DNA of 64,000 nt, from the NCBI GenBank assembly GCA_029851125.1, contig CP100319.1, forward strand, positions 139,762 to 203,761, written 5' to 3'. The position numbers and the translations under genes were made by a program. The notes under the pieces are model-generated. The model had not been told where the DNA came from and searched no databases. It saw only the letters and a program-made list of their open reading frames with translations. This stretch comes from Candidatus Bostrichicola ureolyticus. GTDB lineage: Bacteria; Bacteroidota; Bacteroidia; Flavobacteriales; Blattabacteriaceae. Shown here in pieces: positions 1 through 64,000 of the stretch. How positions within the stretch are numbered: the stretch's first letter is position 1; each line of letters opens with the position of its first letter.

Positions 1-35
1 TCTGTATTATTCCTAATAAAGGATACCTGCAACAT
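1..35 (-). CDS. serS: Seryl-tRNA synthetase, N-terminal start only
   Basis: Only the first 11 codons lie in the window, read leftwards from an ATG at 35; they give MLQVSFIRNNT. This resembles the start of flavobacterial seryl-tRNA synthetase, which commonly opens with M-L-Q-(I/V)-x-F-I-R-E-N. The enzyme would charge tRNA-Ser in the cytoplasm. The gene runs off the left edge and is divergent from rpmB, leaving about 106 bases between the two starts. The call rests on a very short match and could be wrong. Confidence 0.55.
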   Translation of the reverse strand, partial: MLQVSFIRNNT

Positions 36-141
36 ATTTTTTTTTATATAAATATATAATACAATTTTAAAACGTAGTTACGATATGTATATGAAAAAAG
101 AAATTTACTATATTATAAATAAATTAAATTATATTATAATC

Positions 142-354
142 ATGTCAAAAATATGTGTTGTAACAGGAAAAAAACCAATTATAGGTAATAAAATTTCTCA
201 TGCTAATAATAAAAGTAAACGAATTTTTTCTATAAATTTAAAAAAAAAAAAATTTTTATTACAAAATAAATGGATAAAATTGAAGGTTTCTGCAGCAGGT
301 TTAAAATTAATAGATAAATTGGGTATTGAAAAAGCATTAAAAAAATTTAAATAA
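142..354 (+). CDS. rpmB: 50S ribosomal protein L28
   Basis: A 70-residue basic protein beginning MSKICVVTGKKP, the classic L28 opening (C-x-x-T-G-K-x-P). L28 is a structural protein of the large ribosomal subunit. An ATG at 85 is in frame, but the extra 19 residues (MYMKKEIYYI...) look like translated spacer, so I chose the ATG at 142. The C-terminus (LKLIDKLGIEKALKK) fits the family; the protein is slightly shorter than free-living Bacteroidota homologues. It is first in a run with rpmG, a DUF4295 gene and ftsY, the usual flavobacterial order. Confidence 0.93.
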   Translation: MSKICVVTGKKPIIGNKISHANNKSKRIFSINLKKKKFLLQNKWIKLKVSAAGLKLIDKLGIEKALKKFK

Positions 355-360
355 AATAAT

Positions 361-543
361 ATGGCAAAAAAAGGAAATAGAATACAAGTAATACTTGAAT
401 GTACTGAACACAAAAAACATGGTATTTCTGGAATATCTCGTTATATTACAACAAAAAATAAAAAAAATACCCCAAATAGATTAGAATTAAAAAAATATAA
501 TCCCATTTTAAAAAAAAATACTATACATAAAGAAATTAAATAA
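361..543 (+). CDS. rpmG: 50S ribosomal protein L33
   Basis: A 60-residue basic protein, [19 protein letters not shown], matching the L33 pattern (K-x-R-x-x-V-x-L-E-C-T). L33 sits near the E-site region of the large subunit. The start is six bases after rpmB ends, and the final A of its TAA stop is also the A of the next ATG (TAATG), which suggests translational coupling. A single cysteine is visible, so the four-cysteine zinc-binding form of L33 is not present. Confidence 0.94.
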
Positions 544-692
544 TGTCAAAAAAAAATACTGAAAACAAAATAAAAAATAAAAAAATGGTCAAAACTATAC
601 GTATGGTAAAATCTCCTAATGGATATAAATTTACTGAAAAAATAATTTCTATTGAAAATGTAGATAATTTTTTTAATGAAAAACATATTTAA
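543..692 (+). CDS. DUF4295 family small basic protein
   Basis: A 49-residue lysine-rich protein with the core KTIRMVKSPNGYKFTEKII. In Bacteroidota a DUF4295 protein of about 50 residues normally follows rpmB and rpmG and precedes ftsY, exactly as here. It begins at an ATG sharing one base with the rpmG stop and ends 17 bases inside ftsY. Family function is not firmly known to me. Its location between ribosomal protein genes and its charge suggest a ribosome-associated role, which is inference. Confidence 0.8.
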   Translation: MSKKNTENKIKNKKMVKTIRMVKSPNGYKFTEKIISIENVDNFFNEKHI

Positions 693-1548
693 TTGGTTTA
701 AAAATTTTTTGTTTAAAACCAATGAAAAACAAACAAATAAAATTCTTAAACTTGAAGAACTTGAAGAAATATTAATATCTTCTGATATAGGTAGTCAAAC
801 TAGTTTTAAAATTATTGAGAATATAAAAAAAAAATTAATTAAAAATAATTTAATCACTGTATCTCTTCTTAAAGAAGAACTTTTAACATTATTACATGAA
901 ACTCCAAAGGTTAATATAAAACACTCACAAAATCCTTATATTATTATGATTGTGGGAGTAAATGGGGTAGGAAAAACTACCACAGTAGGAAAATTATCCT
1001 ATTTATTTAAACAAAAAGGATTTAGTGTTATAATAAGTGCAGCAGATACATTTAGAGCTGCTGCTTCAGATCAATTAAGTTTTTTTGCTAAAAAAGCTGG
1101 GGCAATTATTTATTATAAATATAATTGTGATCCTTCTTCCGTAGTTTTTGAAACTATACAATTAGCTAAACAGAAAAATATAGATATTGTATTGATAGAT
1201 ACTGCTGGTAGATTACACAATAGAATAAATTTAATGAATGAACTATCAAAGATTAAACGTACTATACAAAAACTTCTACCTTCAGGACCAAATGAAATTA
1301 TACTGGTTTTAGATGGATCTATAGGACAAAATTCAGTTGAACAAACTAAAGAATTTATATCATCTACAAATGTATCATCATTAATTGTTACTAAATTAGA
1401 TGGCACATCAAAAGGGGGGATAATTATTAGTCTATCAGATCAATTCAAAATTCCTGTTAATTATATTGGAATAGGTGAAGATATTAAAGATTTAATCATA
1501 TTTGATAAATATCAATTTGTAAATTCATTTATAAAAAATTTTTTATAA
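676..1548 (+). CDS. ftsY: Signal recognition particle receptor FtsY
   Basis: A 290-residue SRP GTPase that receives ribosome-nascent chain-SRP complexes at the inner membrane for co-translational insertion. Visible motifs: G1 loop GVNGVGKT at residues 94-101, DTFRAAA in the insertion-box region, DTAGR (G3), TKLDG (G4) and a closing GIGEDIKDL typical of FtsY. The N-terminal NG helical region is short and the acidic A domain of proteobacterial FtsY is absent, as usual in Bacteroidota. The start overlaps the preceding DUF4295 gene by 17 bases. Confidence 0.96.
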
Positions 1549-1558
1549 TAAAAATTTT

Positions 1559-3346
1559 ATGGAGTACATTCGTAATTTTTGCATTATTGCTCATATAGAT
1601 CATGGTAAAAGTACTTTAGCTGATCGTTTATTAGAATATACAAACACTGTAATGGATAAAGATAAAAGGGATCAAATGTTAGATGATATGCCTTTAGAAC
1701 GTGATAGAGGAATTACAATAAAAAGTAAGGCAATACAAATGAAACATAAATACAAAGAAAAAACTTATATATTAAATTTAATTGATACTCCGGGACATGT
1801 AGATTTTTCATATGAAGTATCACGTTCTATTTATGCTTGTGAAGGTGCTCTTCTTGTAGTAGATGCTACTAAAGGAATGCAAGCACAAACTATTTCTAAT
1901 CTGTATTTAGCATTAGAAAATAGTTTAACTATTATTCCTATAATAAATAAAATAGATTTGCCTAATATAAATATTGATAAAATTACTAATGATATTATTA
2001 ATATAATAGGATGTAATCCTAATGATATAATTTATGCTAGTGCTAAAAAAGGATATGGTATAAAAAATATTATTGAAAATATTATTAAACGTATTCCCAA
2101 TCCTTCTGGAGATCCTAATGCTCCTTTGCAAGCGTTAATATTTGATTCTATCTATAATCCTTTTAGAGGAATAGAAGTTTTTTTTAGGGTTAAAAATGGT
2201 GTTATTTGCAAAGGACAAAAACTTAAATTTATGGCCACCAATAAAATATCATATGCTTATGAAATAGGTAATTTTAAATTAAATTATTTTCCTAAAGAAA
2301 TTATACACACTGGAGATATAGGTTATGTGATAACTGGTATAAAGAATACTAATGAAATAAAAGTAGGTGATACATTAACTACATTTGAAAATCCTTCATT
2401 ATACTCTATAAAAGGATTTAAAGAGGTAAAATCTATGGTATTTGCTGGTATTTATCCTGAAAATGCTAATGAATATGAAGAACTTCGTTTATCAATAGAT
2501 AAATTACGTTTAAATGATGCTTCTATTACTTTGACACCTGAACATTCAATAGCATTAGGAATGGGTTTTAGATGTGGATTTCTTGGAATGCTTCATATGG
2601 AAATTATACAAGAACGTCTTAAACGTGAATATGGTATTACAGTTATAACTACTGTCCCTAATGTTTCATATAAAGTTTTTTTTAAAAAAAAAAACTATAT
2701 ATTAAATAGTCCTTCAGATTTAGTTAAATTTCCTAATTGGGAAAAAATAGAAGAACCTTATATAATAGCTTCAATTATAACTATTACAGATTATATTGGT
2801 AAAATTATATCTTTATGTATAGAAAAACGTGGACATATTAAAAAACAAAATTATATAACTAACCAAAAAGTAGAATTAATTTTTGAAATGCCACTATCTG
2901 AAGTAATTTTTGATTTTTACGATAAATTAAAAACTATATCTAAAGGGTATGCTTCATTTGATTATACTTATTTAGAACATAGAATTTCTGATTTAGTTAA
3001 AATTGATATATTGATAAATTATCAAAATATTGATGCTCTTTCAGCTTTAGTACATAAAAATAATGCTTTTAAATTTGGAAAAAAAATTTGTGAAAAACTA
3101 CATAATTTAATTCCAAGACAACAATTTGATATTCCTATTCAAGCAGCTATTGGTAGTAAAATTATTTCTAGAGAAACCATAAAAGCTCTTCGCAAAGATG
3201 TTACATCTAAATGTTATGGAGGAGATATTTCACGTAAACGTAAATTGCTAGAAAAACAAAAAAAAGGAAAAAAAAAGATGCGTAAAATAGGACAAGTAAA
3301 AATTCCAAAATATACTTTTATGGAAGTATTTAAATTTAAAGATTAA
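1559..3346 (+). CDS. lepA: Elongation factor 4 (LepA GTPase)
   Basis: A 595-residue translational GTPase of normal family length. The G domain shows AHIDHGKST (residues 11-19), a switch [15 protein letters not shown] and NKID. The C-terminus carries the LepA-specific [20 protein letters not shown] segment. LepA acts on the ribosome and is linked to 30S assembly and back-translocation. Ten bases separate it from ftsY, so it probably belongs to the same transcript. Its last four bases overlap the end of the convergent topA. Confidence 0.97.
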
Positions 3347-5070
3347 TGTAATTTATCAACATGTTCTTTAACATATTTTACTTTTTTGTAAAAATTTTCA
3401 TAGAATTCTTTAATAAGTTCAATTTTAGATTGATTACCTTTTGCAATATTATCAAATTTATTTTCTATTTTTGATGTAAAATTATAATCTAATATTTGTT
3501 TAAAATGTTTTTTTAAAAAATCAGTTACTATAATTCCTATATTTGTAGGAACTAAAAACTTATTGGTTTTTTTATTCTTTTTTTTATTTAAAGTAGAAAT
3601 AATTTTTCCTTTATAAAGGACTATAATTTCATTGAATTTTTCAATATTATTATGAATAATATTCACATATTTTTTTTTTTGAATTATTGAAATAATATAT
3701 GCATATGTAGATGGTCTTCCTATACCTAATTTTTCCATAGTCCTGACTAATGAAGCTTCATTATACCTTGGTGGATGTTCAGTAAATTGTTGTAATGCTG
3801 ATAATTTAATATTATTTAATATTTCTCCTTCATTTAAGTTTATATTTTTTTTTTCAAAATTTTCATTAAAGACTTTTAAAAAACCATCAAAAATAATCCT
3901 TTCATTTTGAATGATAAATTTATATTTAGTAGGTGTGCTAATATAGATATTAGTTTTTTCTAAATCAACGTAAGACATTTGCCAAGATACCGTACGTTTC
4001 CATATTAATTCATAAATACGTAAAATATATTTATTATTTGTAGATAAAGTTTTTTTAGTTATTACTGTAGGCCTTATTGCTTCATGTGCTTCCTGTGCAT
4101 ATTTATTTTTATTATTATTTTTTCTATAAAAAAAATAATTTTTTCCATAATTTGAAATAATAAAAGATTGTAAATCAATCAGTGCCTCTTCAGAAATATG
4201 AGTACTATCTGTACGTATATATGTAATATAACCTGTTTCATATAAAATTTGTGCTATATTCATAGTTAATGATACTGAATATCCAAATTTTTTTGATGCT
4301 TCTTGTTGCAAAGTAGAAGTTGTAAATGGTGGTTCTGGACTTTTTTTTGTTAAAAAAGTTTCTATATTAGAAACAACAAAATTATAATTAATACAAGAAT
4401 TAAAAAATTCTTTTACATTTTCTTTATTATTTATTTTTTTATTTAATTTTGCTTTTACTAATTGTCCATCTTTTGTAAGAAAAAAACCAAATACTATATA
4501 ATATGTAGTTTTTAAGAAATTATTAATAACTTTTTCGCGTTCAACTATTAAACGTAAAGCTACTGATTGAACACGTCCAGCAGACAATCCATTTTTTATT
4601 TTAGCCCAAAGTATAGGTGATAGAGTAAATCCTACTAAACGATCTAATATTCGTCTAGCTTGTTGGGCATTAACTAAATTTAAATTAATTGATCTAGGAT
4701 TTTTAATAGCATATAATATAGATTTTTTTGTAATCTCATTAAAAACAATACGTTTCATTTTTTCAGATTTAATTTCTAATATTTTATACAGATTCCAAGA
4801 AATAGCTTCACCTTCACGATCTTCATCAGTAGCTAACCATACAATATTAGCAATTTTAACCATATTTTTTAGTTTAACAACTATTTCTAGATTATTAATT
4901 TCATATTTAGGTTTGAAATTATTTTCTATATCGATTCCTAAATTTTTTTTAGGTAAATCTACAATATGACCAAAACTAGATACTACTAAAAAATTCTTTC
5001 CTAAATATTTTTGAATTGTTTTAGCTTTAATAGGAGATTCAACTATTACCAAGTTGTTTATTATAACCAT
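3343..5070 (-). CDS. topA: DNA topoisomerase I, shortened C-terminus
   Basis: A 575-residue type IA topoisomerase that relaxes negative supercoils. The Toprim domain is at the N-terminus ([13 protein letters not shown], then [11 protein letters not shown]). [13 protein letters not shown] and the active-site tyrosine segment [10 protein letters not shown] follow, with GIGRPSTYA further on. The protein stops soon after the core (around [13 protein letters not shown]) and lacks the C-terminal zinc-ribbon or TopA_C repeats that take family members to roughly 800 residues or more. No cysteine-rich motif is present. It converges on lepA with a 4-base overlap. Confidence 0.95.
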
Positions 5071-5119
5071 TTGTTGTTTATTAATTACATAACTTTGTGT
5101 TTATTAACATAAATGCTAC

Positions 5120-5914
5120 ATGAAAGGAAAAAGTATATTGTATATATCATCTGATATATTTCCATATTCTAACCATAATTCTATTTCTAAAACTACTTTA
5201 AAAGTATCTAAATTAATGCATTCATGTGGAAATGATGTACGTATATTTATTCCTCGTTTTGGCATTATTAATGAACGACGTCATCAATTACATGAAGTAA
5301 TTAGATTATCAGGGTCAACTTTAGTTATAGATAACATAGAACAACCTTTATTAATAAAAGTAGCTACTATACCATCAGAACGTTTACAAGTCTATTTTAT
5401 AGACAATGAAGAATATTTCAAAAGAAAAGCTATATATGAAGATGAAAAAGGCAATCTATTCAAAGATAATGATGAAAGAACATTATTTTTTACAAAAGGT
5501 GTGTTAGAAACTGTAAAAAAATTAAATTGGATACCAGATGTTATTCATATTTATGGATGGATAAGTTCATTAATTCCATTATATGTAAAATTATATTATA
5601 AAAATCATGTAATATACAAAAAAGTAAAAATTTTAGCATCTATTTTTAATAATTATTTTAAAGGAAATCTTAATAATAATCTTATTAAAAAGATAAAAAA
5701 CGATGGTATTAATTTTTTCAAATATATTAAAAAAAATCCTAATTACATTAATTTAACCAAATTATGCATATATTTTTCTGATTATATAATAAAAGAAGAT
5801 GAAATCTTACTACCCGAAATTGAAAATTTTATTCAAAGAAAAAAAAATAAAATAAAATTATTTTCTTCTAAAATAGAAGATATATCATCTATATATAATA
5901 AAATCCTTAAATAA
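5120..5914 (+). CDS. Glycogen/starch synthase-like protein, N-terminal GT5 domain only
   Basis: A 264-residue protein with the N-terminal half of a GT5 glycosyltransferase: ILYISSDIFPYS, DVRIFIPRFG and the very conserved INERRHQLHEVIRLSG. Bacteroidota carry a stand-alone protein of this length annotated as glycogen synthase. The C-terminal nucleotide-sugar-binding half is absent, so true glycogen synthase activity is doubtful. No other glycogen genes are in the window. It diverges from topA with a 49-base gap and ends inside the left base of a terminator hairpin. Confidence 0.75.
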   Translation: MKGKSILYISSDIFPYSNHNSISKTTLKVSKLMHSCGNDVRIFIPRFGIINERRHQLHEVIRLSGSTLVIDNIEQPLLIKVATIPSERLQVYFIDNEEYFKRKAIYEDEKGNLFKDNDERTLFFTKGVLETVKKLNWIPDVIHIYGWISSLIPLYVKLYYKNHVIYKKVKILASIFNNYFKGNLNNNLIKKIKNDGINFFKYIKKNPNYINLTKLCIYFSDYIIKEDEILLPEIENFIQRKKNKIKLFSSKIEDISSIYNKILK

Positions 5915-5925
5915 GGGTTTTTTTT
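5900..5925 (+). terminator. Probable Rho-independent terminator after the GlgA-like gene
   Basis: The arms at 5900-5909 and 5912-5921 pair over 10 bp with one T-G wobble and a two-base loop, followed by more Ts. The gene's TAA stop lies in the right arm. It ends directly against the 3' end of tmRNA on the other strand. Confidence 0.5.
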
Positions 5926-6324
5926 GTGGAGCTGGCGGGATTTGAACCCGCGTCCATAGAAGAAACATAACAATATTTCTACATATTTAGCTGATAGTTA
6001 GTTTTTTGTAATTTAGTATTATCAGCATCCTAAACTACATATCAGTCTCTTTTTTTTTACAAAAGTCTTAGAGACATCGACTTTTATACCTTACTTATTA
6101 GTATCCCTGTATCCAATGCAGTAAGGCAAACATTATGGAGGGATATCTCACTTTTGTATATTAACAAATAAAGCTATGATAAATGTTTATTTATCAAGCA
6201 GCGAGAGCAAAATTATTATTGCCATTTAATTAATTATAAGACAAGATTAACGTGTATATCTTATATTTGACACGATATGCTTAATTGTTATATTTATCTT
6301 CTTGTCAAATCCAAATTCAGCCCC
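5926..6324 (-). ncRNA. ssrA: tmRNA
   Basis: Read on the minus strand, the 5' end GGGGCTGAATTTGGATTTGA and the 3' end with a T-arm (GGTTCAAATCC) and CAGCTCCAC form the tRNA-like domain; GGGGCTG pairs with CAGCTCC. The tag reading frame at 6194-6223 encodes GNNNFALAA followed by TGA, a typical ALAA-ending degradation tag. tmRNA rescues stalled ribosomes and marks the product for proteolysis. The mature 3' end probably lies at 5927, with CCA completed enzymatically. The exact resume codon is not certain, because an in-frame asparagine codon precedes the glycine. Confidence 0.93.
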
Positions 6325-6329
6325 ATATA

Positions 6330-6875
6330 TTAATTAATTTTTAATTCTTTTTTTACTTGATTTGTAATATCAGGACCAATATTAATTAATATTCCTTTTC
6401 CAGGACTACTATCATCTATACGCATAATTGTTTTATCTTTATTCATTATATTTTTCAATGCTAAATCAAATTTTTGAAAAACAGGAAATAATAATTCTTT
6501 TTCTTTATTTGATAAATCATTAGTAATCATTTGTTGAAGTTTTTCTCTTTTTTTATATAAATCCATCAAATTTGATTTAAAATCTGAATATGATTTTTTA
6601 TTATTAAATAATAACATTTCTATTTCATTATTAATTTCTTTTAATGAATTTTGATGATTTGCTATTATTTTTTCTAATTCTTTTTTAGCTTTAATATATT
6701 CAGGTATTTTTTCTAAAACCTCAATACTATTTACACAAACAATTTTATAAGGAGTGATATTAGCAGTATTATATATCTTATTATTATTATTAGATAATAC
6801 TTTATTAGATAATACTATAGTCCCTATAGATGTTATCAATATAAACATTAATATTTTATATTTTTTCATAATCAT
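6330..6875 (-). CDS. OmpH/Skp-family periplasmic chaperone
   Basis: A 181-residue protein with a signal peptide (lysines, then ILMFILITSIGTIVLS) and a Lys/Glu-rich coiled-coil middle (about residues 55-140) typical of Skp/OmpH. Skp holds unfolded outer-membrane proteins in the periplasm until BamA inserts them. It starts 25 bases after bamA ends on the same strand, the usual bamA-skp arrangement. Bacteroidota normally have two tandem ompH copies here; only one is present, followed by tmRNA. The start could also be the second methionine (MKKYK). Confidence 0.85.
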   Translation of the reverse strand: MIMKKYKILMFILITSIGTIVLSNKVLSNNNNKIYNTANITPYKIVCVNSIEVLEKIPEYIKAKKELEKIIANHQNSLKEINNEIEMLLFNNKKSYSDFKSNLMDLYKKREKLQQMITNDLSNKEKELLFPVFQKFDLALKNIMNKDKTIMRIDDSSPGKGILINIGPDITNQVKKELKIN

Positions 6876-6900
6876 ATAATTTTATATATAATATAATATT

Positions 6901-9267
6901 TTATCTATCTATCATAAAATGTAGTTTATAATTTGAATTATCAAATCCATATCCTATATCAATTCCTAAAATACCAATATAAGGAATAAATATCCTAAAA
7001 CCAGTACCAATAGATTTTTTTAAATCTAAAGGATTATAATTTTTAATATTAGAATATATATTTCCAGCTTCTAAAAATCCTAATATACCCATTTTAATTG
7101 GTTGATTAAAAAATGGATTTTTAATAAAAAATGGATAAATAATTTCAATAAAAATTTTATTTTTAATAAAATCAGAATTAGAATCATAACCTCTAATATT
7201 TAAAATAAAATTATTAATATTAATAGGAAATCTATAATTTTTATTTGTATAGTTTCCTAAAATTCCAAATTCTATTCCAATTTTTGCAATCAAATTATTA
7301 AATATTTCTTTATACAAAAATCCTGATAATTCTATTTTATAATATTCAAATAATTCTAAAGTTTTTTTAAAATAAGGTAAAGTAAATATTGTATTTATAT
7401 TAAATACTGAACCAGTTTTAGGATAAAAAAAATGTTTTTGTGGTAAAGAATTAGCATTATATATAAAATTATAATTTATATCAACTCCATTATTATATAT
7501 ATAATAGTTAATAAATGATTTAATATTAAAATTATTAATTATTTTATTTATTCCTATAGAAAATCCTATATTATATTTATTTTCTTTATTTTCTTTATTA
7601 TCATCCAAAGATAAATATTTTTTTATATTATTTTTAATATTATAAATATTATTTATCTGATTATATATAAATTTATTAAAAATATTATCTTTATAAGAAT
7701 CATCATATTTTAAATTATTTGAAATAATTTTTTGATTTTTCAAATCAATATTTATTAATAATGAAGTATTATTTATTAATGGTTTAATAAATAAAATTCC
7801 TATATTTTGAATATTTAATCCTAATTTTGTATTTAATGATAAATATTCTCCACTTCCAATAGGATTTATAGGATTTCGAAATTTATCTAAAATAGAAAAA
7901 TTATAAATGTTATAAACTATATTAAATACCAATTTATCATCAATTATTGACGAATTTAAAAAAATTTTATTATTATTTAATTCTGATATTTTCCATTCTA
8001 AATCTACAGTATTATTACTATTTAATTTTAACTCATTCTTAGCTTTAAGATAACCTAAATTAGAAAGTCTAATTATAGTATTTTCAATTTCTTTTTTAGA
8101 AAAAACTTTTCCTGGATATGTAGTTATTTCATTAATAATAATATTATCTTTAGTTTTTAAATTTCCTGAAAATTTTACTTTATTTAAAATAATTATTGGA
8201 CCTTCATATATATATACATATAAATCAATTTGATTATTTTTTTTTATAACTTTTTCATTTATTTTAATTTTAAAAAATAAATAACCTTTATCTAAATAAA
8301 AAGAACTAATATTATCTATAATAATCTTATTAATATCAATTAAATTATTTTTTCTTTTTAAAAAAGAAAATTTATTATTTAAAAAATTTGAATCAAATAT
8401 TTTATTACCTTTAAAAAAAATATTTCTTAAAAAGAATTTCTCCCCTTCATAAAGTTTAATATATAATATATAATTATTATTTTTAGTTTTAAAAAATTTT
8501 TCTTTTATAATTTTGGCATTTATAAAACCTAAAGATTTATAATAATTAATTATATTATATTTATTTAAGTAATAAATTACTTTATTAATTTCTAGATTTT
8601 TTTTATATAAAAAAGAAATTAATTTATTATAAGAAATATTTTTATTTCCTTCAAATATTATATTTGTTATCTTATTTTTTATATTATTTCTATTTAATAT
8701 AGAAATATGCAAATCATTTTTAATAATAGTAAATATTATATATATATTATATATTCCTTTTTTTATGAAAAAATTTTTAATATTATTTTTAATATCTATA
8801 ATTAAATTATCATTTAATAATATTCCATTTTTTATATAATAATATTTATTATATTTTTTAATTAATGTATTAAAATTTTTTTTAAAATAAGATATATTTA
8901 TACCTTTTATATTTATATTTTCAATTAAAGGCCAATTTTTTAATTTAAAAAATAAAATAATTTTATTATTTTTTATATTAAAAATATATAAATGCATTTC
9001 TTTAAATGCAGAATTATATTTAGTTATAATAGTATTTATTTTATATTTAGATATATTATCTCCAATTTTTAATTTAAAAAATTTTAATAAATCTTTTTTA
9101 TTTCCTATATTAAATATAATATCTTTTATAATAAAATTATTGTTATTATTAAATATATCTATTGATTTTTTTTCAACATTTATTGAATATTTTGATTTGG
9201 CTGATTCAGCATGTATAAAAAAAGATGTAAGTAATAAAAATATAAATAAAACTGTATATTTTTTCAT
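6901..9267 (-). CDS. bamA: Outer membrane assembly factor BamA
   Basis: A 788-residue Omp85-family protein: signal peptide (MKKYTVLFIFLLLTSFFIHA), repeated POTRA-like segments over about the first 400 residues (for example GNKNISYNKLISFL, GNKIFDSNFL), then a beta-barrel ending GIDIGYGFDN...LHFMIDR. The barrel loop has RGYDSNSDF in place of the VRGF motif. BamA folds beta-barrels into the outer membrane. The protein is extremely rich in Asn, Ile and Lys because of AT bias. It lies between fabF and the skp gene. Confidence 0.93.
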   Translation of the reverse strand: MKKYTVLFIFLLLTSFFIHAESAKSKYSINVEKKSIDIFNNNNNFIIKDIIFNIGNKKDLLKFFKLKIGDNISKYKINTIITKYNSAFKEMHLYIFNIKNNKIILFFKLKNWPLIENINIKGINISYFKKNFNTLIKKYNKYYYIKNGILLNDNLIIDIKNNIKNFFIKKGIYNIYIIFTIIKNDLHISILNRNNIKNKITNIIFEGNKNISYNKLISFLYKKNLEINKVIYYLNKYNIINYYKSLGFINAKIIKEKFFKTKNNNYILYIKLYEGEKFFLRNIFFKGNKIFDSNFLNNKFSFLKRKNNLIDINKIIIDNISSFYLDKGYLFFKIKINEKVIKKNNQIDLYVYIYEGPIIILNKVKFSGNLKTKDNIIINEITTYPGKVFSKKEIENTIIRLSNLGYLKAKNELKLNSNNTVDLEWKISELNNNKIFLNSSIIDDKLVFNIVYNIYNFSILDKFRNPINPIGSGEYLSLNTKLGLNIQNIGILFIKPLINNTSLLINIDLKNQKIISNNLKYDDSYKDNIFNKFIYNQINNIYNIKNNIKKYLSLDDNKENKENKYNIGFSIGINKIINNFNIKSFINYYIYNNGVDINYNFIYNANSLPQKHFFYPKTGSVFNINTIFTLPYFKKTLELFEYYKIELSGFLYKEIFNNLIAKIGIEFGILGNYTNKNYRFPININNFILNIRGYDSNSDFIKNKIFIEIIYPFFIKNPFFNQPIKMGILGFLEAGNIYSNIKNYNPLDLKKSIGTGFRIFIPYIGILGIDIGYGFDNSNYKLHFMIDR

Positions 9268-9315
9268 TATTTATTTATTTTAAACAAATTAATTTATTTA
9301 AATAATTTGTATTTT

Positions 9316-10547
9316 TTATATTTTTTTAAATAAAATACTAACATTATGTCCACCAAATCCCAAAGTATTAGACATACTTATATTTATATTTCTTTTTTGA
9401 GCTTTATTTTTAGTTAAATTTAACTTAGTATTTATATCAATATTAAAAATATTAATTGTAGGAGGTATAATACCTTTAGTAAATGGCAATATAGCTGCTA
9501 TAGTTTCTATAGCTCCAGCTGCACCTAATAAATGACCTGTCATTGATTTTGTTGAATTTATATTTATGTTATAAACATTTTCTGAAAATAGATGTTCAAT
9601 AGCTTTTATTTCTGTTCTATCTCCTAATATAGTAGACGTACCATGAGTATTTATGTGATCAACTTCTGAAGTAAGAATATTAGCATCTTCTAATGCATTT
9701 TTCATTGCATTTATTATTCCTATACCTGAAGGATTAGGAGTTGTTATATGATATGCGTCACTTGATAATCCTACTCCCTTTATTTCAGCATACATTTTAC
9801 TTCCTCTTGCTTTAGCATGTTCATATTCTTCAATGACAATACATCCAGCACCTTCACCTAAAACAAAACCATCTCTATCTCTATCAAAAGGACGAGAAGC
9901 TGTTTTATAATCATTATTTCGCGTAGATAAAGCATTTAATGCATTAAATCCACCAACACCACTATAGGTTATAGCAGATTCTGAACCACCAGAAATTATT
10001 ATATCAGCTTTTCCTAAACATATTAAGTGATATGCATCAACAATAGCATTAGCCGATGAAGCACATGCTGATACAGTTGCGTAATTAGGTCCACTAAATC
10101 CATTATTTATAGAAATAATTCCAGGAGTAATATCAATTATTATTTTAGGAATAAAAAATGGATTATATCTGTGTTTTTTTTTTTAAAAAAATTATACGTT
10201 TCTTGTTCAAAAGTGATAATACCTCCCAGACCTGAACCCCATATAACACCTATACGATCTTTATTTTTTTTATTTAAACCACTATCAATAATAGCTTCAT
10301 TAGAAGCTATTATACCATATTGGGTACATAAATCTAATTTACGTTGATTTTTTTTATCAAAAAAAACATCTTTATCATAATTTTTTATTTCACAAGCAAA
10401 TTTTGTTTTAAAATTTGTAGTATCAAAAGATCTAATTAAATTACAACCATTTTTTCCGTTAATTAATGAATTCCAATAATCATTAACATTATTTCCAATA
10501 GGAGTAAATGCTCCTAATCCTGTAATTACTACTCTTTTTAACTTCAT
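9316..10547 (-). CDS. fabF: 3-oxoacyl-ACP synthase II, frame broken at a poly-A run
   Basis: The first part (from ATG at 10547, which overlaps the acpP stop as ATGA) reads [18 protein letters not shown] and stays open to about residue 126. The second part is in another frame and continues [15 protein letters not shown] (active Cys), NTHGTST and NTLGFGGHN (both active His) to a normal stop. The break is inside 11 As (10174-10184, Ts on the plus strand). With 12 As the frame is restored and gives 410 residues, the normal length. FabF elongates fatty acids on ACP. Every catalytic residue is intact, so transcriptional slippage, a sequencing indel or very recent inactivation are all possible. Confidence 0.88.
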
Positions 10548-10798
10548 TTTTGACATTTTTCACTTTTATGTTTTTCTACTATATAAGAAATAGCATCACC
10601 TACAGTAGAAATTTTTTCTGCATCTTCATCAGAAATTTCAATATTAAATTCTTTTTCAAATTCCATAATAATTTCAACTTGATCTAACGAATCTGCACCT
10701 AAATCATTAGCAAAATTAGAGGATGTAGTAATTTCATTTTCATCAACTCCTAGTTTTTCTACAATAATAGCTTTTACTATTGAGGAAATATCTGACAT
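10544..10798 (-). CDS. acpP: Acyl carrier protein
   Basis: An 84-residue acidic protein with the phosphopantetheine site [11 protein letters not shown] (Ser in DSL) and the usual four-helix pattern. It carries acyl chains in fatty-acid and lipid A synthesis. The C-terminal tail (KHKSEKCQK) is slightly longer than usual. It is followed directly by fabF with a 4-base ATGA overlap, which supports coupling and makes 10547 the likely fabF start. Confidence 0.97.
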
Positions 10799-10843
10799 AT
10801 ATTTATATTTAGTATTATTATATACAAATGTAATAAAGAAATA

Positions 10844-12603
<1,760 letters not shown>

Positions 12604-12648
12604 TTATTAAATTAAATTTATTTAAAATAATTATCAATAATATAAAAT

Positions 12649-13203
12649 ATGGAAGAATTAAATTCAATAATAAATAATAGCAAAATAGAAATGCAAAAAT
12701 ATTTATTAGTTTTGAAAAAAAAATTTTCTCATATAAGAGCTGGAAAAGCTCATCCATCAATGCTTGAAGGAATAAAAGTTGAATATTATGGTAACATTAT
12801 TCCTTTGAATAAAATAGCTAATATAAGTGTTTTAGATGCAATGACTTTAGTTATACAACCTTGGGAAATTTCTACATTATCTAATATTAATAAAGCCATT
12901 ATAAATGCAAATATAGGTTTAATGCCATCTAATAATGGAGAATTATTACATATTAGATTACCTTTTCTTACTGAAGAAGGAAGAAAAGAATTAGTAAAAA
13001 AAGTTAAATACGAGTCTGAAAAATCTAAAATAGATATTCGTAATGTTCGTAAAAATGCTAATAAATATTTAAAAAAAACCCAAGGAATATCTGAAGATAT
13101 ATTAAAAAATATAGAAAATAAAATACAAGAACTTACTAACGAATATATAAATATTATTGATAATTTATCAAAATTAAAAGAAAAAGAAATATTAACAGTT
13201 TAA
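12649..13203 (+). CDS. frr: Ribosome recycling factor
   Basis: A 184-residue protein of normal family length. The conserved segments HIRAGKAHPSML, YYGNIIPLNKIANISV and RLPFLTEEGRKELVKK are all present. With EF-G it splits post-termination ribosomes. pyrH, its usual upstream neighbour, is absent. It is followed 15 bases later by asnS. Confidence 0.97.
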   Translation: MEELNSIINNSKIEMQKYLLVLKKKFSHIRAGKAHPSMLEGIKVEYYGNIIPLNKIANISVLDAMTLVIQPWEISTLSNINKAIINANIGLMPSNNGELLHIRLPFLTEEGRKELVKKVKYESEKSKIDIRNVRKNANKYLKKTQGISEDILKNIENKIQELTNEYINIIDNLSKLKEKEILTV

Positions 13204-13218
13204 AAGAAGAAAAAAATA

Positions 13219-14571
13219 ATGAATATTAAAAATATTTTATCTAATAAAGATAAAATGATATCCAAAGATATAGTTATAAAAGGGTGGGTACGTGCTTTTC
13301 GTAGTTTTAGATTTATTGAAGTTAATGATGGGTCTACATGGAAAAATATACAAATTTTTATTGATAATAATTTTGATAAATCATTTTTAAAAAAAATTAA
13401 TATTAACGCTTCAATTGAAGTAAATGGAATAATTGTAAATAGTAAAGGAAAAAAACAAGATATAGAAATCTATGCTAAATCAATTCATATTTTTTGTTCA
13501 TCTGATATAAAAGAATTACAAAAAACTATTTTACAACCTAAAAATCATAGTCTTAAAAAACTTCGTGAACAAGCACATTTACGTTTTAGGACTAATATTT
13601 TTAGTGCTATTATGCGAATACGTCATAATTTAGCTTTTGCTATTCACAAGTTTTTTAATGATAAAGGATTTTATTATATTCACACTCCAATTATTACTTC
13701 TATAGATGCTGAAGGTGCTGGAAAAATGTTTCGTGTAACAACATTAGATAATTTTGATAAAAAAATTGATTTTTTTGGAAAAACTACATATTTAACAGTT
13801 TCTGGACAATTAGAAGCAGAAGCTGCTGCTTTAGCTTTAGGAAAAGTGTATACTTTTGGTCCAACTTTTAGGGCAGAAAATTCTAATACATATAGACATT
13901 TATCTGAATTCTGGATGATAGAACCTGAAATAGCTTTTTATGAATTGAATGAAACTATTCAGTTAGCAATAAAATTTTTGAAATTTATTATTTTGTTTGT
14001 AACAAAATACTGTTCAGAAGATTTAATTTTTTTAAATGATTTTAATCAAAAAATAAAAAAACAAAATACAATTAATTATTTAGAATCAATTTTAAACAAA
14101 CCTTTTGAAATAATTAGTTATACTAAAGCTATAAATATATTACAAAAAAAATATTCTAATATAGTTTGGGGTATTGATTTACAATCTGAACATGAAAAAT
14201 ACTTAGTAGAAAAATATTTTAAATCACCAGTTATAATATTTGATTATCCCGAAAAAATAAAAGCTTTTTATATGCGTATAAATAAAGATGAAAAAACTGT
14301 TAGTGCTATGGATATACTTTTACCTAATGTAGGTGAAATAATAGGAGGATCTCAACGTGAAGAACGTTATGATATTTTATATAAACGTATTCATAAAATG
14401 AATATTGATATTAATAATATTAAATGGTATTTAGACACTAGACGATTTGGATCTGTTCCCCATAGTGGATTTGGTTTAGGTTTTGATAGATTAGTTCAAT
14501 TTGTTACATGTATGAGTAATATACGTGATGTTATTCCTTTTCCTAGAATACCTGGCAATGCAGAATTTTAA
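13219..14571 (+). CDS. asnS: Asparaginyl-tRNA synthetase
   Basis: A 450-residue class IIb synthetase. The N-terminal OB fold (GWVRAFRSFRFIEVNDGS) binds the anticodon. The catalytic domain shows FRAENSNTYRHLSEFWMIEPEIAF (motif 2) and GFGLGFDRLVQF (motif 3). It charges tRNA-Asn in the cytoplasm. In the usual flavobacterial layout asnS directly precedes rpoN, as seen here with a 12-base gap. Confidence 0.97.
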   Translation: MNIKNILSNKDKMISKDIVIKGWVRAFRSFRFIEVNDGSTWKNIQIFIDNNFDKSFLKKININASIEVNGIIVNSKGKKQDIEIYAKSIHIFCSSDIKELQKTILQPKNHSLKKLREQAHLRFRTNIFSAIMRIRHNLAFAIHKFFNDKGFYYIHTPIITSIDAEGAGKMFRVTTLDNFDKKIDFFGKTTYLTVSGQLEAEAAALALGKVYTFGPTFRAENSNTYRHLSEFWMIEPEIAFYELNETIQLAIKFLKFIILFVTKYCSEDLIFLNDFNQKIKKQNTINYLESILNKPFEIISYTKAINILQKKYSNIVWGIDLQSEHEKYLVEKYFKSPVIIFDYPEKIKAFYMRINKDEKTVSAMDILLPNVGEIIGGSQREERYDILYKRIHKMNIDINNIKWYLDTRRFGSVPHSGFGLGFDRLVQFVTCMSNIRDVIPFPRIPGNAEF

Positions 14572-14583
14572 AATTTTTTTTTT

Positions 14584-15957
14584 ATGTTAAAAGAAATATC
14601 ATATCAAAAATTAGAAACAAAACTTTCTCCACAACAAATTCAATTAATGAAATTAGTTCAGTTACCTACATTAGCTTTTGAAGAAAGAATAATTCAAGAA
14701 TTGGAAGAAAACCCAGCAATAGAACAAGAAGAAATAGAACAAGAAGAAATAGAACAAGAAGAAATAGAACAAGAAGAAGAACAAAATAAAGATTATCAAT
14801 CAAATAAGATTAATAAGATAAACTATTTAGAATCTGTAAGAACTTTACCTAATATAAGTTTATATGAACATTTAAAAAATCAATTACAAATATTCTTTTT
14901 AAAAAAAGAAGATTATATTATAACTAAGTTTATTATAGGATCTTTAGATAAAGATGGTTATTTACGAAGATCTGTTGAAAGTCTAGCAAATGATTTAACA
15001 TTATTATTTAATATAAAAATTAATATTTATAAAATAGAACAATTAATTTGTGATTATATTCACAAATTAGAGCCTTATGGAATAGGAGCTAGAAATTTAC
15101 AAGAATGTTTAATTTTACAATTAAATAATAAATATAAAACCCATTCAATTGATTTAGCAACAAAAATTATTAAAAATTCTTTTAAAGAATTTTATAAAAA
15201 TCATTATGAACAAATAATGCAAAAATTTTCTATTTCTAAATATCAACTTAAGGAAGCTATTTATGAAATTAAAAAATTAAATCCAAAACCAGGAATAATT
15301 TATTCTGAATTAAATAATACAAATTATATAATTCCTGATTTTATTGTTAATAATATTAATGGAAAAATAGAATTATCATTAAATAATATAAATACTCCTA
15401 AATTAAAAATATCATCTTCATATATTAAAATGTTAAAACATTACAAAAATAAAAAAAATAATACTTTTTTTTTTATTAAAAAAAAAATTGAAACAGCTAA
15501 ATTTTTTATAAATGCTATAAAACAACGTGAAAATACATTATTGTTAACAATGAGTGCAATTATAAATTTACAAAAAGAATATTTTATTACTGGTGATAAA
15601 TTAAAAATAAAACCTATGATATTAAAAGATATTTCAAATAAAATTGGAATGGATATATCTACTATATCTCGCGTAGTTAATAGCAAATATGTATATACAG
15701 AATATGGTACATTTTTAATTAAAAATCTTTTTTCTGACAAATTCATTAATGAAAAAGGCAAAGAAATATCAACTATAGAAGTAAAAAAAATATTAATTGA
15801 TTCTATTAATGAAGAAGATAAAAATAAACCTTTTACTGATAAAAATTTAAGTTTTATATTAAAAAATAAAGGATATCCTATTGCTAGACGGACTATCTCT
15901 AAATATAGAGAACAACTTAATATTCCAGTTGCTAGATTAAGAAAATCATTTTATTAA
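14584..15957 (+). CDS. rpoN: RNA polymerase sigma-54 factor
   Basis: A 457-residue sigma-54. Region I at the N-terminus is glutamine/leucine-rich (LSPQQIQLMKLVQLP, LEENPAIEQ). A core-binding middle domain follows, and the C-terminal RpoN box reads ARRTISKYREQLNIP. Sigma-54 recognises -24/-12 promoters and needs an AAA+ activator; one candidate is at 58231. The acidic region II contains four exact 15-base repeats coding for I-E-Q-E-E (14719-14778). A working sigma-54 is uncommon in such a reduced genome. Confidence 0.96.
   Translation: MLKEISYQKLETKLSPQQIQLMKLVQLPTLAFEERIIQELEENPAIEQEEIEQEEIEQEEIEQEEEQNKDYQSNKINKINYLESVRTLPNISLYEHLKNQLQIFFLKKEDYIITKFIIGSLDKDGYLRRSVESLANDLTLLFNIKINIYKIEQLICDYIHKLEPYGIGARNLQECLILQLNNKYKTHSIDLATKIIKNSFKEFYKNHYEQIMQKFSISKYQLKEAIYEIKKLNPKPGIIYSELNNTNYIIPDFIVNNINGKIELSLNNINTPKLKISSSYIKMLKHYKNKKNNTFFFIKKKIETAKFFINAIKQRENTLLLTMSAIINLQKEYFITGDKLKIKPMILKDISNKIGMDISTISRVVNSKYVYTEYGTFLIKNLFSDKFINEKGKEISTIEVKKILIDSINEEDKNKPFTDKNLSFILKNKGYPIARRTISKYREQLNIPVARLRKSFY
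14719..14778 (+). repeat. 4 x 15-base tandem repeat inside rpoN
   Basis: Four exact copies of ATAGAACAAGAAGAA encode an IEQEE repeat in the acidic region II of sigma-54. The unit is a multiple of three, so copy-number change would keep the frame. Confidence 0.95.
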
Positions 15958-15963
15958 AATTCT

Positions 15964-16048
15964 GGAGAGATGGCCGAGTGGTTTAAGGCGCACGTCTGGA
16001 AAGCGTGTTCATTTTATTATGTCAAGGGTTCGAATCCCTTTCTCTCCG
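15964..16048 (+). tRNA. tRNA-Ser (GGA)
   Basis: The acceptor stem GGAGAGA pairs with TCTCTCC. The anticodon arm is CACGT-CTGGAAA-GCGTG with anticodon GGA. A long variable arm is followed by the T-arm (GGGTTCGAATCCC). A class II tRNA for UCC/UCU serine codons; CCA is not encoded. Confidence 0.96.
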
Positions 16049-16073
16049 CTTATTTTTTCTATACGCTTTTTAG

Positions 16074-16161
16074 TGCAGGTGAAGGGATTTGAACCCTCAT
16101 GCTTCTTAATTAAGCACCAGATTCTAATTCTGGCGTGTTTTCCAAATTTCACCACACCTGC
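16074..16161 (-). tRNA. tRNA-Leu (UAG)
   Basis: On the minus strand GCAGGTG pairs with CACCTGC. The anticodon arm CCAGA-ATTAGAA-TCTGG gives anticodon TAG for CUN leucine codons. It has a long class II variable arm and the T-arm GGGTTCAAATCCC. It lies close to the 3' end of the RNase G/E gene. Confidence 0.96.
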
Positions 16162-16166
16162 GTAGT

Positions 16167-17657
16167 TTAATTTTTAAATTCAAAGAAAATATTATTATTA
16201 TAATCAACAAATTTATATTCTAAATATTTAAAAGAATATCTAGGAATTATTTTAATCCATTTTTTATATTTAAAAAACCATTTTAATTGAATAGAAAACA
16301 AACCTTTTTGTAAATAAGCTGCTATAAAAGGATGTATGTGCAAAATGATTCTATTATGATTAATAACATTTATTAGAGATTCTATATAATTAATATGCGC
16401 TATTGGAGATTCTACTACTTGATTAGGATTAGGTTCAGTAGTATTTATATTTAATTCTTGCCGTACACGTTGACGTGTTATTTGTATTAAACAAAATTTG
16501 CTAAGAGGTAATATTTTATGTTTAGCTTTATCATTTTTCATTTCATATTTTATATGTTCATAAAGTTTTTTTCTATGATCATATAAATACATATCTATAG
16601 CATCAATTACTATAATACCTCCCATATCTCTCAAACGAATTTGTCTAGCTATTTCAGTAGCAGCTATAATATTAATTTCTAATGCTGTGTTTTCTTTACT
16701 ACCATTAATATGAATTCCACTATTAATATCAATTACATGAAGTGCTTCAGTATGTTCAATTACCAAATAGGCACCTTTAGTAAGAGGAACATTTTTACCA
16801 AACAAAATTTTTATTTGTTTTTCTATACCATATTTTTCAAATATAGGAGTTATACCATTATAATATTTAATTATATTAGTTTTATGGGGTGCAATAATAG
16901 AAATATTAGTATAAATATCTTTATAAAGAGACTCATCATCACAAATTATTGAAGTATAATCATCATTAAAAGTATCTCTTAATATACAAGATGCTTTATC
17001 TTTTTCACTTAATAGTTTATATGGTATTTCTGTTTCTGATTTTTTAACAATCATATTAACTACATTGTTCCATTTATTTATTAAATAATTTATATCTTTT
17101 TTAAAAGAATCAATTTTTTTTTTACCAGCAATTGTTCTAATAATAATTCCAAAATTTTTAGGTTTTATATTTTTAATAATTGATATTAATCGATGTCTTT
17201 CTTTATTATCTTTAATTTTTTTTGAAATTAAAATTTTGTCTAAAAAAGGCATAAGTATTAAATATCTACCAGCAATAGATATTTCAGCAGTCAGTCTATG
17301 ACCTTTATTAGAAATAGGTTCTTTTGTTATTTGTACTAAAATTTTTTGTCCAGTGTGTAATAAATCTGTTATTAGTCCTTTATTTTCTAAATTTATTGAT
17401 GACTTATTAAATAAATTTATTGATGACTTAAATTGAGGCCCTAAATCTTGATAATGTAAAAATGCATCTTTGGATGATCCAATATTAATAAATGCTGCAT
17501 TTATACCTATAGCTATAGTTTTGACTATTCCTACATAAAGATCTCCTACAGAAAATTTATTATTAATATTTTCACGATGAAGTTCTGTTAATTTTCCATT
17601 TTCTATAATAGCTATTATAACTCCTTTTTTAGTGCTTATTATTAACTCTTTGCTCAT
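16167..17657 (-). CDS. rng: Ribonuclease G/E family endoribonuclease
   Basis: A 496-residue RNase G/E-type enzyme. The N-terminal S1 domain contains GDLYVGIVKTIAIGINAAFINIG. The catalytic region has VIDINSG and GGIIVIDAIDM, which supply the metal-binding aspartates, and IARQIRLRDMGG. It processes rRNA and mRNA ends. The CPxC zinc link of E. coli RNase E/G is absent; NTTEPNPNQ lies there instead, as in flavobacterial homologues. The 29-residue protein at 17688-17777 lies just upstream, an arrangement common in Bacteroidota. Confidence 0.95.
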   Translation of the reverse strand: MSKELIISTKKGVIIAIIENGKLTELHRENINNKFSVGDLYVGIVKTIAIGINAAFINIGSSKDAFLHYQDLGPQFKSSINLFNKSSINLENKGLITDLLHTGQKILVQITKEPISNKGHRLTAEISIAGRYLILMPFLDKILISKKIKDNKERHRLISIIKNIKPKNFGIIIRTIAGKKKIDSFKKDINYLINKWNNVVNMIVKKSETEIPYKLLSEKDKASCILRDTFNDDYTSIICDDESLYKDIYTNISIIAPHKTNIIKYYNGITPIFEKYGIEKQIKILFGKNVPLTKGAYLVIEHTEALHVIDINSGIHINGSKENTALEINIIAATEIARQIRLRDMGGIIVIDAIDMYLYDHRKKLYEHIKYEMKNDKAKHKILPLSKFCLIQITRQRVRQELNINTTEPNPNQVVESPIAHINYIESLINVINHNRIILHIHPFIAAYLQKGLFSIQLKWFFKYKKWIKIIPRYSFKYLEYKFVDYNNNIFFEFKN

Positions 17658-17687
17658 TTTTATTTAACTAACACAAAAACTTTTTAT

Positions 17688-17777
17688 TTATTTTTTTTTA
17701 TGTCTATTTTTTCTACTTCTTTTTTTTCTTTTATGGGTAGCAATTTTATGTTTTTTTCTTTTTTTTCCATTAGGCAT
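17688..17777 (-). CDS. Very small highly basic protein (29 residues)
   Basis: Begins MPNGKKRKKHKIATHKRKK and ends with RHKKK; about two thirds of the residues are Lys, Arg or His. Bacteroidota encode a nearly identical peptide directly upstream of RNase G/E, so the gene is likely real despite its size. The composition suggests RNA or ribosome binding, but I cannot name a function. The stop is about 30 bases before the rng start on the same strand. Confidence 0.75.
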   Translation of the reverse strand: MPNGKKRKKHKIATHKRKKRSRKNRHKKK

Positions 17778-17886
17778 AATTATGCATTATTTATTTTTAA
17801 TTGAATTATGTACTACAAAAATAATTTGTATAATAATCTACAATTATAGCATTTTTTAATTTAAATTATATTTAATTTTTAATTAA

Positions 17887-19176
17887 TTGATTAATTATTT
17901 TATTTACATTATAATATTATTATTATTATCGGCTATAATATCCGCTTCTGAAATAGCATTTTTTTCTCTTAATAAAAAACAACTTGAAAAAGAGAAAAAA
18001 AAAGATCTTACTAAAGCTAATATTGTAATAAATATTATTAATAATAGGAAAAAACTTTTAGCTGCTCTTATTATATCACATAATTTTTTAAATATTGGAA
18101 TAGTTATATTTTCTTCTTATTTAATAAATAAATATTTTACTTTTCCAGATATAAATATTTATATATTTAAATATAAAATATTTTTTTCTTTAAAATTTTT
18201 ATTTGAAGTAGTAGGAATAACTTTTATATTACTTTTATTTGTAGAAATAATACCTAAAATATATGCTAGTCTTGATAATTTCAAATTAGCTGTATTTATG
18301 TCAAAACCTATTCATATTATTATGATATTATTAAATCCTTTAATATATATTATGATGATAATATCAAATTATATAGAAAAATGGATAGGTAAAAAACAAA
18401 ATAAACTTTCTTTATATCAACTTTCACAAGCTTTAAAAATTACTATAAATAAAAAATATGATAAAGATATACTATTTCTTAGAAAAATAGTTCATTTTGG
18501 AAATATTGAAACACGTCAGATAATGACTCCACGTATAGATATTTTTGCTTTAAATTATAATACTTATTATGCTGATGTACTAAAAATAATTATATCAGAA
18601 GGATATTCTCGTGTTCCTGTTTATAAAGAAAATATTGACAATATTGTTGGTATTTTATTTGTTAAAGACCTTTTACCATTTATTAATGAAATAAATTATA
18701 ATTGGAATCAACTGATACATTTACCTTTTTTTATACCCGAAAATAAAAAATTAGACGATCTATTAAAAGATTTTAAAGATAAAAAAATTCATTTAGCTAT
18801 TGTTGTTGATGAATATGGAGGTACTTGTGGATTAGTCACATTTGAAGATGTAATTGAAGAAATTATAGGTGATATAAAAGATGAATATGATGAAGAAAAT
18901 ATTTCTTATTTTAAAGAAGAATACAATAATAAGTATATTTTTGATGGTAAAATATCATTAATAGATTTTTATCGTTTTATGCAAATAAAAGAAGAAGAAG
19001 AAGATATATTTGAAAAATATAAAGGAAATGCAGATACTTTAGGAGGTTTTGTAATGCAACTAAACAAAAAATTTCCAATAATAAAACAACAAATAAATTT
19101 TTTTAATTATACATTTATAATCAAAGAAGTTGATAAAAAAAGAATAAAAAGTATAGAAGTAATTAGAAAAACTTAA
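17887..19176 (+). CDS. CNNM/CBS-domain membrane protein, GldE-like
   Basis: A 429-residue inner-membrane protein. It has a DUF21/CNNM domain with several membrane spans (residues 1-165), two CBS motifs (RQIMTPRIDIFALN and LAIVVDEYGGTCGLVTFEDVIEEIIGDI) and a C-terminal CorC/HlyC-type domain ending near 425. Related proteins are divalent-cation transporters; in Flavobacterium the relative GldE is linked to gliding. The start codon is TTG at 17887; no upstream ATG fits. Gliding is not expected in an endosymbiont, so an ion-transport role is more likely. Confidence 0.83.
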   Translation: MINYFIYIIILLLLSAIISASEIAFFSLNKKQLEKEKKKDLTKANIVINIINNRKKLLAALIISHNFLNIGIVIFSSYLINKYFTFPDINIYIFKYKIFFSLKFLFEVVGITFILLLFVEIIPKIYASLDNFKLAVFMSKPIHIIMILLNPLIYIMMIISNYIEKWIGKKQNKLSLYQLSQALKITINKKYDKDILFLRKIVHFGNIETRQIMTPRIDIFALNYNTYYADVLKIIISEGYSRVPVYKENIDNIVGILFVKDLLPFINEINYNWNQLIHLPFFIPENKKLDDLLKDFKDKKIHLAIVVDEYGGTCGLVTFEDVIEEIIGDIKDEYDEENISYFKEEYNNKYIFDGKISLIDFYRFMQIKEEEEDIFEKYKGNADTLGGFVMQLNKKFPIIKQQINFFNYTFIIKEVDKKRIKSIEVIRKT

Positions 19177-19181
19177 AATAG

Positions 19182-19255
19182 TGGTCCCAGTTGGAATTGA
19201 ACCAACGACCCCCTGATTATGAGTCAGGTGCTCTAACCAACTGAGCTATGAGACC
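19182..19255 (-). tRNA. tRNA-Ile2 (CAT, probably lysidine-modified)
   Basis: On the minus strand GGTCTCA pairs with TGGGACC (one G-T pair) and the anticodon loop CTCATAA has anticodon CAT. The sequence around it (GACTCATAATC, GGTCGTTGGTTCAA) resembles tRNA-Ile2 rather than elongator tRNA-Met. If so, C34 would be changed to lysidine by TilS and the tRNA would read AUA, a very common codon in this genome. The Ile/Met identity is inferred. Confidence 0.85.
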
Positions 19256-19277
19256 ATATAAAATATATATAATATAT

Positions 19278-21896
19278 TTATAAATTCTTAATTCTTTTTA
19301 ATTCTTCTTCAAGAAAAAGAATTTTATTTGAAATATCAAATTCTTTTTTACGTTCTAACGAAATTATATTTTTAGGAGCATATAATATAAATTTTGGATT
19401 AGATAATTTGTTACGTAATAATATCAAAAAATTTTTATAAAAATTAATTTTTTGTTGTAATTTTTTTTTATCCATTATTATATTTTTATTTAAAGTAATA
19501 TAAAATTCATCATTATCTATAATAAATGACAAAAAATTATTTTTTGATGGTTTTTCTTTAATAAAAATTATATGATATATATCAGCTAATTTTCTAATTA
19601 TTGGATAATAATAATTATTATTATTTTTTTTTAAAATTAATAATGAAAGTTTTTTATCTATTATTTTTTGTTTATTTCTAATAGAACGTAAATGTTCTAT
19701 TATTTTTAATGTATTTTCAAATTTATCCAAAATTAAAGTATTATATGATTTAACATTAGGAAATTTTGTAATAATTAAAGCTTCATTAATTGAACGTTTT
19801 TTTAATAAATGCCATATTTCTTCAGTTATAAAAGGCATATATGGATGTAAAATTTTTAATAAAAATTCAAAATATTTTATAGTAAAATAATATATATTGA
19901 TAGATATACTATTATTAGGTTTAATTATTTCAATAAATAATGAACAAAAATCATTCCATATTAATTTATATAATAACATTAAGGCATCATAAATTTTATA
20001 TTCTTTTAATAAAGAATCTATTTTTTTTAAAGAAAAATTTAATTTATGTTTAAACCATTTGATAGCTATGTTAGAATAAATATCACACATTTTATCTTCA
20101 ATTTTCCATGATTTTATCAATCTAAAAACATTCCAAATTTTATTTAAAAAATTTCTACCTTGAATAAAAATTAATTCATTAAAACATAGATCATTCCATG
20201 CATTATTATTTAATAATAATCCTACACGAACAGCATCTGCTCCATATTTATTTATAAGTTTAATAGTATCAGGATAATTTCCCAATGATTTAGACATTTT
20301 TCTACCTAAATTATCTTTAATTATACCAGTAAAATAAACAGTATTAAATGGTTTTTGTTTTCTAAAAGTATATCCTGCAATAATCATACGAGCTACCCAA
20401 AAAAATAAAATATCATGTCCTGTTACTAAATCATTTATAGGATAATAATATGAAATATCTATATTATTAGGATTACGTATACCATCAAATACTGATATAG
20501 GCAATAACCAAGAAGAAAACCAAGTATCTAAAACATCTGAATCCTGTTTAAGTTTATTTTTTATATTAGGATCATTTGTTATTAAACTGGCTTTGTATAA
20601 AGCTTCTTCAAAATTTTCTGCAACAACAAAATCATTTTTTCCTTTTCCATAATAATAAACAGGTATACGATGTCCCCACCAAAGTTGTCTAGATATATTC
20701 CAATCTGATAAATTTTCTATCCAATTAATATAATTTTTTTTATATTTATTTGGATAAAATTTTATCTCTCCATATTTTACTGCATCTAATGCTGGTTTAG
20801 CAAGTTTTTTAATTTTAAAAAACCATTGTAATAAAAGTCTTGATTCAATAATAGCTTTAGTACGTTCTGAAACACGTATTGTATGTACATAATTTTCTAC
20901 TTTTAATAAACAATTAATTTCTTTAAGTTCTTTAATAATTTCTTTACGAACTTCAAACCTATCTTTTTTATAAAAATGTAATCCATTTTTATTAAAAGTT
21001 GCATCTTCATTAAAAAGATCTATAATTGGTAAATTATGTGCATCTGCAAGTGCTTTATCATTAATATCATGAGCAGGAGTTACTTTTAAACATCCAGTTC
21101 CAAATGATTTATCGACATATTTATCTTCAATAATAGGAACATAACGATTTACAATAGGAACTATAACTCTTTTACCTTTATATTTAGTATAACGTGAATC
21201 ATTAGGATTTATGCAAATAGCTGTATCACCTAAAATAGTTTCAGGACGTGTAGTAGCTATTACAAGATAATTTTTTTCACCCTCAATTTTATATTTTATA
21301 TAAAATAATTTATCATGTCTTTTTTCATAAATAATTTCTTCATCTGAAATTGTAGTTTTTGCAACTGGATCCCAATTAATCATACCATATTTTCTATATA
21401 TTAATCCTTTATTATATAATTCAATAAAAACTTTAATAACTGATTGATATAATTCTTTATCCATAGTAAATTTACTACGTTTCCAATCACAAGAACATCC
21501 CAATTTTTTTAATTGATCAAATATTATATTTGTATATTTATATGACCAATTCCATACACGATCTAAATATAATTTTCTTCCTAAAATTTCTTTAGATAAA
21601 TTTTCTTTTTTTAATTCAGATATAATTTTTGCTTCAGTAGCAATAGATGCATGATCTGTACCTGGAATCCAACAAGCATTATATCCTTTCATTCTAGCAA
21701 ATCGTATTAAAACATCTTGTATTGTATTATTTAATATATGACCAATATGAAGTACACCAGTAATATTAGGTGGTGGCACTATCAAAACATATGGTTTTCT
21801 ATTATCTGGTTTTGAATTAAAATAATTTGCATTTATCCATTGTTTATAACGTTTTTCTTCTATCAATTTGTGATTATATCTAATTGGTAATTCCAT
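19278..21896 (-). CDS. valS: Valyl-tRNA synthetase
   Basis: An 872-residue class Ia synthetase. The HIGH motif is in PPPNITGVLHIGHILNN and KMSKS is in GRKMSKSLGNYPD. The editing domain contains ATTRPETILGDTA. The anticodon-binding domain and a C-terminal coiled-coil tail (KKKLQQKINFYKNFLI...) complete it. It charges tRNA-Val and edits Thr. The length is normal for flavobacteria. It stops just after tRNA-Ile2 and starts 17 bases from the RNase P RNA gene. Confidence 0.98.
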   Translation of the reverse strand: MELPIRYNHKLIEEKRYKQWINANYFNSKPDNRKPYVLIVPPPNITGVLHIGHILNNTIQDVLIRFARMKGYNACWIPGTDHASIATEAKIISELKKENLSKEILGRKLYLDRVWNWSYKYTNIIFDQLKKLGCSCDWKRSKFTMDKELYQSVIKVFIELYNKGLIYRKYGMINWDPVAKTTISDEEIIYEKRHDKLFYIKYKIEGEKNYLVIATTRPETILGDTAICINPNDSRYTKYKGKRVIVPIVNRYVPIIEDKYVDKSFGTGCLKVTPAHDINDKALADAHNLPIIDLFNEDATFNKNGLHFYKKDRFEVRKEIIKELKEINCLLKVENYVHTIRVSERTKAIIESRLLLQWFFKIKKLAKPALDAVKYGEIKFYPNKYKKNYINWIENLSDWNISRQLWWGHRIPVYYYGKGKNDFVVAENFEEALYKASLITNDPNIKNKLKQDSDVLDTWFSSWLLPISVFDGIRNPNNIDISYYYPINDLVTGHDILFFWVARMIIAGYTFRKQKPFNTVYFTGIIKDNLGRKMSKSLGNYPDTIKLINKYGADAVRVGLLLNNNAWNDLCFNELIFIQGRNFLNKIWNVFRLIKSWKIEDKMCDIYSNIAIKWFKHKLNFSLKKIDSLLKEYKIYDALMLLYKLIWNDFCSLFIEIIKPNNSISINIYYFTIKYFEFLLKILHPYMPFITEEIWHLLKKRSINEALIITKFPNVKSYNTLILDKFENTLKIIEHLRSIRNKQKIIDKKLSLLILKKNNNNYYYPIIRKLADIYHIIFIKEKPSKNNFLSFIIDNDEFYITLNKNIIMDKKKLQQKINFYKNFLILLRNKLSNPKFILYAPKNIISLERKKEFDISNKILFLEEELKRIKNL

Positions 21897-21913
21897 AATA
21901 AATAATTAAAATT

Positions 21914-22209
21914 AAGTAGGTATATAAGCCGGATTCTGTATTTATTATAAATCTTTATCATTTATCTAGGATAATAGTTACCTATTATCTCAAACTGCCT
22001 ACCCTCCGATAATATACGAGCAATATAATAATCGGTATATTTGGCATTTCACCACGTAGAGTTTACCTGATTTCACTACAGCCTAACTGTACTTTCTTTC
22101 TGTTGCACTAGTCATCACCTTACGGTGTACGGGCGTTACCCGTTACGTTGCTCTATGGTGTCCGGACTTTCCTCATCATTATAATATGACGCGATAAAGT
22201 TACCTACTT
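21914..22209 (-). ncRNA. rnpB: RNase P RNA
   Basis: On the minus strand the ends AAGTAGGTA and TACCTACTT form helix P1. The conserved core GAGGAAAGTCCGGAC lies near 22158-22175, ACAGAAAG follows, and GGTAAACTCTACGTGG plus GGAGGGTAGGC lie in the 3' half. RNase P removes tRNA 5' leaders. The protein subunit gene rnpA is far away (51030). The first nine or so bases of this RNA overlap the last codons and stop of phoH. Confidence 0.94.
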
Positions 22210-23138
22210 AATTTTAAATAAGCATTAATAATTTTATTTACTAAATAATGACGTAAAATATCATTTTCATTAAAAAATATAAATTTTATACCATTTATAT
22301 TATTTAGTATATTCATTACTTCTAATAATCCTGATCTATTATTATTAGGTAAATCAATTTGACCAGGATCTCCATTTATTATAAATTTAGCATTTTTTCC
22401 CATACGAGTTAAAAACATTTTCATTTGAACATTAGTAGTATTTTGTGCTTCGTCTAATATAACAAAAGCATTATCTAATGTACGTCCACGCATAAAAGCT
22501 AAAGGGGCAATTTCAATAATTCTTTTATCAAAAAATTCAATTAATTTTTCATATTTAATCATTTTATTTAAAGCTTGATAAATAGGTTGCAAATATGGGT
22601 TAAATTTTTCTTTAAGATCTCCAGGAAGAAAACCCAAACTTTCTCCTACTTCTATTGCAGGTCTTGTTAGTATAATACGTTCTACATTTTTATTTTTTAA
22701 AGCTTTAACGGCTAAAGCAACACTAATATATGTTTTTCCTGTTCCTGATGGACCAATAGCAAAAACTAGATCATTTTTTTTAATAGCTTCTACTAAAGCT
22801 AATTGATTTTTTGTTTTAGGAATAATTGGATTACCAATAGTACTATAAATAATAGATTTAGGATTTTTTTCTAAAAAAAAATCATTTTTAGATAAAATAA
22901 TTTCTTCAACATTATTTTTATTTAAATAACCATATTTATTTAAATATTTAATTAAAAGATTTATTTTATTATTAAATAATAATAATATATTATTATTTCC
23001 TATAGCTTTTAATTCATAATCTTTTGCAATAATTTTTATTTGTGGAAAATAAGAAATAATAATTTCCAAATTATTATTATTTTCTCCATAAAAATCTTTA
23101 ATAGAAAAACCAGATAAATTAATTGTTAATTCATTCAA
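22200..23138 (-). CDS. phoH: PhoH-like ATPase
   Basis: A 312-residue PhoH/YbeZ-family P-loop ATPase. Walker A is GPSGTGKT in FAIGPSGTGKTYISVALA; Walker B is FVILDEAQNT. The N-terminal 100 residues form the usual PhoH lead domain. PhoH-like proteins are linked to RNA metabolism and ribosome maturation with YbeY. Its last codons overlap the 5' end of RNase P RNA. It lies 23 bases downstream of murB on the same strand. Confidence 0.95.
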   Translation of the reverse strand: MNELTINLSGFSIKDFYGENNNNLEIIISYFPQIKIIAKDYELKAIGNNNILLLFNNKINLLIKYLNKYGYLNKNNVEEIILSKNDFFLEKNPKSIIYSTIGNPIIPKTKNQLALVEAIKKNDLVFAIGPSGTGKTYISVALAVKALKNKNVERIILTRPAIEVGESLGFLPGDLKEKFNPYLQPIYQALNKMIKYEKLIEFFDKRIIEIAPLAFMRGRTLDNAFVILDEAQNTTNVQMKMFLTRMGKNAKFIINGDPGQIDLPNNNRSGLLEVMNILNNINGIKFIFFNENDILRHYLVNKIINAYLKLSR

Positions 23139-23161
23139 TATAAAATATAATTTATTTTAAT

Positions 23162-24181
23162 TTAAACAATTATAACTTCCCTATCAAGAATAATTCCAAA
23201 TTTTTTATTAACATCATCAATTATTCTTTTTGAGAAAGTATAAATATCAATACCATTAGTTGTTCCATAATTAACTATTATATTAGAAGATTTATTATAT
23301 ATTCCTACATTACCAATTCTTTTTCCTTTCCAACCTGATTTTTCTATTAACCAACCAGCAGATAATTTTACTAAATTTTTAGAAAAAAAATATCCAATAA
23401 TATTAGGATATTTTTCTATTAAAAAATTATAATAATTATTATTAATAATTGGATTTTTAAAAAAACTTCCACAATTTCCAATTTTAATTGGATTTGGAAT
23501 TTTATTGGTCCGTATATTTATTATTGCTTGGGTTATGTTTTTAAGTGTAGGTTTAATAATTTTCATTTTTTCTAATTCTTCTATTACTTCTTTATATAAA
23601 AGATTGAATTTTTTCTTTTTTTTTCTTAAAAAAAAATATATAAATAATATAACATATTTATTTTTTAATTTATTTTTAAATATAGAATTACGATAATTTA
23701 ATTCACATTCTTTTTTAGAAAAAAAAACTATTTTTCCAGTTTTAATTTCATATGCATATAATCCTATTAATATATCTTTAATTTCTACTCCATAAGCACC
23801 TATATTTTGTATAGATGCAGCACCTACAGTACCAGGAATTAAAGATAAATTCTCTAATCCACTAAATCCTTGGTTAACATTCCAAATTACAAAATTTGTC
23901 CAAGATTCACCTGCAAAACTTGCTATAATAACATGATATGAATATTCTTTAATAATAAATTTACCTTTTAAATTTAATTTAATTATTAAACCATTAAAAT
24001 CTTTTACAAATAAAGTATTACTTCCATTTCCTAAAATAAATTTAGGTAAATATTTAAATTTTTTACATTGAAAAATAAATTTTAAACTTTTTAAAGTATT
24101 AATTTTTATAAAAAAATTAGTTTTTGCATTTATTTTAAATGTATTAAAATCTTTTAAATTAAAATTTTTTCTAAAATTCAT
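23162..24181 (-). CDS. murB: UDP-N-acetylenolpyruvoylglucosamine reductase
   Basis: A 339-residue FAD enzyme that reduces UDP-GlcNAc-enolpyruvate to UDP-MurNAc in peptidoglycan synthesis. FAD-binding segments ILGNGSNTLF and NLSLIPGTVGAASIQNIGAYG are visible, with the catalytic serine segment IGNCGSFFKNP. It is of the E. coli-like longer type. Its ATG (24181-24179) overlaps by two bases the ATG of the divergent murF (24180), leaving no intergenic promoter space. Confidence 0.97.
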   Translation of the reverse strand: MNFRKNFNLKDFNTFKINAKTNFFIKINTLKSLKFIFQCKKFKYLPKFILGNGSNTLFVKDFNGLIIKLNLKGKFIIKEYSYHVIIASFAGESWTNFVIWNVNQGFSGLENLSLIPGTVGAASIQNIGAYGVEIKDILIGLYAYEIKTGKIVFFSKKECELNYRNSIFKNKLKNKYVILFIYFFLRKKKKKFNLLYKEVIEELEKMKIIKPTLKNITQAIINIRTNKIPNPIKIGNCGSFFKNPIINNNYYNFLIEKYPNIIGYFFSKNLVKLSAGWLIEKSGWKGKRIGNVGIYNKSSNIIVNYGTTNGIDIYTFSKRIIDDVNKKFGIILDREVIIV

Positions 24182-25469
24182 GAATATTAAAAACTTATAT
24201 AAACAATATCTTATTAGTTCAGGAGTGTCTATAGATACTAGACAATCTATAAAAAATAAGTTATTTTTTGCAATAAAGGGAAAAGTTTATGATGGAAATT
24301 GTTTTGCAAATGATGCTATTTTAAAAGGAGCCTCAGCAGCAGTAATTGATAATAAAAAATATTATTTACCAAAAAAAAAAATGTATTTAGTAAATAATAG
24401 TTTAATTGCTTTACAAGAATTAGCTGTTTTTCACAGAAAAAAATTTAATATACCTTTTATAGCCATTACAGGAAGTAATGGAAAAACTACTACTAAAGAA
24501 TTACTATATACTATATTATCTACTCAGTATAAAACATTTGCCACAAAAAATAATTTAAATAATCATATAGGTGTACCTTTAACTATACTTTCTATTCCTT
24601 TAGATACTCAAATCGTTATCATAGAAATAGCTAGTAATTATAAAGGAGAAATAAAATTTTTATGTGAATTAGTTCAACCAAATTATGGATATATTACTAA
24701 TTTTGGGTATGCTCATCTGGAAGGCTTTAATAATTTAGAAGGAGTTATTAATGAAAAGTCAGAATTATATTTATATATAAAACGCTATGGTAATATTGTT
24801 TTTATTAATGCTGATGATCCTTTGCAAATACAAAAAAGTTTAGGAATAAATACATATCAATTTTCTACAACAAATAAAAATTATAATTTATATATTAAAC
24901 CAATATATAAATATAATACTATAAGTTTTTTTTTTAAAAAACAATTAATTTATCCCAATCTTTGGGGAAGATATAATATTACTAATATATCTGCAGCTAT
25001 TACTATAGCTTATTATTTTAATATTTCTATAAATAATATTATTAATTCTCTAGAAAAATTTCAAACAATAAATAATCGTTCTCAAATTATAATAAAAAAA
25101 CAACTATATATTATACTTGATGCTTATAATGCTAATCCTAGTAGTATGAAAGAATCTATTAACAATATTAATTTTTTAAATTTAAACATTAAAAAAATAG
25201 CTATACTAGGAGATATGTTAGAATTAGGAAATAATAATATGCATTATATGCATGAATATATTGCCAATATAGCTATTGAAAGCAATATAGATTTTATATT
25301 TTTAATAGGACATTGGTTTAATAAGATTAATATTTATAGTAAAAAAATTAAAAAATTTGAAAATAAAAAAAAATTACTTGTTTATTTAAAAAATAATATT
25401 TCCATAGGAATACTTTTAATAAAAGGTTCTCGTAAAATGAGTTTAGAAAATATTGTTAATTATTTATAA
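24180..25469 (+). CDS. murF: UDP-MurNAc-tripeptide--D-alanyl-D-alanine ligase
   Basis: A 429-residue Mur ligase with the ATP-binding loop ITGSNGKTTTKE, the central ligase domain (NNLNNHIGVPLTIL, IEIASN) and a C-terminal domain (LDAYNANPSSM, ILGDMLELG). It adds D-Ala-D-Ala to the cytoplasmic peptidoglycan precursor. Together with murB it shows that at least part of the wall pathway is retained. It ends one base before the end of the convergent ureC. The start overlaps murB's. Confidence 0.97.
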   Translation: MNIKNLYKQYLISSGVSIDTRQSIKNKLFFAIKGKVYDGNCFANDAILKGASAAVIDNKKYYLPKKKMYLVNNSLIALQELAVFHRKKFNIPFIAITGSNGKTTTKELLYTILSTQYKTFATKNNLNNHIGVPLTILSIPLDTQIVIIEIASNYKGEIKFLCELVQPNYGYITNFGYAHLEGFNNLEGVINEKSELYLYIKRYGNIVFINADDPLQIQKSLGINTYQFSTTNKNYNLYIKPIYKYNTISFFFKKQLIYPNLWGRYNITNISAAITIAYYFNISINNIINSLEKFQTINNRSQIIIKKQLYIILDAYNANPSSMKESINNINFLNLNIKKIAILGDMLELGNNNMHYMHEYIANIAIESNIDFIFLIGHWFNKINIYSKKIKKFENKKKLLVYLKNNISIGILLIKGSRKMSLENIVNYL

Positions 25470-25470
25470 A

Positions 25471-27180
25471 TTAAAATAAATAATATCTTTGTGTTAATGG
25501 TAATTTATTTGATGGATTAGATACAATTTTTTCATTATTTATATATACAACATGTGTTTTAGGATCTACTTCTATTATTGGTATTTCATTATTTAATATT
25601 AGATCTTTTTTAGAAATATTTCTACAATTATTTACTGATTTAATTTGTTTTTTTATATTTAAATTATAAATATTTCCAGTTTCTATAGAAATTTTTGATA
25701 CAAAAATAGCACTTAACTCAGGATTATTATATCCAAACATAGTACGATACATAAATGGTTGAGTAGTAGAAATTGCTGCATTAGGATCTCCTATAATAGC
25801 ATCTATTATCATTCCACTCTTTAATACTAAATCCGGTTTAGTACCAAAAAATGATGGCTTCCATATAACTAAATCAGCCATTTTCCCAACTTCAATTGAT
25901 CCTACATAATCAGATATACCATGTGTAATTGCAGGATTAATAGTATATTTAGCTATATAACGTTTTACCCTAAAATTATCATTATCATCATTATAGTTAT
26001 TTAATAATATACCATATTCTTCTTTCATTTTATCTGCTGTTTGCCATGTTCTCCGTATAACTTCTCCAATTCTACCCATAGCTTGAGAATCTGAATTAAT
26101 AATACTAATAGCACCTAAATCATGTAATATACCTTCAGCCATTATAGTATTCTTTCTAATACGAGATTTTGCAAATGCAATATCTTCATCTATTTTATTA
26201 TCTAAATGATGACACATCATTAACATATCAAAATGCTCATCTATAGTATTTATAGTATAAGGCATAGTTGGAGTAGTAGATGATGGTAAAACATTACTAT
26301 TAGTAATAATTTTAATTACATCTGGAGAATGTCCTCCACCAGCTCCTTCTACATGATATGCATGAATTGTACGATTATTAATAGATTTAATTGTATCTTC
26401 TATATATCCAGATTCATTCAAAGTATCTGTATGAATATTAACTTGTACATCATATTTTTCAGCAATGTTTAAACAATTATTAATTACATCAGGTGTACTT
26501 CCCCAATCTTCATGAATTTTTAATGCTCCTGCTCCTGATTCTATTTGTTCTATTAAAGATTTTGTTCCAGAACTATTTCCACTACCAAGAAATAAAAAAT
26601 TAATTGGTATATTATCTGTAGCTTTTATCATTGATTGTATATTCCATATACCTCTTGTACAATTAGTTGCTAAAGTTCCAGTAGTAGGACCTGATCCACC
26701 ACCAATAATAGTAGTTGTGCCATTTTCAATAGCAACCTTAAAAATTTGGGGACATATATTATGGACATGACTATCTATACATCCAGCAGTAACTATTTTA
26801 TTTTCAGCAGATATAATTTCTGTCCCTACTCCAATATACATTCCATGTTTTACTCCTTCCATTGTAATAGGATTACCAGCTTTACCTATTCCAGTAATAA
26901 ATCCATCTTTAATACTAATATCAGCTTTAATTATTCCCCAAGTATCAATAATTATAGCATTTGTTATTACTAAATCAGCTACTCCATCATTCCTACTGGC
27001 AATAGGATGTTGTCCCATTCCACTTCTAATAACTTTTCCACTACCAAACATACATTCCTCTCCATATATAGTATGATCTTTTTCAATTTTTATCCATAAA
27101 GAAGTATCTCCTAAACGTATTTTATCTCCTACTGTAGGCCCATACATACTAGTATATATTTTTCTATTAATTTTTTTCAT
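25471..27180 (-). CDS. ureC: Urease alpha subunit
   Basis: A 569-residue catalytic subunit that hydrolyses urea to ammonia and carbamate. Nickel-ligand and active-site features: CIDSHVHNICPQ (HxH; the third position is Asn-Ile-Cys rather than Phe-Ile-Cys), GALKIHEDWG (carbamylated Lys), VNIHTDTLNESG, HAYHVEGAGGGHSPD and the mobile-flap segment MMCHHLD. All are intact, so the protein should be active if nickel is loaded. Urease in an insect endosymbiont points to nitrogen recycling. The accessory genes ureDEFG are not in this window. It follows ureAB by 6 bases. Confidence 0.97.
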   Translation of the reverse strand: MKKINRKIYTSMYGPTVGDKIRLGDTSLWIKIEKDHTIYGEECMFGSGKVIRSGMGQHPIASRNDGVADLVITNAIIIDTWGIIKADISIKDGFITGIGKAGNPITMEGVKHGMYIGVGTEIISAENKIVTAGCIDSHVHNICPQIFKVAIENGTTTIIGGGSGPTTGTLATNCTRGIWNIQSMIKATDNIPINFLFLGSGNSSGTKSLIEQIESGAGALKIHEDWGSTPDVINNCLNIAEKYDVQVNIHTDTLNESGYIEDTIKSINNRTIHAYHVEGAGGGHSPDVIKIITNSNVLPSSTTPTMPYTINTIDEHFDMLMMCHHLDNKIDEDIAFAKSRIRKNTIMAEGILHDLGAISIINSDSQAMGRIGEVIRRTWQTADKMKEEYGILLNNYNDDNDNFRVKRYIAKYTINPAITHGISDYVGSIEVGKMADLVIWKPSFFGTKPDLVLKSGMIIDAIIGDPNAAISTTQPFMYRTMFGYNNPELSAIFVSKISIETGNIYNLNIKKQIKSVNNCRNISKKDLILNNEIPIIEVDPKTHVVYINNEKIVSNPSNKLPLTQRYYLF

Positions 27181-27186
27181 TATTTT

Positions 27187-27774
27187 TTATAATTTATTAT
27201 AATATTCTATTAATGTTACTTCTTTTGTTTCACCAGGTTCTATACGTATAGATGTTCCAGAAGGAATGTATAAACGATAATTCTTTGTTCCTTCACGATT
27301 AAATTTTAAATATGAATTAACTTTATAAAAATTAAAATGTGATCCTATTTGAATAGGTTTTGTTCCAGTATTTGTAACTTTTCTTATAATTTTTTTTCTA
27401 GTTGATAGATAAGTAATATCATTTTCAGATAATAAATATTCTCCAGCTATAATTTTTTCATTATTACTTTGTATAGGTATAGGATTACGTATAGTCACTA
27501 ATTTAGTTCCATCTGGAAATGTTGCTTCTACTTGTACTTTATCAATCATTTCTGGAACACCAGAAATTACTTGATTATAAGTAATAAGATTTTTAACATT
27601 ATTAATAATATTTTCAATAGTTTTTCCTTCTCTTGCACATTCTAATATATAACATGTTATTAATGCTACACATTCAGGATAATTAAGTTTTATACCTCTA
27701 TTTAAACGTTTTTGTGCTAATTCTCCTGCTAAAAAAATAAAAAGTTTTTCTTTTTCATAAAAAGTTAAATGCAT
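27187..27774 (-). CDS. ureAB: Urease gamma-beta fusion subunit
   Basis: A 195-residue fusion. Residues 1 to about 100 are the gamma subunit ([47 protein letters not shown]). Residues from about 105 to the end are the beta subunit ([51 protein letters not shown]). The two are separate proteins in many bacteria and fused in a few lineages such as Helicobacter, where the fusion is called UreA. It is first in a two-gene unit with ureC. Immediately upstream lies the large AT-only spacer, which must hold its promoter. Confidence 0.96.
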
Positions 27775-27811
27775 ATTTGTTTTATATAAAATTTTATTAA
27801 AAAATATATAT

Positions 27812-28055
27812 TATTATTTATATTATATTATTATAATATTATTTATATTAATAATATATTAAATATTATTAATTTTATTTTTTTATTTAAAAAATATATT
27901 TATTATTTATTTTATTATTATTTATTTATTTAAAAATAAACAATATTATTTATATTATATTATTATAATATTATTTATATTAATAATATATTAAATATTA
28001 TTAATTTTATTTTTTTATTTAAAAAATATATTTATTATTTATTTTATTATTATTT
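27812..28055 (+). repeat. 112-base direct repeat (two exact copies)
   Basis: Positions 27812-27923 and 27944-28055 are identical by eye, separated by 20 bases (132-base period). The units contain only A and T. Confidence 0.9.
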
Positions 28056-28149
28056 TTTTATTTTTTTTTTTTTTTTATATATATTTTTTATATATTATAT
28101 ATATAATATATATATAAAATATATATATATATATTTTTTATAAAAAAAA

Positions 28150-28207
28150 AATAAAAATAAATATATATATTTTTGTTAAAACAAAAATATATATATTTAT
28201 TTTTATT
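28150..28207. repeat. 58-base perfect palindrome
   Basis: The arms 28150-28177 and 28180-28207 are perfect reverse complements of 28 bases with a two-base AA centre. It could extrude as a cruciform or form a long RNA hairpin on either strand. Confidence 0.9.
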
Positions 28208-28622
28208 ATTAAATAATAAAAAATATATATATATATATTTTATATTATTATAATTATTATAATTTATTATTATTTAATAATAAATAAAATATATTTAATA
28301 ATAATAAATTATATTTAATAAGAATATTAAAATTAATAATAATATTATTAATTTTAATAAAAAATATTTAATGTTTGTTTTAAACATATTTTATATATAT
28401 ATTATATATATTATATTATTTGTTTTAAACATTTTATTAAAAATTTAATAAAAATTAAAAAATAATAAAGATTTTATATAATCTTTATATATATTATTAT
28501 AATATAAATATTATATATATAAAAATTTAATTATTTATTAATAAATAATTGAATTATTATATTTGAACGTATTTTTTTATATTATATTATTATAAAAATT
28601 TATTTTATTATAAAAATTATAA

Positions 28623-28694
28623 CGCGGGGTAGAGCAGTGGTAGCTCATCGGGCTCATAACCCGAAGGTCGCAGGTTCGAATCCTGTCCCCGCTA
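28623..28694 (+). tRNA. Initiator tRNA-fMet (CAT)
   Basis: The acceptor stem CGCGGGG / CCCCGCT leaves the first base unpaired (C1 opposite T72), and the anticodon stem has three consecutive G-C pairs (CGGG-CTCATAA-CCCG). Both are initiator hallmarks. T-arm CAGGTTCGAATCCTG. The D-loop is two bases shorter than in E. coli. CCA is not encoded. Confidence 0.95.
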
Positions 28695-28710
28695 CTTATT
28701 TATTAAAAAT

Positions 28711-29040
28711 ATGGTAAATATATCTGATTCAGCTAAAAAAAAATTAATTCTTATTATGAAAGAAGAAGGTTTATCTCCTAATAATGCTTTTGTTAGATTA
28801 GCTATTTCAAATAAAGGTTGTTCAGGTTTTTATTATGATTTATCTTTTGATAAAACACAAAAAAAAGACGATAATATTTATGATTTAAATGGAATAAAAA
28901 TTTTAATTAAAAAAAAATATGAATCTTATTTAAATAACATTATATTAGAATATAATGGTGGATTACAGGGAAAAGGATTTTATTTTAAAAATCCTAATGC
29001 AAAACATACTTGTGGATGTGGAAAAAGTTTTTCCATATAA
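28711..29040 (+). CDS. sufA: HesB/IscA-family iron-sulfur carrier (SufA type)
   Basis: A 109-residue A-type Fe-S carrier with the three conserved cysteines in NKGCSGF and HTCGCGKSF. It accepts clusters built on SufBCD and passes them to target proteins. It starts 16 bases after tRNA-fMet, so the two may be co-transcribed, and it heads the order A-B-C-D-S. The spacing to sufB is 15 bases. Whether to call it SufA or another A-type carrier depends only on operon position. Confidence 0.93.
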   Translation: MVNISDSAKKKLILIMKEEGLSPNNAFVRLAISNKGCSGFYYDLSFDKTQKKDDNIYDLNGIKILIKKKYESYLNNIILEYNGGLQGKGFYFKNPNAKHTCGCGKSFSI

Positions 29041-29055
29041 CAAAATAAAAAATAT

Positions 29056-30474
29056 ATGAATGGGGATAATAGCCACAATGATTTAATTAAAAAAATTGCT
29101 AATTCTGAATATAAATATGGTTTTTATACTGATATTGAATCATATAAGTTTCCAAAAGGACTAAATGAAGAAATTATTTCAGCTATATCTAAAAAAAATA
29201 ATGAACCAAATTGGTTATTAAATTGGCGTTTAGAATCTTTTGATTTTTGGAAAAAAATGCATTGTCCTAAATGGGCTAATATAAAATATATAGAACCAGA
29301 TTTTAATAATATAATTTATTACTCAGCTCCTAAAAAAAAAAATATTGATCCTATATTACTTGATACTTTTAACAAATTAGGAATTTCATTAGAAGAACAA
29401 AAAGTAGCTATAGATGTTGTAATGGATTCAGTATCAATAACTACTACGTTTAAAAAAACGTTATATGAAATGGGTATTATTTTTTGTCCTATTAGTGAAG
29501 CTATACAAAAATATTCTGATTTAATAAAAAAATATTTAGGTACAGTAGTTCCTAGAAATGATAATTTTTATGCCGCATTAAATTCTGCCGTTTTCTCAGA
29601 TGGATCTTTTTGTTATATACCAAAAGGTATACGTTGTCCTATTGAACTTTCTACTTACTTTCGTATTAATGAAAGTGGAACAGGTCAATTTGAAAGAACA
29701 TTAATTATTGCAGACGAAGATTCTTATGTTAGTTATTTAGAAGGTTGTACAGCCCCTAGTAGGGATGAAAATCAATTACATGCCGCTGTAGTTGAACTTA
29801 TTGCTTTAGAAAATTCTGAAATAAAATATTCTACAATTCAGAATTGGTTTCCAGGTAATAAAGATGGTAAAGGAGGAATATATAATTTTGTTACTAAACG
29901 TGGTTTATGTGAAAAAAATGCTAAAATATCTTGGACACAAGTAGAAACTGGATCATCTATTACTTGGAAATATCCTTCATGCATATTAAAAGGAGATTAT
30001 TCAGTAGGAGAATTTTATTCTGTAGCATTTACTAAAAATTTTCAACAAGCAGATACTGGTACAAAAATGATTCATATAGGGAAACATAGCAAAAGTACTA
30101 TTATTTCTAAAGGAATATCTGCTGATAGATCTCAAAATAGTTATAGGGGTTTAGTTAAAATAAATTCTAATGCGTATAATGCACGGAATTTTTCTCAATG
30201 TGATTCATTACTTCTTAGTAATGAATGTGGTGCACATACTTTTCCATATATTGATGTTAATAATTCTTCAGCATTAGTAGAACATGAAGCAACTACTTCT
30301 AAAATTGAGAAAGATCAAATATTTTATTGTAATCAACGTGGTATTAGTATAGAAAAAGCTATATCACTTATAGTAAATGGTTTTAGTAATGAAGTTTTAA
30401 ATAAACTTCCTATGGAATTTTCTATAGAAGCAAGAAAATTATTAGAAATATCTTTAGATAATTCTGTAGGATAA
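29056..30474 (+). CDS. sufB: Fe-S cluster assembly protein SufB
   Basis: A 472-residue SUF scaffold protein. Conserved segments include [54 protein letters not shown] and [20 protein letters not shown], and the C-terminus is [18 protein letters not shown]. It forms SufBC2D, on which clusters are assembled in the cytoplasm. The length is normal. Confidence 0.98.
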
Positions 30475-30491
30475 AAAATTTTTTAAATAAA

Positions 30492-31241
30492 GTGTTAACA
30501 ATAAAGGATTTACATGTTTTTATAGGAGGAAAACATATATTACAAGGAATTGATTTAATTATTAATCATGGGGAAATACATATTATTATGGGTCCCAATG
30601 GATCAGGAAAAAGTACACTTGCTTATGTAATAGCAGGAAAAAATGATTATAAAATTACTAAAGGTACAATGTATTTTGAAGAACAAAATATATTAAATAT
30701 GTCTACTGAAGAACGTGCATATTTAGGTATTTTTCTTTCGTTTCAATATCCTGTGGAAATTCCAGGGGTATCACTTTATAATTTTATTAAAACAGCTATT
30801 AATTCATTAAATAAAGCCCGTAATTTAAATCCAATTTCTACATCTGAAATATTAAAAAATATACATAAAACAGCTGAGTATTTAGGTTTAGACAAAGATC
30901 TTCTTAAACGTTCTGTTAATGAAGGTTTTTCTGGAGGTGAAAAAAAACGAAATGAAATATTTCAAATGACTATGCTTAATCCTAAATTAGCTATACTTGA
31001 TGAAACTGATTCAGGTTTAGATATTGATGCAATTAATATTATTTATAAAGGAGTTAATAGTTTAAAATCTAAAAATAATTCAGTATTAATTATTACTCAT
31101 TATCAAAGATTATTAGAGTATATAACACCTAATTATGTTCATATTTTATATAAAGGTAAAATTATAAAATCTGGAAATAAAAATTTAGCTTTAGAAATTG
31201 AAAAAAAAGGATTTAATTGGTTAATTAATAATGAAAAATAA
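30492..31241 (+). CDS. sufC: Fe-S cluster assembly ATPase SufC
   Basis: A 249-residue ABC-type ATPase: Walker A GPNGSGKST, signature FSGGEKKRNEI, Walker B LAILDETDSGLDIDA. It powers conformational change of SufBD during cluster assembly. The start codon is GTG at 30492, giving MLTIKDLHVFIGG, which matches the family start. The last 11 bases overlap sufD. Confidence 0.97.
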   Translation: MLTIKDLHVFIGGKHILQGIDLIINHGEIHIIMGPNGSGKSTLAYVIAGKNDYKITKGTMYFEEQNILNMSTEERAYLGIFLSFQYPVEIPGVSLYNFIKTAINSLNKARNLNPISTSEILKNIHKTAEYLGLDKDLLKRSVNEGFSGGEKKRNEIFQMTMLNPKLAILDETDSGLDIDAINIIYKGVNSLKSKNNSVLIITHYQRLLEYITPNYVHILYKGKIIKSGNKNLALEIEKKGFNWLINNEK

Positions 31242-32508
31242 AATTATTTCTGAATTTTTAAATGCAAAAAAAAATATTTTTCATTCAGAAAATGAATATA
31301 TCCAAAATATACGTAATGAATCAATAAATATGATTATAAATAATCATTTGTTGAATGAAGAAGAATGCAAAGATTTATTTAATAATTACAAGTTTAATAA
31401 TAAAAAATTTTTTTTAACGGATACTACTACTGAAAAAATATTAAAAAACTTAAAAATAAATGGTTTTCGTATTATTTTTATCAACGGAATTTATAACCAT
31501 AAATATTCTACATATAATAATAAATATTTAAAGAAATTATCTAATTTCTTTTCTTTAAAATCTGAATATAATAAACAATTTTATGATTTTTATAATAAAA
31601 TAGTATTAAAAAATAATATTTTTAATGTCCTTAATACTGCTTTTATACAAGAAGGTATATACCTTAATATTCCAAATAATATTATTATAAATGAACCTAT
31701 ACATATAATATATTTTTCATATTATGATAATAATATAATATTTAATACTAGAAATTTAATTATTGTAGGTGAAAATTCTAATGTTAATATAATAGAACAA
31801 TATCAATCATTAAATAATAATTTAATTATAAATAATTCATTAACAGAAATTTATGCACTATCTAATAGTAAAATAGAATATTTTAAAATACAAAATGATA
31901 GAATGAATTCTTCATTAATTGATAATACTTTTTTTTTACAAAAAAAAAATAGTAAATGTTCAATTAATACTTTTTCTTTTAAAGGAAAGTTGGTAAAAAA
32001 TAATCTTAACATTTATCAAGAGGGACCAGGTATTTCATCTTATTTAAGAGGTCTTACAATAGGTAAATCTAAAGAATCAATATCTCATAATACTTTAATA
32101 AATCATAAATATCCATTATGTAATAGTTATGAATTATATAATAATATATTTTCAGGTGAATCTAATGGTATTTTTAATGGAAAAATATTAATTCATAAAT
32201 ATGCTCAAAAAGTTAATGCTTTTCAGCAAAATAATAATATTATTCTGTCTGATAAAGCACGTATTAAAGCTATTCCTAAATTAGAAATTTTTGCCAATGA
32301 TGTTAAATGTTCACATGGATGTACAATAGGACCTTTAAATCTATCAATTTTATTTTATATTCGTTCAAGGGGAATTTCTGAAAAAGATGCTCAATTATTA
32401 TTGTTAAATACTTTTTTTGAAGAAAACATAAAATATATTATAATATATGATTTAAAATTATATATTATTAATATAATACATGAATTAATTAATAGTATTA
32501 TAGATTAA
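31231..32508 (+). CDS. sufD: Fe-S cluster assembly protein SufD
   Basis: A 425-residue SufB paralogue with the C-terminal beta-helix (FNGKILIHKYAQKVNAFQQNNN, LEIFANDVKCSHGCTIGPL) and the conserved Cys/His pair CSHGCT. It pairs with SufB in SufBC2D. The N-terminal region is divergent and rich in Asn/Lys from AT pressure. It overlaps sufC by 11 bases and is followed two bases later by sufS. Confidence 0.96.
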   Translation: MKNKIISEFLNAKKNIFHSENEYIQNIRNESINMIINNHLLNEEECKDLFNNYKFNNKKFFLTDTTTEKILKNLKINGFRIIFINGIYNHKYSTYNNKYLKKLSNFFSLKSEYNKQFYDFYNKIVLKNNIFNVLNTAFIQEGIYLNIPNNIIINEPIHIIYFSYYDNNIIFNTRNLIIVGENSNVNIIEQYQSLNNNLIINNSLTEIYALSNSKIEYFKIQNDRMNSSLIDNTFFLQKKNSKCSINTFSFKGKLVKNNLNIYQEGPGISSYLRGLTIGKSKESISHNTLINHKYPLCNSYELYNNIFSGESNGIFNGKILIHKYAQKVNAFQQNNNIILSDKARIKAIPKLEIFANDVKCSHGCTIGPLNLSILFYIRSRGISEKDAQLLLLNTFFEENIKYIIIYDLKLYIINIIHELINSIID

Positions 32509-32510
32509 AT

Positions 32511-33737
32511 ATGTTATCAGACAAAGATATTTTATATATTCGTAAACAATTTCCTATTTTAAAAAAAAAAATTTATAAAAATCCTTTAATTTATCTAGAT
32601 AATGCTGCTACCACTCAAAAACCAATACAAGTTATTAATGCTATTAAAAAATATTATACTACTATTAATGCTAATGTTCATAGAGGAGCTCATTATCTTA
32701 GTCAAATAGCAACGAATGCTATTGAAAATAGTAGATTAAAAATTAAAAATTTTATTAATGCAAGATATTCAGAAGAAATTATTTTTACACGTAATACTAC
32801 AGAAGCAATTAATTTAGTAGCATTAGGAATTTCAAATTTTATAAAACCAGGAGATGAAATTCTAATTTCATATTTAGAACATCATTCTAATATTGTTCCA
32901 TGGCAAATGCTTTGTGAACGTACAAAAACTTGTTTAAAAGTTATTCCAATTGATAAAGAAGGTACATTAAAATGGGAAGTTTTTGAACAACTTATTTCAG
33001 TTAATACTAAAATTGTTGCAATTACCCACTTATCTAATGTTTTAGGTATAAATCCACCTGTTAAAAAATTTATAAAAAAAGCTCATACTTATGGTGCCAA
33101 AGTATTAATTGATGGTGCACAGGCTTTATCTCACTTAGTGATTGATGTACAAAATTTGGATGCTGACTTTTACGTATTTTCTGCACATAAAATGTATGGT
33201 CCTACAGGAGTAGGAGTATTATATGGTAAAAAAAATAGTTTAGAAAAATTATTACCTTATCAAGGTGGAGGAGAAATGATTAAAAATGTAACTTTTGAAA
33301 AAACTATATATGCTGATATACCGTATAAATTTGAAGCAGGAACACCCAATATAGAAGGTATTGTAGCATGGTCTTATGCAATAGATTTCATAGAAAATAT
33401 AGGTATGAATAATATAATTTTATATGAAAAAAAATTATTGGATTATATAACTTATATGTTAAGTAAAATTAATGGAATTATTATATATTCACAATATATA
33501 CCTCGTATTGGTATTATTTCATTTAATATATCTGATATTCATCCTTTTGATATAGGTCTTATTTTAGATCGTTTAGGTATTGCAGTTCGTACAGGACATC
33601 ATTGTGCCCAACCCATAATTGATTTTTTTAAAATTTTAGGTACAGTACGTATTAGTATATCTATATATAATACATTTGAAGAAATAGATTATCTTTATAA
33701 AGCAATTTTAAAAGCAAATAAAATGTTAAAAAAATAA
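32511..33737 (+). CDS. sufS: Cysteine desulfurase SufS
   Basis: A 408-residue PLP enzyme that removes sulfur from cysteine for Fe-S assembly. Motifs: LDNAATTQKP near the start, VHRGAHYLS, HLSNVLG, the PLP lysine in FSAHKMYGPTGVGVLYG and the active-site cysteine in RTGHHCAQP. Its usual activator SufE is encoded elsewhere (41738-42178). It ends one base before the convergent infB. Confidence 0.98.
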   Translation: MLSDKDILYIRKQFPILKKKIYKNPLIYLDNAATTQKPIQVINAIKKYYTTINANVHRGAHYLSQIATNAIENSRLKIKNFINARYSEEIIFTRNTTEAINLVALGISNFIKPGDEILISYLEHHSNIVPWQMLCERTKTCLKVIPIDKEGTLKWEVFEQLISVNTKIVAITHLSNVLGINPPVKKFIKKAHTYGAKVLIDGAQALSHLVIDVQNLDADFYVFSAHKMYGPTGVGVLYGKKNSLEKLLPYQGGGEMIKNVTFEKTIYADIPYKFEAGTPNIEGIVAWSYAIDFIENIGMNNIILYEKKLLDYITYMLSKINGIIIYSQYIPRIGIISFNISDIHPFDIGLILDRLGIAVRTGHHCAQPIIDFFKILGTVRISISIYNTFEEIDYLYKAILKANKMLKK

Positions 33738-33738
33738 A

Positions 33739-35865
33739 TTATTCATAATCATAATTTTCTATTATATCTCCAGTTTTAATATTGGAATAATTTTTTAGAC
33801 TTATACCACATTCATAACCTTTTTGTACTTCTTTAATATCTTCTTTAAATCTTTTTAAAGAAAGAATATCACAATTAGATTGTATAACTATACCTTCTCT
33901 AATAAGTCTAATTTTAGAATTAAAAACTATTTTTCCTTTAGTTATTATGCATCCAGCAATAATACCTATTTTTGGTATTTTAAATATTTCTTGTACTTGT
34001 GCATTACCTATAATTTTTTCTTTTTTGTTTTTATTATTTTTATTTAATCCATCTATAGCTTTTTTAATATCATTTATTATATCATATATGATTGAATATG
34101 TACGTATCTCAATATTTTCTTTGTATGCAATATTAATAATATTATTATTAGCTGTACGCACATTAAAACCTATAATTATAGCATTTGAAGCACTAGCTAA
34201 TAATACATCAGATTCAGTAATAGCTCCTACATTTTTGTAAATAATATTAATCATAATTTTATCTGTAGATTCTTTTTGCAAAGAATTGGCTATAGCTTCT
34301 ATAGAACCATCTTTATCTCCTTTTATTATAATTTTAATTTCTTTAAAATTACCTAAGGCAATTCTTCTACCAATTTCATCTAATGTTAGATATTTTTGAG
34401 TACGAATATTTTGTTCACGTTGTAATTGCATTCGTTTATAAGCAATTTCTTTAGCTTTTTTCTCATATTTAAAAACTTTAAATTTATCTCCTGCTACAGG
34501 AGCTCCATTTAACCCTAAAATTATTACTGGTTTAGAAGGACCAGCTTCTTTAATAGATTGTCCACGTTCGTCTAATATAACTTTTATTTTTCCGTGATAA
34601 TTACCTGCTAATACATAATCACCTTTTTTAAGTGTACCATTTTGTATAATAACATTAGTTAAAAAACCTCTACCTTTATCTAAACTGGCTTCTATAACAG
34701 TTCCGGTTGCCAATTTATTAGGATTAGCTTTAAGTTGTAAAATTTCAGATTCAATTATTATTTTTTCCAATAATTTATTTATCCCAATCCCTGTTTTAGC
34801 AGATATTTCTTGAGATTGATATTTACCTCCCCATTCTTCTACTAAAAGATTCATTCCTGCTAATTGTTCACGTATTTTTTCAGGTTGAGACATAGGTTTA
34901 TCAATTTTATTTATAGCAAATATCATTGATACACCAGATATTTGAGCATGACTTATTGCTTCTTTTGTTTGAGGCATAATTTTATCATCTGCTGCAATAA
35001 CAATTACAGCAATATCGGTAATTTGAGCACCTCTTGCACGCATAGCTGTAAATGCTTCATGTCCAGGTGTATCAATAAAAGTTATGTTTTTTCCTTCAAA
35101 ATCAACACTATATGCTCCTATATGTTGAGTAATTCCACCAACCTCTCCAACGATTATATTAGATTTTCTAATGTAATCAATTAATGAAGTTTTACCATGA
35201 TCTACATGTCCCATTATTGTTACTATAGGTGAACGATTTTTAAGATTAGTTTCAAAATCTTTTTCATCTTGAATTGCATATTCTAACCCTATAAATTCTA
35301 CTAAATATCCAAATTCATGTGCAACTAATGTAATTGTTTCAGCATTTAAACGTTGATTCATTGTAACCATAATACCTAATGAAAGACATGTTTTTATAAT
35401 TTCGGTTTCAGAAATATTTATTATAGCAGATAATTCATTGACTGTTGCAAATTCTGTTATTTTTACTATTTTTTTATTAGTACTAATTATTTTATTAGTA
35501 TTATATTTTTTAATATTATTTTTTTTATTATATTTTTTAATATTATTATTTTTACTAATATTATTAATATTATTATATTTACTAATATTATTTTTTTTAA
35601 TATTATTATTTTTACTAATATTATTTTTTTTAATATTATTTTTTTTATTTAAAAAATTTTCTTTTTTACTTGATTGAGTATAATTAAATTTTTGAGTTTT
35701 ATTTGTAGTATTTAATGTTTTTAATATTTTTTTATATCTATTTCTATTTTCAATATTTTTAATTTTATCAAGATTAATATTTCCTAATGTTTTTATATTA
35801 ATCAGTTTATTACGGATTATATCAGGTTTATTTTTGATATTATCGTTATTTTCGTTATTGGGCAT
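33739..35865 (-). CDS. infB: Translation initiation factor IF-2
   Basis: A 708-residue IF-2 that brings fMet-tRNA to the 30S subunit. Residues 1-130 are a variable linker, of which about 73-131 is a run of Asn/Lys/Ile repeats. An IF2_N-like segment follows at about 136-185. The G domain starts with GHVDHGKT at residues 219-226, then DTPGHEAF and NKIDKP, and four C-terminal domains complete it. It is shorter than free-living flavobacterial IF-2 because of the N-terminal linker. It lies downstream of nusA with a 79-base gap. Confidence 0.97.
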   Translation of the reverse strand: MPNNENNDNIKNKPDIIRNKLINIKTLGNINLDKIKNIENRNRYKKILKTLNTTNKTQKFNYTQSSKKENFLNKKNNIKKNNISKNNNIKKNNISKYNNINNISKNNNIKKYNKKNNIKKYNTNKIISTNKKIVKITEFATVNELSAIINISETEIIKTCLSLGIMVTMNQRLNAETITLVAHEFGYLVEFIGLEYAIQDEKDFETNLKNRSPIVTIMGHVDHGKTSLIDYIRKSNIIVGEVGGITQHIGAYSVDFEGKNITFIDTPGHEAFTAMRARGAQITDIAVIVIAADDKIMPQTKEAISHAQISGVSMIFAINKIDKPMSQPEKIREQLAGMNLLVEEWGGKYQSQEISAKTGIGINKLLEKIIIESEILQLKANPNKLATGTVIEASLDKGRGFLTNVIIQNGTLKKGDYVLAGNYHGKIKVILDERGQSIKEAGPSKPVIILGLNGAPVAGDKFKVFKYEKKAKEIAYKRMQLQREQNIRTQKYLTLDEIGRRIALGNFKEIKIIIKGDKDGSIEAIANSLQKESTDKIMINIIYKNVGAITESDVLLASASNAIIIGFNVRTANNNIINIAYKENIEIRTYSIIYDIINDIKKAIDGLNKNNKNKKEKIIGNAQVQEIFKIPKIGIIAGCIITKGKIVFNSKIRLIREGIVIQSNCDILSLKRFKEDIKEVQKGYECGISLKNYSNIKTGDIIENYDYE
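35473..35649 (-). repeat. Degenerate Asn/Lys-coding minisatellite in infB
   Basis: An irregular tandem array of 15- to 24-base units encodes variants of NNIKKNNISK. It replaces most of the variable N-terminal linker of IF-2. The opposite strand is open and leucine/isoleucine-rich, which is a shadow. Confidence 0.8.
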
Positions 35866-35944
35866 AAATTTAAATTGTTTATAACAAATATTATATAATT
35901 CTATTGAGAAATAAATCTGATTTTAAATAATTAAAAATAATTAT

Positions 35945-36979
35945 TTAATTAATGATAAAATCTTTTAAAAGATTTATTTTATATCCTGTTAATTGTATTG
36001 CTAAACGAATATTTAATCCTCCTCGTCCAATCGCTTTAGATATTTCTTCCATTTTTAAATAAACATTAGCTAATTTATTTTTTTCGTCTATTTTAATCAT
36101 AGAAATTTTAGCTGGATTTAATGCTCTAGTAATATAAAGTTGAATATTAGAAGTATAATTAATTATATCAATATTTTCATTTTTTAATTCTCTTATTATA
36201 GAATGTATTCTGGATCCTTTAATACCTACACAAGCACCTACTGGATCTATACGATCATCATAAGATTCAACAGCTATTTTAGCTTTTTCTCCAGGAACAC
36301 GTACAACTTTTTTAATTTTAATTATTTTATCAGTTATTTCAGGTATTTCTAATTCAAAAAGTTTTTCTATAAATTTTATATTAGTTCTAGATAAAATAAT
36401 TATAGGTTTACCATCTTTCAACGATATATTTTTTACCAATGCAATAACAGTATCACCTTTTTTAAAAGAATCACTATATATTTGTTCGTTTTTAGGCAAA
36501 ATCATTTCATTTTGTTCCTCATCTTTCATTATAATATGTTGAGATAGAATATGATATACCTCAACATTAACTATTTCTCCAATTTTTTTTTTTAAAATAT
36601 TAAATCTATTTGTATGATAGAATTCATTTATTTTAAATAAAAAATTTTTTTTTAAAAAAAAAATAGCTCTTCTTCCCAGATTTTTTAATTCAACTTTTTC
36701 AGTAACTTCTTCTCCAATTTCAAATTCTTGTTTTCGTTCCATTGAAAGTGCTATTTCTTTATTTAAATTTTTATCATCCACAACAATACGATTTCTCCAA
36801 ATTTCTATATCTCCTTTATCTGTATTTACGATTATATTATAATTGTATGAATTACCATATTTTCGTTGTAAAACACTTCTTAGAGATTCTTTTAATATTA
36901 GAATAAGATTTGCTTTATCAATATTTTTTTTTTTTTTAATTAAATCTATAAAAGAATCTATTAAAGCTATGTTATCCAT
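35945..36979 (-). CDS. nusA: Transcription elongation factor NusA, short form
   Basis: A 344-residue NusA: N-terminal RNA polymerase-binding domain (residues 1-125), S1 domain (GEIVNVEVYHILSQHIIM), then KH domains with DPVGACVGIKGSRIHSIIREL and AIGRGGLNIRLAIQLTG. It lacks any acidic C-terminal extension and is shorter than the roughly 410 residues of free-living relatives. It modulates pausing and termination. The usual first gene of the rimP-nusA-infB operon is missing, since a divergent mscS gene lies 79 bases upstream. Confidence 0.96.
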   Translation of the reverse strand: MDNIALIDSFIDLIKKKKNIDKANLILILKESLRSVLQRKYGNSYNYNIIVNTDKGDIEIWRNRIVVDDKNLNKEIALSMERKQEFEIGEEVTEKVELKNLGRRAIFFLKKNFLFKINEFYHTNRFNILKKKIGEIVNVEVYHILSQHIIMKDEEQNEMILPKNEQIYSDSFKKGDTVIALVKNISLKDGKPIIILSRTNIKFIEKLFELEIPEITDKIIKIKKVVRVPGEKAKIAVESYDDRIDPVGACVGIKGSRIHSIIRELKNENIDIINYTSNIQLYITRALNPAKISMIKIDEKNKLANVYLKMEEISKAIGRGGLNIRLAIQLTGYKINLLKDFIIN

Positions 36980-37058
36980 TAATTAATTTAATTTAATTAA
37001 AAATTAAATATATAATAATTATAATAATTTAATAATAAATTTATTAATATTATTACGT

Positions 37059-38120
37059 ATGTCTATGTCTACAACATTGAACAGATTTTTTAACAGATTT
37101 TTAGATTTTTGTTTAAAACAAAAAATTTTTTTTAATAAAAAAATATTAAATATTATAATAATATTATTTTTAATAACTGTTTTAATAATTGTTAATTTTT
37201 TTAAATCATATTCATTATTAATTTTTATTTTAAAAAAAATATCTTATATACTTTTAATATTAATATTTTTACAATTTTTATTTAGAATTATTAACTGGAT
37301 CATACCAATTATTACTATAAAAAATAATTATGAAACAGTTGCTGTACGTTCTTTTTCACAATTATTTAAAATAATTTCGGTTATTTATTGTTTATTAATT
37401 ATAATATCAATATTAACAAATAATCAACCTGGAACTATTTTAACAAGTTTAAGTGCTTTAACCGCTATTATTATATTAATTTTTAGAGATATTATTTTAG
37501 GTTTTGTTTCTGGTATGCAAATTTACTCAACAAAAATGGTAAAAGTTGGTGACTATATTGCTATTCCTAAATATAATATAAAAGGTATTATATTAGAAAT
37601 AAATCTTAGTTTAATAAAACTAGAAAATTTTGATAAAACAATAACTACTGTACCAGTTTATGATTTTCTATCTACAGCAATAACAAATTATGAATTAATA
37701 CGTATTCGTAATATACGTTTAATAAAAAAATACTTAATTTTTAATTTAAAATCTTTACAAGTTTGTAATACTTTAAGTAAGTATAAAAAATCTACTTTAA
37801 TAAATGATTTTATTAAAAAAAAAGAATTAGAAATTGAAAATAATAAAACAATATTTAATATTAATAATAAAAAAATAATTACTAATATTAGTATATATAA
37901 CGAATATATTATTTTTTATCTTAAACAACATCCATTGATTTCTAAATCAGAAAAAATTATTGTTAGACAAAATGAATATAATGGATTTGGATTACCTATT
38001 GAAATATCTTGTTTTATAATGGAATATAATAATTATCAAAAAATAATGGATGATATATTTTATTATATTATAATAATAGCTAAAGAATTTGATTTGGAAG
38101 TTATAAATATATTTAAATAA
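37059..38120 (+). CDS. Small-conductance mechanosensitive channel (MscS family)
   Basis: A 353-residue membrane protein with about four N-terminal hydrophobic segments (residues 25-155), then the MscS beta domain (VKVGDYIAIPKYNIKGIILEINLSLIKLENFD, TTVPVYDFLSTAITNY) and a C-terminal alpha/beta domain. Such channels release osmolytes on osmotic downshock. The pore-lining TM3 is followed by RDIILGFVSGMQI. Retention in an endosymbiont may reflect osmotic stress inside host cells. Alternative starts exist at the first or second Met. Confidence 0.9.
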   Translation: MSMSTTLNRFFNRFLDFCLKQKIFFNKKILNIIIILFLITVLIIVNFFKSYSLLIFILKKISYILLILIFLQFLFRIINWIIPIITIKNNYETVAVRSFSQLFKIISVIYCLLIIISILTNNQPGTILTSLSALTAIIILIFRDIILGFVSGMQIYSTKMVKVGDYIAIPKYNIKGIILEINLSLIKLENFDKTITTVPVYDFLSTAITNYELIRIRNIRLIKKYLIFNLKSLQVCNTLSKYKKSTLINDFIKKKELEIENNKTIFNINNKKIITNISIYNEYIIFYLKQHPLISKSEKIIVRQNEYNGFGLPIEISCFIMEYNNYQKIMDDIFYYIIIIAKEFDLEVINIFK

Positions 38121-38143
38121 ATATTTTTTTTTAATATTTAAAT

Positions 38144-38320
38144 ATGTATTTTTTAATATTTACCATTATTATTTTTTTAATTAAAGAATCTTTAAAAAGA
38201 TTTTATTTGTTTTATAAAAAAAAATATAATGATTACAATTATTATTTATAAAAAAAGATAAAAATATATGATGATTATTCTGATGCAGAAACTATTAATT
38301 ATGAAGAAATAAAAAATTAA
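38144..38320 (+). pseudogene. Broken DUF4834-like membrane protein
   Basis: From an ATG at 38144 a hydrophobic start (MYFLIFTIIIFLIKESLKRF) runs 35 codons to a TAA at 38249. The same frame then continues without interruption to DDYSDAETINYEEIKN and a stop at 38320. Bacteroidota DUF4834 proteins have just this plan: a short membrane segment, a charged linker and a terminal motif like YVDYEEI. A single in-frame stop therefore appears to split the gene. Family identity is an inference from composition and the end motif. Confidence 0.4.
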
Positions 38321-38331
38321 ATTTAAATAAA

Positions 38332-38682
38332 ATGGCGTTAAAAATAACAACCGAATGCATTAATTGTGGTGCTTGCGAACCTGAATGTCCTAATAAAGCT
38401 ATTTATGAAGTAGGAACTGTATGGAAATTATCTGATGGAACATCGTTAAAAGGAATGGTACAATTTAAATCATTATTAATAGATGCTGATGCTGTTCAAG
38501 TTCCTAAAAGTAATAAAGTATACTTTATAGTAACAGAAAAATGTACTGAATGTATAGGCTTTAATAATGAACCTCAATGTGCGTCTGTATGTCCAGTTGA
38601 TTGTTGTATTTTAGATATAAATAATATTGAATCAAAAGATGAATTACTGAAAAAGAAAAAAATGTTACATAATGAAAAATAA
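38332..38682 (+). CDS. fdx: 4Fe-4S dicluster ferredoxin
   Basis: A 116-residue ferredoxin. The first cluster motif is CINCGACEPECP; the second is split by an insertion (CTECIGFNNEPQCASVCP), as in the Allochromatium-type dicluster ferredoxins. It carries low-potential electrons in the cytoplasm. With korB 1.1 kb downstream it may accept electrons from 2-oxoacid oxidation. The start ATG is 12 bases after the preceding broken gene. Confidence 0.93.
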   Translation: MALKITTECINCGACEPECPNKAIYEVGTVWKLSDGTSLKGMVQFKSLLIDADAVQVPKSNKVYFIVTEKCTECIGFNNEPQCASVCPVDCCILDINNIESKDELLKKKKMLHNEK

Positions 38683-38691
38683 TTGGTGTAA

Positions 38692-38835
38692 TTGTATATT
38701 TTTTATTGTGTATTCCAAGAAAGTTTAGTCGTTATAAGTAAAAATGCAAAGAATTTGAATTATTATTTAAGCTTAATACAACTTTATGAAGTTATAGGTA
38801 AACGTACTAGGGTAATAACAATTAAAAAATGTTGA
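38692..38835 (+). pseudogene. Possible gene remnant between ferredoxin and ruvB
   Basis: After the ferredoxin stop, the same frame stays open for 47 codons from a TTG at 38692 to TGA at 38833, including QESLVVISKNAKNLNYYLSL and LYEVIGKRTRVITIKK. The base composition here is less AT-extreme than true spacer nearby, which suggests decayed coding sequence. I do not recognise the family and see no good start codon. It could equally be a fortuitous open stretch. Confidence 0.3.
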
Positions 38836-38844
38836 AATATTAGA

Positions 38845-39801
38845 ATGAATTATAACAAAAAATTACGTCCTATAAAATTCTGTGAATTTATTGGTCAAAA
38901 TAAAATTATAGAAAATTTAAAAATTTTTGTTAAAGCAGCTAAACAAAGAAAAGAAGCTTTAGATCATGTTCTTTTATATGGGTTACCAGGTTTAGGAAAA
39001 ACTACATTAGCTCATATTATAGCTAATGAATTAGGTGTTAATATGAAAATTACTTCTGGTCCTGTTTTAGAAAAACCAGGTGATTTAGCTGGTATATTAA
39101 CTAATTTAGAAAAAAATGATGTACTTTTTATAGATGAAATTCATCGGATTTCACCTATTGTAGAAGAATATTTATATTCAGCTATGGAAGATTACAAAAT
39201 TGATGTAATGATTGAATCTGGACCTAATGCACGTTCTGTGCAAATAAAAATACATCCATTTACTCTTCTAGGTTCTACAACTCGTTCAGGATTATTAACA
39301 TCCCCTATGCGTTCTAGGTTTGGTATTAATTGTAATTTACAATTATATTCTAAATATTATTTAAATAATATTATTATACGTAATGCTAATATTCTTAATA
39401 TTTCTATTGAAGATGAGGCAGCATTAGAAATTGCTAATCGTAGTAGAGGTACTCCTAGAATTGCCAATATATTGCTTAGACGCGTTCGTGATTTTGCTCA
39501 AGTAAAAGGTAATGGTAAAATAGATTTATATATATCAGAAATGGGACTTAAATCACTAAATGTTGATATTAAAGGATTAAACGAAATAGATAATAAAATT
39601 CTTAATATTATTATTGAAAAATTTAAAGGTGGACCTGTAGGACTTAATACTATTGCTACAATTATAAGTGAAAATGCTGTAACAATTGAAGAAGTATATG
39701 AACCTTTTCTTATTCAAGAAGGATATTTAATACGAACACCTCGTGGTAGAGAAGTAACAGCATTAGCATATAAACATTTAGGAAAAAAAATTTATGAATA
39801 A
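38845..39801 (+). CDS. ruvB: Holliday junction branch migration helicase RuvB
   Basis: A 318-residue AAA+ motor: Walker A GLPGLGKT, Walker [10 protein letters not shown], sensor [20 protein letters not shown] and a C-terminal winged helix ([17 protein letters not shown]). RuvB drives Holliday junction migration with RuvA. The N-terminus ([18 protein letters not shown]) is about 15-20 residues shorter than usual. The last 8 bases overlap korB. Homologous recombination genes are often lost in such genomes, so its retention is notable. Confidence 0.97.
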
Positions 39802-40738
39802 TTTTAATACTGAAGATTTAGTATCATCTCAAAAAGTTAACTGGTGTATTGGATGTGGTAATTATTCAATTTTAAAACAAGTACAAGAAATTTTACCTAA
39901 ACTTGGTGTAAGTAAAGAAAATATTGTTTTTATATCTGGTATAGGTTGTTCTTCTCGTTTTCCATATTATATGAATACTTTTGGTTTTCATGGAATTCAT
40001 GGTCGTGCACCAGCAATAGCTACAGGAGTAAAATTAGCTAATCCAAAATTAAATATTTGGATTATTACAGGAGATGGTGATAGTTTAGCTATTGGTGTAA
40101 ATCATCTAATACATTTACTTAGACGTAATATAAATATGCAATTATTACTTATTAATAATGAAATTTATGGTCTTACTAAAGGACAACATTCTCCTACTAC
40201 AAAAAAAAATTGTAATCAACCATTTAATACATTAACTCTAGTTTTAGGTGCTGGAGCATCTTTTGTAGCTAGATCTATAGATATAGAGACTATACATATT
40301 AAAAAAATGTTGATAAGATGTTATGAACATATAGGAACTTCATTTTTAGAAATATATCAAAATTGTAATATTTTTAATGATGGTGTTTTTAACCATTTTA
40401 CCGAAAAAACTACAAAGTATGATACAACAATATTTTTAGAACATAATAAACCATTAATTTTTGGTAAAAAAAATAATAAAGGAATATTACTTGATGGATT
40501 AGAACCTAAGATAATTTCTTTAGAAGAAGGTTTATATACTATTGAAGATCTATGGATACATGATGAAAAAGATCGTACTAAAGCTAATATTTTAGCACAA
40601 TTTTCTGATAAAAATGGTTTTCCATATCCATTTGGTGTATTATATGATGAAATAAGACCATGTTATGATAACATTTTTGAACAAAAACATAAAAATAATA
40701 ATATAAATAATAATTATTTTGATGGATTTATTTTATAA
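39794..40738 (+). CDS. korB: 2-oxoacid:ferredoxin oxidoreductase, beta subunit
   Basis: A 314-residue thiamine-diphosphate-binding subunit, probably of 2-oxoglutarate:ferredoxin oxidoreductase. Motifs: [12 protein letters not shown] (cluster-associated cysteines), [27 protein letters not shown] and the TPP site GDGDSLAIG...[11 protein letters not shown]. It decarboxylates a 2-oxoacid to its CoA ester and passes electrons to ferredoxin. The alpha subunit korA, normally next door, is absent from the window. It overlaps ruvB at its start and the convergent tsaB by 25 bases at its end. Confidence 0.93.
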
Positions 40739-41394
40739 AAATTTTTTAAATAAAAAGGTTCAAAATATGTTATATCTTTAAAGTCTTTTCTTTTAAAAAG
40801 TTTTGAAGAAAAAAATACCATATTCTTAGCAGAAGGATAAGCATATATAAAATGTTTAAAATTTGTTAAAAACATTTTACATTTATTTTCATTTTGTATT
40901 TCATTTGAAATACAAATTTTGTTATAAAGATAATATTCTTTAATAAATTCTTTATTTAAAAATTTTGTTGTAATTGGTATTAACATTTCATTTTTATGAT
41001 TAAATATTGTAGTATAAACTTCATTATTACAAGCATTAATCATTGGAATTATAAGTTCATTTTCTACTATATTTAAATCAATTGATTTCATCAAAATAGA
41101 TAAACTATCTATAGATAATAATGGAATACTTAAACAATAACAAATACCTTTAGCAGTTGAAACTCCTATTCTAAGACTAGTATAAGAACCTGGTCCCTTA
41201 CTAACACAAACAGCATTTAAATTTTTAATTTTTAAATTAGCAATTTCTAAAGCCTTATTTATAAATAAATGTAGTTTTTCTGAGTGAATATAATTTTGAG
41301 GATTTTCTTCTATTAAAGATAGTAATTTGCCATTATTAGAAATACTTACTGAACAATTTGTAGTAGAAGTTTCTATATTAAGAATAATGGCCAT
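40714..41394 (-). CDS. tsaB: tRNA t6A biosynthesis protein TsaB
   Basis: A 226-residue ASKHA-fold protein: ILNIETSTTNCSVSI at the start, then SKGPGSYTSLRIGVSTAKGICY. TsaB partners TsaD and TsaE to form N6-threonylcarbamoyladenosine on ANN-reading tRNAs. It is last in the long minus-strand run that begins with actA. It starts with a TAATG overlap on gldC and ends 25 bases inside the convergent korB. Confidence 0.93.
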   Translation of the reverse strand: MAIILNIETSTTNCSVSISNNGKLLSLIEENPQNYIHSEKLHLFINKALEIANLKIKNLNAVCVSKGPGSYTSLRIGVSTAKGICYCLSIPLLSIDSLSILMKSIDLNIVENELIIPMINACNNEVYTTIFNHKNEMLIPITTKFLNKEFIKEYYLYNKICISNEIQNENKCKMFLTNFKHFIYAYPSAKNMVFFSSKLFKRKDFKDITYFEPFYLKNFYKINPSK

Positions 41395-41732
41395 TATTTA
41401 TTTGTAATTAAACTAGATAATTTGGCAAATTTTTGTCCAAAATTATATATTTCAATAGCAATATTATCATTTGAAGTAGCACGTTTATATGTATCTGCCA
41501 TAGAAACAAAAATTTGATAAAAAAATATATTCATATCTTTTAAAAGCATTTCTTTAGTCCATAAATCTATTCTATATGAATCTTTTTTTTTAAAATTCCA
41601 TAGAGAAAGAACAAAAGCATGACAAGGTTCTTTTATAATATTTCCATCTTGTGCAGTCCAATTAATAATTTCAGGTATGTTATTTTCATCTAAACTTATA
41701 TTAATTTTAATATCTGTTTCTTTTTTAATCAT
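41394..41732 (-). CDS. gldC: GldC-family protein
   Basis: A 112-residue protein matching flavobacterial GldC: INISLDENNIPEIINWTAQDG, then ALLLSLWN-like HAFVLSLWNFKKKDSYRIDLWTKEM. In Flavobacterium, gldC supports gliding but is not strictly essential, and homologues occur in non-gliding Bacteroidota; the biochemical role is unclear. It overlaps tsaB by one base and follows sufE by five bases. In an endosymbiont it probably has a non-motility role. Confidence 0.85.
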   Translation of the reverse strand: MIKKETDIKINISLDENNIPEIINWTAQDGNIIKEPCHAFVLSLWNFKKKDSYRIDLWTKEMLLKDMNIFFYQIFVSMADTYKRATSNDNIAIEIYNFGQKFAKLSSLITNK

Positions 41733-41737
41733 AATTA

Positions 41738-42178
41738 TTATACTTTAGTAGAAATATTATTTAATTTAATATTAAAAGCAATTGCATATAATTTTATAGT
41801 TTTATACATTGCTAACATACCATTAGCACGTATAGTAGATAAAAATGTATCAAAACCTATTTTAGAAAAAATAAAATTATTTGAATTAATAATTTCTTTA
41901 GGATGTCTACCAGAATATAAACGTAACATTAAAGCCGCTATACCTTTTGGGATAAGTGCATCACTATCAGCTTTATAAATAATAATATTATTAAATAATT
42001 GAGCATTTATCCATACTTTAGATTGACAATTTTTAATTAATGTATTTACATTTTTATATTGGTTTGACATTTTTGGAAGTTGTTTACCTAATTCTATTAG
42101 GTGTTCATATTTTTGTTCCCAATTATTTAATTGTTCAAATTCTTTAATAATTTCTATTTCTATTTTTTGTAATGTCAT
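41738..42178 (-). CDS. sufE: Cysteine desulfurase activator SufE
   Basis: A 146-residue SufE. The active-site cysteine is in LIKNCQSKVWI and the C-terminus LSTIRANGMLAMYKTIKLYA is typical. SufE takes persulfide sulfur from SufS (32511-33737) and passes it to SufB. It lies 8 kb away from the SUF operon, directly downstream of actF with a one-base overlap. Confidence 0.96.
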   Translation of the reverse strand: MTLQKIEIEIIKEFEQLNNWEQKYEHLIELGKQLPKMSNQYKNVNTLIKNCQSKVWINAQLFNNIIIYKADSDALIPKGIAALMLRLYSGRHPKEIINSNNFIFSKIGFDTFLSTIRANGMLAMYKTIKLYAIAFNIKLNNISTKV

Positions 42179-43356
42179 TAATGAGGATATTTATAATATT
42201 TACTTTTATAAAAAAATGGATTTCCTTTTGGCTCCAATTCCATTTTTATTAATGTTTTTTGTATTATACAAATAAAAAATCCCATCATAAATAAAAATGA
42301 ACCAATTTCCAATAATCCAAATCCATAAAATTTATGTACACAACTAGGCATAATCATATTATATATATCAATATAATGTCCTATTATAATAATAAATCCT
42401 ATTATAGTTATTGCTTTATAGTTTCTTTTTATCTTACTACTTAATAATCCTAAGAAAGGAATTAAAAAATTAGGAATAAGCATCCATAAATGAATATTAT
42501 TATATTGTTCTGATCTATTAAAATAATATACAACTTCTTCAGGTATATTGCCATACCAATATAATATATATTGTGAAAACCATAAATATGACCATAGTAA
42601 ACTAGTAGCAAATATATATTTAGCTAAATCATGTAAATGATTATTATTAAATAATGGAATATAACCTTTCCATTTCAAATAAATAGAAATTAAAGTTATA
42701 GTAGTAATACCTGTTACTAAATAACTACTTAATATATACCAACTAAATAAAGTACTAATCCAATTGATGTCTAAAGACATAATCCAATCCCAACCCATAG
42801 TCATAGATGTAATAGCAAAAAATATTAAAAATAATACATTAACCTTATAAAGTTTATTAAAATATTTTCTATTATGTGTTTCATCTAATTTTTTAGAAAA
42901 ATATTTTATATATTTCATGAATATAGTCCATCCTACTAAATAGATAATACTTCTGATAAGAAAAAAACTTTTATTTAAATAAAATTTTTTATTATTAGAT
43001 AAATTATCTAAATCCATCCAATGAAATATATGAATAATTCCTATACTATTTAATACTAAAATTAGCATAATGATTATACCTCCATAAGGTATAAAAGAAG
43101 CTATTCCTTCCATTACTCTAATAATTACTATTACCCATCCTGCATGGGAAACATATTGTATTACTAAAAAAAATAGAACTCCTAATGAAAGACTAGTAAA
43201 ATAAAATGCGGATATGTATAAAGCTGACCAAGGTCTAAAATTTAATTCTTTATAATCTACTAAAGAATTTGTTATTGATAAATTTTGATAAAATCCTATA
43301 CTAAACAGTATAAATCCTATAATTAGAAATATATAATATTTTATATATTTTAACAT
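42178..43356 (-). CDS. actF: Alternative complex III subunit F (quinol:cytochrome c oxidoreductase)
   Basis: A 392-residue polytopic membrane protein with about ten hydrophobic helices. Conserved-looking segments: NFRPWSALYISAFYFTSLSLGVLFFL and MGWDWIMSLDINWISTLFSWYI. It is one of the two small-NrfD-like membrane subunits of ActABCDEF, which oxidises quinol and reduces a high-potential acceptor. It overlaps actE and sufE by one base each. Confidence 0.93.
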   Translation of the reverse strand: MLKYIKYYIFLIIGFILFSIGFYQNLSITNSLVDYKELNFRPWSALYISAFYFTSLSLGVLFFLVIQYVSHAGWVIVIIRVMEGIASFIPYGGIIIMLILVLNSIGIIHIFHWMDLDNLSNNKKFYLNKSFFLIRSIIYLVGWTIFMKYIKYFSKKLDETHNRKYFNKLYKVNVLFLIFFAITSMTMGWDWIMSLDINWISTLFSWYILSSYLVTGITTITLISIYLKWKGYIPLFNNNHLHDLAKYIFATSLLWSYLWFSQYILYWYGNIPEEVVYYFNRSEQYNNIHLWMLIPNFLIPFLGLLSSKIKRNYKAITIIGFIIIIGHYIDIYNMIMPSCVHKFYGFGLLEIGSFLFMMGFFICIIQKTLIKMELEPKGNPFFYKSKYYKYPH

Positions 43357-43925
43357 TATTTATTTAAATTTTTTTTTAATTCTATTACATAGATAGCTAT
43401 TTTCCAACGATCTTCTGTATTTAATTGAGATGCATATGATCCCATATTATTTTTTCCATACATAATAACATGATATATACTACCTATAGTTATATCAATA
43501 TACTTATAACTAGGTACACCTAGAATTTTTTCTTTTTTTACTAAAAATCCTTCTCCATTACCATCATTACCATGACATATAGCACAATGTATTATATACA
43601 TTTCTTGACCTCTTTTTAAATTTACTATATTAGGATCAATAGGAGAAGTAGTAATTTTTTTTGATGCTTCATAACCTTCCTTAGTATTGGGTAACATATA
43701 AGGTAAAAATCCATTTTCATTTCTAGGGACTGTACCAGGCACAGGAATAAGTGATGTTATTCTTTTTTTAAAAACATTATTACTTTTTTTATAAGGTCTT
43801 ATAGCATCAGAATATGGTTCATAAGCTGAAGAATAATACATATCAGGCATATATACAATTTTAGGATCTCTATTACATGAAATAATAAAAAATAGTAATA
43901 CTATTAATAATAAATTATGTTTCAT
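43356..43925 (-). CDS. actE: Alternative complex III subunit E, mono-heme cytochrome c
   Basis: A 189-residue lipoprotein-type cytochrome c. The signal ends in FFIISC, a lipobox-like cysteine at position 17; the heme site is CAICH within YIIHCAICHGNDGNGEGFLV, and a possible axial Met is in MYGKNNMGSYASQL. Exported to the periplasmic side, it probably carries electrons out of the complex. It overlaps actD by four bases (ATGA). Confidence 0.94.
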   Translation of the reverse strand: MKHNLLLIVLLFFIISCNRDPKIVYMPDMYYSSAYEPYSDAIRPYKKSNNVFKKRITSLIPVPGTVPRNENGFLPYMLPNTKEGYEASKKITTSPIDPNIVNLKRGQEMYIIHCAICHGNDGNGEGFLVKKEKILGVPSYKYIDITIGSIYHVIMYGKNNMGSYASQLNTEDRWKIAIYVIELKKNLNK

Positions 43926-44431
43926 TTTACACTAATTTCTATAGCACCACTGTTTTTTAAAACAGTTATATATTCTTCAATATTTTTATTGGTACGTATT
44001 TCTATCATAAATTTATCATCAGTTGTACGTGGATCAGGATTTGTATTATTAGCACCTGGAAAAATTTTACAAAATATAAAATATGTAATACATATAAAAT
44101 TAGCTGCACAAAATATAGTAATTTCAAATATTATAGGTATATAAGAAGGTAAATTAAGTAACCATAATTCAGGTTTTCCTCCAATGTTTTGAGGCCAATC
44201 ATAATTCATAGTATACCATGTTATTAAACTTCCAATAATAGTGCCTATTAAACCATAAATAAATGTTAAAATTGATAAATTTTTTGTTTTAAATGATAAA
44301 ATTTCATTTAATCCATGTATTGGAAAAGGAGTATAGACTTCATATATTGATATATTTTTTTTAATTAAAAAATTAATTCCTTTTAATAACATATTATCAT
44401 CGTCATATAATCCATAAATAATATTATTCAT
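43922..44431 (-). CDS. actD: Alternative complex III subunit D
   Basis: A 169-residue membrane protein with two central membrane spans (LSILTFIYGLIGTIIGSLITWY and IPIIFEITIFCAANFICITY) and the typical start MNNIIYGLYDDDNMLLKGI. ActD (DUF3341) is a small integral subunit of the complex. The C-terminus is cytoplasmic and includes PRTTDDKFMIEI. It overlaps actC by 8 bases and actE by four. Confidence 0.93.
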   Translation of the reverse strand: MNNIIYGLYDDDNMLLKGINFLIKKNISIYEVYTPFPIHGLNEILSFKTKNLSILTFIYGLIGTIIGSLITWYTMNYDWPQNIGGKPELWLLNLPSYIPIIFEITIFCAANFICITYFIFCKIFPGANNTNPDPRTTDDKFMIEIRTNKNIEEYITVLKNSGAIEISVK

Positions 44432-45782
44432 TATCTGTTTGAGATTTTAAAATTGTTTTTAATTCAGATTGTGCTATTATTGGAAATGTACGTGTATATA
44501 AAAGATATAATACAAAAAATAATCCTATAGTACCAATAAATATTCCAATATCAACAAAAGAAGGTAAAAAACCAGTCCAAGAAGATGGAAGATAATCATG
44601 ACTTAAATTTAAAACAATAATATCAAAACGTTCAAACCACATACCTATATTTATAAATATAGAAATAACATATGACCATAAAAAACTTCTTCTTATTTTT
44701 TTGAACCATAAAAGTTGAGGGATTAATATATTACATATAATAAGAGACCAAAAAGCCCAAAAAAATGGTCCTGTAGCTGCTCCAGGAGACAAATAAGTAA
44801 AATCTTCAAAAATACTTCCAGAATACCAAGACATAATAAATTCTGATATATAAGCTAAAGAAACAATGCCTCCCGTTACCATAATAATAATATTCATATT
44901 TTCTATATGTTTTATTGTTATATAAGATTCAAGATGTAAAACTTTACGTGCTACACCTAAAAGCGTTTGTACCATAGCAAAACCTGAAAAAATAGCTCCA
45001 GCTACAAAATAAGGAGGAAATATTGTACTATGCCATCCTTTGATAATTGAAGTTGCAAAATCAAAAGATACAATAGTATGTACAGAAAATACTAATGGTG
45101 TACATAATCCTGCGAGTATTAAAGAAATTTCTTCAAACATACACCACTGTTTAGCTGTTCCACTCCAACCAAAACTTAATATACCATATATTTTTTTTTT
45201 TATAATATTTTGTGTACGATCTCTAATCATAGCAAAATCGGGTATAAGTCCTATAAACCAAAAAATAAAAGATACTGAAAAATATGTACTTATTGCAAAT
45301 ACATCCCATAATAATGGAGAATTAAAATTAGGCCAAAGTGAACCTAATTGATTAGGAATTGGAAAGACCCAATATGCCTCAAAAGGTCTACCCATATGAA
45401 TTAGAGGAAATAATCCAGCTTGAATAACTGCAAAAATTGTCATAGCTTCTGCTGAACGATTAATAGATAATCTCCATTTTTGACGGAATAATAATAATAC
45501 TGCAGAAATTAATGTTCCAGCATGACCTATACCTATCCACCATACAAAATTAGTAATATCCCAAGCCCAATTTATTGTACGATTTAATCCCCATACACCA
45601 ATTCCTGTAATAATAGTATATGTTATACATGCTAGACCTAATAAGGTAGCTAAACTGGCTATAATAAAAGCTATCCACCATAATTTACCTGATTTAGTTT
45701 CTAGAGGATATAAAATATCTTTTGTAAGATTACTGTATGTTTTTGAACCTATAATTAATTCATTTCTATGATTAGAGGACAT
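44424..45782 (-). CDS. actC: Alternative complex III subunit C (NrfD-like)
   Basis: A 452-residue NrfD/PsrC-family integral protein with about ten helices. Recognisable are GIGVWGLNRTINWAWDITNFVWWIGIGHAGTLISA, EAMTIFAVIQAGLFPLIHMGRPFEAYW and SYWMVPWYSGS-like SEFIMSWYSGSIFEDF. It holds the quinol site and is thought to couple quinol oxidation to charge movement. It starts 3 bases after actB ends. Confidence 0.95.
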   Translation of the reverse strand: MSSNHRNELIIGSKTYSNLTKDILYPLETKSGKLWWIAFIIASLATLLGLACITYTIITGIGVWGLNRTINWAWDITNFVWWIGIGHAGTLISAVLLLFRQKWRLSINRSAEAMTIFAVIQAGLFPLIHMGRPFEAYWVFPIPNQLGSLWPNFNSPLLWDVFAISTYFSVSFIFWFIGLIPDFAMIRDRTQNIIKKKIYGILSFGWSGTAKQWCMFEEISLILAGLCTPLVFSVHTIVSFDFATSIIKGWHSTIFPPYFVAGAIFSGFAMVQTLLGVARKVLHLESYITIKHIENMNIIIMVTGGIVSLAYISEFIMSWYSGSIFEDFTYLSPGAATGPFFWAFWSLIICNILIPQLLWFKKIRRSFLWSYVISIFINIGMWFERFDIIVLNLSHDYLPSSWTGFLPSFVDIGIFIGTIGLFFVLYLLYTRTFPIIAQSELKTILKSQTDNE

Positions 45783-45785
45783 AAT

Positions 45786-48752
45786 TTATTTATTTCTAAT
45801 TTTTACTTGATAAGTAACATTAGGTCGTGTACCTAAAAAATCTAATAATTTATATGTTCTATTATTTTTTAATTGTTTTTTTATTTCACTTTTATCATCA
45901 TTAATATCTCCAAAATATATAGCACCAGTAGGACATGCTTTAGAACAAGCTGTATTAAATTCTCCATCTTTAATTATTCTATTTTCTTTTTTTGCTTTTA
46001 ATATTGTTTCTTGTGTCATTTGTATACACATAGAACATTTTTCCATTACTCCTTTTGTACGGACTACTACATCTGGATTTAAAACCATCCTACCTAAATC
46101 ATTATTCATATAAAAATCAAATTGTTTATTTTCTACATAATTAAACCAGTTAAAACGTCTTACTTTATATGGACAATTATTGGCACAGTAACGAGTACCT
46201 ACACATCGATTATATGTCATCATATTTTGTCCTTGTTGTCCATGTGATGTAGCTGATACAGGACAAACAGTTTCACAAGGTGCATGATTACAATGTTGAC
46301 ACATAATTGGTTGAAAACGAACTTTAGGATTATTTTCAGGTTCTAGTAAATATTTATCTGTAGTCGAATAATATCTATCAATACGTAACCAATACATATC
46401 ACGAGAATTTCTAATTTCATTTTTACCTACTACAGGTACGTTATTTTCAATATTACAAGCTATTACACAAGTTCCACAACCAATACATGCATTTAAATCT
46501 ACAGAAATATTAAAATGATGACCATTTTTATTATCATTTTCTTTCCATAAAGAAATTTCGTCAATAGGTATTTTACCTTTAAAAGAATCAATTTTTTCTT
46601 CTTTATTCCATATTTCTTTAGGAAAATTTAAAAAAGTATTTAAATCAATTTCTTTTGCTATTATATCATCTCTTCCAACCATAGTATTTTGCAATTGTAT
46701 ACTAGCAAATTCATGAATTCCTTCAGTTTTTTCTATAATAATATTATTTTGTATCAAATTAAAATTATTGTAAATTAAATATGCATTAATTCCACTACTA
46801 TGTGTTGCCACTTTACCTTTTGTATGTCCATATCCTAAAGATAGACCAACAGATCCTGAAGCTTGTCCAGGTTGAATAAATATTGGAATATTTTTTATTT
46901 TTAATCCATTAACAATAATATTAACATAATTACTATTTATTGCCCCACCATTACCAATATGCCAATTTTTTATACCTAATTTTTGAGCATCTTTTAATGA
47001 GATTGTTAAATAATTATCCCAAGATATACGTGTAATAGGATCGGGTAATTCTTGTAAAAAAGGATTATTAGCTTGTGTTATACCATCTCCTATACTAGTT
47101 TTAGTATATAATCTTAATTCAAAAGAATTATTATTATTTTCTTTATTATAATTTTTAAAATTTAACTTATTATATTTATTATGATATTTATTAGAAGTTT
47201 CATTAGTATGAATTACACCATTAAAAAGAGCTCTATTAAATGATTTTATATCTGATTTAGATAAAATATTTTGTTCCCAAAAATTTCTTAAATAATCATA
47301 ATAATTGTTGATATATTTATTATTATATTTTTTATATCCTATTGATATATCAGCTGGATTATTTTTATTATCTTTAGATGGATTATAAGATTTATTATTT
47401 TTCCATATAATCAAAGAATCTTGAAATTGTCTAGTATTAAATAAAGATTGTATTGTAGGTTGTATAAGTGTATATATTCCTGTCATAGGATTAGTATCTC
47501 CCCAACTTTCTAACCAATGATGTGTAGGTGCCCAAACTTTCATCAATTTAGAAGTTTCATCTTCTTTCATAGCAAAAGAAATACTTAGATCAATTTTTTT
47601 TAAATAATTTTCTAATTTTAAAATACTTGGAAAACTGTATACAGGATTTACATTATAAAGTAATAAAGCTCCAATATTTCCTTTTTTAAGATCATTAATA
47701 AATTGATTAAATAGAATATTATCACTTTCTTTGGTTAGAATAAATTTTTTATATGATAAAGCTTTGCTTTTAATTTTTAAATTAATAATTAATGATAAAG
47801 CATAAATTTCTTGACTACCATCAGCTAATATTACAGTATTAGATCCTTTATTTTTAATTTCTAAAGCAATATCATTAGCAATTTTATTTTTTGATTTTTT
47901 ACCATTAAGTATATGAAATACTTCTATTAATATTTTTTTTATTTCTGATGGTTTCATAGAAATACGTGTATCTGCATTAGCTCCAGATAAACTCATATTA
48001 CTTTCAATTTGTATATGACGCATCATGTTAATCCCCGGTATTCTGTTTTTTGCATAATCTTTTTGCATATTTTGAGGACTAAAATCTCCTAAAAAATCAG
48101 CATCAAAAGATACAATTAATTTAATTTTATTTATATCATAATAAGGGATTGCACGAACACCCATAATTTCTTTAGTAGCATCTAATATATACGAATAAGA
48201 AAATGCATCGTATATAACAAGTTTAGTAGTTTTATAAACTTTTGAAAAGTCATTAATTAATTTTTTAGTTGATGGACTAGGTAATGATGAAGATAAAATT
48301 ATTATTTGTTTACCATTTTTGGAATTATATTTAAGACGTTTCATTACATATTCATCTATATCATTCCATGATACTTTTTTATTATTAATATAAGGTTCTT
48401 TTAATCGTTCGTCGTCATAAAGTGAAAGTAAAGAAGCTTGTATTCTTGCTGAAGTAGTATTGAAATATTTTGACATCATATTTGATTCTATTTTAATGGG
48501 TCTACCTTCACGGGTTTTAACTAAAACACTACATAAATCAAATCCATCAAACATAGTAGAAGCATAATATGTAGGAATACCTGGAATAATTCTTTCAGGT
48601 TTTATGACATATGGAATAGAACGAATTACAGGTCCTTTACATGCACTTAAAGTAGCTGCAGCTGTTGTAAATCCCATAATTTTAAGAAAATCACGACGTG
48701 ATATTTTTTGATTAAAAAAAGATTTTGAATTATCTTTTGATTGTTTATTCAT
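45786..48752 (-). CDS. actB: Alternative complex III subunit B (molybdopterin-like/iron-sulfur fusion)
   Basis: A 988-residue fusion. Residues 1 to about 30 look like a Tat/lipoprotein signal (SRRDFLKIMGF...LSAC). The next 700 are a catalytically silent molybdopterin oxidoreductase-like domain. The last 250 hold ferredoxin-like cluster motifs: CIGCGTCVIAC, CQHCNHAPCETVCP, CVGTRYCANNCP and CSMCIQM...ACSKACPTGA. The clusters relay electrons in the complex. actB is the longest gene in the window. The 21-base gap to actA suggests one operon. Confidence 0.95.
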   Translation of the reverse strand: MNKQSKDNSKSFFNQKISRRDFLKIMGFTTAAATLSACKGPVIRSIPYVIKPERIIPGIPTYYASTMFDGFDLCSVLVKTREGRPIKIESNMMSKYFNTTSARIQASLLSLYDDERLKEPYINNKKVSWNDIDEYVMKRLKYNSKNGKQIIILSSSLPSPSTKKLINDFSKVYKTTKLVIYDAFSYSYILDATKEIMGVRAIPYYDINKIKLIVSFDADFLGDFSPQNMQKDYAKNRIPGINMMRHIQIESNMSLSGANADTRISMKPSEIKKILIEVFHILNGKKSKNKIANDIALEIKNKGSNTVILADGSQEIYALSLIINLKIKSKALSYKKFILTKESDNILFNQFINDLKKGNIGALLLYNVNPVYSFPSILKLENYLKKIDLSISFAMKEDETSKLMKVWAPTHHWLESWGDTNPMTGIYTLIQPTIQSLFNTRQFQDSLIIWKNNKSYNPSKDNKNNPADISIGYKKYNNKYINNYYDYLRNFWEQNILSKSDIKSFNRALFNGVIHTNETSNKYHNKYNKLNFKNYNKENNNNSFELRLYTKTSIGDGITQANNPFLQELPDPITRISWDNYLTISLKDAQKLGIKNWHIGNGGAINSNYVNIIVNGLKIKNIPIFIQPGQASGSVGLSLGYGHTKGKVATHSSGINAYLIYNNFNLIQNNIIIEKTEGIHEFASIQLQNTMVGRDDIIAKEIDLNTFLNFPKEIWNKEEKIDSFKGKIPIDEISLWKENDNKNGHHFNISVDLNACIGCGTCVIACNIENNVPVVGKNEIRNSRDMYWLRIDRYYSTTDKYLLEPENNPKVRFQPIMCQHCNHAPCETVCPVSATSHGQQGQNMMTYNRCVGTRYCANNCPYKVRRFNWFNYVENKQFDFYMNNDLGRMVLNPDVVVRTKGVMEKCSMCIQMTQETILKAKKENRIIKDGEFNTACSKACPTGAIYFGDINDDKSEIKKQLKNNRTYKLLDFLGTRPNVTYQVKIRNK

Positions 48753-48773
48753 TTTTTTATTTATTTAATTACA

Positions 48774-50240
48774 TTAATAATGACATTTTCCACAATCAAT
48801 ACCACCTATATTGCTAACATTAGGTTTTTTATTTTGTATTTGTTTGTTAATTAATTCTTTAAAATAATTAATATTATATGTATTATTAACTATTTCTATA
48901 GTCCGATGACATGAAATGCACCATTTCATAGTAAAATCATTAGCCATAAAAATTTCATCCATTTTTTCTACTTCACCATGACAAGCTTTACAGACTATAT
49001 CTACAGATTTATGTTTTTTAATAATTTCTTCTGCTATAATAACATGTTGAGAATGATCAAAATAAACAAAATCGGGCATATTATGAATACGAATCCATTG
49101 TATAGGTTCAATATTATCATAATATTCTCTAGTTTTTGGATTCCAACCTATTGCTTTATATATTTTTTGAATTTCTTTAGTATAAAATTCTTTGTTTTTA
49201 TTTTTAGCAATATAATTGCCATTATATTCAGTAATTGTATTATGACAATTCATACATAAATTGACAGAAGGAATTCCTGCAACTTTTCCATATTGGGAAC
49301 TAGAATGACAATATTTACAATCAATTTTATTAATTCCAGTATGAATTTTATGAGAAAAATGAATAGGTTGTATAGGTTGATAACCTTTATTAACATCAAT
49401 ATTCATTGAAAAATTTAATATAAAATAAAGAGATAATAGAATTATTATGCATATAGAAACATATCCAAAAAAATATGCATTTCTTTTTAAGAAAAAGAAA
49501 TATGTATATATTTTTTTAATTACATTTTTTTTTGGTTCTTTTGATACATTTATTAAATAATAAATTGTCCGTATTCTTAGAAAGATAAAAAATATAATTA
49601 TTATTAATATAAATAATTCGATTGTTAAAACATTATTAGTTCTTTGGGTAGAAGGAGTAGTATAAGGAGTAGAAGTAGAAGGAGTAGAAGTAGTAGTAGT
49701 AGTAGTAGAAGTAGTAGAAGTAGTAGAAGGAGTAGAAGAATTTTTTTCTATAAAAAAAATAATATCATTAATATCTTGATTAGATAGTTGTGGAAATGCA
49801 CTCATTTCTATTTTATTATATTTTTCATAAATAGCTATAGCATCTTTATCACCACTTTTTATAAGAGATTTATTATCTTTAATCCATTTTTTTAACCAAT
49901 TTATATTTCTCCTTTTAGTAACTCCAGCTAGAGCAGGTCCTATTAATTCTTGATTTAAAGAATGACAAGCAGTACAATGTTTTTTAAAAAGTTTTTCACC
50001 ATTTTCATAATTTCCTTCTATAGGTTTTTCTATAGGTTTTTCTATAGGTTTTTCTATAGGTTTTTCTATAGGTTTTTCTATAGGTTTTTCTATAGGTTTT
50101 TCTATAGGTTTTTCTATAGGTTTTTCTATAGGTTTTTCTATAGGTTTTTCTGCATAGTAAATATTATATGATAAAAAAAATATAATAAATGTTAATAAAG
50201 AAATAAAGAAATGATATTTTTTTTTACATCCACCATCCAC
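48774..50240 (-). CDS. actA: Alternative complex III subunit A, six-heme cytochrome c with repeat insertions
   Basis: A 488-residue membrane-anchored cytochrome. A signal/membrane segment (residues 11-29) is followed by eleven E-K-P-I repeats (31-74). A mono-heme domain has CTACH (89-93), and a Thr/Ser-only linker leads to a second membrane span. The C-terminal multiheme domain shows CKYCH, CMNCH, CKACH, CISCH and CGKCH. Six heme sites in all, matching the mono-heme plus penta-heme plan of flavobacterial ActA. It passes electrons from quinol. It heads an operon running to tsaB. Confidence 0.94.
49651..49740 (-). repeat. Thr/Ser-coding microsatellite in actA
   Basis: Imperfect AGT/AGA/AGG triplet runs on the plus strand encode a Thr/Ser/Pro linker (for example [17 protein letters not shown]) between the mono-heme and multiheme parts of ActA. 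Confidence 0.85.
50019..50150 (-). repeat. 11 x 12-base minisatellite in actA
   Basis: Eleven exact copies of GAAAAACCTATA (minus strand) encode EKPI eleven times, just after the signal/membrane segment of ActA. The array keeps the reading frame whatever the copy number. Confidence 0.97.
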
Positions 50241-50346
50241 TATTAATTCATTTATAAATTTATTTTAATAAATTAATAATAAATATATAAAATATATAAT
50301 ATTAATTATATATATTTATAATATATATATTATATATTTGTAACAG

Positions 50347-50364
50347 TGTACAAAAATATGTACA
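50347..50364. promoter_or_regulatory. TGTACA inverted repeat between actA and marC
   Basis: TGTACA-AAAATA-TGTACA: two perfect 6-base palindromic halves with a 6-base spacer, followed by a T run, lie between the divergent actA and marC starts. It could be an operator or a weak terminator. Nothing identifies a binding protein. Confidence 0.3.
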
Positions 50365-50397
50365 TTTTTTTATTAATTTTTTTAAAAAAAAACTTTT

Positions 50398-50979
50398 ATG
50401 GAAGTAATAAAATCATTTATTGCTTGTTTCATGATATTATTTAGCATAATAGATATTATAGGTAATGCTCCAATTATAATGAGTTTTAAATCTTCAGGAA
50501 AGATTATAAATACTAAAAAAGTAATATGGGTTTCTTTTTGTATTTTTTTATCTTTTTTATTATTTGGAAATAATATATTAACAATTATAGGTATTGATGT
50601 TTATTCTTTTTCAGTAGCTGGATCTATTGTATTATTTTTTATTGCTGTAGAAATGATTTTAGGTATTGAATTACATAAAATTAAACAAAGTTCTCAAATA
50701 TCAATAGTACCTATTGCATTTCCATTAATAGCTGGACCAGGATCTATAACAACTTTAATTTCATTACGAAATATTTTTGATATAAAAATTATAATAATTT
50801 CTTTATTATTAAATATAATAATAGTTTATTATGTATTGGAACAATCTGATTTTATAGCAAAAAAAATAGGTGACAGTGGATTAGATTTATTAAAAAGAAT
50901 ATTTGGAATAATTTTATTAGCATTTTCTTTAAAACTTTTTGGAGATAATATTGGTGAATTAATAAAACATAAAATATAA
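50398..50979 (+). CDS. MarC-family integral membrane protein
   Basis: A 193-residue protein with about six hydrophobic helices and family-like segments FMILFSIIDIIGNAPIIM and PIAFPLIAGPGSITTLISL. MarC/UPF0056 proteins are inner-membrane proteins of uncertain function; despite the name, a role in multiple antibiotic resistance is not established. It lies 157 bases from the divergent actA. Confidence 0.88.
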   Translation: MEVIKSFIACFMILFSIIDIIGNAPIIMSFKSSGKIINTKKVIWVSFCIFLSFLLFGNNILTIIGIDVYSFSVAGSIVLFFIAVEMILGIELHKIKQSSQISIVPIAFPLIAGPGSITTLISLRNIFDIKIIIISLLLNIIIVYYVLEQSDFIAKKIGDSGLDLLKRIFGIILLAFSLKLFGDNIGELIKHKI

Positions 50980-50987
50980 TTAATTAA

Positions 50988-51031
50988 TATACATTGATTA
51001 ATTATATGGTGGATTATCTATGTAAATAATT
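50988..51031 (-). pseudogene. Decayed duplicate of the rnpA 3' end
   Basis: This stretch matches 51066-51120 within rnpA (TACATTGATTAATTATAT, GGTGGA and TTATCTATGTAAATAATTA are shared) but lacks two short internal pieces. It lies just downstream of rnpA and looks like a tandem partial duplication that has begun to decay. Confidence 0.6.
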
Positions 51032-51368
51032 AATTAATATATAATAATAAATATATAATATCTGTTATACATTGATTAATTATATTAAATGGTGGAATTT
51101 TATTATCTATGTAAATAATTATAATGTTATTATATTTATATATTAAATTTTTAATTAATGTATTATTTAATAATGATGCTTTTATTAATCTTTTAATTCT
51201 ATTTCTAGAGACTGCTTTTTTTAAATTTAGTTTTGAAACAGATATTGTTATAAGTTTATTATAATTTTTTTTATTATTTATTGAGTTTATAAATTGGTAT
51301 TTTATAATATATTTATATTTAAAATTTTTTATATTAAACTCTAATTTTTTTTTAATGTAACAATACAT
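51030..51368 (-). CDS. rnpA: RNase P protein component
   Basis: A 112-residue basic protein recognised by the RnpA signature: ITISVSKLNLKKAVSRNRIKRLIKASL. It binds RNase P RNA (21914-22209) and aids pre-tRNA cleavage. The rest of the protein is strongly Asn/Ile/Lys-shifted. The usual neighbour rpmH is not next to it. The 3' end includes a segment duplicated just downstream, so the last residues may be recently altered. Confidence 0.9.
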   Translation of the reverse strand: MYCYIKKKLEFNIKNFKYKYIIKYQFINSINNKKNYNKLITISVSKLNLKKAVSRNRIKRLIKASLLNNTLIKNLIYKYNNIIIIYIDNKIPPFNIINQCITDIIYLLLYIN

Positions 51369-51392
51369 TAATTATTTAAATATTTTAATTTA

Positions 51393-51583
51393 TTTATTTA
51401 AATATTTTAAAAAAAAAAATATAATATATATAAAATATATATAATATATATTATATAAATATTATTAATATTTATTAAAATAATATTTTATTTAAATATT
51501 TTAAAAAAAAAAATATAATATATATAAAATATATATAATATATATTATATAAATATTATTAATATTTATTAAAATAATATTTT
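51393..51583 (+). repeat. Exact 94-base tandem duplication
   Basis: Positions 51393-51489 repeat with an offset of 94 bases, ending at 51583, without a visible mismatch. The unit is A/T only and includes an 11-A run. It fills most of the gap between the divergent rnpA and lysC genes. Confidence 0.92.
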
Positions 51584-51598
51584 TATATATAAAATAAT

Positions 51599-52855
51599 TT
51601 GAAAATAAAAGTTTATAAATTTGGAGGTGCATCTGTAAAAGATGCTAAAAATATAAAAAATATAAGTAATATTTTATATTCAAATTGCAATAATAATAAT
51701 TTATTTATAGTGATAATATCAGCAATTGATAAAACAACTAATGCGTTAGAACAAATAGTTAAAAAATATTTTTTAAATAAAAATATAGAAGACGATATTA
51801 ACAATATCAAAAAAAAACATTTTGACATAAGTAATGATTTATTTCCTAATGGACATTATATTTTTTTATTTATAAATAATAAATTTGATAAAATTAAAAA
51901 TTTTTTTAAACAAAATAAATCTAAAAATTATAATTTTGTATATGATCAAATAGTAAGTTGTGGAGAATTAATTTCTACAAAAATTATTAGTGAATATTTT
52001 AATTTAATAGGTATTAAAAATATATGGATAGATGTCCGTCAATATATTATAACAGATAGTTCATATAGTTATGCAAAAATAAATTGGAAAAAAACATTGG
52101 AATATATGAATTTTTTCAATTCAAAAAAAAAAATATTATATATAACTCAAGGTTTTATAGGTTATGATTCTAATTATACTACAACTTTAGGTAGAGAAGG
52201 ATCAGATTATACTGCTTCAGTATTTTCTTATTGTTTAAATGCTGATAGTCAAACTATTTGGAAAGATGTCCCTGGTATATTAAATGCAGATCCACGTTAT
52301 TTTAAAAATGTATCATTATTAAATAATCTTTCTTATGAAGAAGCAATAAAATTAGCTTATTATGGTGCAACAGTAATTCATACCAAAACTTTAGAACCAT
52401 TATTAAAAAAAAATATACCTCTTTATGTACGTTCATTTATTAATCCTAAAGAAAATGGTACTTTAGTAAGTAAAAATTTTAAAATTAATCCTGATATACC
52501 ATGTTATATGGTAAAAAAAAATCAAATATTACTTACTTTTTTTAAAAAATATTATTCATTTGTTTCAGAACAAGATATTAATAATATATTGATATATATT
52601 GCTAAATATTTTATAAATATAGGATTACTTATTAATTCAGCATTTGATTTAAATATTTGTATTAATGATACATATCATATAAATGATATAATTAAAAAAC
52701 TTAGTGTAAAGTATAAAATAAAAATACTTGACAAAGTATCATTATATACAGTATATCATTATAATAATGATTGTATTAAAGAATTTGTAAAAAATAAATT
52801 AATTATTTTATCTAAAATAACTTTAGATACTGCTCAATATATAATAAAAGAATAA
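51599..52855 (+). CDS. lysC: Aspartate kinase (monofunctional)
   Basis: A 418-residue aspartokinase: KVYKFGGASVKDAKNI at the start, YVSCGE-like YDQIVSCGELISTKI, the substrate site TTLGREGSDYTASVF and VIHTKTLEPLLKKNIPLYVRSF. The C-terminal regulatory part is short. It phosphorylates aspartate at the head of the Lys/Thr/Met pathway. No homoserine dehydrogenase domain is fused. The start is TTG at 51599, since no suitable ATG exists. The second half is very divergent. Confidence 0.92.
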   Translation: MKIKVYKFGGASVKDAKNIKNISNILYSNCNNNNLFIVIISAIDKTTNALEQIVKKYFLNKNIEDDINNIKKKHFDISNDLFPNGHYIFLFINNKFDKIKNFFKQNKSKNYNFVYDQIVSCGELISTKIISEYFNLIGIKNIWIDVRQYIITDSSYSYAKINWKKTLEYMNFFNSKKKILYITQGFIGYDSNYTTTLGREGSDYTASVFSYCLNADSQTIWKDVPGILNADPRYFKNVSLLNNLSYEEAIKLAYYGATVIHTKTLEPLLKKNIPLYVRSFINPKENGTLVSKNFKINPDIPCYMVKKNQILLTFFKKYYSFVSEQDINNILIYIAKYFINIGLLINSAFDLNICINDTYHINDIIKKLSVKYKIKILDKVSLYTVYHYNNDCIKEFVKNKLIILSKITLDTAQYIIKE

Positions 52856-52917
52856 TAAATATTTTTTGTATTTACAATATAAAAAACTTATTATTACAAT
52901 AATAAAATAATATTATT

Positions 52918-55194
52918 ATGTTAAAACATAATTTAGGTTATCCTCGTTTTGGAATTAAACGACAATTGAAAAAATATTCTGAAAAATATTGGGAAGGTAA
53001 AATAGAAAAAGAAGTACTTTTTAAAGTAGCAAAAGAATTAAGATATGAACATTGGAAAATTCAAGAATTTTATGGATTAGATTTAATTCCTTGTAATGAT
53101 TTTAGTTTTTATGATCATGTTTTAGATATGTCTTTTTTATTAGGAGTAATACCTGAACGTTATGATCCATTATGGAATGCTTCAAATAATAATATTGATC
53201 TTTATTTTGCAATGGCAAGAGGATATCAAAAAGATAATTTAGATATTACTGCAATGGAAATGACTAAATGGTTTGATACTAATTACCATTATATGGTACC
53301 AGAATTTACTTATAATCAAAAATTTAATATTTTTTCTACAAAAATTTTTGATGAATTTGCTGAAGCTAAACAATATTTATCAAAAGAACCAAAACCTGTA
53401 TTAATAGGCCCAATATCTTATCTTTTATTAGGAAAAGAAAAAGAATCTAATTTTCATAGAATAGATTTAATTAAAAATCTAATTCCTATTTATGTTGATA
53501 TACTTATTAAGCTTAAGAATGATGGAGCAAAATGGATACAATTAGATGAACCTTTTTTAATTTTTGATCTTTCTGAAAAAGAAAAAAAAGCTTTTATATA
53601 TGCTTATGAAGAAATTTCTAAACAATGTGAAGGATTAAATATTTTATTGACTACTTATTTTGAAGATATCTCCCATAATATGTCTTTAATATTTGATCTT
53701 CCTATTAAAGCTTTGCATATTGATTTAATCAAATCTCCTGATCAATTAAATTTTTTTATTAAAAAATTTCCTGAAAAATATATGTTATCATTAGGTATAA
53801 TTGATGGACGTAATATTTGGAAAAATAATTATATTAAATCTGTAGAAAAGATTAAAAAATCTATAGATATATTAGGAGATGATCGTATTATGATAGCACC
53901 TAACTGTTCTCTAATGCATATACCTTTTGATATAAATATTGAAAATGATATTCCTATTGAAATTAAAGAAATTATTGCATTTGCAAAACAAAAATTAGAG
54001 GAAATTGATCATTTATATCAAATAATTAATGGAAATAATAATTTATTAGAAAATAATAAAAAATTATGGAAACATTATAATTTTATAAATAATTTAGAAG
54101 TTAAAAAACGTGTTGATTCAGTTAAAGATGAAGATATGAATCGTAAAAATCCGTTTAATATTAGGAAAATATTACAAAATAAAAATTTAAAATTACCATT
54201 ATTTCCAACTACTACTATAGGATCATTTCCTCAAACTTTAGAACTACGACAAATTAGATTAAAATTTAAAAAGGGTCTTTTAACTAAAGAAGAATATAAT
54301 AATTATATAGAAAAGAATATAATAAATGTTATTAAATGTCAAGAAGAGATTGGATTAGATGTATTAGTACATGGAGAATTTGAACGTAATGATATGGTTG
54401 AATATTTTAGTGAATATTTAAATGGTTTTATTTCTACTAAAAATGGTTGGGTACAAAGTTATGGTAGTCGTTATGTAAAACCTCCTATTATTTATGGTGA
54501 TGTCTTTCGTAAACAAAATATAACCGTTGATTGGAGTCAATTGGCTCAATCTCATACAAAAAAACCTATTAAAGGAATGCTTACAGGACCAATTACCATA
54601 TTGCAATGGTCGTTTGTACGTGATGATCAAAAACGTGAGATTACAGCCCAACAAATAGCATTAGCTATTAGAGATGAAGTAGAAGCTTTAGAAAAAGCTG
54701 GAATTAAAATTATTCAAATTGATGAACCAGCTATTCGAGAAGGATTACCTTTAAAGAAAAAAGATTGGAATTATTATTTAAATTGGGCTATTAAAGCATT
54801 CAAAATTTCATCTTGTTGTGTAAAAGATGAAACTCAAATTCATACTCACATGTGTTATAGTGAATTTAATGATATTATAGATTATATAGTTAAGATGGAT
54901 GTGGATGTAATTACTATAGAAACATCACGTTCTAAACTAAAACTTTTAAAAGCTTTTAAAGAATTTAAATATCCTAATGGAATAGGTCCTGGAGTATATG
55001 ATATTCATTCTCCTAGAATACCTAGCATAGAAGAAATATATTCTTTAATTCAAGAATTAAGTAAATTTTTACCTATAGAAAATATTTGGATAAATCCTGA
55101 TTGTGGTCTAAAAACACGTAAATGGAATGAAACAATCCAATCTCTAAAAAATATGGTAGAAGCTGTTAAATTAGCAAGAATTTATTTAAAATAA
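52918..55194 (+). CDS. metE: Cobalamin-independent methionine synthase
   Basis: A 758-residue MetE, the family's normal length. N-terminal LGYPRFGIKRQLKKYSEKYW, mid-protein TTTIGSFPQT, and the zinc site HTHMCYSEF with a second cysteine in NPDCGLKTR. It methylates homocysteine using 5-methyltetrahydrofolate. Conserved FDGENTL-type regions such as LDEPFLIFDL are present, so it should be active. It follows lysC by 62 bases and overlaps the convergent peptidase gene by 13 bases. Confidence 0.97.
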   Translation: MLKHNLGYPRFGIKRQLKKYSEKYWEGKIEKEVLFKVAKELRYEHWKIQEFYGLDLIPCNDFSFYDHVLDMSFLLGVIPERYDPLWNASNNNIDLYFAMARGYQKDNLDITAMEMTKWFDTNYHYMVPEFTYNQKFNIFSTKIFDEFAEAKQYLSKEPKPVLIGPISYLLLGKEKESNFHRIDLIKNLIPIYVDILIKLKNDGAKWIQLDEPFLIFDLSEKEKKAFIYAYEEISKQCEGLNILLTTYFEDISHNMSLIFDLPIKALHIDLIKSPDQLNFFIKKFPEKYMLSLGIIDGRNIWKNNYIKSVEKIKKSIDILGDDRIMIAPNCSLMHIPFDINIENDIPIEIKEIIAFAKQKLEEIDHLYQIINGNNNLLENNKKLWKHYNFINNLEVKKRVDSVKDEDMNRKNPFNIRKILQNKNLKLPLFPTTTIGSFPQTLELRQIRLKFKKGLLTKEEYNNYIEKNIINVIKCQEEIGLDVLVHGEFERNDMVEYFSEYLNGFISTKNGWVQSYGSRYVKPPIIYGDVFRKQNITVDWSQLAQSHTKKPIKGMLTGPITILQWSFVRDDQKREITAQQIALAIRDEVEALEKAGIKIIQIDEPAIREGLPLKKKDWNYYLNWAIKAFKISSCCVKDETQIHTHMCYSEFNDIIDYIVKMDVDVITIETSRSKLKLLKAFKEFKYPNGIGPGVYDIHSPRIPSIEEIYSLIQELSKFLPIENIWINPDCGLKTRKWNETIQSLKNMVEAVKLARIYLK

Positions 55195-55865
55195 TTATTC
55201 AATTTGTTTTTAAATTTTGAAAAAAAATATATAAATTCATATAATGATCCTAAAGCCGTAATTATATACGTAAAAGCAGCCCATTTTAATGAATCTTTTA
55301 TTTTAAAATATTCATTTTTTGAAACTAAATGGGATTTATTTAACCAATTTAAAGCACGTGTACTTGCATCAAATTCAATTGGTAATGTTATTAATGAAAA
55401 GATAACAATTAAAAATAATAATCCTATTCCAATATTCAATAGTAAATTATTATCAATTGGATAATATAATCCTGTTAGAATAACTAAATTAGTATATTGA
55501 GAACAAAAATTAATAATAGGAATTAATTTTGATCGTAATATGAACATATTATAACAAATTTTATGTTGTATAGCATGTGCACATTCATGAGATGCTATAG
55601 CTACAGAAGAAATATTTCTATTATGATAAGTATCATAGCTAAGATTAATTGTTTTAGATAAAGGATTATAATGATCAGTTAATTGTCCATCTATATAATT
55701 AATTTGTATATCTATTATACCATAATAATTGAGCATTTGTTCAGCAATTTCTTTTCCATTTAAATGAAATTTATGTTGTGAATATTTTTTAACTTTAAAA
55801 AGTAAATAATAATTTACTATTAATCCTAATAAAAATAATATTCCAATTATTATATTATATGTCAT
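55182..55865 (-). CDS. Membrane zinc metallopeptidase (YugP-like)
   Basis: A 227-residue protein with an N-terminal membrane helix, the zinc-binding HExxH motif in ASHECAHAIQH and further membrane segments in the C-terminal half. It belongs to the neutral zinc metallopeptidase family typified by B. subtilis YugP (pfam Zn_peptidase_2). Its substrates are unknown. It converges on metE with a 13-base overlap. Confidence 0.88.
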   Translation of the reverse strand: MTYNIIIGILFLLGLIVNYYLLFKVKKYSQHKFHLNGKEIAEQMLNYYGIIDIQINYIDGQLTDHYNPLSKTINLSYDTYHNRNISSVAIASHECAHAIQHKICYNMFILRSKLIPIINFCSQYTNLVILTGLYYPIDNNLLLNIGIGLLFLIVIFSLITLPIEFDASTRALNWLNKSHLVSKNEYFKIKDSLKWAAFTYIITALGSLYEFIYFFSKFKNKLNNYFK

Positions 55866-55945
55866 TTAAAAAATGATTTATTTATTTATTAATAAATTTA
55901 AAAAAATTATTAAATTTATTTAATATTAATATATTAATAATAAAA

Positions 55946-56776
55946 ATGAATAAAAATGAAAATATGAAAAAAAATATCGTTAGAATTTACACAATATTAT
56001 TGACATTATTTTTTTCAATAGCAATAGCATCTGATATAGGTAATTGTAAAAATTTACAAAAACCTACTTTAAAACAACCTATAAATAAAAAATCTCAACA
56101 AAAATCTCCTTTAAAACAAACTATAAAACCTCTTTCACAAACTGATGTAATTAAAATTGTTGCATTAGTAAAAGATTTTATTAATTATGATAAATATAAA
56201 TTAAATAGATTTGAAATAGGTTCAAAAAAAGGATTAAATATTGCTACAATAATAGGATTAAATAATATTCCAATATTTGATTTTAATAGTGGTTTTTATT
56301 TAAAATTTAATATAAATAAAAATCTTTTCATAAAACAAGAATTTATTTATTCCAATGAAGGATCTAATTTTAAACAAGAATCTGAAGTATCTAAAGGAAA
56401 ACCAAAATCTGAAGTATCTAAAGTAAAAGAAGTAAGATTAAATAGATTATGCAATGAATATATAAATCTTCCTTTATTAATTGGATATTCATTAAATGAT
56501 ATTTCATTAGAAATTGGTCCTGAATTTAATTTTGCAATTAAAAGTAATAAAAATATAACAGATTTAAAAAAAGAAATAAAAGAAGAAATAATTGATATTA
56601 ATAATATAGGTATTAGTTTTATAGTAGGTACTGAATTTGCTGTAGGAAAATATATTAATTTGCCTATATTATCTCTTACAGGACGTTATAAAATAGGATT
56701 GACAAAGGTTTTTGAAGCTAAAAAATTTAATTCTAATTCAGTATTTCAAATAGGATTATCAATAAAATTTTTATAA
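55946..56776 (+). CDS. Outer membrane beta-barrel protein (PorT-like)
   Basis: A 276-residue secreted protein. A signal peptide (about residues 9-28, ending SIAIASD) is followed by a Lys/Gln/Pro-rich linker (29-75) and an eight-strand-like barrel region with IGSKKGLNIATIIG, YINLPLLIGYSL, IGPEFNFAI and a final FQIGLSIKFL ending in Phe-Leu. The PorT family fits in pattern, but the exact subfamily is uncertain. A strong terminator follows. A short internal repeat (SEVSKxK) lies near residues 152-165. Confidence 0.7.
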   Translation: MNKNENMKKNIVRIYTILLTLFFSIAIASDIGNCKNLQKPTLKQPINKKSQQKSPLKQTIKPLSQTDVIKIVALVKDFINYDKYKLNRFEIGSKKGLNIATIIGLNNIPIFDFNSGFYLKFNINKNLFIKQEFIYSNEGSNFKQESEVSKGKPKSEVSKVKEVRLNRLCNEYINLPLLIGYSLNDISLEIGPEFNFAIKSNKNITDLKKEIKEEIIDINNIGISFIVGTEFAVGKYINLPILSLTGRYKIGLTKVFEAKKFNSNSVFQIGLSIKFL

Positions 56777-56791
56777 TTAGCTAATTTAATT

Positions 56792-56828
56792 AAAAAAAGC
56801 TATTCTATATAGAATAGCTTTTTTTTTA
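56792..56828 (+). terminator. Rho-independent terminator
   Basis: A perfect stem (AAAAAAAGCTATTCT / AGAATAGCTTTTTTT) with an ATAT loop and a T run. It works on paper for either strand. It separates the PorT-like gene from miaB. Confidence 0.85.
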
Positions 56829-56842
56829 ATTAATTTTTATGT

Positions 56843-58228
56843 ATGAATAATTATAGAAAATTTTATATAGAAAGTTATGGTTGTCAAATGAATGTTTCTG
56901 ATAGTGAAATAGTAACATCTATTTTAATAAAAGAAAATTTTAAAATTACTTTTAATCTTGAAGAAGCAGATTTGATTTTTATAAATACTTGCTCTATACG
57001 TGAAAAAGCTGAACAAACAATAAAAAAACGTTTAGAAAAATTTAATTTATTAAAAAAAAAAAAACCTAATCTAATAATTGGAATTTTAGGTTGTATGGCT
57101 AAACGACTTAAGTATAAATTTTTAGAAGAAGAAAAACTTGTTAACTTAGTTATTGGACCTGATTCTTATAGAGATATTCCCAATCTTATTTCTTCAGTTG
57201 AAGATGGAGTTGAAGATGGAAAAAGTGCTGTAAATACTATACTTTCTAAGTATGAAACATATGCAGATATCAATCCAGTTCATTTTGAAAATAAAATAAC
57301 TGCTTTTATTACTATAACTAGGGGATGTGATAATATGTGTAGCTTTTGCATAGTACCTTTTACAAGAGGTCGTGAACGAAGTCGTGATCCTGATTCTATT
57401 ATAAAAGAGTGCAAACTATTATATAATAAAGGATATAAAGAAATTACTCTTTTAGGACAAAATGTTGATTCATATATATGGTATAATGGTAGTGGAATAA
57501 AAAGAGATATTTATAAAATGCCTAATATTAATTATAATAATATTATAGATTTTTCTAAATTATTGGAATTAATTGCTTTATCAGTTCCTAATATGCGGAT
57601 ACGTTTTTCTACATCTAATCCACATGATATGTCAGAAAAAGTAATAACAATAATAAAAAAATATCCGAATATTTGCAATAATATTCATTTACCATTTCAG
57701 TCAGGAAGTAATAGTATTTTAAAAAAAATGAATCGTAAATATTCTCGTGAAGAATATATTTATTTAATAGATAAAATTCGTAATATTATTCCTGAATGCT
57801 CAATTTCTCATGATATAATTACTGGTTTTTGTGGAGAAACTGAACAAGATCATAAAGATACATTAAGTTTAATGGAATATGTAAAATATCATTATGGATA
57901 TATGTTTATATATTCAGTACGTCCTGGAACTATTGCAGAAAAACATTTTAAAGATGATATCCCTATGTATATAAAAAAACGTAGGCTAAAAGAAATTATT
58001 AATTTACAAAAACAACACTCATATTTTAGAATGCAACAATATATAGGTAATATACAAGAAGTTTTAATAGAAAAAGAATCTAAAAAAAGTAAAGATTATT
58101 GGTCAGGAAGAAATTCTCAAAATCTTACAATAGTTTTTCCTAAACAAAAAAATTATAAAATAGGTACATTTGTTAATGTTAAAGTTAATAATATTATTTC
58201 ATCTACTTTAATTGGCAAAATTATTTGA
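56843..58228 (+). CDS. miaB: tRNA-2-methylthio-N6-dimethylallyladenosine synthase
   Basis: A 461-residue radical SAM methylthiotransferase. N-terminal cluster cysteines lie in ESYGCQMN, INTCSIREKAE and LGCMAKR. The radical SAM motif is TRGCDNMCSFCIVPFTRGRERSR and a TRAM domain closes the protein. It adds a methylthio group to i6A37 in tRNAs reading UNN codons. It reads to 58228, with the next gene starting two bases later. Confidence 0.97.
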   Translation: MNNYRKFYIESYGCQMNVSDSEIVTSILIKENFKITFNLEEADLIFINTCSIREKAEQTIKKRLEKFNLLKKKKPNLIIGILGCMAKRLKYKFLEEEKLVNLVIGPDSYRDIPNLISSVEDGVEDGKSAVNTILSKYETYADINPVHFENKITAFITITRGCDNMCSFCIVPFTRGRERSRDPDSIIKECKLLYNKGYKEITLLGQNVDSYIWYNGSGIKRDIYKMPNINYNNIIDFSKLLELIALSVPNMRIRFSTSNPHDMSEKVITIIKKYPNICNNIHLPFQSGSNSILKKMNRKYSREEYIYLIDKIRNIIPECSISHDIITGFCGETEQDHKDTLSLMEYVKYHYGYMFIYSVRPGTIAEKHFKDDIPMYIKKRRLKEIINLQKQHSYFRMQQYIGNIQEVLIEKESKKSKDYWSGRNSQNLTIVFPKQKNYKIGTFVNVKVNNIISSTLIGKII

Positions 58229-58230
58229 TT

Positions 58231-59436
58231 ATGCATAATTTGATTCAAAATATAAAACATAGATATGGAATTATTGGAAATGATTATCTGTTATATAAAT
58301 CATTGGAAAAAACAATATTAATAGCACCTACTGATATTTCAGTAATGGTAGTTGGAGAAAGTGGAGTAGGAAAAGAATTCATTCCAAAGATTATTCATCA
58401 ACTTTCATACAGAAAACATAATGTATATATAGCAATTAATTGTGGAGCTATACCAGAAGGTACTATTAATAGTGAACTATTTGGTCATGAAAAAGGTGCT
58501 TTTACTGGTGCAAATAATTCTAGAAAAGGATATTTTGAAGTAGCAAATGGTGGAACAATTTTTTTAGATGAAATAGGAGAATTACCATTATCTACACAAA
58601 TTCGTCTTTTACGTATATTGGAATCAGGTGAATTTATTAAAGTAGGATCTTCTAAAGTACAAAAAACTAATGTACGTATAGTATCTGCCACTAATATTAA
58701 TCTTATAGAAGCTATTAATAATAAAAAATTTCGTGAAGATTTATATTATCGTATTAATACTATTCAGATAGATATTCCACCTTTAAGATATAGAAAAGGA
58801 GACATAAATATATTATTTAACAAATTTGCTAATGATTTTTCTGAAAAATATAATATAACTCCAATAAAACTTACTGAAGAAGCTGTTAATTATATTGAAC
58901 AATATCATTGGAATGGAAATATTAGACAATTACGCAACGTTGTTGAACAATTATCAATTTTAGAAAAAAATACAATTTCATTAGAAAAAATAAAAGAATA
59001 TATTCCTACTAATAGTTCTTTAATTATAAAAAAAGATTATATAGAAGAAAAAAAATTTTTATATAAAGCATTATTTAATATGCGTAAAGATTTAAATAAT
59101 CTAAAAATATTAATTTTACAATTAATACGAAATAACAATAATGCTACTATTTTTTTAAAAAAAAATTCTAAATTAATAGAAAAAATATTTGGTAATAAAA
59201 TATTTTCATTTTTAAATAATGAAAAAAATTTTTCAATTGAAAAAATATATCAATTAGAACATATTACAAAGAACAATGATTTAAATTCAAATGAATCTCT
59301 TTTTATTAAAGAAAAAGAATTAGAATTTATTCGTAAAGCACTAACAAAAAATAACGGTAACCGAAAAATAGCTGCTCAAGAATTAGGTATTTCTGAACGG
59401 ACTTTATATAGAAAAATAAAAGAATATGGATTATAA
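58231..59436 (+). CDS. Sigma-54-dependent transcriptional activator without receiver domain
   Basis: A 401-residue AAA+ enhancer-binding protein. Walker A GESGVGKE, the sigma-54-contacting loop GAFTGA (in HEKGAFTGANNS), Walker B GTIFLDEIGELPL and the C-terminal Fis-type helix-turn-helix RKIAAQELGISERTLYRKIKEYG. Only about 15 residues precede the AAA+ domain, so there is no receiver, PAS or GAF domain. ATG at 58231 (MHNLIQNIKHRYGIIGND) is preferred over a TTG at 58225. It is the likely partner for RpoN. lptE, usual downstream in flavobacteria, is missing. Confidence 0.93.
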   Translation: MHNLIQNIKHRYGIIGNDYLLYKSLEKTILIAPTDISVMVVGESGVGKEFIPKIIHQLSYRKHNVYIAINCGAIPEGTINSELFGHEKGAFTGANNSRKGYFEVANGGTIFLDEIGELPLSTQIRLLRILESGEFIKVGSSKVQKTNVRIVSATNINLIEAINNKKFREDLYYRINTIQIDIPPLRYRKGDINILFNKFANDFSEKYNITPIKLTEEAVNYIEQYHWNGNIRQLRNVVEQLSILEKNTISLEKIKEYIPTNSSLIIKKDYIEEKKFLYKALFNMRKDLNNLKILILQLIRNNNNATIFLKKNSKLIEKIFGNKIFSFLNNEKNFSIEKIYQLEHITKNNDLNSNESLFIKEKELEFIRKALTKNNGNRKIAAQELGISERTLYRKIKEYGL

Positions 59437-59448
59437 ATTATTGAAATA

Positions 59449-59679
59449 ATGGGATTATTTTTATATATCATAATTATGATTTTATGTATACTTTTACTTA
59501 TAATCATTTTAATTCAAAATACTAAAGAAGGAGGATTTTATAAATCATTTTTTCAAAAAAATACACAAAATATTTTTGGTATATCTAACACTAGTTCTTT
59601 TATTGAAAAAATAACATGGATATTAGTTTTTTTAATTATAACATTTATTATAATATTTAATTTAATTATTAAAAAATGA
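59449..59679 (+). CDS. secG: Preprotein translocase subunit SecG
   Basis: A 76-residue membrane protein with two hydrophobic helices (residues 3-22 and 51-73) linked by IQNTKEGGF...NTQNIFGISNTSSFIEKITW, matching SecG. It assists SecYE in protein export. It is 12 bases after the sigma-54 activator and its stop lies inside a terminator stem. Confidence 0.92.
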   Translation: MGLFLYIIIMILCILLLIIILIQNTKEGGFYKSFFQKNTQNIFGISNTSSFIEKITWILVFLIITFIIIFNLIIKK

Positions 59680-59696
59680 CATTATGTCATTTTTTA
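59671..59696 (+). terminator. Terminator overlapping the secG stop
   Basis: AAAAAATGACAT-T-ATGTCATTTTTT forms a near-perfect 12-bp stem followed by Ts; the secG TGA stop is inside the left arm. Confidence 0.75.
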
Positions 59697-59712
59697 ATAA
59701 TTTTTAATAAAA

Positions 59713-59728
59713 TGGCATATTTTTGGAT
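59713..59728 (+). promoter_or_regulatory. Weak sigma-54-like promoter upstream of groES
   Basis: TGGCAT-ATTTT-TGGAT lies about 36 bases before groES. The -24 half fits the TGGCAY consensus well and the spacing is right. The -12 half (consensus TTGCA) matches in only two positions and lacks the key C. Confidence 0.22.
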
Positions 59729-59763
59729 CATACATAATATGCGAATAAAACAATTATATTATT

Positions 59764-60042
59764 ATGACAGAATTAAATATTAGACCTTTAGCAGATCGTG
59801 TAGTAATAGAACCTGCTCCTGCAGAAACTAAAACTGCTGCAGGCATTTATATACCTGATACAGCTAAAGAAAAACCTCAAAGAGGTAAAGTAATAGCTGT
59901 TGGAAATGGAAAAAAAGATGAACCTATGACTGTTAAAGTAGGTAATGAGGTATTATATGGAAAATATTCAGGAACTGAATTAAAATGGGAAGGAAAAGAC
60001 TATCTAATTATGCGTGAGTCTGATATTATTGCAATTATTTAA
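59764..60042 (+). CDS. groES: Co-chaperonin GroES
   Basis: A 92-residue GroES with the standard start ([13 protein letters not shown]), the mobile-loop segment [18 protein letters not shown], and end [13 protein letters not shown]. The heptamer caps GroEL. Its base composition is less AT-extreme than neighbours, as expected for a highly expressed, conserved gene. It precedes groEL by 37 bases. Confidence 0.98.
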
Positions 60043-60058
60043 TAATTATAAACTTTAA

Positions 60059-61720
<1,662 letters not shown>

Positions 61721-61730
61721 AAAAAATTTT

Positions 61731-61764
61731 AAAAAAAAGGACATTTAAGATGTCCTTTTTTTTT
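61731..61764 (+). terminator. Rho-independent terminator after groEL
   Basis: An A run, then GGACAT-TTAAG-ATGTCC, then nine Ts; the A and T runs extend the stem. It ends the groES-groEL transcript. Confidence 0.88.
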
Positions 61765-61792
61765 AATTTATTAATTAATTAATTAATAAATT

Positions 61793-63076
61793 ATGGCTAT
61801 GAATATTCCATATACTAATTTAAAAAGAGTTGTTATAATTGGGGCTGGATTTGCTGGCTTAGAAATAGCTAAAAGACTTAATAGAAATTATTTTCAAGTT
61901 GTACTTTTAGATAAAAACAATTATCATACTTTTAAACCACTTTTGTATCAAGTTGCTACATATGGATTAGAACCGGATTCTATTGCTTGTTCTATAAGAA
62001 CTATTATTAAAAATAAAAAAAATTTTTTCTTTAGATTAGCTCAAGTTAATCGTATTGATACTAATCAAAACAAAATATATTCAAATATTGGTGATATTAA
62101 TTATGATTATTTAATTATAGCTACAGGTTCTGTAACTAATTTTTTTGGTAAAAAAAATATTGAATCATTATCATTAACATCTATACATGACGCTTTAGAT
62201 ATACGGAGTATAATATTACAAAAGTTTGAAACTGCTATATTAACAAATGATGTAAATAAACGGAAACTACTAATGACTTTTGTAATTGTTGGAGGTGGTC
62301 CTACAGGTGTAGAATTAGCGGGATCTTTAGCTGAAATGAAAAAAGTAGTATTACCACGTGATTATCCAGATATTGATATTAATCATATGAATATACATTT
62401 AATTCAAGCTTCTAATAAAATATTAGAGTATATGTCTGAAAAATCTTCTTCACAAGCTTTTAAAGATTTAAAAGAATTAGGTGTTAATATTTTGTTAAAT
62501 TCAGTTGTAACTGATTATAATGGTAAAATTGTAAATATTATTAATAAAAATATTATTAATAATTCTATTTCAATAGAATCTTCCACTGTAATATGGGCAG
62601 CAGGAGTAAAAGGTGCAATAATAGATGGATTGGATAAATTAGTTATAGAACATGGAAGATTTTTAGTAGATAATTTTAATAAGATTAAAAAATACGAAAA
62701 TATTTTTGCTATAGGTGACGTAGCTATGATTAAAAATGAAAAATTCCCTAAAGGTCATCCTATGACAGTACAACCAGCTATACAACAAGGGATTAGATTA
62801 GCAAAAAATTTAAATAATATGATGTTGGGAAAAAAAATGCAGCCTTTTAATTATGTAAATATGGGATATATGGCAATTATTGGAAGAAATAAAGCAGTAT
62901 GTGATTTGAGGTTTATTAGGTTAAAAGGATTTATAGCTTGGTTTATATGGATTATAATACATATAATTAATTTGGTTGGATTTCGTAATAAAATAATTGC
63001 TTTAGCAAATTGTATTATACAATACAATAATTATAATAAAAGTATAATGTTAAAAATTAATAATAATAAAAAATAA
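61793..63076 (+). CDS. ndh: Type II NADH dehydrogenase
   Basis: A 427-residue flavoprotein. FAD-binding VVIIGAGFAGLEIAKRL, substrate-binding YHTFKPLLYQVAT, NADH-binding VIVGGGPTGVELAGSLAEM and the flavin-facing FAIGDVAMI are all present. A hydrophobic C-terminal segment (FIAWFIWIIIHIINLVGF) anchors it to the membrane. It passes electrons from NADH to quinone without pumping protons and would feed ActABCDEF. The first Met (AMNIPYT) is probable. Confidence 0.96.
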   Translation: MAMNIPYTNLKRVVIIGAGFAGLEIAKRLNRNYFQVVLLDKNNYHTFKPLLYQVATYGLEPDSIACSIRTIIKNKKNFFFRLAQVNRIDTNQNKIYSNIGDINYDYLIIATGSVTNFFGKKNIESLSLTSIHDALDIRSIILQKFETAILTNDVNKRKLLMTFVIVGGGPTGVELAGSLAEMKKVVLPRDYPDIDINHMNIHLIQASNKILEYMSEKSSSQAFKDLKELGVNILLNSVVTDYNGKIVNIINKNIINNSISIESSTVIWAAGVKGAIIDGLDKLVIEHGRFLVDNFNKIKKYENIFAIGDVAMIKNEKFPKGHPMTVQPAIQQGIRLAKNLNNMMLGKKMQPFNYVNMGYMAIIGRNKAVCDLRFIRLKGFIAWFIWIIIHIINLVGFRNKIIALANCIIQYNNYNKSIMLKINNNKK

Positions 63077-63079
63077 TAA

Positions 63080-63499
63080 TTATGTATTTTTAGATATTAT
63101 AATATTTGTCATTTTACATTGACTTATAATATTATTATATTCATCTAATACTTTTATTTGAATAAAATGAGTAGTTTTTCCTTTATGGATTAAATAAGCT
63201 TTTGCATATATTTCTCCATCTTTTTTGTTACGTATATAATTAGCAGATATTTCTAAAGTAAATACATAAAATTTATTATAATCTATTTGGCTAATAGAAA
63301 GCATACTACCAATACTTTCAGCTATGTAAACTATAACACCTCCATGTAAAAAACCCATAGGTTGACGTAAATTGTCCTGTATAGGCATTTTAGCAATTAA
63401 AAATTGACTTCCTAGTTCAATATAAGTAATATTTTTTATTAAAGTTTTATTACTTAAAGTATTAAACCACTTTAATAAATATTTTGATTTGTCATTCAT
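63080..63499 (-). CDS. PaaI-family hotdog-fold thioesterase
   Basis: A 139-residue hotdog protein with MGFLHGGVIVYIAESIGSM and VFTLEISANYIRNKKDGEIYAKAY. Relatives hydrolyse acyl-CoA or menaquinone-pathway thioesters such as DHNA-CoA; a role in menaquinone synthesis is plausible, since the respiratory enzymes here use quinone. The start is ATG at 63499 (MNDKSKYLL); a longer frame from 63559 would run into tRNA-Leu. Confidence 0.85.
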   Translation of the reverse strand: MNDKSKYLLKWFNTLSNKTLIKNITYIELGSQFLIAKMPIQDNLRQPMGFLHGGVIVYIAESIGSMLSISQIDYNKFYVFTLEISANYIRNKKDGEIYAKAYLIHKGKTTHFIQIKVLDEYNNIISQCKMTNIIISKNT

Positions 63500-63515
63500 T
63501 TTTGTTGTAGTAACG

Positions 63516-63602
63516 TACCCGAGGCGGGAATTGAACCCGCATGGCCCAATAAAGGCCACAAGATTTTGAGTCTTGCATGTCTACCAATTCCATCACTCGG
63601 GT
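63516..63602 (-). tRNA. tRNA-Leu (CAA)
   Basis: On the minus strand ACCCGAG pairs with CTCGGGT; the anticodon arm CAAGA-CTCAAAA-TCTTG gives anticodon CAA for UUG. It has a long class II variable arm and the T-arm GGGTTCAATTCCC. It lies upstream of the thioesterase gene and is transcribed the same way. Confidence 0.95.
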
Positions 63603-63612
63603 ATTTATTATG

Positions 63613-63686
63613 AGCGAGAAACGGGATTCGAACCCGCGACCCCGACTTTGGCAAAGTCGTGCTCTACCAATCTGAGCTATTCTCGC
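63613..63686 (-). tRNA. tRNA-Gly (GCC)
   Basis: On the minus strand GCGAGAA pairs with TTCTCGC; the anticodon arm CGACT-TTGCCAA-AGTCG carries anticodon GCC; the T-arm is CGGGTTCGAATCCCG. It is ten bases from tRNA-Leu and likely shares its transcript. Confidence 0.96.
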
Positions 63687-63714
63687 ATATTATTATAATA
63701 TAAAATAAATTATA

Positions 63715-64000
63715 TTATTTTTTTTTCTTTTCAATATTTTTTAATATTTCTATAGATCTTTTTATTACTTCAGATGGTATTCCAGCTATTTTAGCAACAT
63801 GAATACCAAAACTATGTGTGCTGCCACCAGGAATTAATTTTCTTAAAAAAAGAATATTACCATTTATTTCTTTAACAGAAACATTATAGTTTTTAATTCT
63901 ATTAAATAATAACATCATTTTATTTAGTTCATGATAATGAGTGGAAAATAATGTTCTAGGTCTATTTATATGTTGATGTAAATATTCAACAATAGCCCAA
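63715..64000 (-). CDS. mutS: DNA mismatch repair protein MutS, C-terminal part
   Basis: The gene enters from the right edge. The 95 visible codons include [15 protein letters not shown] and [22 protein letters not shown], the conserved MutS ATPase signature region, and end in [10 protein letters not shown]. It recognises mismatches. The protein ends soon after the ATPase domain, so the C-terminal tetramerisation tail appears to be absent. Retained mismatch repair would be relevant to the many A runs in this genome. Confidence 0.95.

Follow-up and report, generated by a model that had tools for sequence, protein, structure and literature searches.

Does a fabF gene whose two halves lie in different reading frames still make a working enzyme? 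We asked this of a window of 64,000 nucleotides (contig CP100319.1, positions 139,762 to 203,761; positions below are those of the window unless a contig is named) from a Bostrichicola genome that consists of one contig of 344,793 bp. According to those parts of the genus paper that we consulted, Bostrichicola symbionts occur in Lyctus and Dinoderus beetles (PMC10284843). With a GC content of 22% in the window, the genome is that of an AT-rich insect endosymbiont, as the sequence-only reading of this locus had supposed. Among named records the closest is Candidatus Bostrichicola ureolyticus LBRU2 (CP100318.1), with 88% protein identity over the second half of FabF. We took CP100318.1 and genome G001 of our comparison set to be one genome, the two being identical over 10,801 compared bases and 100 bases apart in length; this sister was the only other Bostrichicola compared. 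The present genome is labelled G000.

Direct reading of the sequence revealed a run of 11 Ts on the plus strand, that is, 11 As on the coding strand of fabF, where the run follows seven Ts (A7 at 10185-10191 on the plus strand). The two fabF halves, each matched by the TIGR03150 profile, overlap on this T7A11 stretch, so the claim that two FabF frames meet at 11 As is borne out. The coordinates are collected in Table 1.

Table 1. Features of the fabF locus and of the other genes split at A/T runs in the present genome (G000) and its sister (G001)
Feature	Position	Strand	Remarks
fabF, first part	10140..10556	-	frame-0 ORF, 138 aa; ATG 10556, second ATG 10547; about 11 codons beyond the tract, then TAA; TIGR03150 profile 1-127, 129.1 bits
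A11 tract, frame-change site of fabF	10174..10184	-	T7 directly 5' on the coding strand
fabF, second part	9316..10182	-	different frame from first part; stop-free over 288 codons (10182-9319), then stop; first ATG, GTG or TTG not before 9795; TIGR03150 profile 123-407, 416.4 bits
Predicted catalytic cysteine codon (in ATVSACASS)	10063..10065	-	in fabF second part, ahead of its first possible start codon
acpP, acyl carrier protein	10544..10798	-	upstream of fabF, 13-base overlap with fabF start; unbroken; NF002151 115.3 bits, cut-off 92
alaS tract	G000:C1:226037-226046 and G001:C1:221432-221441	+	A10 in both, near gene start, same state
holA (DNA polymerase III delta) tract	G000:C1:328812-328820 and G001:C1:320510-320518	-	A9 in both, then G
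rnhA (RNase HI) tract	G000:C1:247116-247126 and G001:C1:241770-241779	-	same A run in both species
Split tracts of the present genome			fabF A11, mraY A11, rnhA A11, holA A9 and A10, rsmD T10
Split tracts of the present genome (continued)			yggS A10, tilS A10, nrnA A10, alaS A10, murD A12
Sister-only sufB, murB, lon and rlmB splits	G001:C1 near 163203 and 156987 (L114), 212708 (L141), 73086 (L138)

The addition of one A to the tract yields a FabF of 413 aa from the first ATG (MSKMK) or, as had been claimed, of 410 aa from the second. This read-through protein scores 560.1 bits against TIGR03150 (the NCBIfam fabF model; cut-off 493.75) and matches 27 distinct solved sequences at E values of 1e-100 or better. 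In the alignment with the best of these, 4ls5, no gap falls at the tract. In an alignment of 13 Bacteroidota sequences the loop encoded by the tract lacks one residue relative to most, and two others (L098 and L095) deviate in length at the same place. The expected cysteine and two histidines, which we take to be the catalytic residues, are present in the read-through protein and in the 12 other aligned FabF sequences. The 288 stop-free codons of the second half and its 88-89% identity to the sister FabF exceed what chance would produce. We rejected a FabF assembled from two separately translated pieces: the first possible start codon of the second part comes after the cysteine codon, and thus this part alone cannot provide the active site. 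Of the 11 A/T runs of at least 11 bases in the window's long genes (ORFs of at least 345 codons, plus fabF), the other 10 are in frame. Two A11 runs at 51409-51419 and 51503-51513, 94 bases apart and with identical 41-base contexts, resemble a short direct repeat in intergenic DNA.

A profile search of the whole genome with PF00109 found the two fabF halves and no other ketoacyl synthase, which disposes of a second fabF or fabB elsewhere; a second intact fabF was one part of what the sequence-only reading had named as speaking against it. No fabH match was obtained in the genome by a search whose control was positive in 13 of 14 genomes. A single PF00109 gene and no fabH match make fabF the sole condensing enzyme found, and the gene is probably essential in this genome. 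The fatty-acid genes that we examined were fabF, fabH, fabG, fabD, fabZ and acpP, with fabI and the acetyl-CoA carboxylase genes left out. fabG and fabD are unbroken and score above their cut-offs; fabZ is unbroken and nearly full length, slightly below its cut-off (153.4 against 155.15). The consulted text of the genus paper states complete fatty acid synthesis for Bostrichicola genomes (PMC10284843).

Comparing the tract in a related genome, as had been suggested, gave a result that does not favour the fabF case: the sister fabF is intact, with 416 open codons, and the break is unshared. Consequently, it may be recent. The claim that the second half shows no decay held up. Its dN/dS against the sister is 0.41 and that of the first half 0.60, while the median of 39 window genes is 0.40 (range 0.13-1.18). 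When amino-acid changes were polarised with 11 outgroups, 4 in the second half fell on the present branch, 9 on the sister branch and 18 on neither with certainty; the corresponding counts for the first half were 2, 2 and 14. The second half therefore displays neither decay nor acceleration. In the same window, a BamA-like outer membrane protein (6901-9267, minus strand; TIGR03303, under cut-off) has only 39% identity with its counterpart in the sister, much less than most of its neighbours. FabF was matched in 29 of 40 genomes searched, the present one included, and in 26 of the 29 the best match lies in an open frame of at least 415 residues, one of which (G021) has a TAA in the matched stretch. 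The exceptions are the present genome, a remnant in G002 and G032, a 1.7 Mb genome of the same order in which fabF is in two pieces with an internal stop (G032:C35:7213-8018, plus strand).

How much weight can an intact frame bear? In a neutral simulation, 285 codons stayed free of stops with P 0.59 at 0.01 substitutions per site, 0.33 at 0.02, 0.08 at 0.05 and 0.007 at 0.1. From these sequence comparisons an old dead fabF is unlikely. The high values at low divergence, by the same token, would leave a young break invisible, so that the intact frame is weak evidence. They also speak for a reading in which a recently inactivated fabF has drifted to fixation as a pseudogene that has not yet started to decay, with lipids coming from the host or a partner symbiont. 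The missing fabH match points the same way, as does true decay of dnaB, mraY and murE in the sister, where the replicative helicase gene dnaB (L143, G001 about 273376-273937, minus strand) has several frame breaks away from long runs and the present copy is open. Against recent inactivation stand the other fatty-acid genes examined, all unbroken, and the character of the breaks in this genome. Of 174 sister ORFs with a match in the present genome, 140 align in a single frame over at least 80%, and breaks were flagged in four. A/T runs are the site of three of these breaks (fabF, rsmD and yggS); the fourth flag, on dnaN, was a tRNA artefact, and dnaN is intact. Once it is removed, no breaks away from such runs are seen among these ORFs. 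We regard recent inactivation as improbable.

fabF is not alone. We listed all A runs of at least 11 and of exactly 10 bases genome-wide on both strands, and surveyed their flanking DNA together with the window (219,397 bp, about 64% of the genome); the 78 surveyed runs of exactly 10 are all 78 places in the genome, and 9-base runs are covered within the surveyed DNA. In this DNA, 11 tracts in at least 10 genes are split at A/T runs of 9-12 bases, a lower bound on the genes because C-terminal splits were left out of the search. All 11 tracts need one additional nucleotide (or the loss of two) to restore the frame (sign test, 0.001). Another 146 tracts of at least 9 bases, 27 of them A runs of at least 11, are in frame in ORFs of at least 120 codons, as judged from open frames alone, which could hide a split.

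The split genes differ in how well both of their parts are supported. Family models recognise the upstream as well as the downstream part in rnhA, holA (at its middle tract), rsmD and yggS. In mraY, murD, tilS, nrnA and alaS they match the downstream part only, and the downstream pieces of tilS, nrnA and alaS score under whole-protein cut-offs. The short upstream part of mraY alone has no family match, which counts against the set. Only a short N-terminal stretch is lost in alaS, tilS, nrnA and at the first holA tract, and the protein could there be rescued by an unusual start codon; this could not happen for fabF, rnhA, middle holA, rsmD and yggS. For alaS and nrnA, two of the four breaks that the sister has in the same state, such a start codon counts against the slippage reading. 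Two points on holA weigh against the gene: the dN/dS of its second half is 1.08, against constraint there, and rescue by slippage would have to occur twice within one message. Loss of mismatch repair was rejected as the cause of the splits, as mutS is unbroken in the present genome and its sister (mutL lay outside the search). The present genome retains murE and the tract-split murD. In the text available to us, the genus paper reports that murC, murD and murG are lost in the L. brunneus symbiont and that all peptidoglycan genes are kept in Dinoderinae symbionts (PMC10284843). This suggests that the present genome resembles the Dinoderus type.

A uniform need for one extra nucleotide is also what under-called homopolymers would leave behind. 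If one A had been lost in base-calling or assembly, the chromosome would have 12 As and an intact fabF. The genus genomes were built from Illumina libraries, with Nanopore libraries and hybrid assembly in the case of two host species and PacBio added for D. porcellus, as far as the consulted text of the paper goes (PMC10284843); the words "frameshift", "homopolymer" and "pseudogene" are absent from its main text. Since the fabF break is absent from the sister, an under-call is the main rival for fabF taken alone. Against it stand the 146 in-frame tracts, including the 27 long A runs. The broken tracts are also concentrated near gene starts, which errors should not bring about: 6 of 11, placed by hand, lie within the first 35 codons as against 24 of the 146 intact ones (P 0.007), a count biased by a special search of gene starts. 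For fabF we consider a lost base unlikely, if well within reason.

A further argument against sequencing error comes from the sister, of which 228,411 bp plus 1,801 bases were surveyed. Six of the 11 broken tracts are out of frame there as well, and four of the six (alaS, rnhA, the middle holA tract and nrnA) are in the same state; tilS and the N-terminal holA tract are shifted in the opposite direction. The six leave out mraY, which is broken in the sister but decayed elsewhere, and murD lay outside the comparison. fabF, rsmD and yggS are intact in the sister. Under independent errors, chance would give the overlap with a probability of 0.001-0.005 for the four same-state tracts and below 0.0003 for the six in any direction, on the assumption of 100-150 comparable tracts and with all our P values (overlap, sign and position) being post hoc. 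Breaks common to both species are thus not easily explained by independent base-calling errors. Of 31 genomes searched, 22 gave a holA match and 24 an rnhA match, and the gene stands as two adjacent pieces in the two Bostrichicola genomes only; rnhA is one match in one frame in the 22 other matching genomes, and the holA match is weak in several other symbionts and may be to a paralogue. The sister has splits of its own in sufB (A15), lon (A12), rlmB (A10), murB (A10) and tatC (A10). Only 8 of its 12 split tracts need one extra nucleotide; the other four (sufB, tilS, first holA and mraY) need the loss of one or the gain of two, so that the direction rule fails there, against a slippage reading.

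The sequences A AAA AAA and A AAA AAG are slippery motifs for -1 ribosomal frameshifting. Such a shift on the A run, where A AAA AAA stands in frame 0, would give the same full-length FabF from a faithful message of 11 As, and would supply the extra nucleotide needed at all 11 breaks. Frame-0 AAA AAA codons lie within the fabF tract, and A AAA AAG closes both the middle holA tract and that of yggS. However, the rsmD break is at a T run, and none of 13 sites, fabF included, has the stimulators looked for: nothing like a Shine-Dalgarno sequence occurs within 20 nt upstream, and the 75 nt downstream do not fold with unusual stability (z -0.93 to 1.38; fabF -0.2), with tilS, nrnA, alaS, murD and tatC outside this test. 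Programmed frameshifting of the stimulated kind was accordingly rejected on the basis of these 13 sites. In dnaX, a case of bacterial -1 programmed frameshifting, the slippery sequence is likewise A-rich and the net frame change equal; the 13 sites here differ in having no stimulators. We think that there is only a slim chance that the ribosome makes the correction at fabF.

We slightly favour, at a little better than even, a working fabF whose tract frameshift is restored by RNA polymerase slippage. The chromosome would carry 11 As where 12 would hold the frame. RNA polymerase would slip on the run, so that a share of the transcripts gains one A; these would be translated into full-length FabF with a loop of four lysines, and the remaining transcripts would terminate after 138 residues. 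At least 10 genes of this genome, fabF included, would then live with such a break. We infer the real tract length, the mixture of transcripts and the polymerase, not the ribosome, as the shifter. In the sections consulted of a Buchnera transcription survey, homopolymers (A/T runs) account for 151 of 157 transcription insertions, 80% of these insertions are of one base, and their frequency climbs exponentially as runs lengthen to 11 bases (PMC5574713). This bias has the direction that all 11 tracts require. For Buchnera and Blochmannia genes, a review puts corrected transcripts at 12-50%, in the part that we drew on (PMC5009743). Two published observations stand against slippage, as far as the consulted portions of each source go: the Buchnera survey found no restored-frame case (PMC5574713), and the RNA polymerase of E. 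coli is less prone to slippage on A runs than on T runs (PMC6260861). That fabF is a slippage candidate, as the sequence-only reading had it, is thus upheld in part, by the single tract frameshift, the clean second half and at least 10 similar genes; what tells against it is that the fabF break is not common to the sister.

The set of split genes, with its shared breaks, makes a stronger case for frame correction in the lineage than fabF itself does. We tentatively propose, at somewhat less than even confidence, that Bostrichicola has relied genome-wide on +1 homopolymer frame correction in at least 10 genes since before its two species split. Full-length FabF (its only ketoacyl synthase), alanyl-tRNA synthetase, RNase HI and DNA polymerase III delta would then be made only after slippage, and the breaks that persist would be those whose direction is best suited to correction by RNA polymerase. 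This would extend to a Bacteroidota symbiont of beetles a tolerance of homopolymer frameshifts that is documented for symbionts among the Gammaproteobacteria. A gene set with one required direction, several of whose breaks are found across species, can separate slippage, ribosomal shifting and assembly error. It also matters for annotation, as automatic pipelines may label a sole essential enzyme such as FabF or AlaRS a pseudogene and so alter the metabolic reconstructions of reduced genomes.

Work by Tamas (2008) and Wernegreen (2010) is said to have described poly(A)-frameshifted genes rescued by slippage in Buchnera and Blochmannia. So far as we could consult the sources, the present genes resemble those in lying in an AT-rich insect endosymbiont, in having a single indel in an A/T run and an otherwise clean gene, and in that some breaks occur across species. 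They differ in belonging to a member of the Bacteroidota, not a gammaproteobacterium, and in being known from DNA alone; here, moreover, the only ketoacyl synthase found is hit, and the fabF break occurs in one species. In Blochmannia vafer, the consulted part of the report describes eight homopolymer-frameshifted genes, of which four were tested and none was accelerated (PMC3017870). There, as here, several genes per genome are affected, DNA replication included (dnaX and dnaG there, holA here), and visC has an 11-A tract (PMC3017870); the genes themselves differ, and here at least 10 are found within roughly 64% of a genome of 345 kb. Ca. Walczuchella is a flavobacterial endosymbiont from a related bacterial group, for which the text available to us lists homopolymer-frameshift pseudogenes, some of which may stay functional according to its authors (PMC3971599); in Bostrichicola, by contrast, the tracts have been compared across two species.

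Follow-up and report, generated by a model that had tools for sequence, protein, structure and literature searches.

Overlapping start codons of the divergent murB and murF genes in a reduced Bostrichicola genome

Divergent genes whose coding sequences share bases at their 5' ends account for 457 of 42,055 well-characterised gene overlaps in prokaryotes (~1%; PMC2478687), number two in E. coli (PMC4161906) and are strongly under-represented (PMC2174442). Other described systems that come close to such an arrangement are bacterial bidirectional promoters, in which one short AT-rich stretch drives transcription both ways (PMC12825309, PMC10268837); the excludon, in which divergent genes have overlapping 5' leaders, one of them a long antisense leader, and are expressed in a mutually exclusive manner (PMC7154746); and the non-contiguous operon, such as menE-menC-MW1733-ytkD of S. 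aureus, in which a single opposite-strand gene lies within a co-oriented run (PMC7154746). Here we describe the junction between murB and murF in a stretch of 64,000 nucleotides (the window; 22% GC and 94% coding) from the genome of Candidatus Bostrichicola ureolyticus (344,793 bp in one contig). This species, a member of the Bacteroidota, lives as an endosymbiont in bostrichid beetles and has genomes of ~337.5 kb and 22.4% GC (PMC10284843). The junction is a fresh example of a rare but already known type of gene overlap. It differs from other short divergent overlaps in being backed by a near-overlap in a sister genome and by homology of both starts, and in that murB and murF serve one pathway.

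Our analysis showed that the opposed ATG codons of murB and murF are read from a single CATG and overlap by two bases, with zero intergenic DNA between the genes (Table 1). Both points had been made in an initial annotation of this DNA and are borne out, and its remark that overlapping divergent starts are rare agrees with the published counts given above. The genes were named with Pfam and NCBIfam models at curated cut-offs, and the matches lie above cut-off for MurB (NF000755, E = 3.8e-110; TIGR00179, 9.5e-61) as well as for MurF (TIGR01143, 4.2e-107). The two-base overlap is real: it joins two genuine genes on opposite strands, whose 5' ends share bases with both starts correctly placed. 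When all CATG sites of the window were compared, this one alone opened long ORFs in both directions: the shorter of the two has 339 codons, against 32 at the next best site. The surrounding perfect palindrome, ATTCATGAAT, arises because MurB and MurF both open with Met-Asn (ATG AAT). With two copies of this 10-mer in the window and four of its core TTCATGAA, the palindrome is unremarkable in itself, and the idea that it serves as a binding site was rejected because the two ATG-AAT starts suffice to produce it.

Table 1. Features at and around the murB-murF junction (window coordinates).
Feature	Position	Strand	Remarks
phoH-like gene	22200..23138	-	downstream of murB, same strand
murB, UDP-N-acetylmuramate dehydrogenase	23162..24181	-	339 aa; ATG 24181-24179; profile matches, conserved N-terminus
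10-bp palindrome ATTCATGAAT	24176..24185		formed by two Met-Asn starts
Bases common to the opposed murB and murF start codons	24180..24181		n = 2, inside CATG 24179-24182
murF, UDP-MurNAc-tripeptide--D-Ala-D-Ala ligase	24180..25469	+	429 aa; ATG 24180-24182; profile matches, conserved N-terminus
ureC, urease alpha subunit	25471..27180	-	convergent with murF, 1-nt gap; possible read-through source for murB
Urease small-subunit ORF, gamma/beta type	27187..27774	-	upstream of ureC; named by eye from translation

It could be argued that one of the two starts is misassigned and that a normal gap separates the genes, as one survey explained every divergent overlap longer than 60 bp in this way (PMC2478687) and codon 16 of murF is a GTG. 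The overlap here is 2 bp and not a long extension, and both N-termini, when aligned with relatives as had been proposed along with the initial annotation, matched from residue 1: MurB begins with MNFRKNFNLKDFNTF here and with MFIKKNFSLKKFNTF in Blattabacterium-like genomes, and MurF with MNIKNLYKQYLISSG here and with MNIKNIYKLYMISSG or MNIQNIYQLYSISSG in those genomes. We use this term for the 600-kb members of the same family, which we take to be close to Blattabacterium. In addition, the first 80 codons of murB contain no further ATG, GTG or TTG, and the other possible starts in the same part of murF are limited to GTG16 and ATG68, either of which would cost the protein conserved N-terminal residues. 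As far as the sequence can tell, both starts are well supported, and a misassignment is extremely improbable.

The sister genome compared (CP100318, our G001; Candidatus Bostrichicola ureolyticus isolate LBRU2) keeps the gene order and the divergent murB-murF pair. Its junction TTCATAATGAATATT (CAT-A-ATG, gap of +1) is separated from that of the window TTCATGAATATT (CATG, overlap of -2) by a 3-nt indel, with both ATGs intact in each genome, and the sister counterpart of the palindrome reads ATTCAT-A-ATGAAT. In this check of junction conservation, also suggested at the outset, the sister genes abut but do not show the 2-bp overlap itself; the near-identical sister junction supports a genuine gene arrangement. 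The other relatives in which both genes occur carry them unlinked, either at a great distance from each other or on separate contigs (the positions in G013 are 273 kb and 536 kb), so among the genomes searched the head-to-head adjacency is specific to the genus. In one Blattabacterium-like genome, murF is preceded by a co-oriented diadenylate-cyclase-like gene (named by eye from its translation), and murB is found elsewhere with a 51-bp divergent spacer. The idea that GldJ originally stood upstream of murF was rejected, as its model found none in four genomes and the ORF at this place in the genome just mentioned is diadenylate-cyclase-like instead. In the Blattabacterium-like genome G009 (C1:542906-544191; L025, L031), murF is split between two matches that overlap in different frames, with a TAA in frame, and is probably a frameshifted copy.

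The sister murB is frameshifted at about codon 185 by a 1-nt deletion in an A-run (L036 8543-9552; window match 23600-23660), and the frame after this point is mostly conserved; recent decay, an assembly error and transcriptional slippage are all possible explanations. The frameshift is in line with a decaying mur pathway. The sister also lacks murG and an intact murC, and its junction is kept, indicating that the layout outlives the pathway. The window genome has both murG and murC above cut-off. Complete peptidoglycan genes have been described for symbionts of Dinoderinae, and loss of murC, murD and murG for the symbiont of Lyctus brunneus (PMC10284843); given this difference in murG and murC, the window genome probably derives from a Dinoderus symbiont. 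A separate window ORF (6901-9267) has 39% identity to its sister counterpart, compared with 75-95% for most neighbours, and may be either a fast-evolving or a decaying gene.

We then placed the junction among the intergenic gaps of this genome, using the window and six other 20-kb stretches (184 kb in total). Genes in the six stretches were called automatically, as tRNAs and ATG ORFs of 80 codons or more, and single gaps there are therefore approximate. Gaps between divergent genes (n = 25) were -2, 6, 32, 34 and up to 848 bp, and murB/murF was the only divergent pair with a gap of 1 bp or less. Among convergent pairs of the same sample (n = 26), 16 had gaps of 1 bp or less, and the two distributions differ (Mann-Whitney p = 8e-7). 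The second-tightest divergent pair consists of a class-V aminotransferase gene and a YidC-like gene, 6 bp apart (stretch L067 4923-7697).

With a probability of about 0.8, we regard murB and murF as a real abutting divergent pair that has lost all of its spacer in a strongly reduced endosymbiont genome. The high coding density of the window and the median convergent gap of -2 bp support compaction; what counts against compaction alone is that a gap, with a median of 76 bp, normally separates divergent pairs in this genome. In the Bostrichicola lineage, a rearrangement would have set the two genes head to head, and a deletion would have taken away the spacer between them. The junction is probably an extreme, neutral outcome of genome compaction, and any short 5' leaders complementary to each other would have come about incidentally and not as a selected regulatory mechanism. 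While the overlap alone reveals no new mechanism, it is a clean, homology-backed case of a reduced genome losing an entire divergent spacer, and offers a small, testable case of the limits of compaction in bacteria independent of Shine-Dalgarno sequences.

With the whole spacer lost, coding sequence must house one promoter or both. The initial annotation had placed each promoter inside the other gene unless one mRNA was leaderless. For murF the first part of this claim stands: there is zero spacer and, to the left, the closest gene on the plus strand ends at 19176, ~5 kb away, so its promoter must sit within murB, probably in the 5' part. The second part does not, as a leaderless mRNA brings no exemption. 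For murB, these alternatives omit read-through: the gene may be transcribed from a promoter in the 5' part of murF, or it could ride on the minus-strand transcript of the urease unit. Antisense pairs of murB and murF transcripts, also foreseen in the initial annotation, would arise only if leaders are present. Flavobacterial mRNAs usually carry leaders (in F. psychrophilum the median is 24 nt, and 5.5% are leaderless; PMC9723704), and by analogy murB and murF probably have overlapping 5' leaders, each a few tens of bases long. Promoter searches gave no excess of sigma-70-like promoters (21 sites, compared with 27 expected by shuffling), and the best match to the Bacteroidetes motif TTG-N17-23-TAnnTTTG upstream of both genes (7/9) is the same as the top score typical of random 250-bp stretches.

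Translation starting from inside another gene would be easy in this lineage, because SD-like 4-mers precede 2 of 51 ATG starts and Bacteroidetes initiate without a Shine-Dalgarno sequence, with little secondary structure and an A at -3 being favoured (PMC6847099). Folding around both starts is weak (-1.9 and -0.7 kcal/mol, with a window mean of -3.5), and such an unstructured, A/T-rich context may be why a start within the other gene is tolerated. The base at -3 is T at both window starts and A at both sister starts; we speculate that the T might reduce initiation of murB and murF here.

A different view of the junction is that selection maintains it as a means of reciprocal control, with expression of murB and murF coupled through overlapping 5' leaders or a bidirectional promoter. 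Their common pathway, the palindromic junction and the near-zero spacing in two genomes would fit such a role. However, the palindrome is accounted for by the two ATG-AAT starts, promoter motifs are not in excess, and the layout is kept in the sister despite its broken murB. Synonymous positions near the junction also show no excess conservation in either gene, in a low-power comparison with one sister whose pathway is decaying: identity to the sister is 28/34 in the first 40 codons of murF and 250/303 in the rest (p = 1.0), and 29/31 and 118/131, respectively, in murB (p = 0.74). Moreover, overlapping ATGs leave a single core promoter no room upstream of both starts. A bidirectional promoter has one symmetrical core between and upstream of both genes; murB/murF has none, because there is zero DNA between the starts and a core upstream of one gene would be coding sequence of the other. 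The likeness to an excludon is that leaders of the divergent genes, if present, would necessarily be complementary, whereas the synonymous-site and promoter-motif searches gave no sequence support for the long antisense leader and mutually exclusive expression of that system. As they rely on a single sister under relaxed selection, these tests of regulatory elements have little force: a selected device gains no support from them, but is not disproved either. A designed antisense regulatory device is thus unsupported by the sequence, and we rate reciprocal control as very improbable.

The layout can also be read in a manner resembling a non-contiguous operon, in which a minus-strand transcript starting upstream of the urease genes would run antisense through murF into murB and phoH, so that the murF mRNA would be antisense to the middle of a long minus-strand transcript. 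Indeed, murF lies alone on the plus strand, flanked by ureC and murB on the minus strand with junctions of 1 nt and -2 nt, and is thus an opposite-strand gene inside a co-oriented run, an architecture documented for the S. aureus men genes (PMC7154746); in the sister, the ends of murF and ureC overlap by 9 bp. A search of 23100-25500 for terminator-like sites found none, although this is weak evidence, given that such sites are rare at this composition (0.2 expected by shuffling). A long transcript of this kind would also expose murF to polymerase collision. In contrast to the S. aureus operon, the urease genes and murB are functionally unrelated, and the arrangement is known here from gene layout. 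This operon-like reading is unlikely, and more doubtful still is its boldest form, in which a non-contiguous operon would tie nitrogen recycling and cell-wall synthesis together in a minimal symbiont genome. Loss of the murB-murF spacer through compaction remains our preferred reading.

Two further observations concern this neighbourhood. A partial match to class A RNase P RNA lies at window 22000-22210 on the minus strand, directly 3' of phoH. The largest divergent gap in the sample, 848 bp at window 27775-28622, stretches from the urease genes to tRNA-Met; it has no ORF longer than 30 aa and contains AT-rich tandem repeats, and at the same place in the sister (L036 13149-14573) lies a 59-bp tandem array containing GCGAACGCG, whose ~11 copies are 99% alike.
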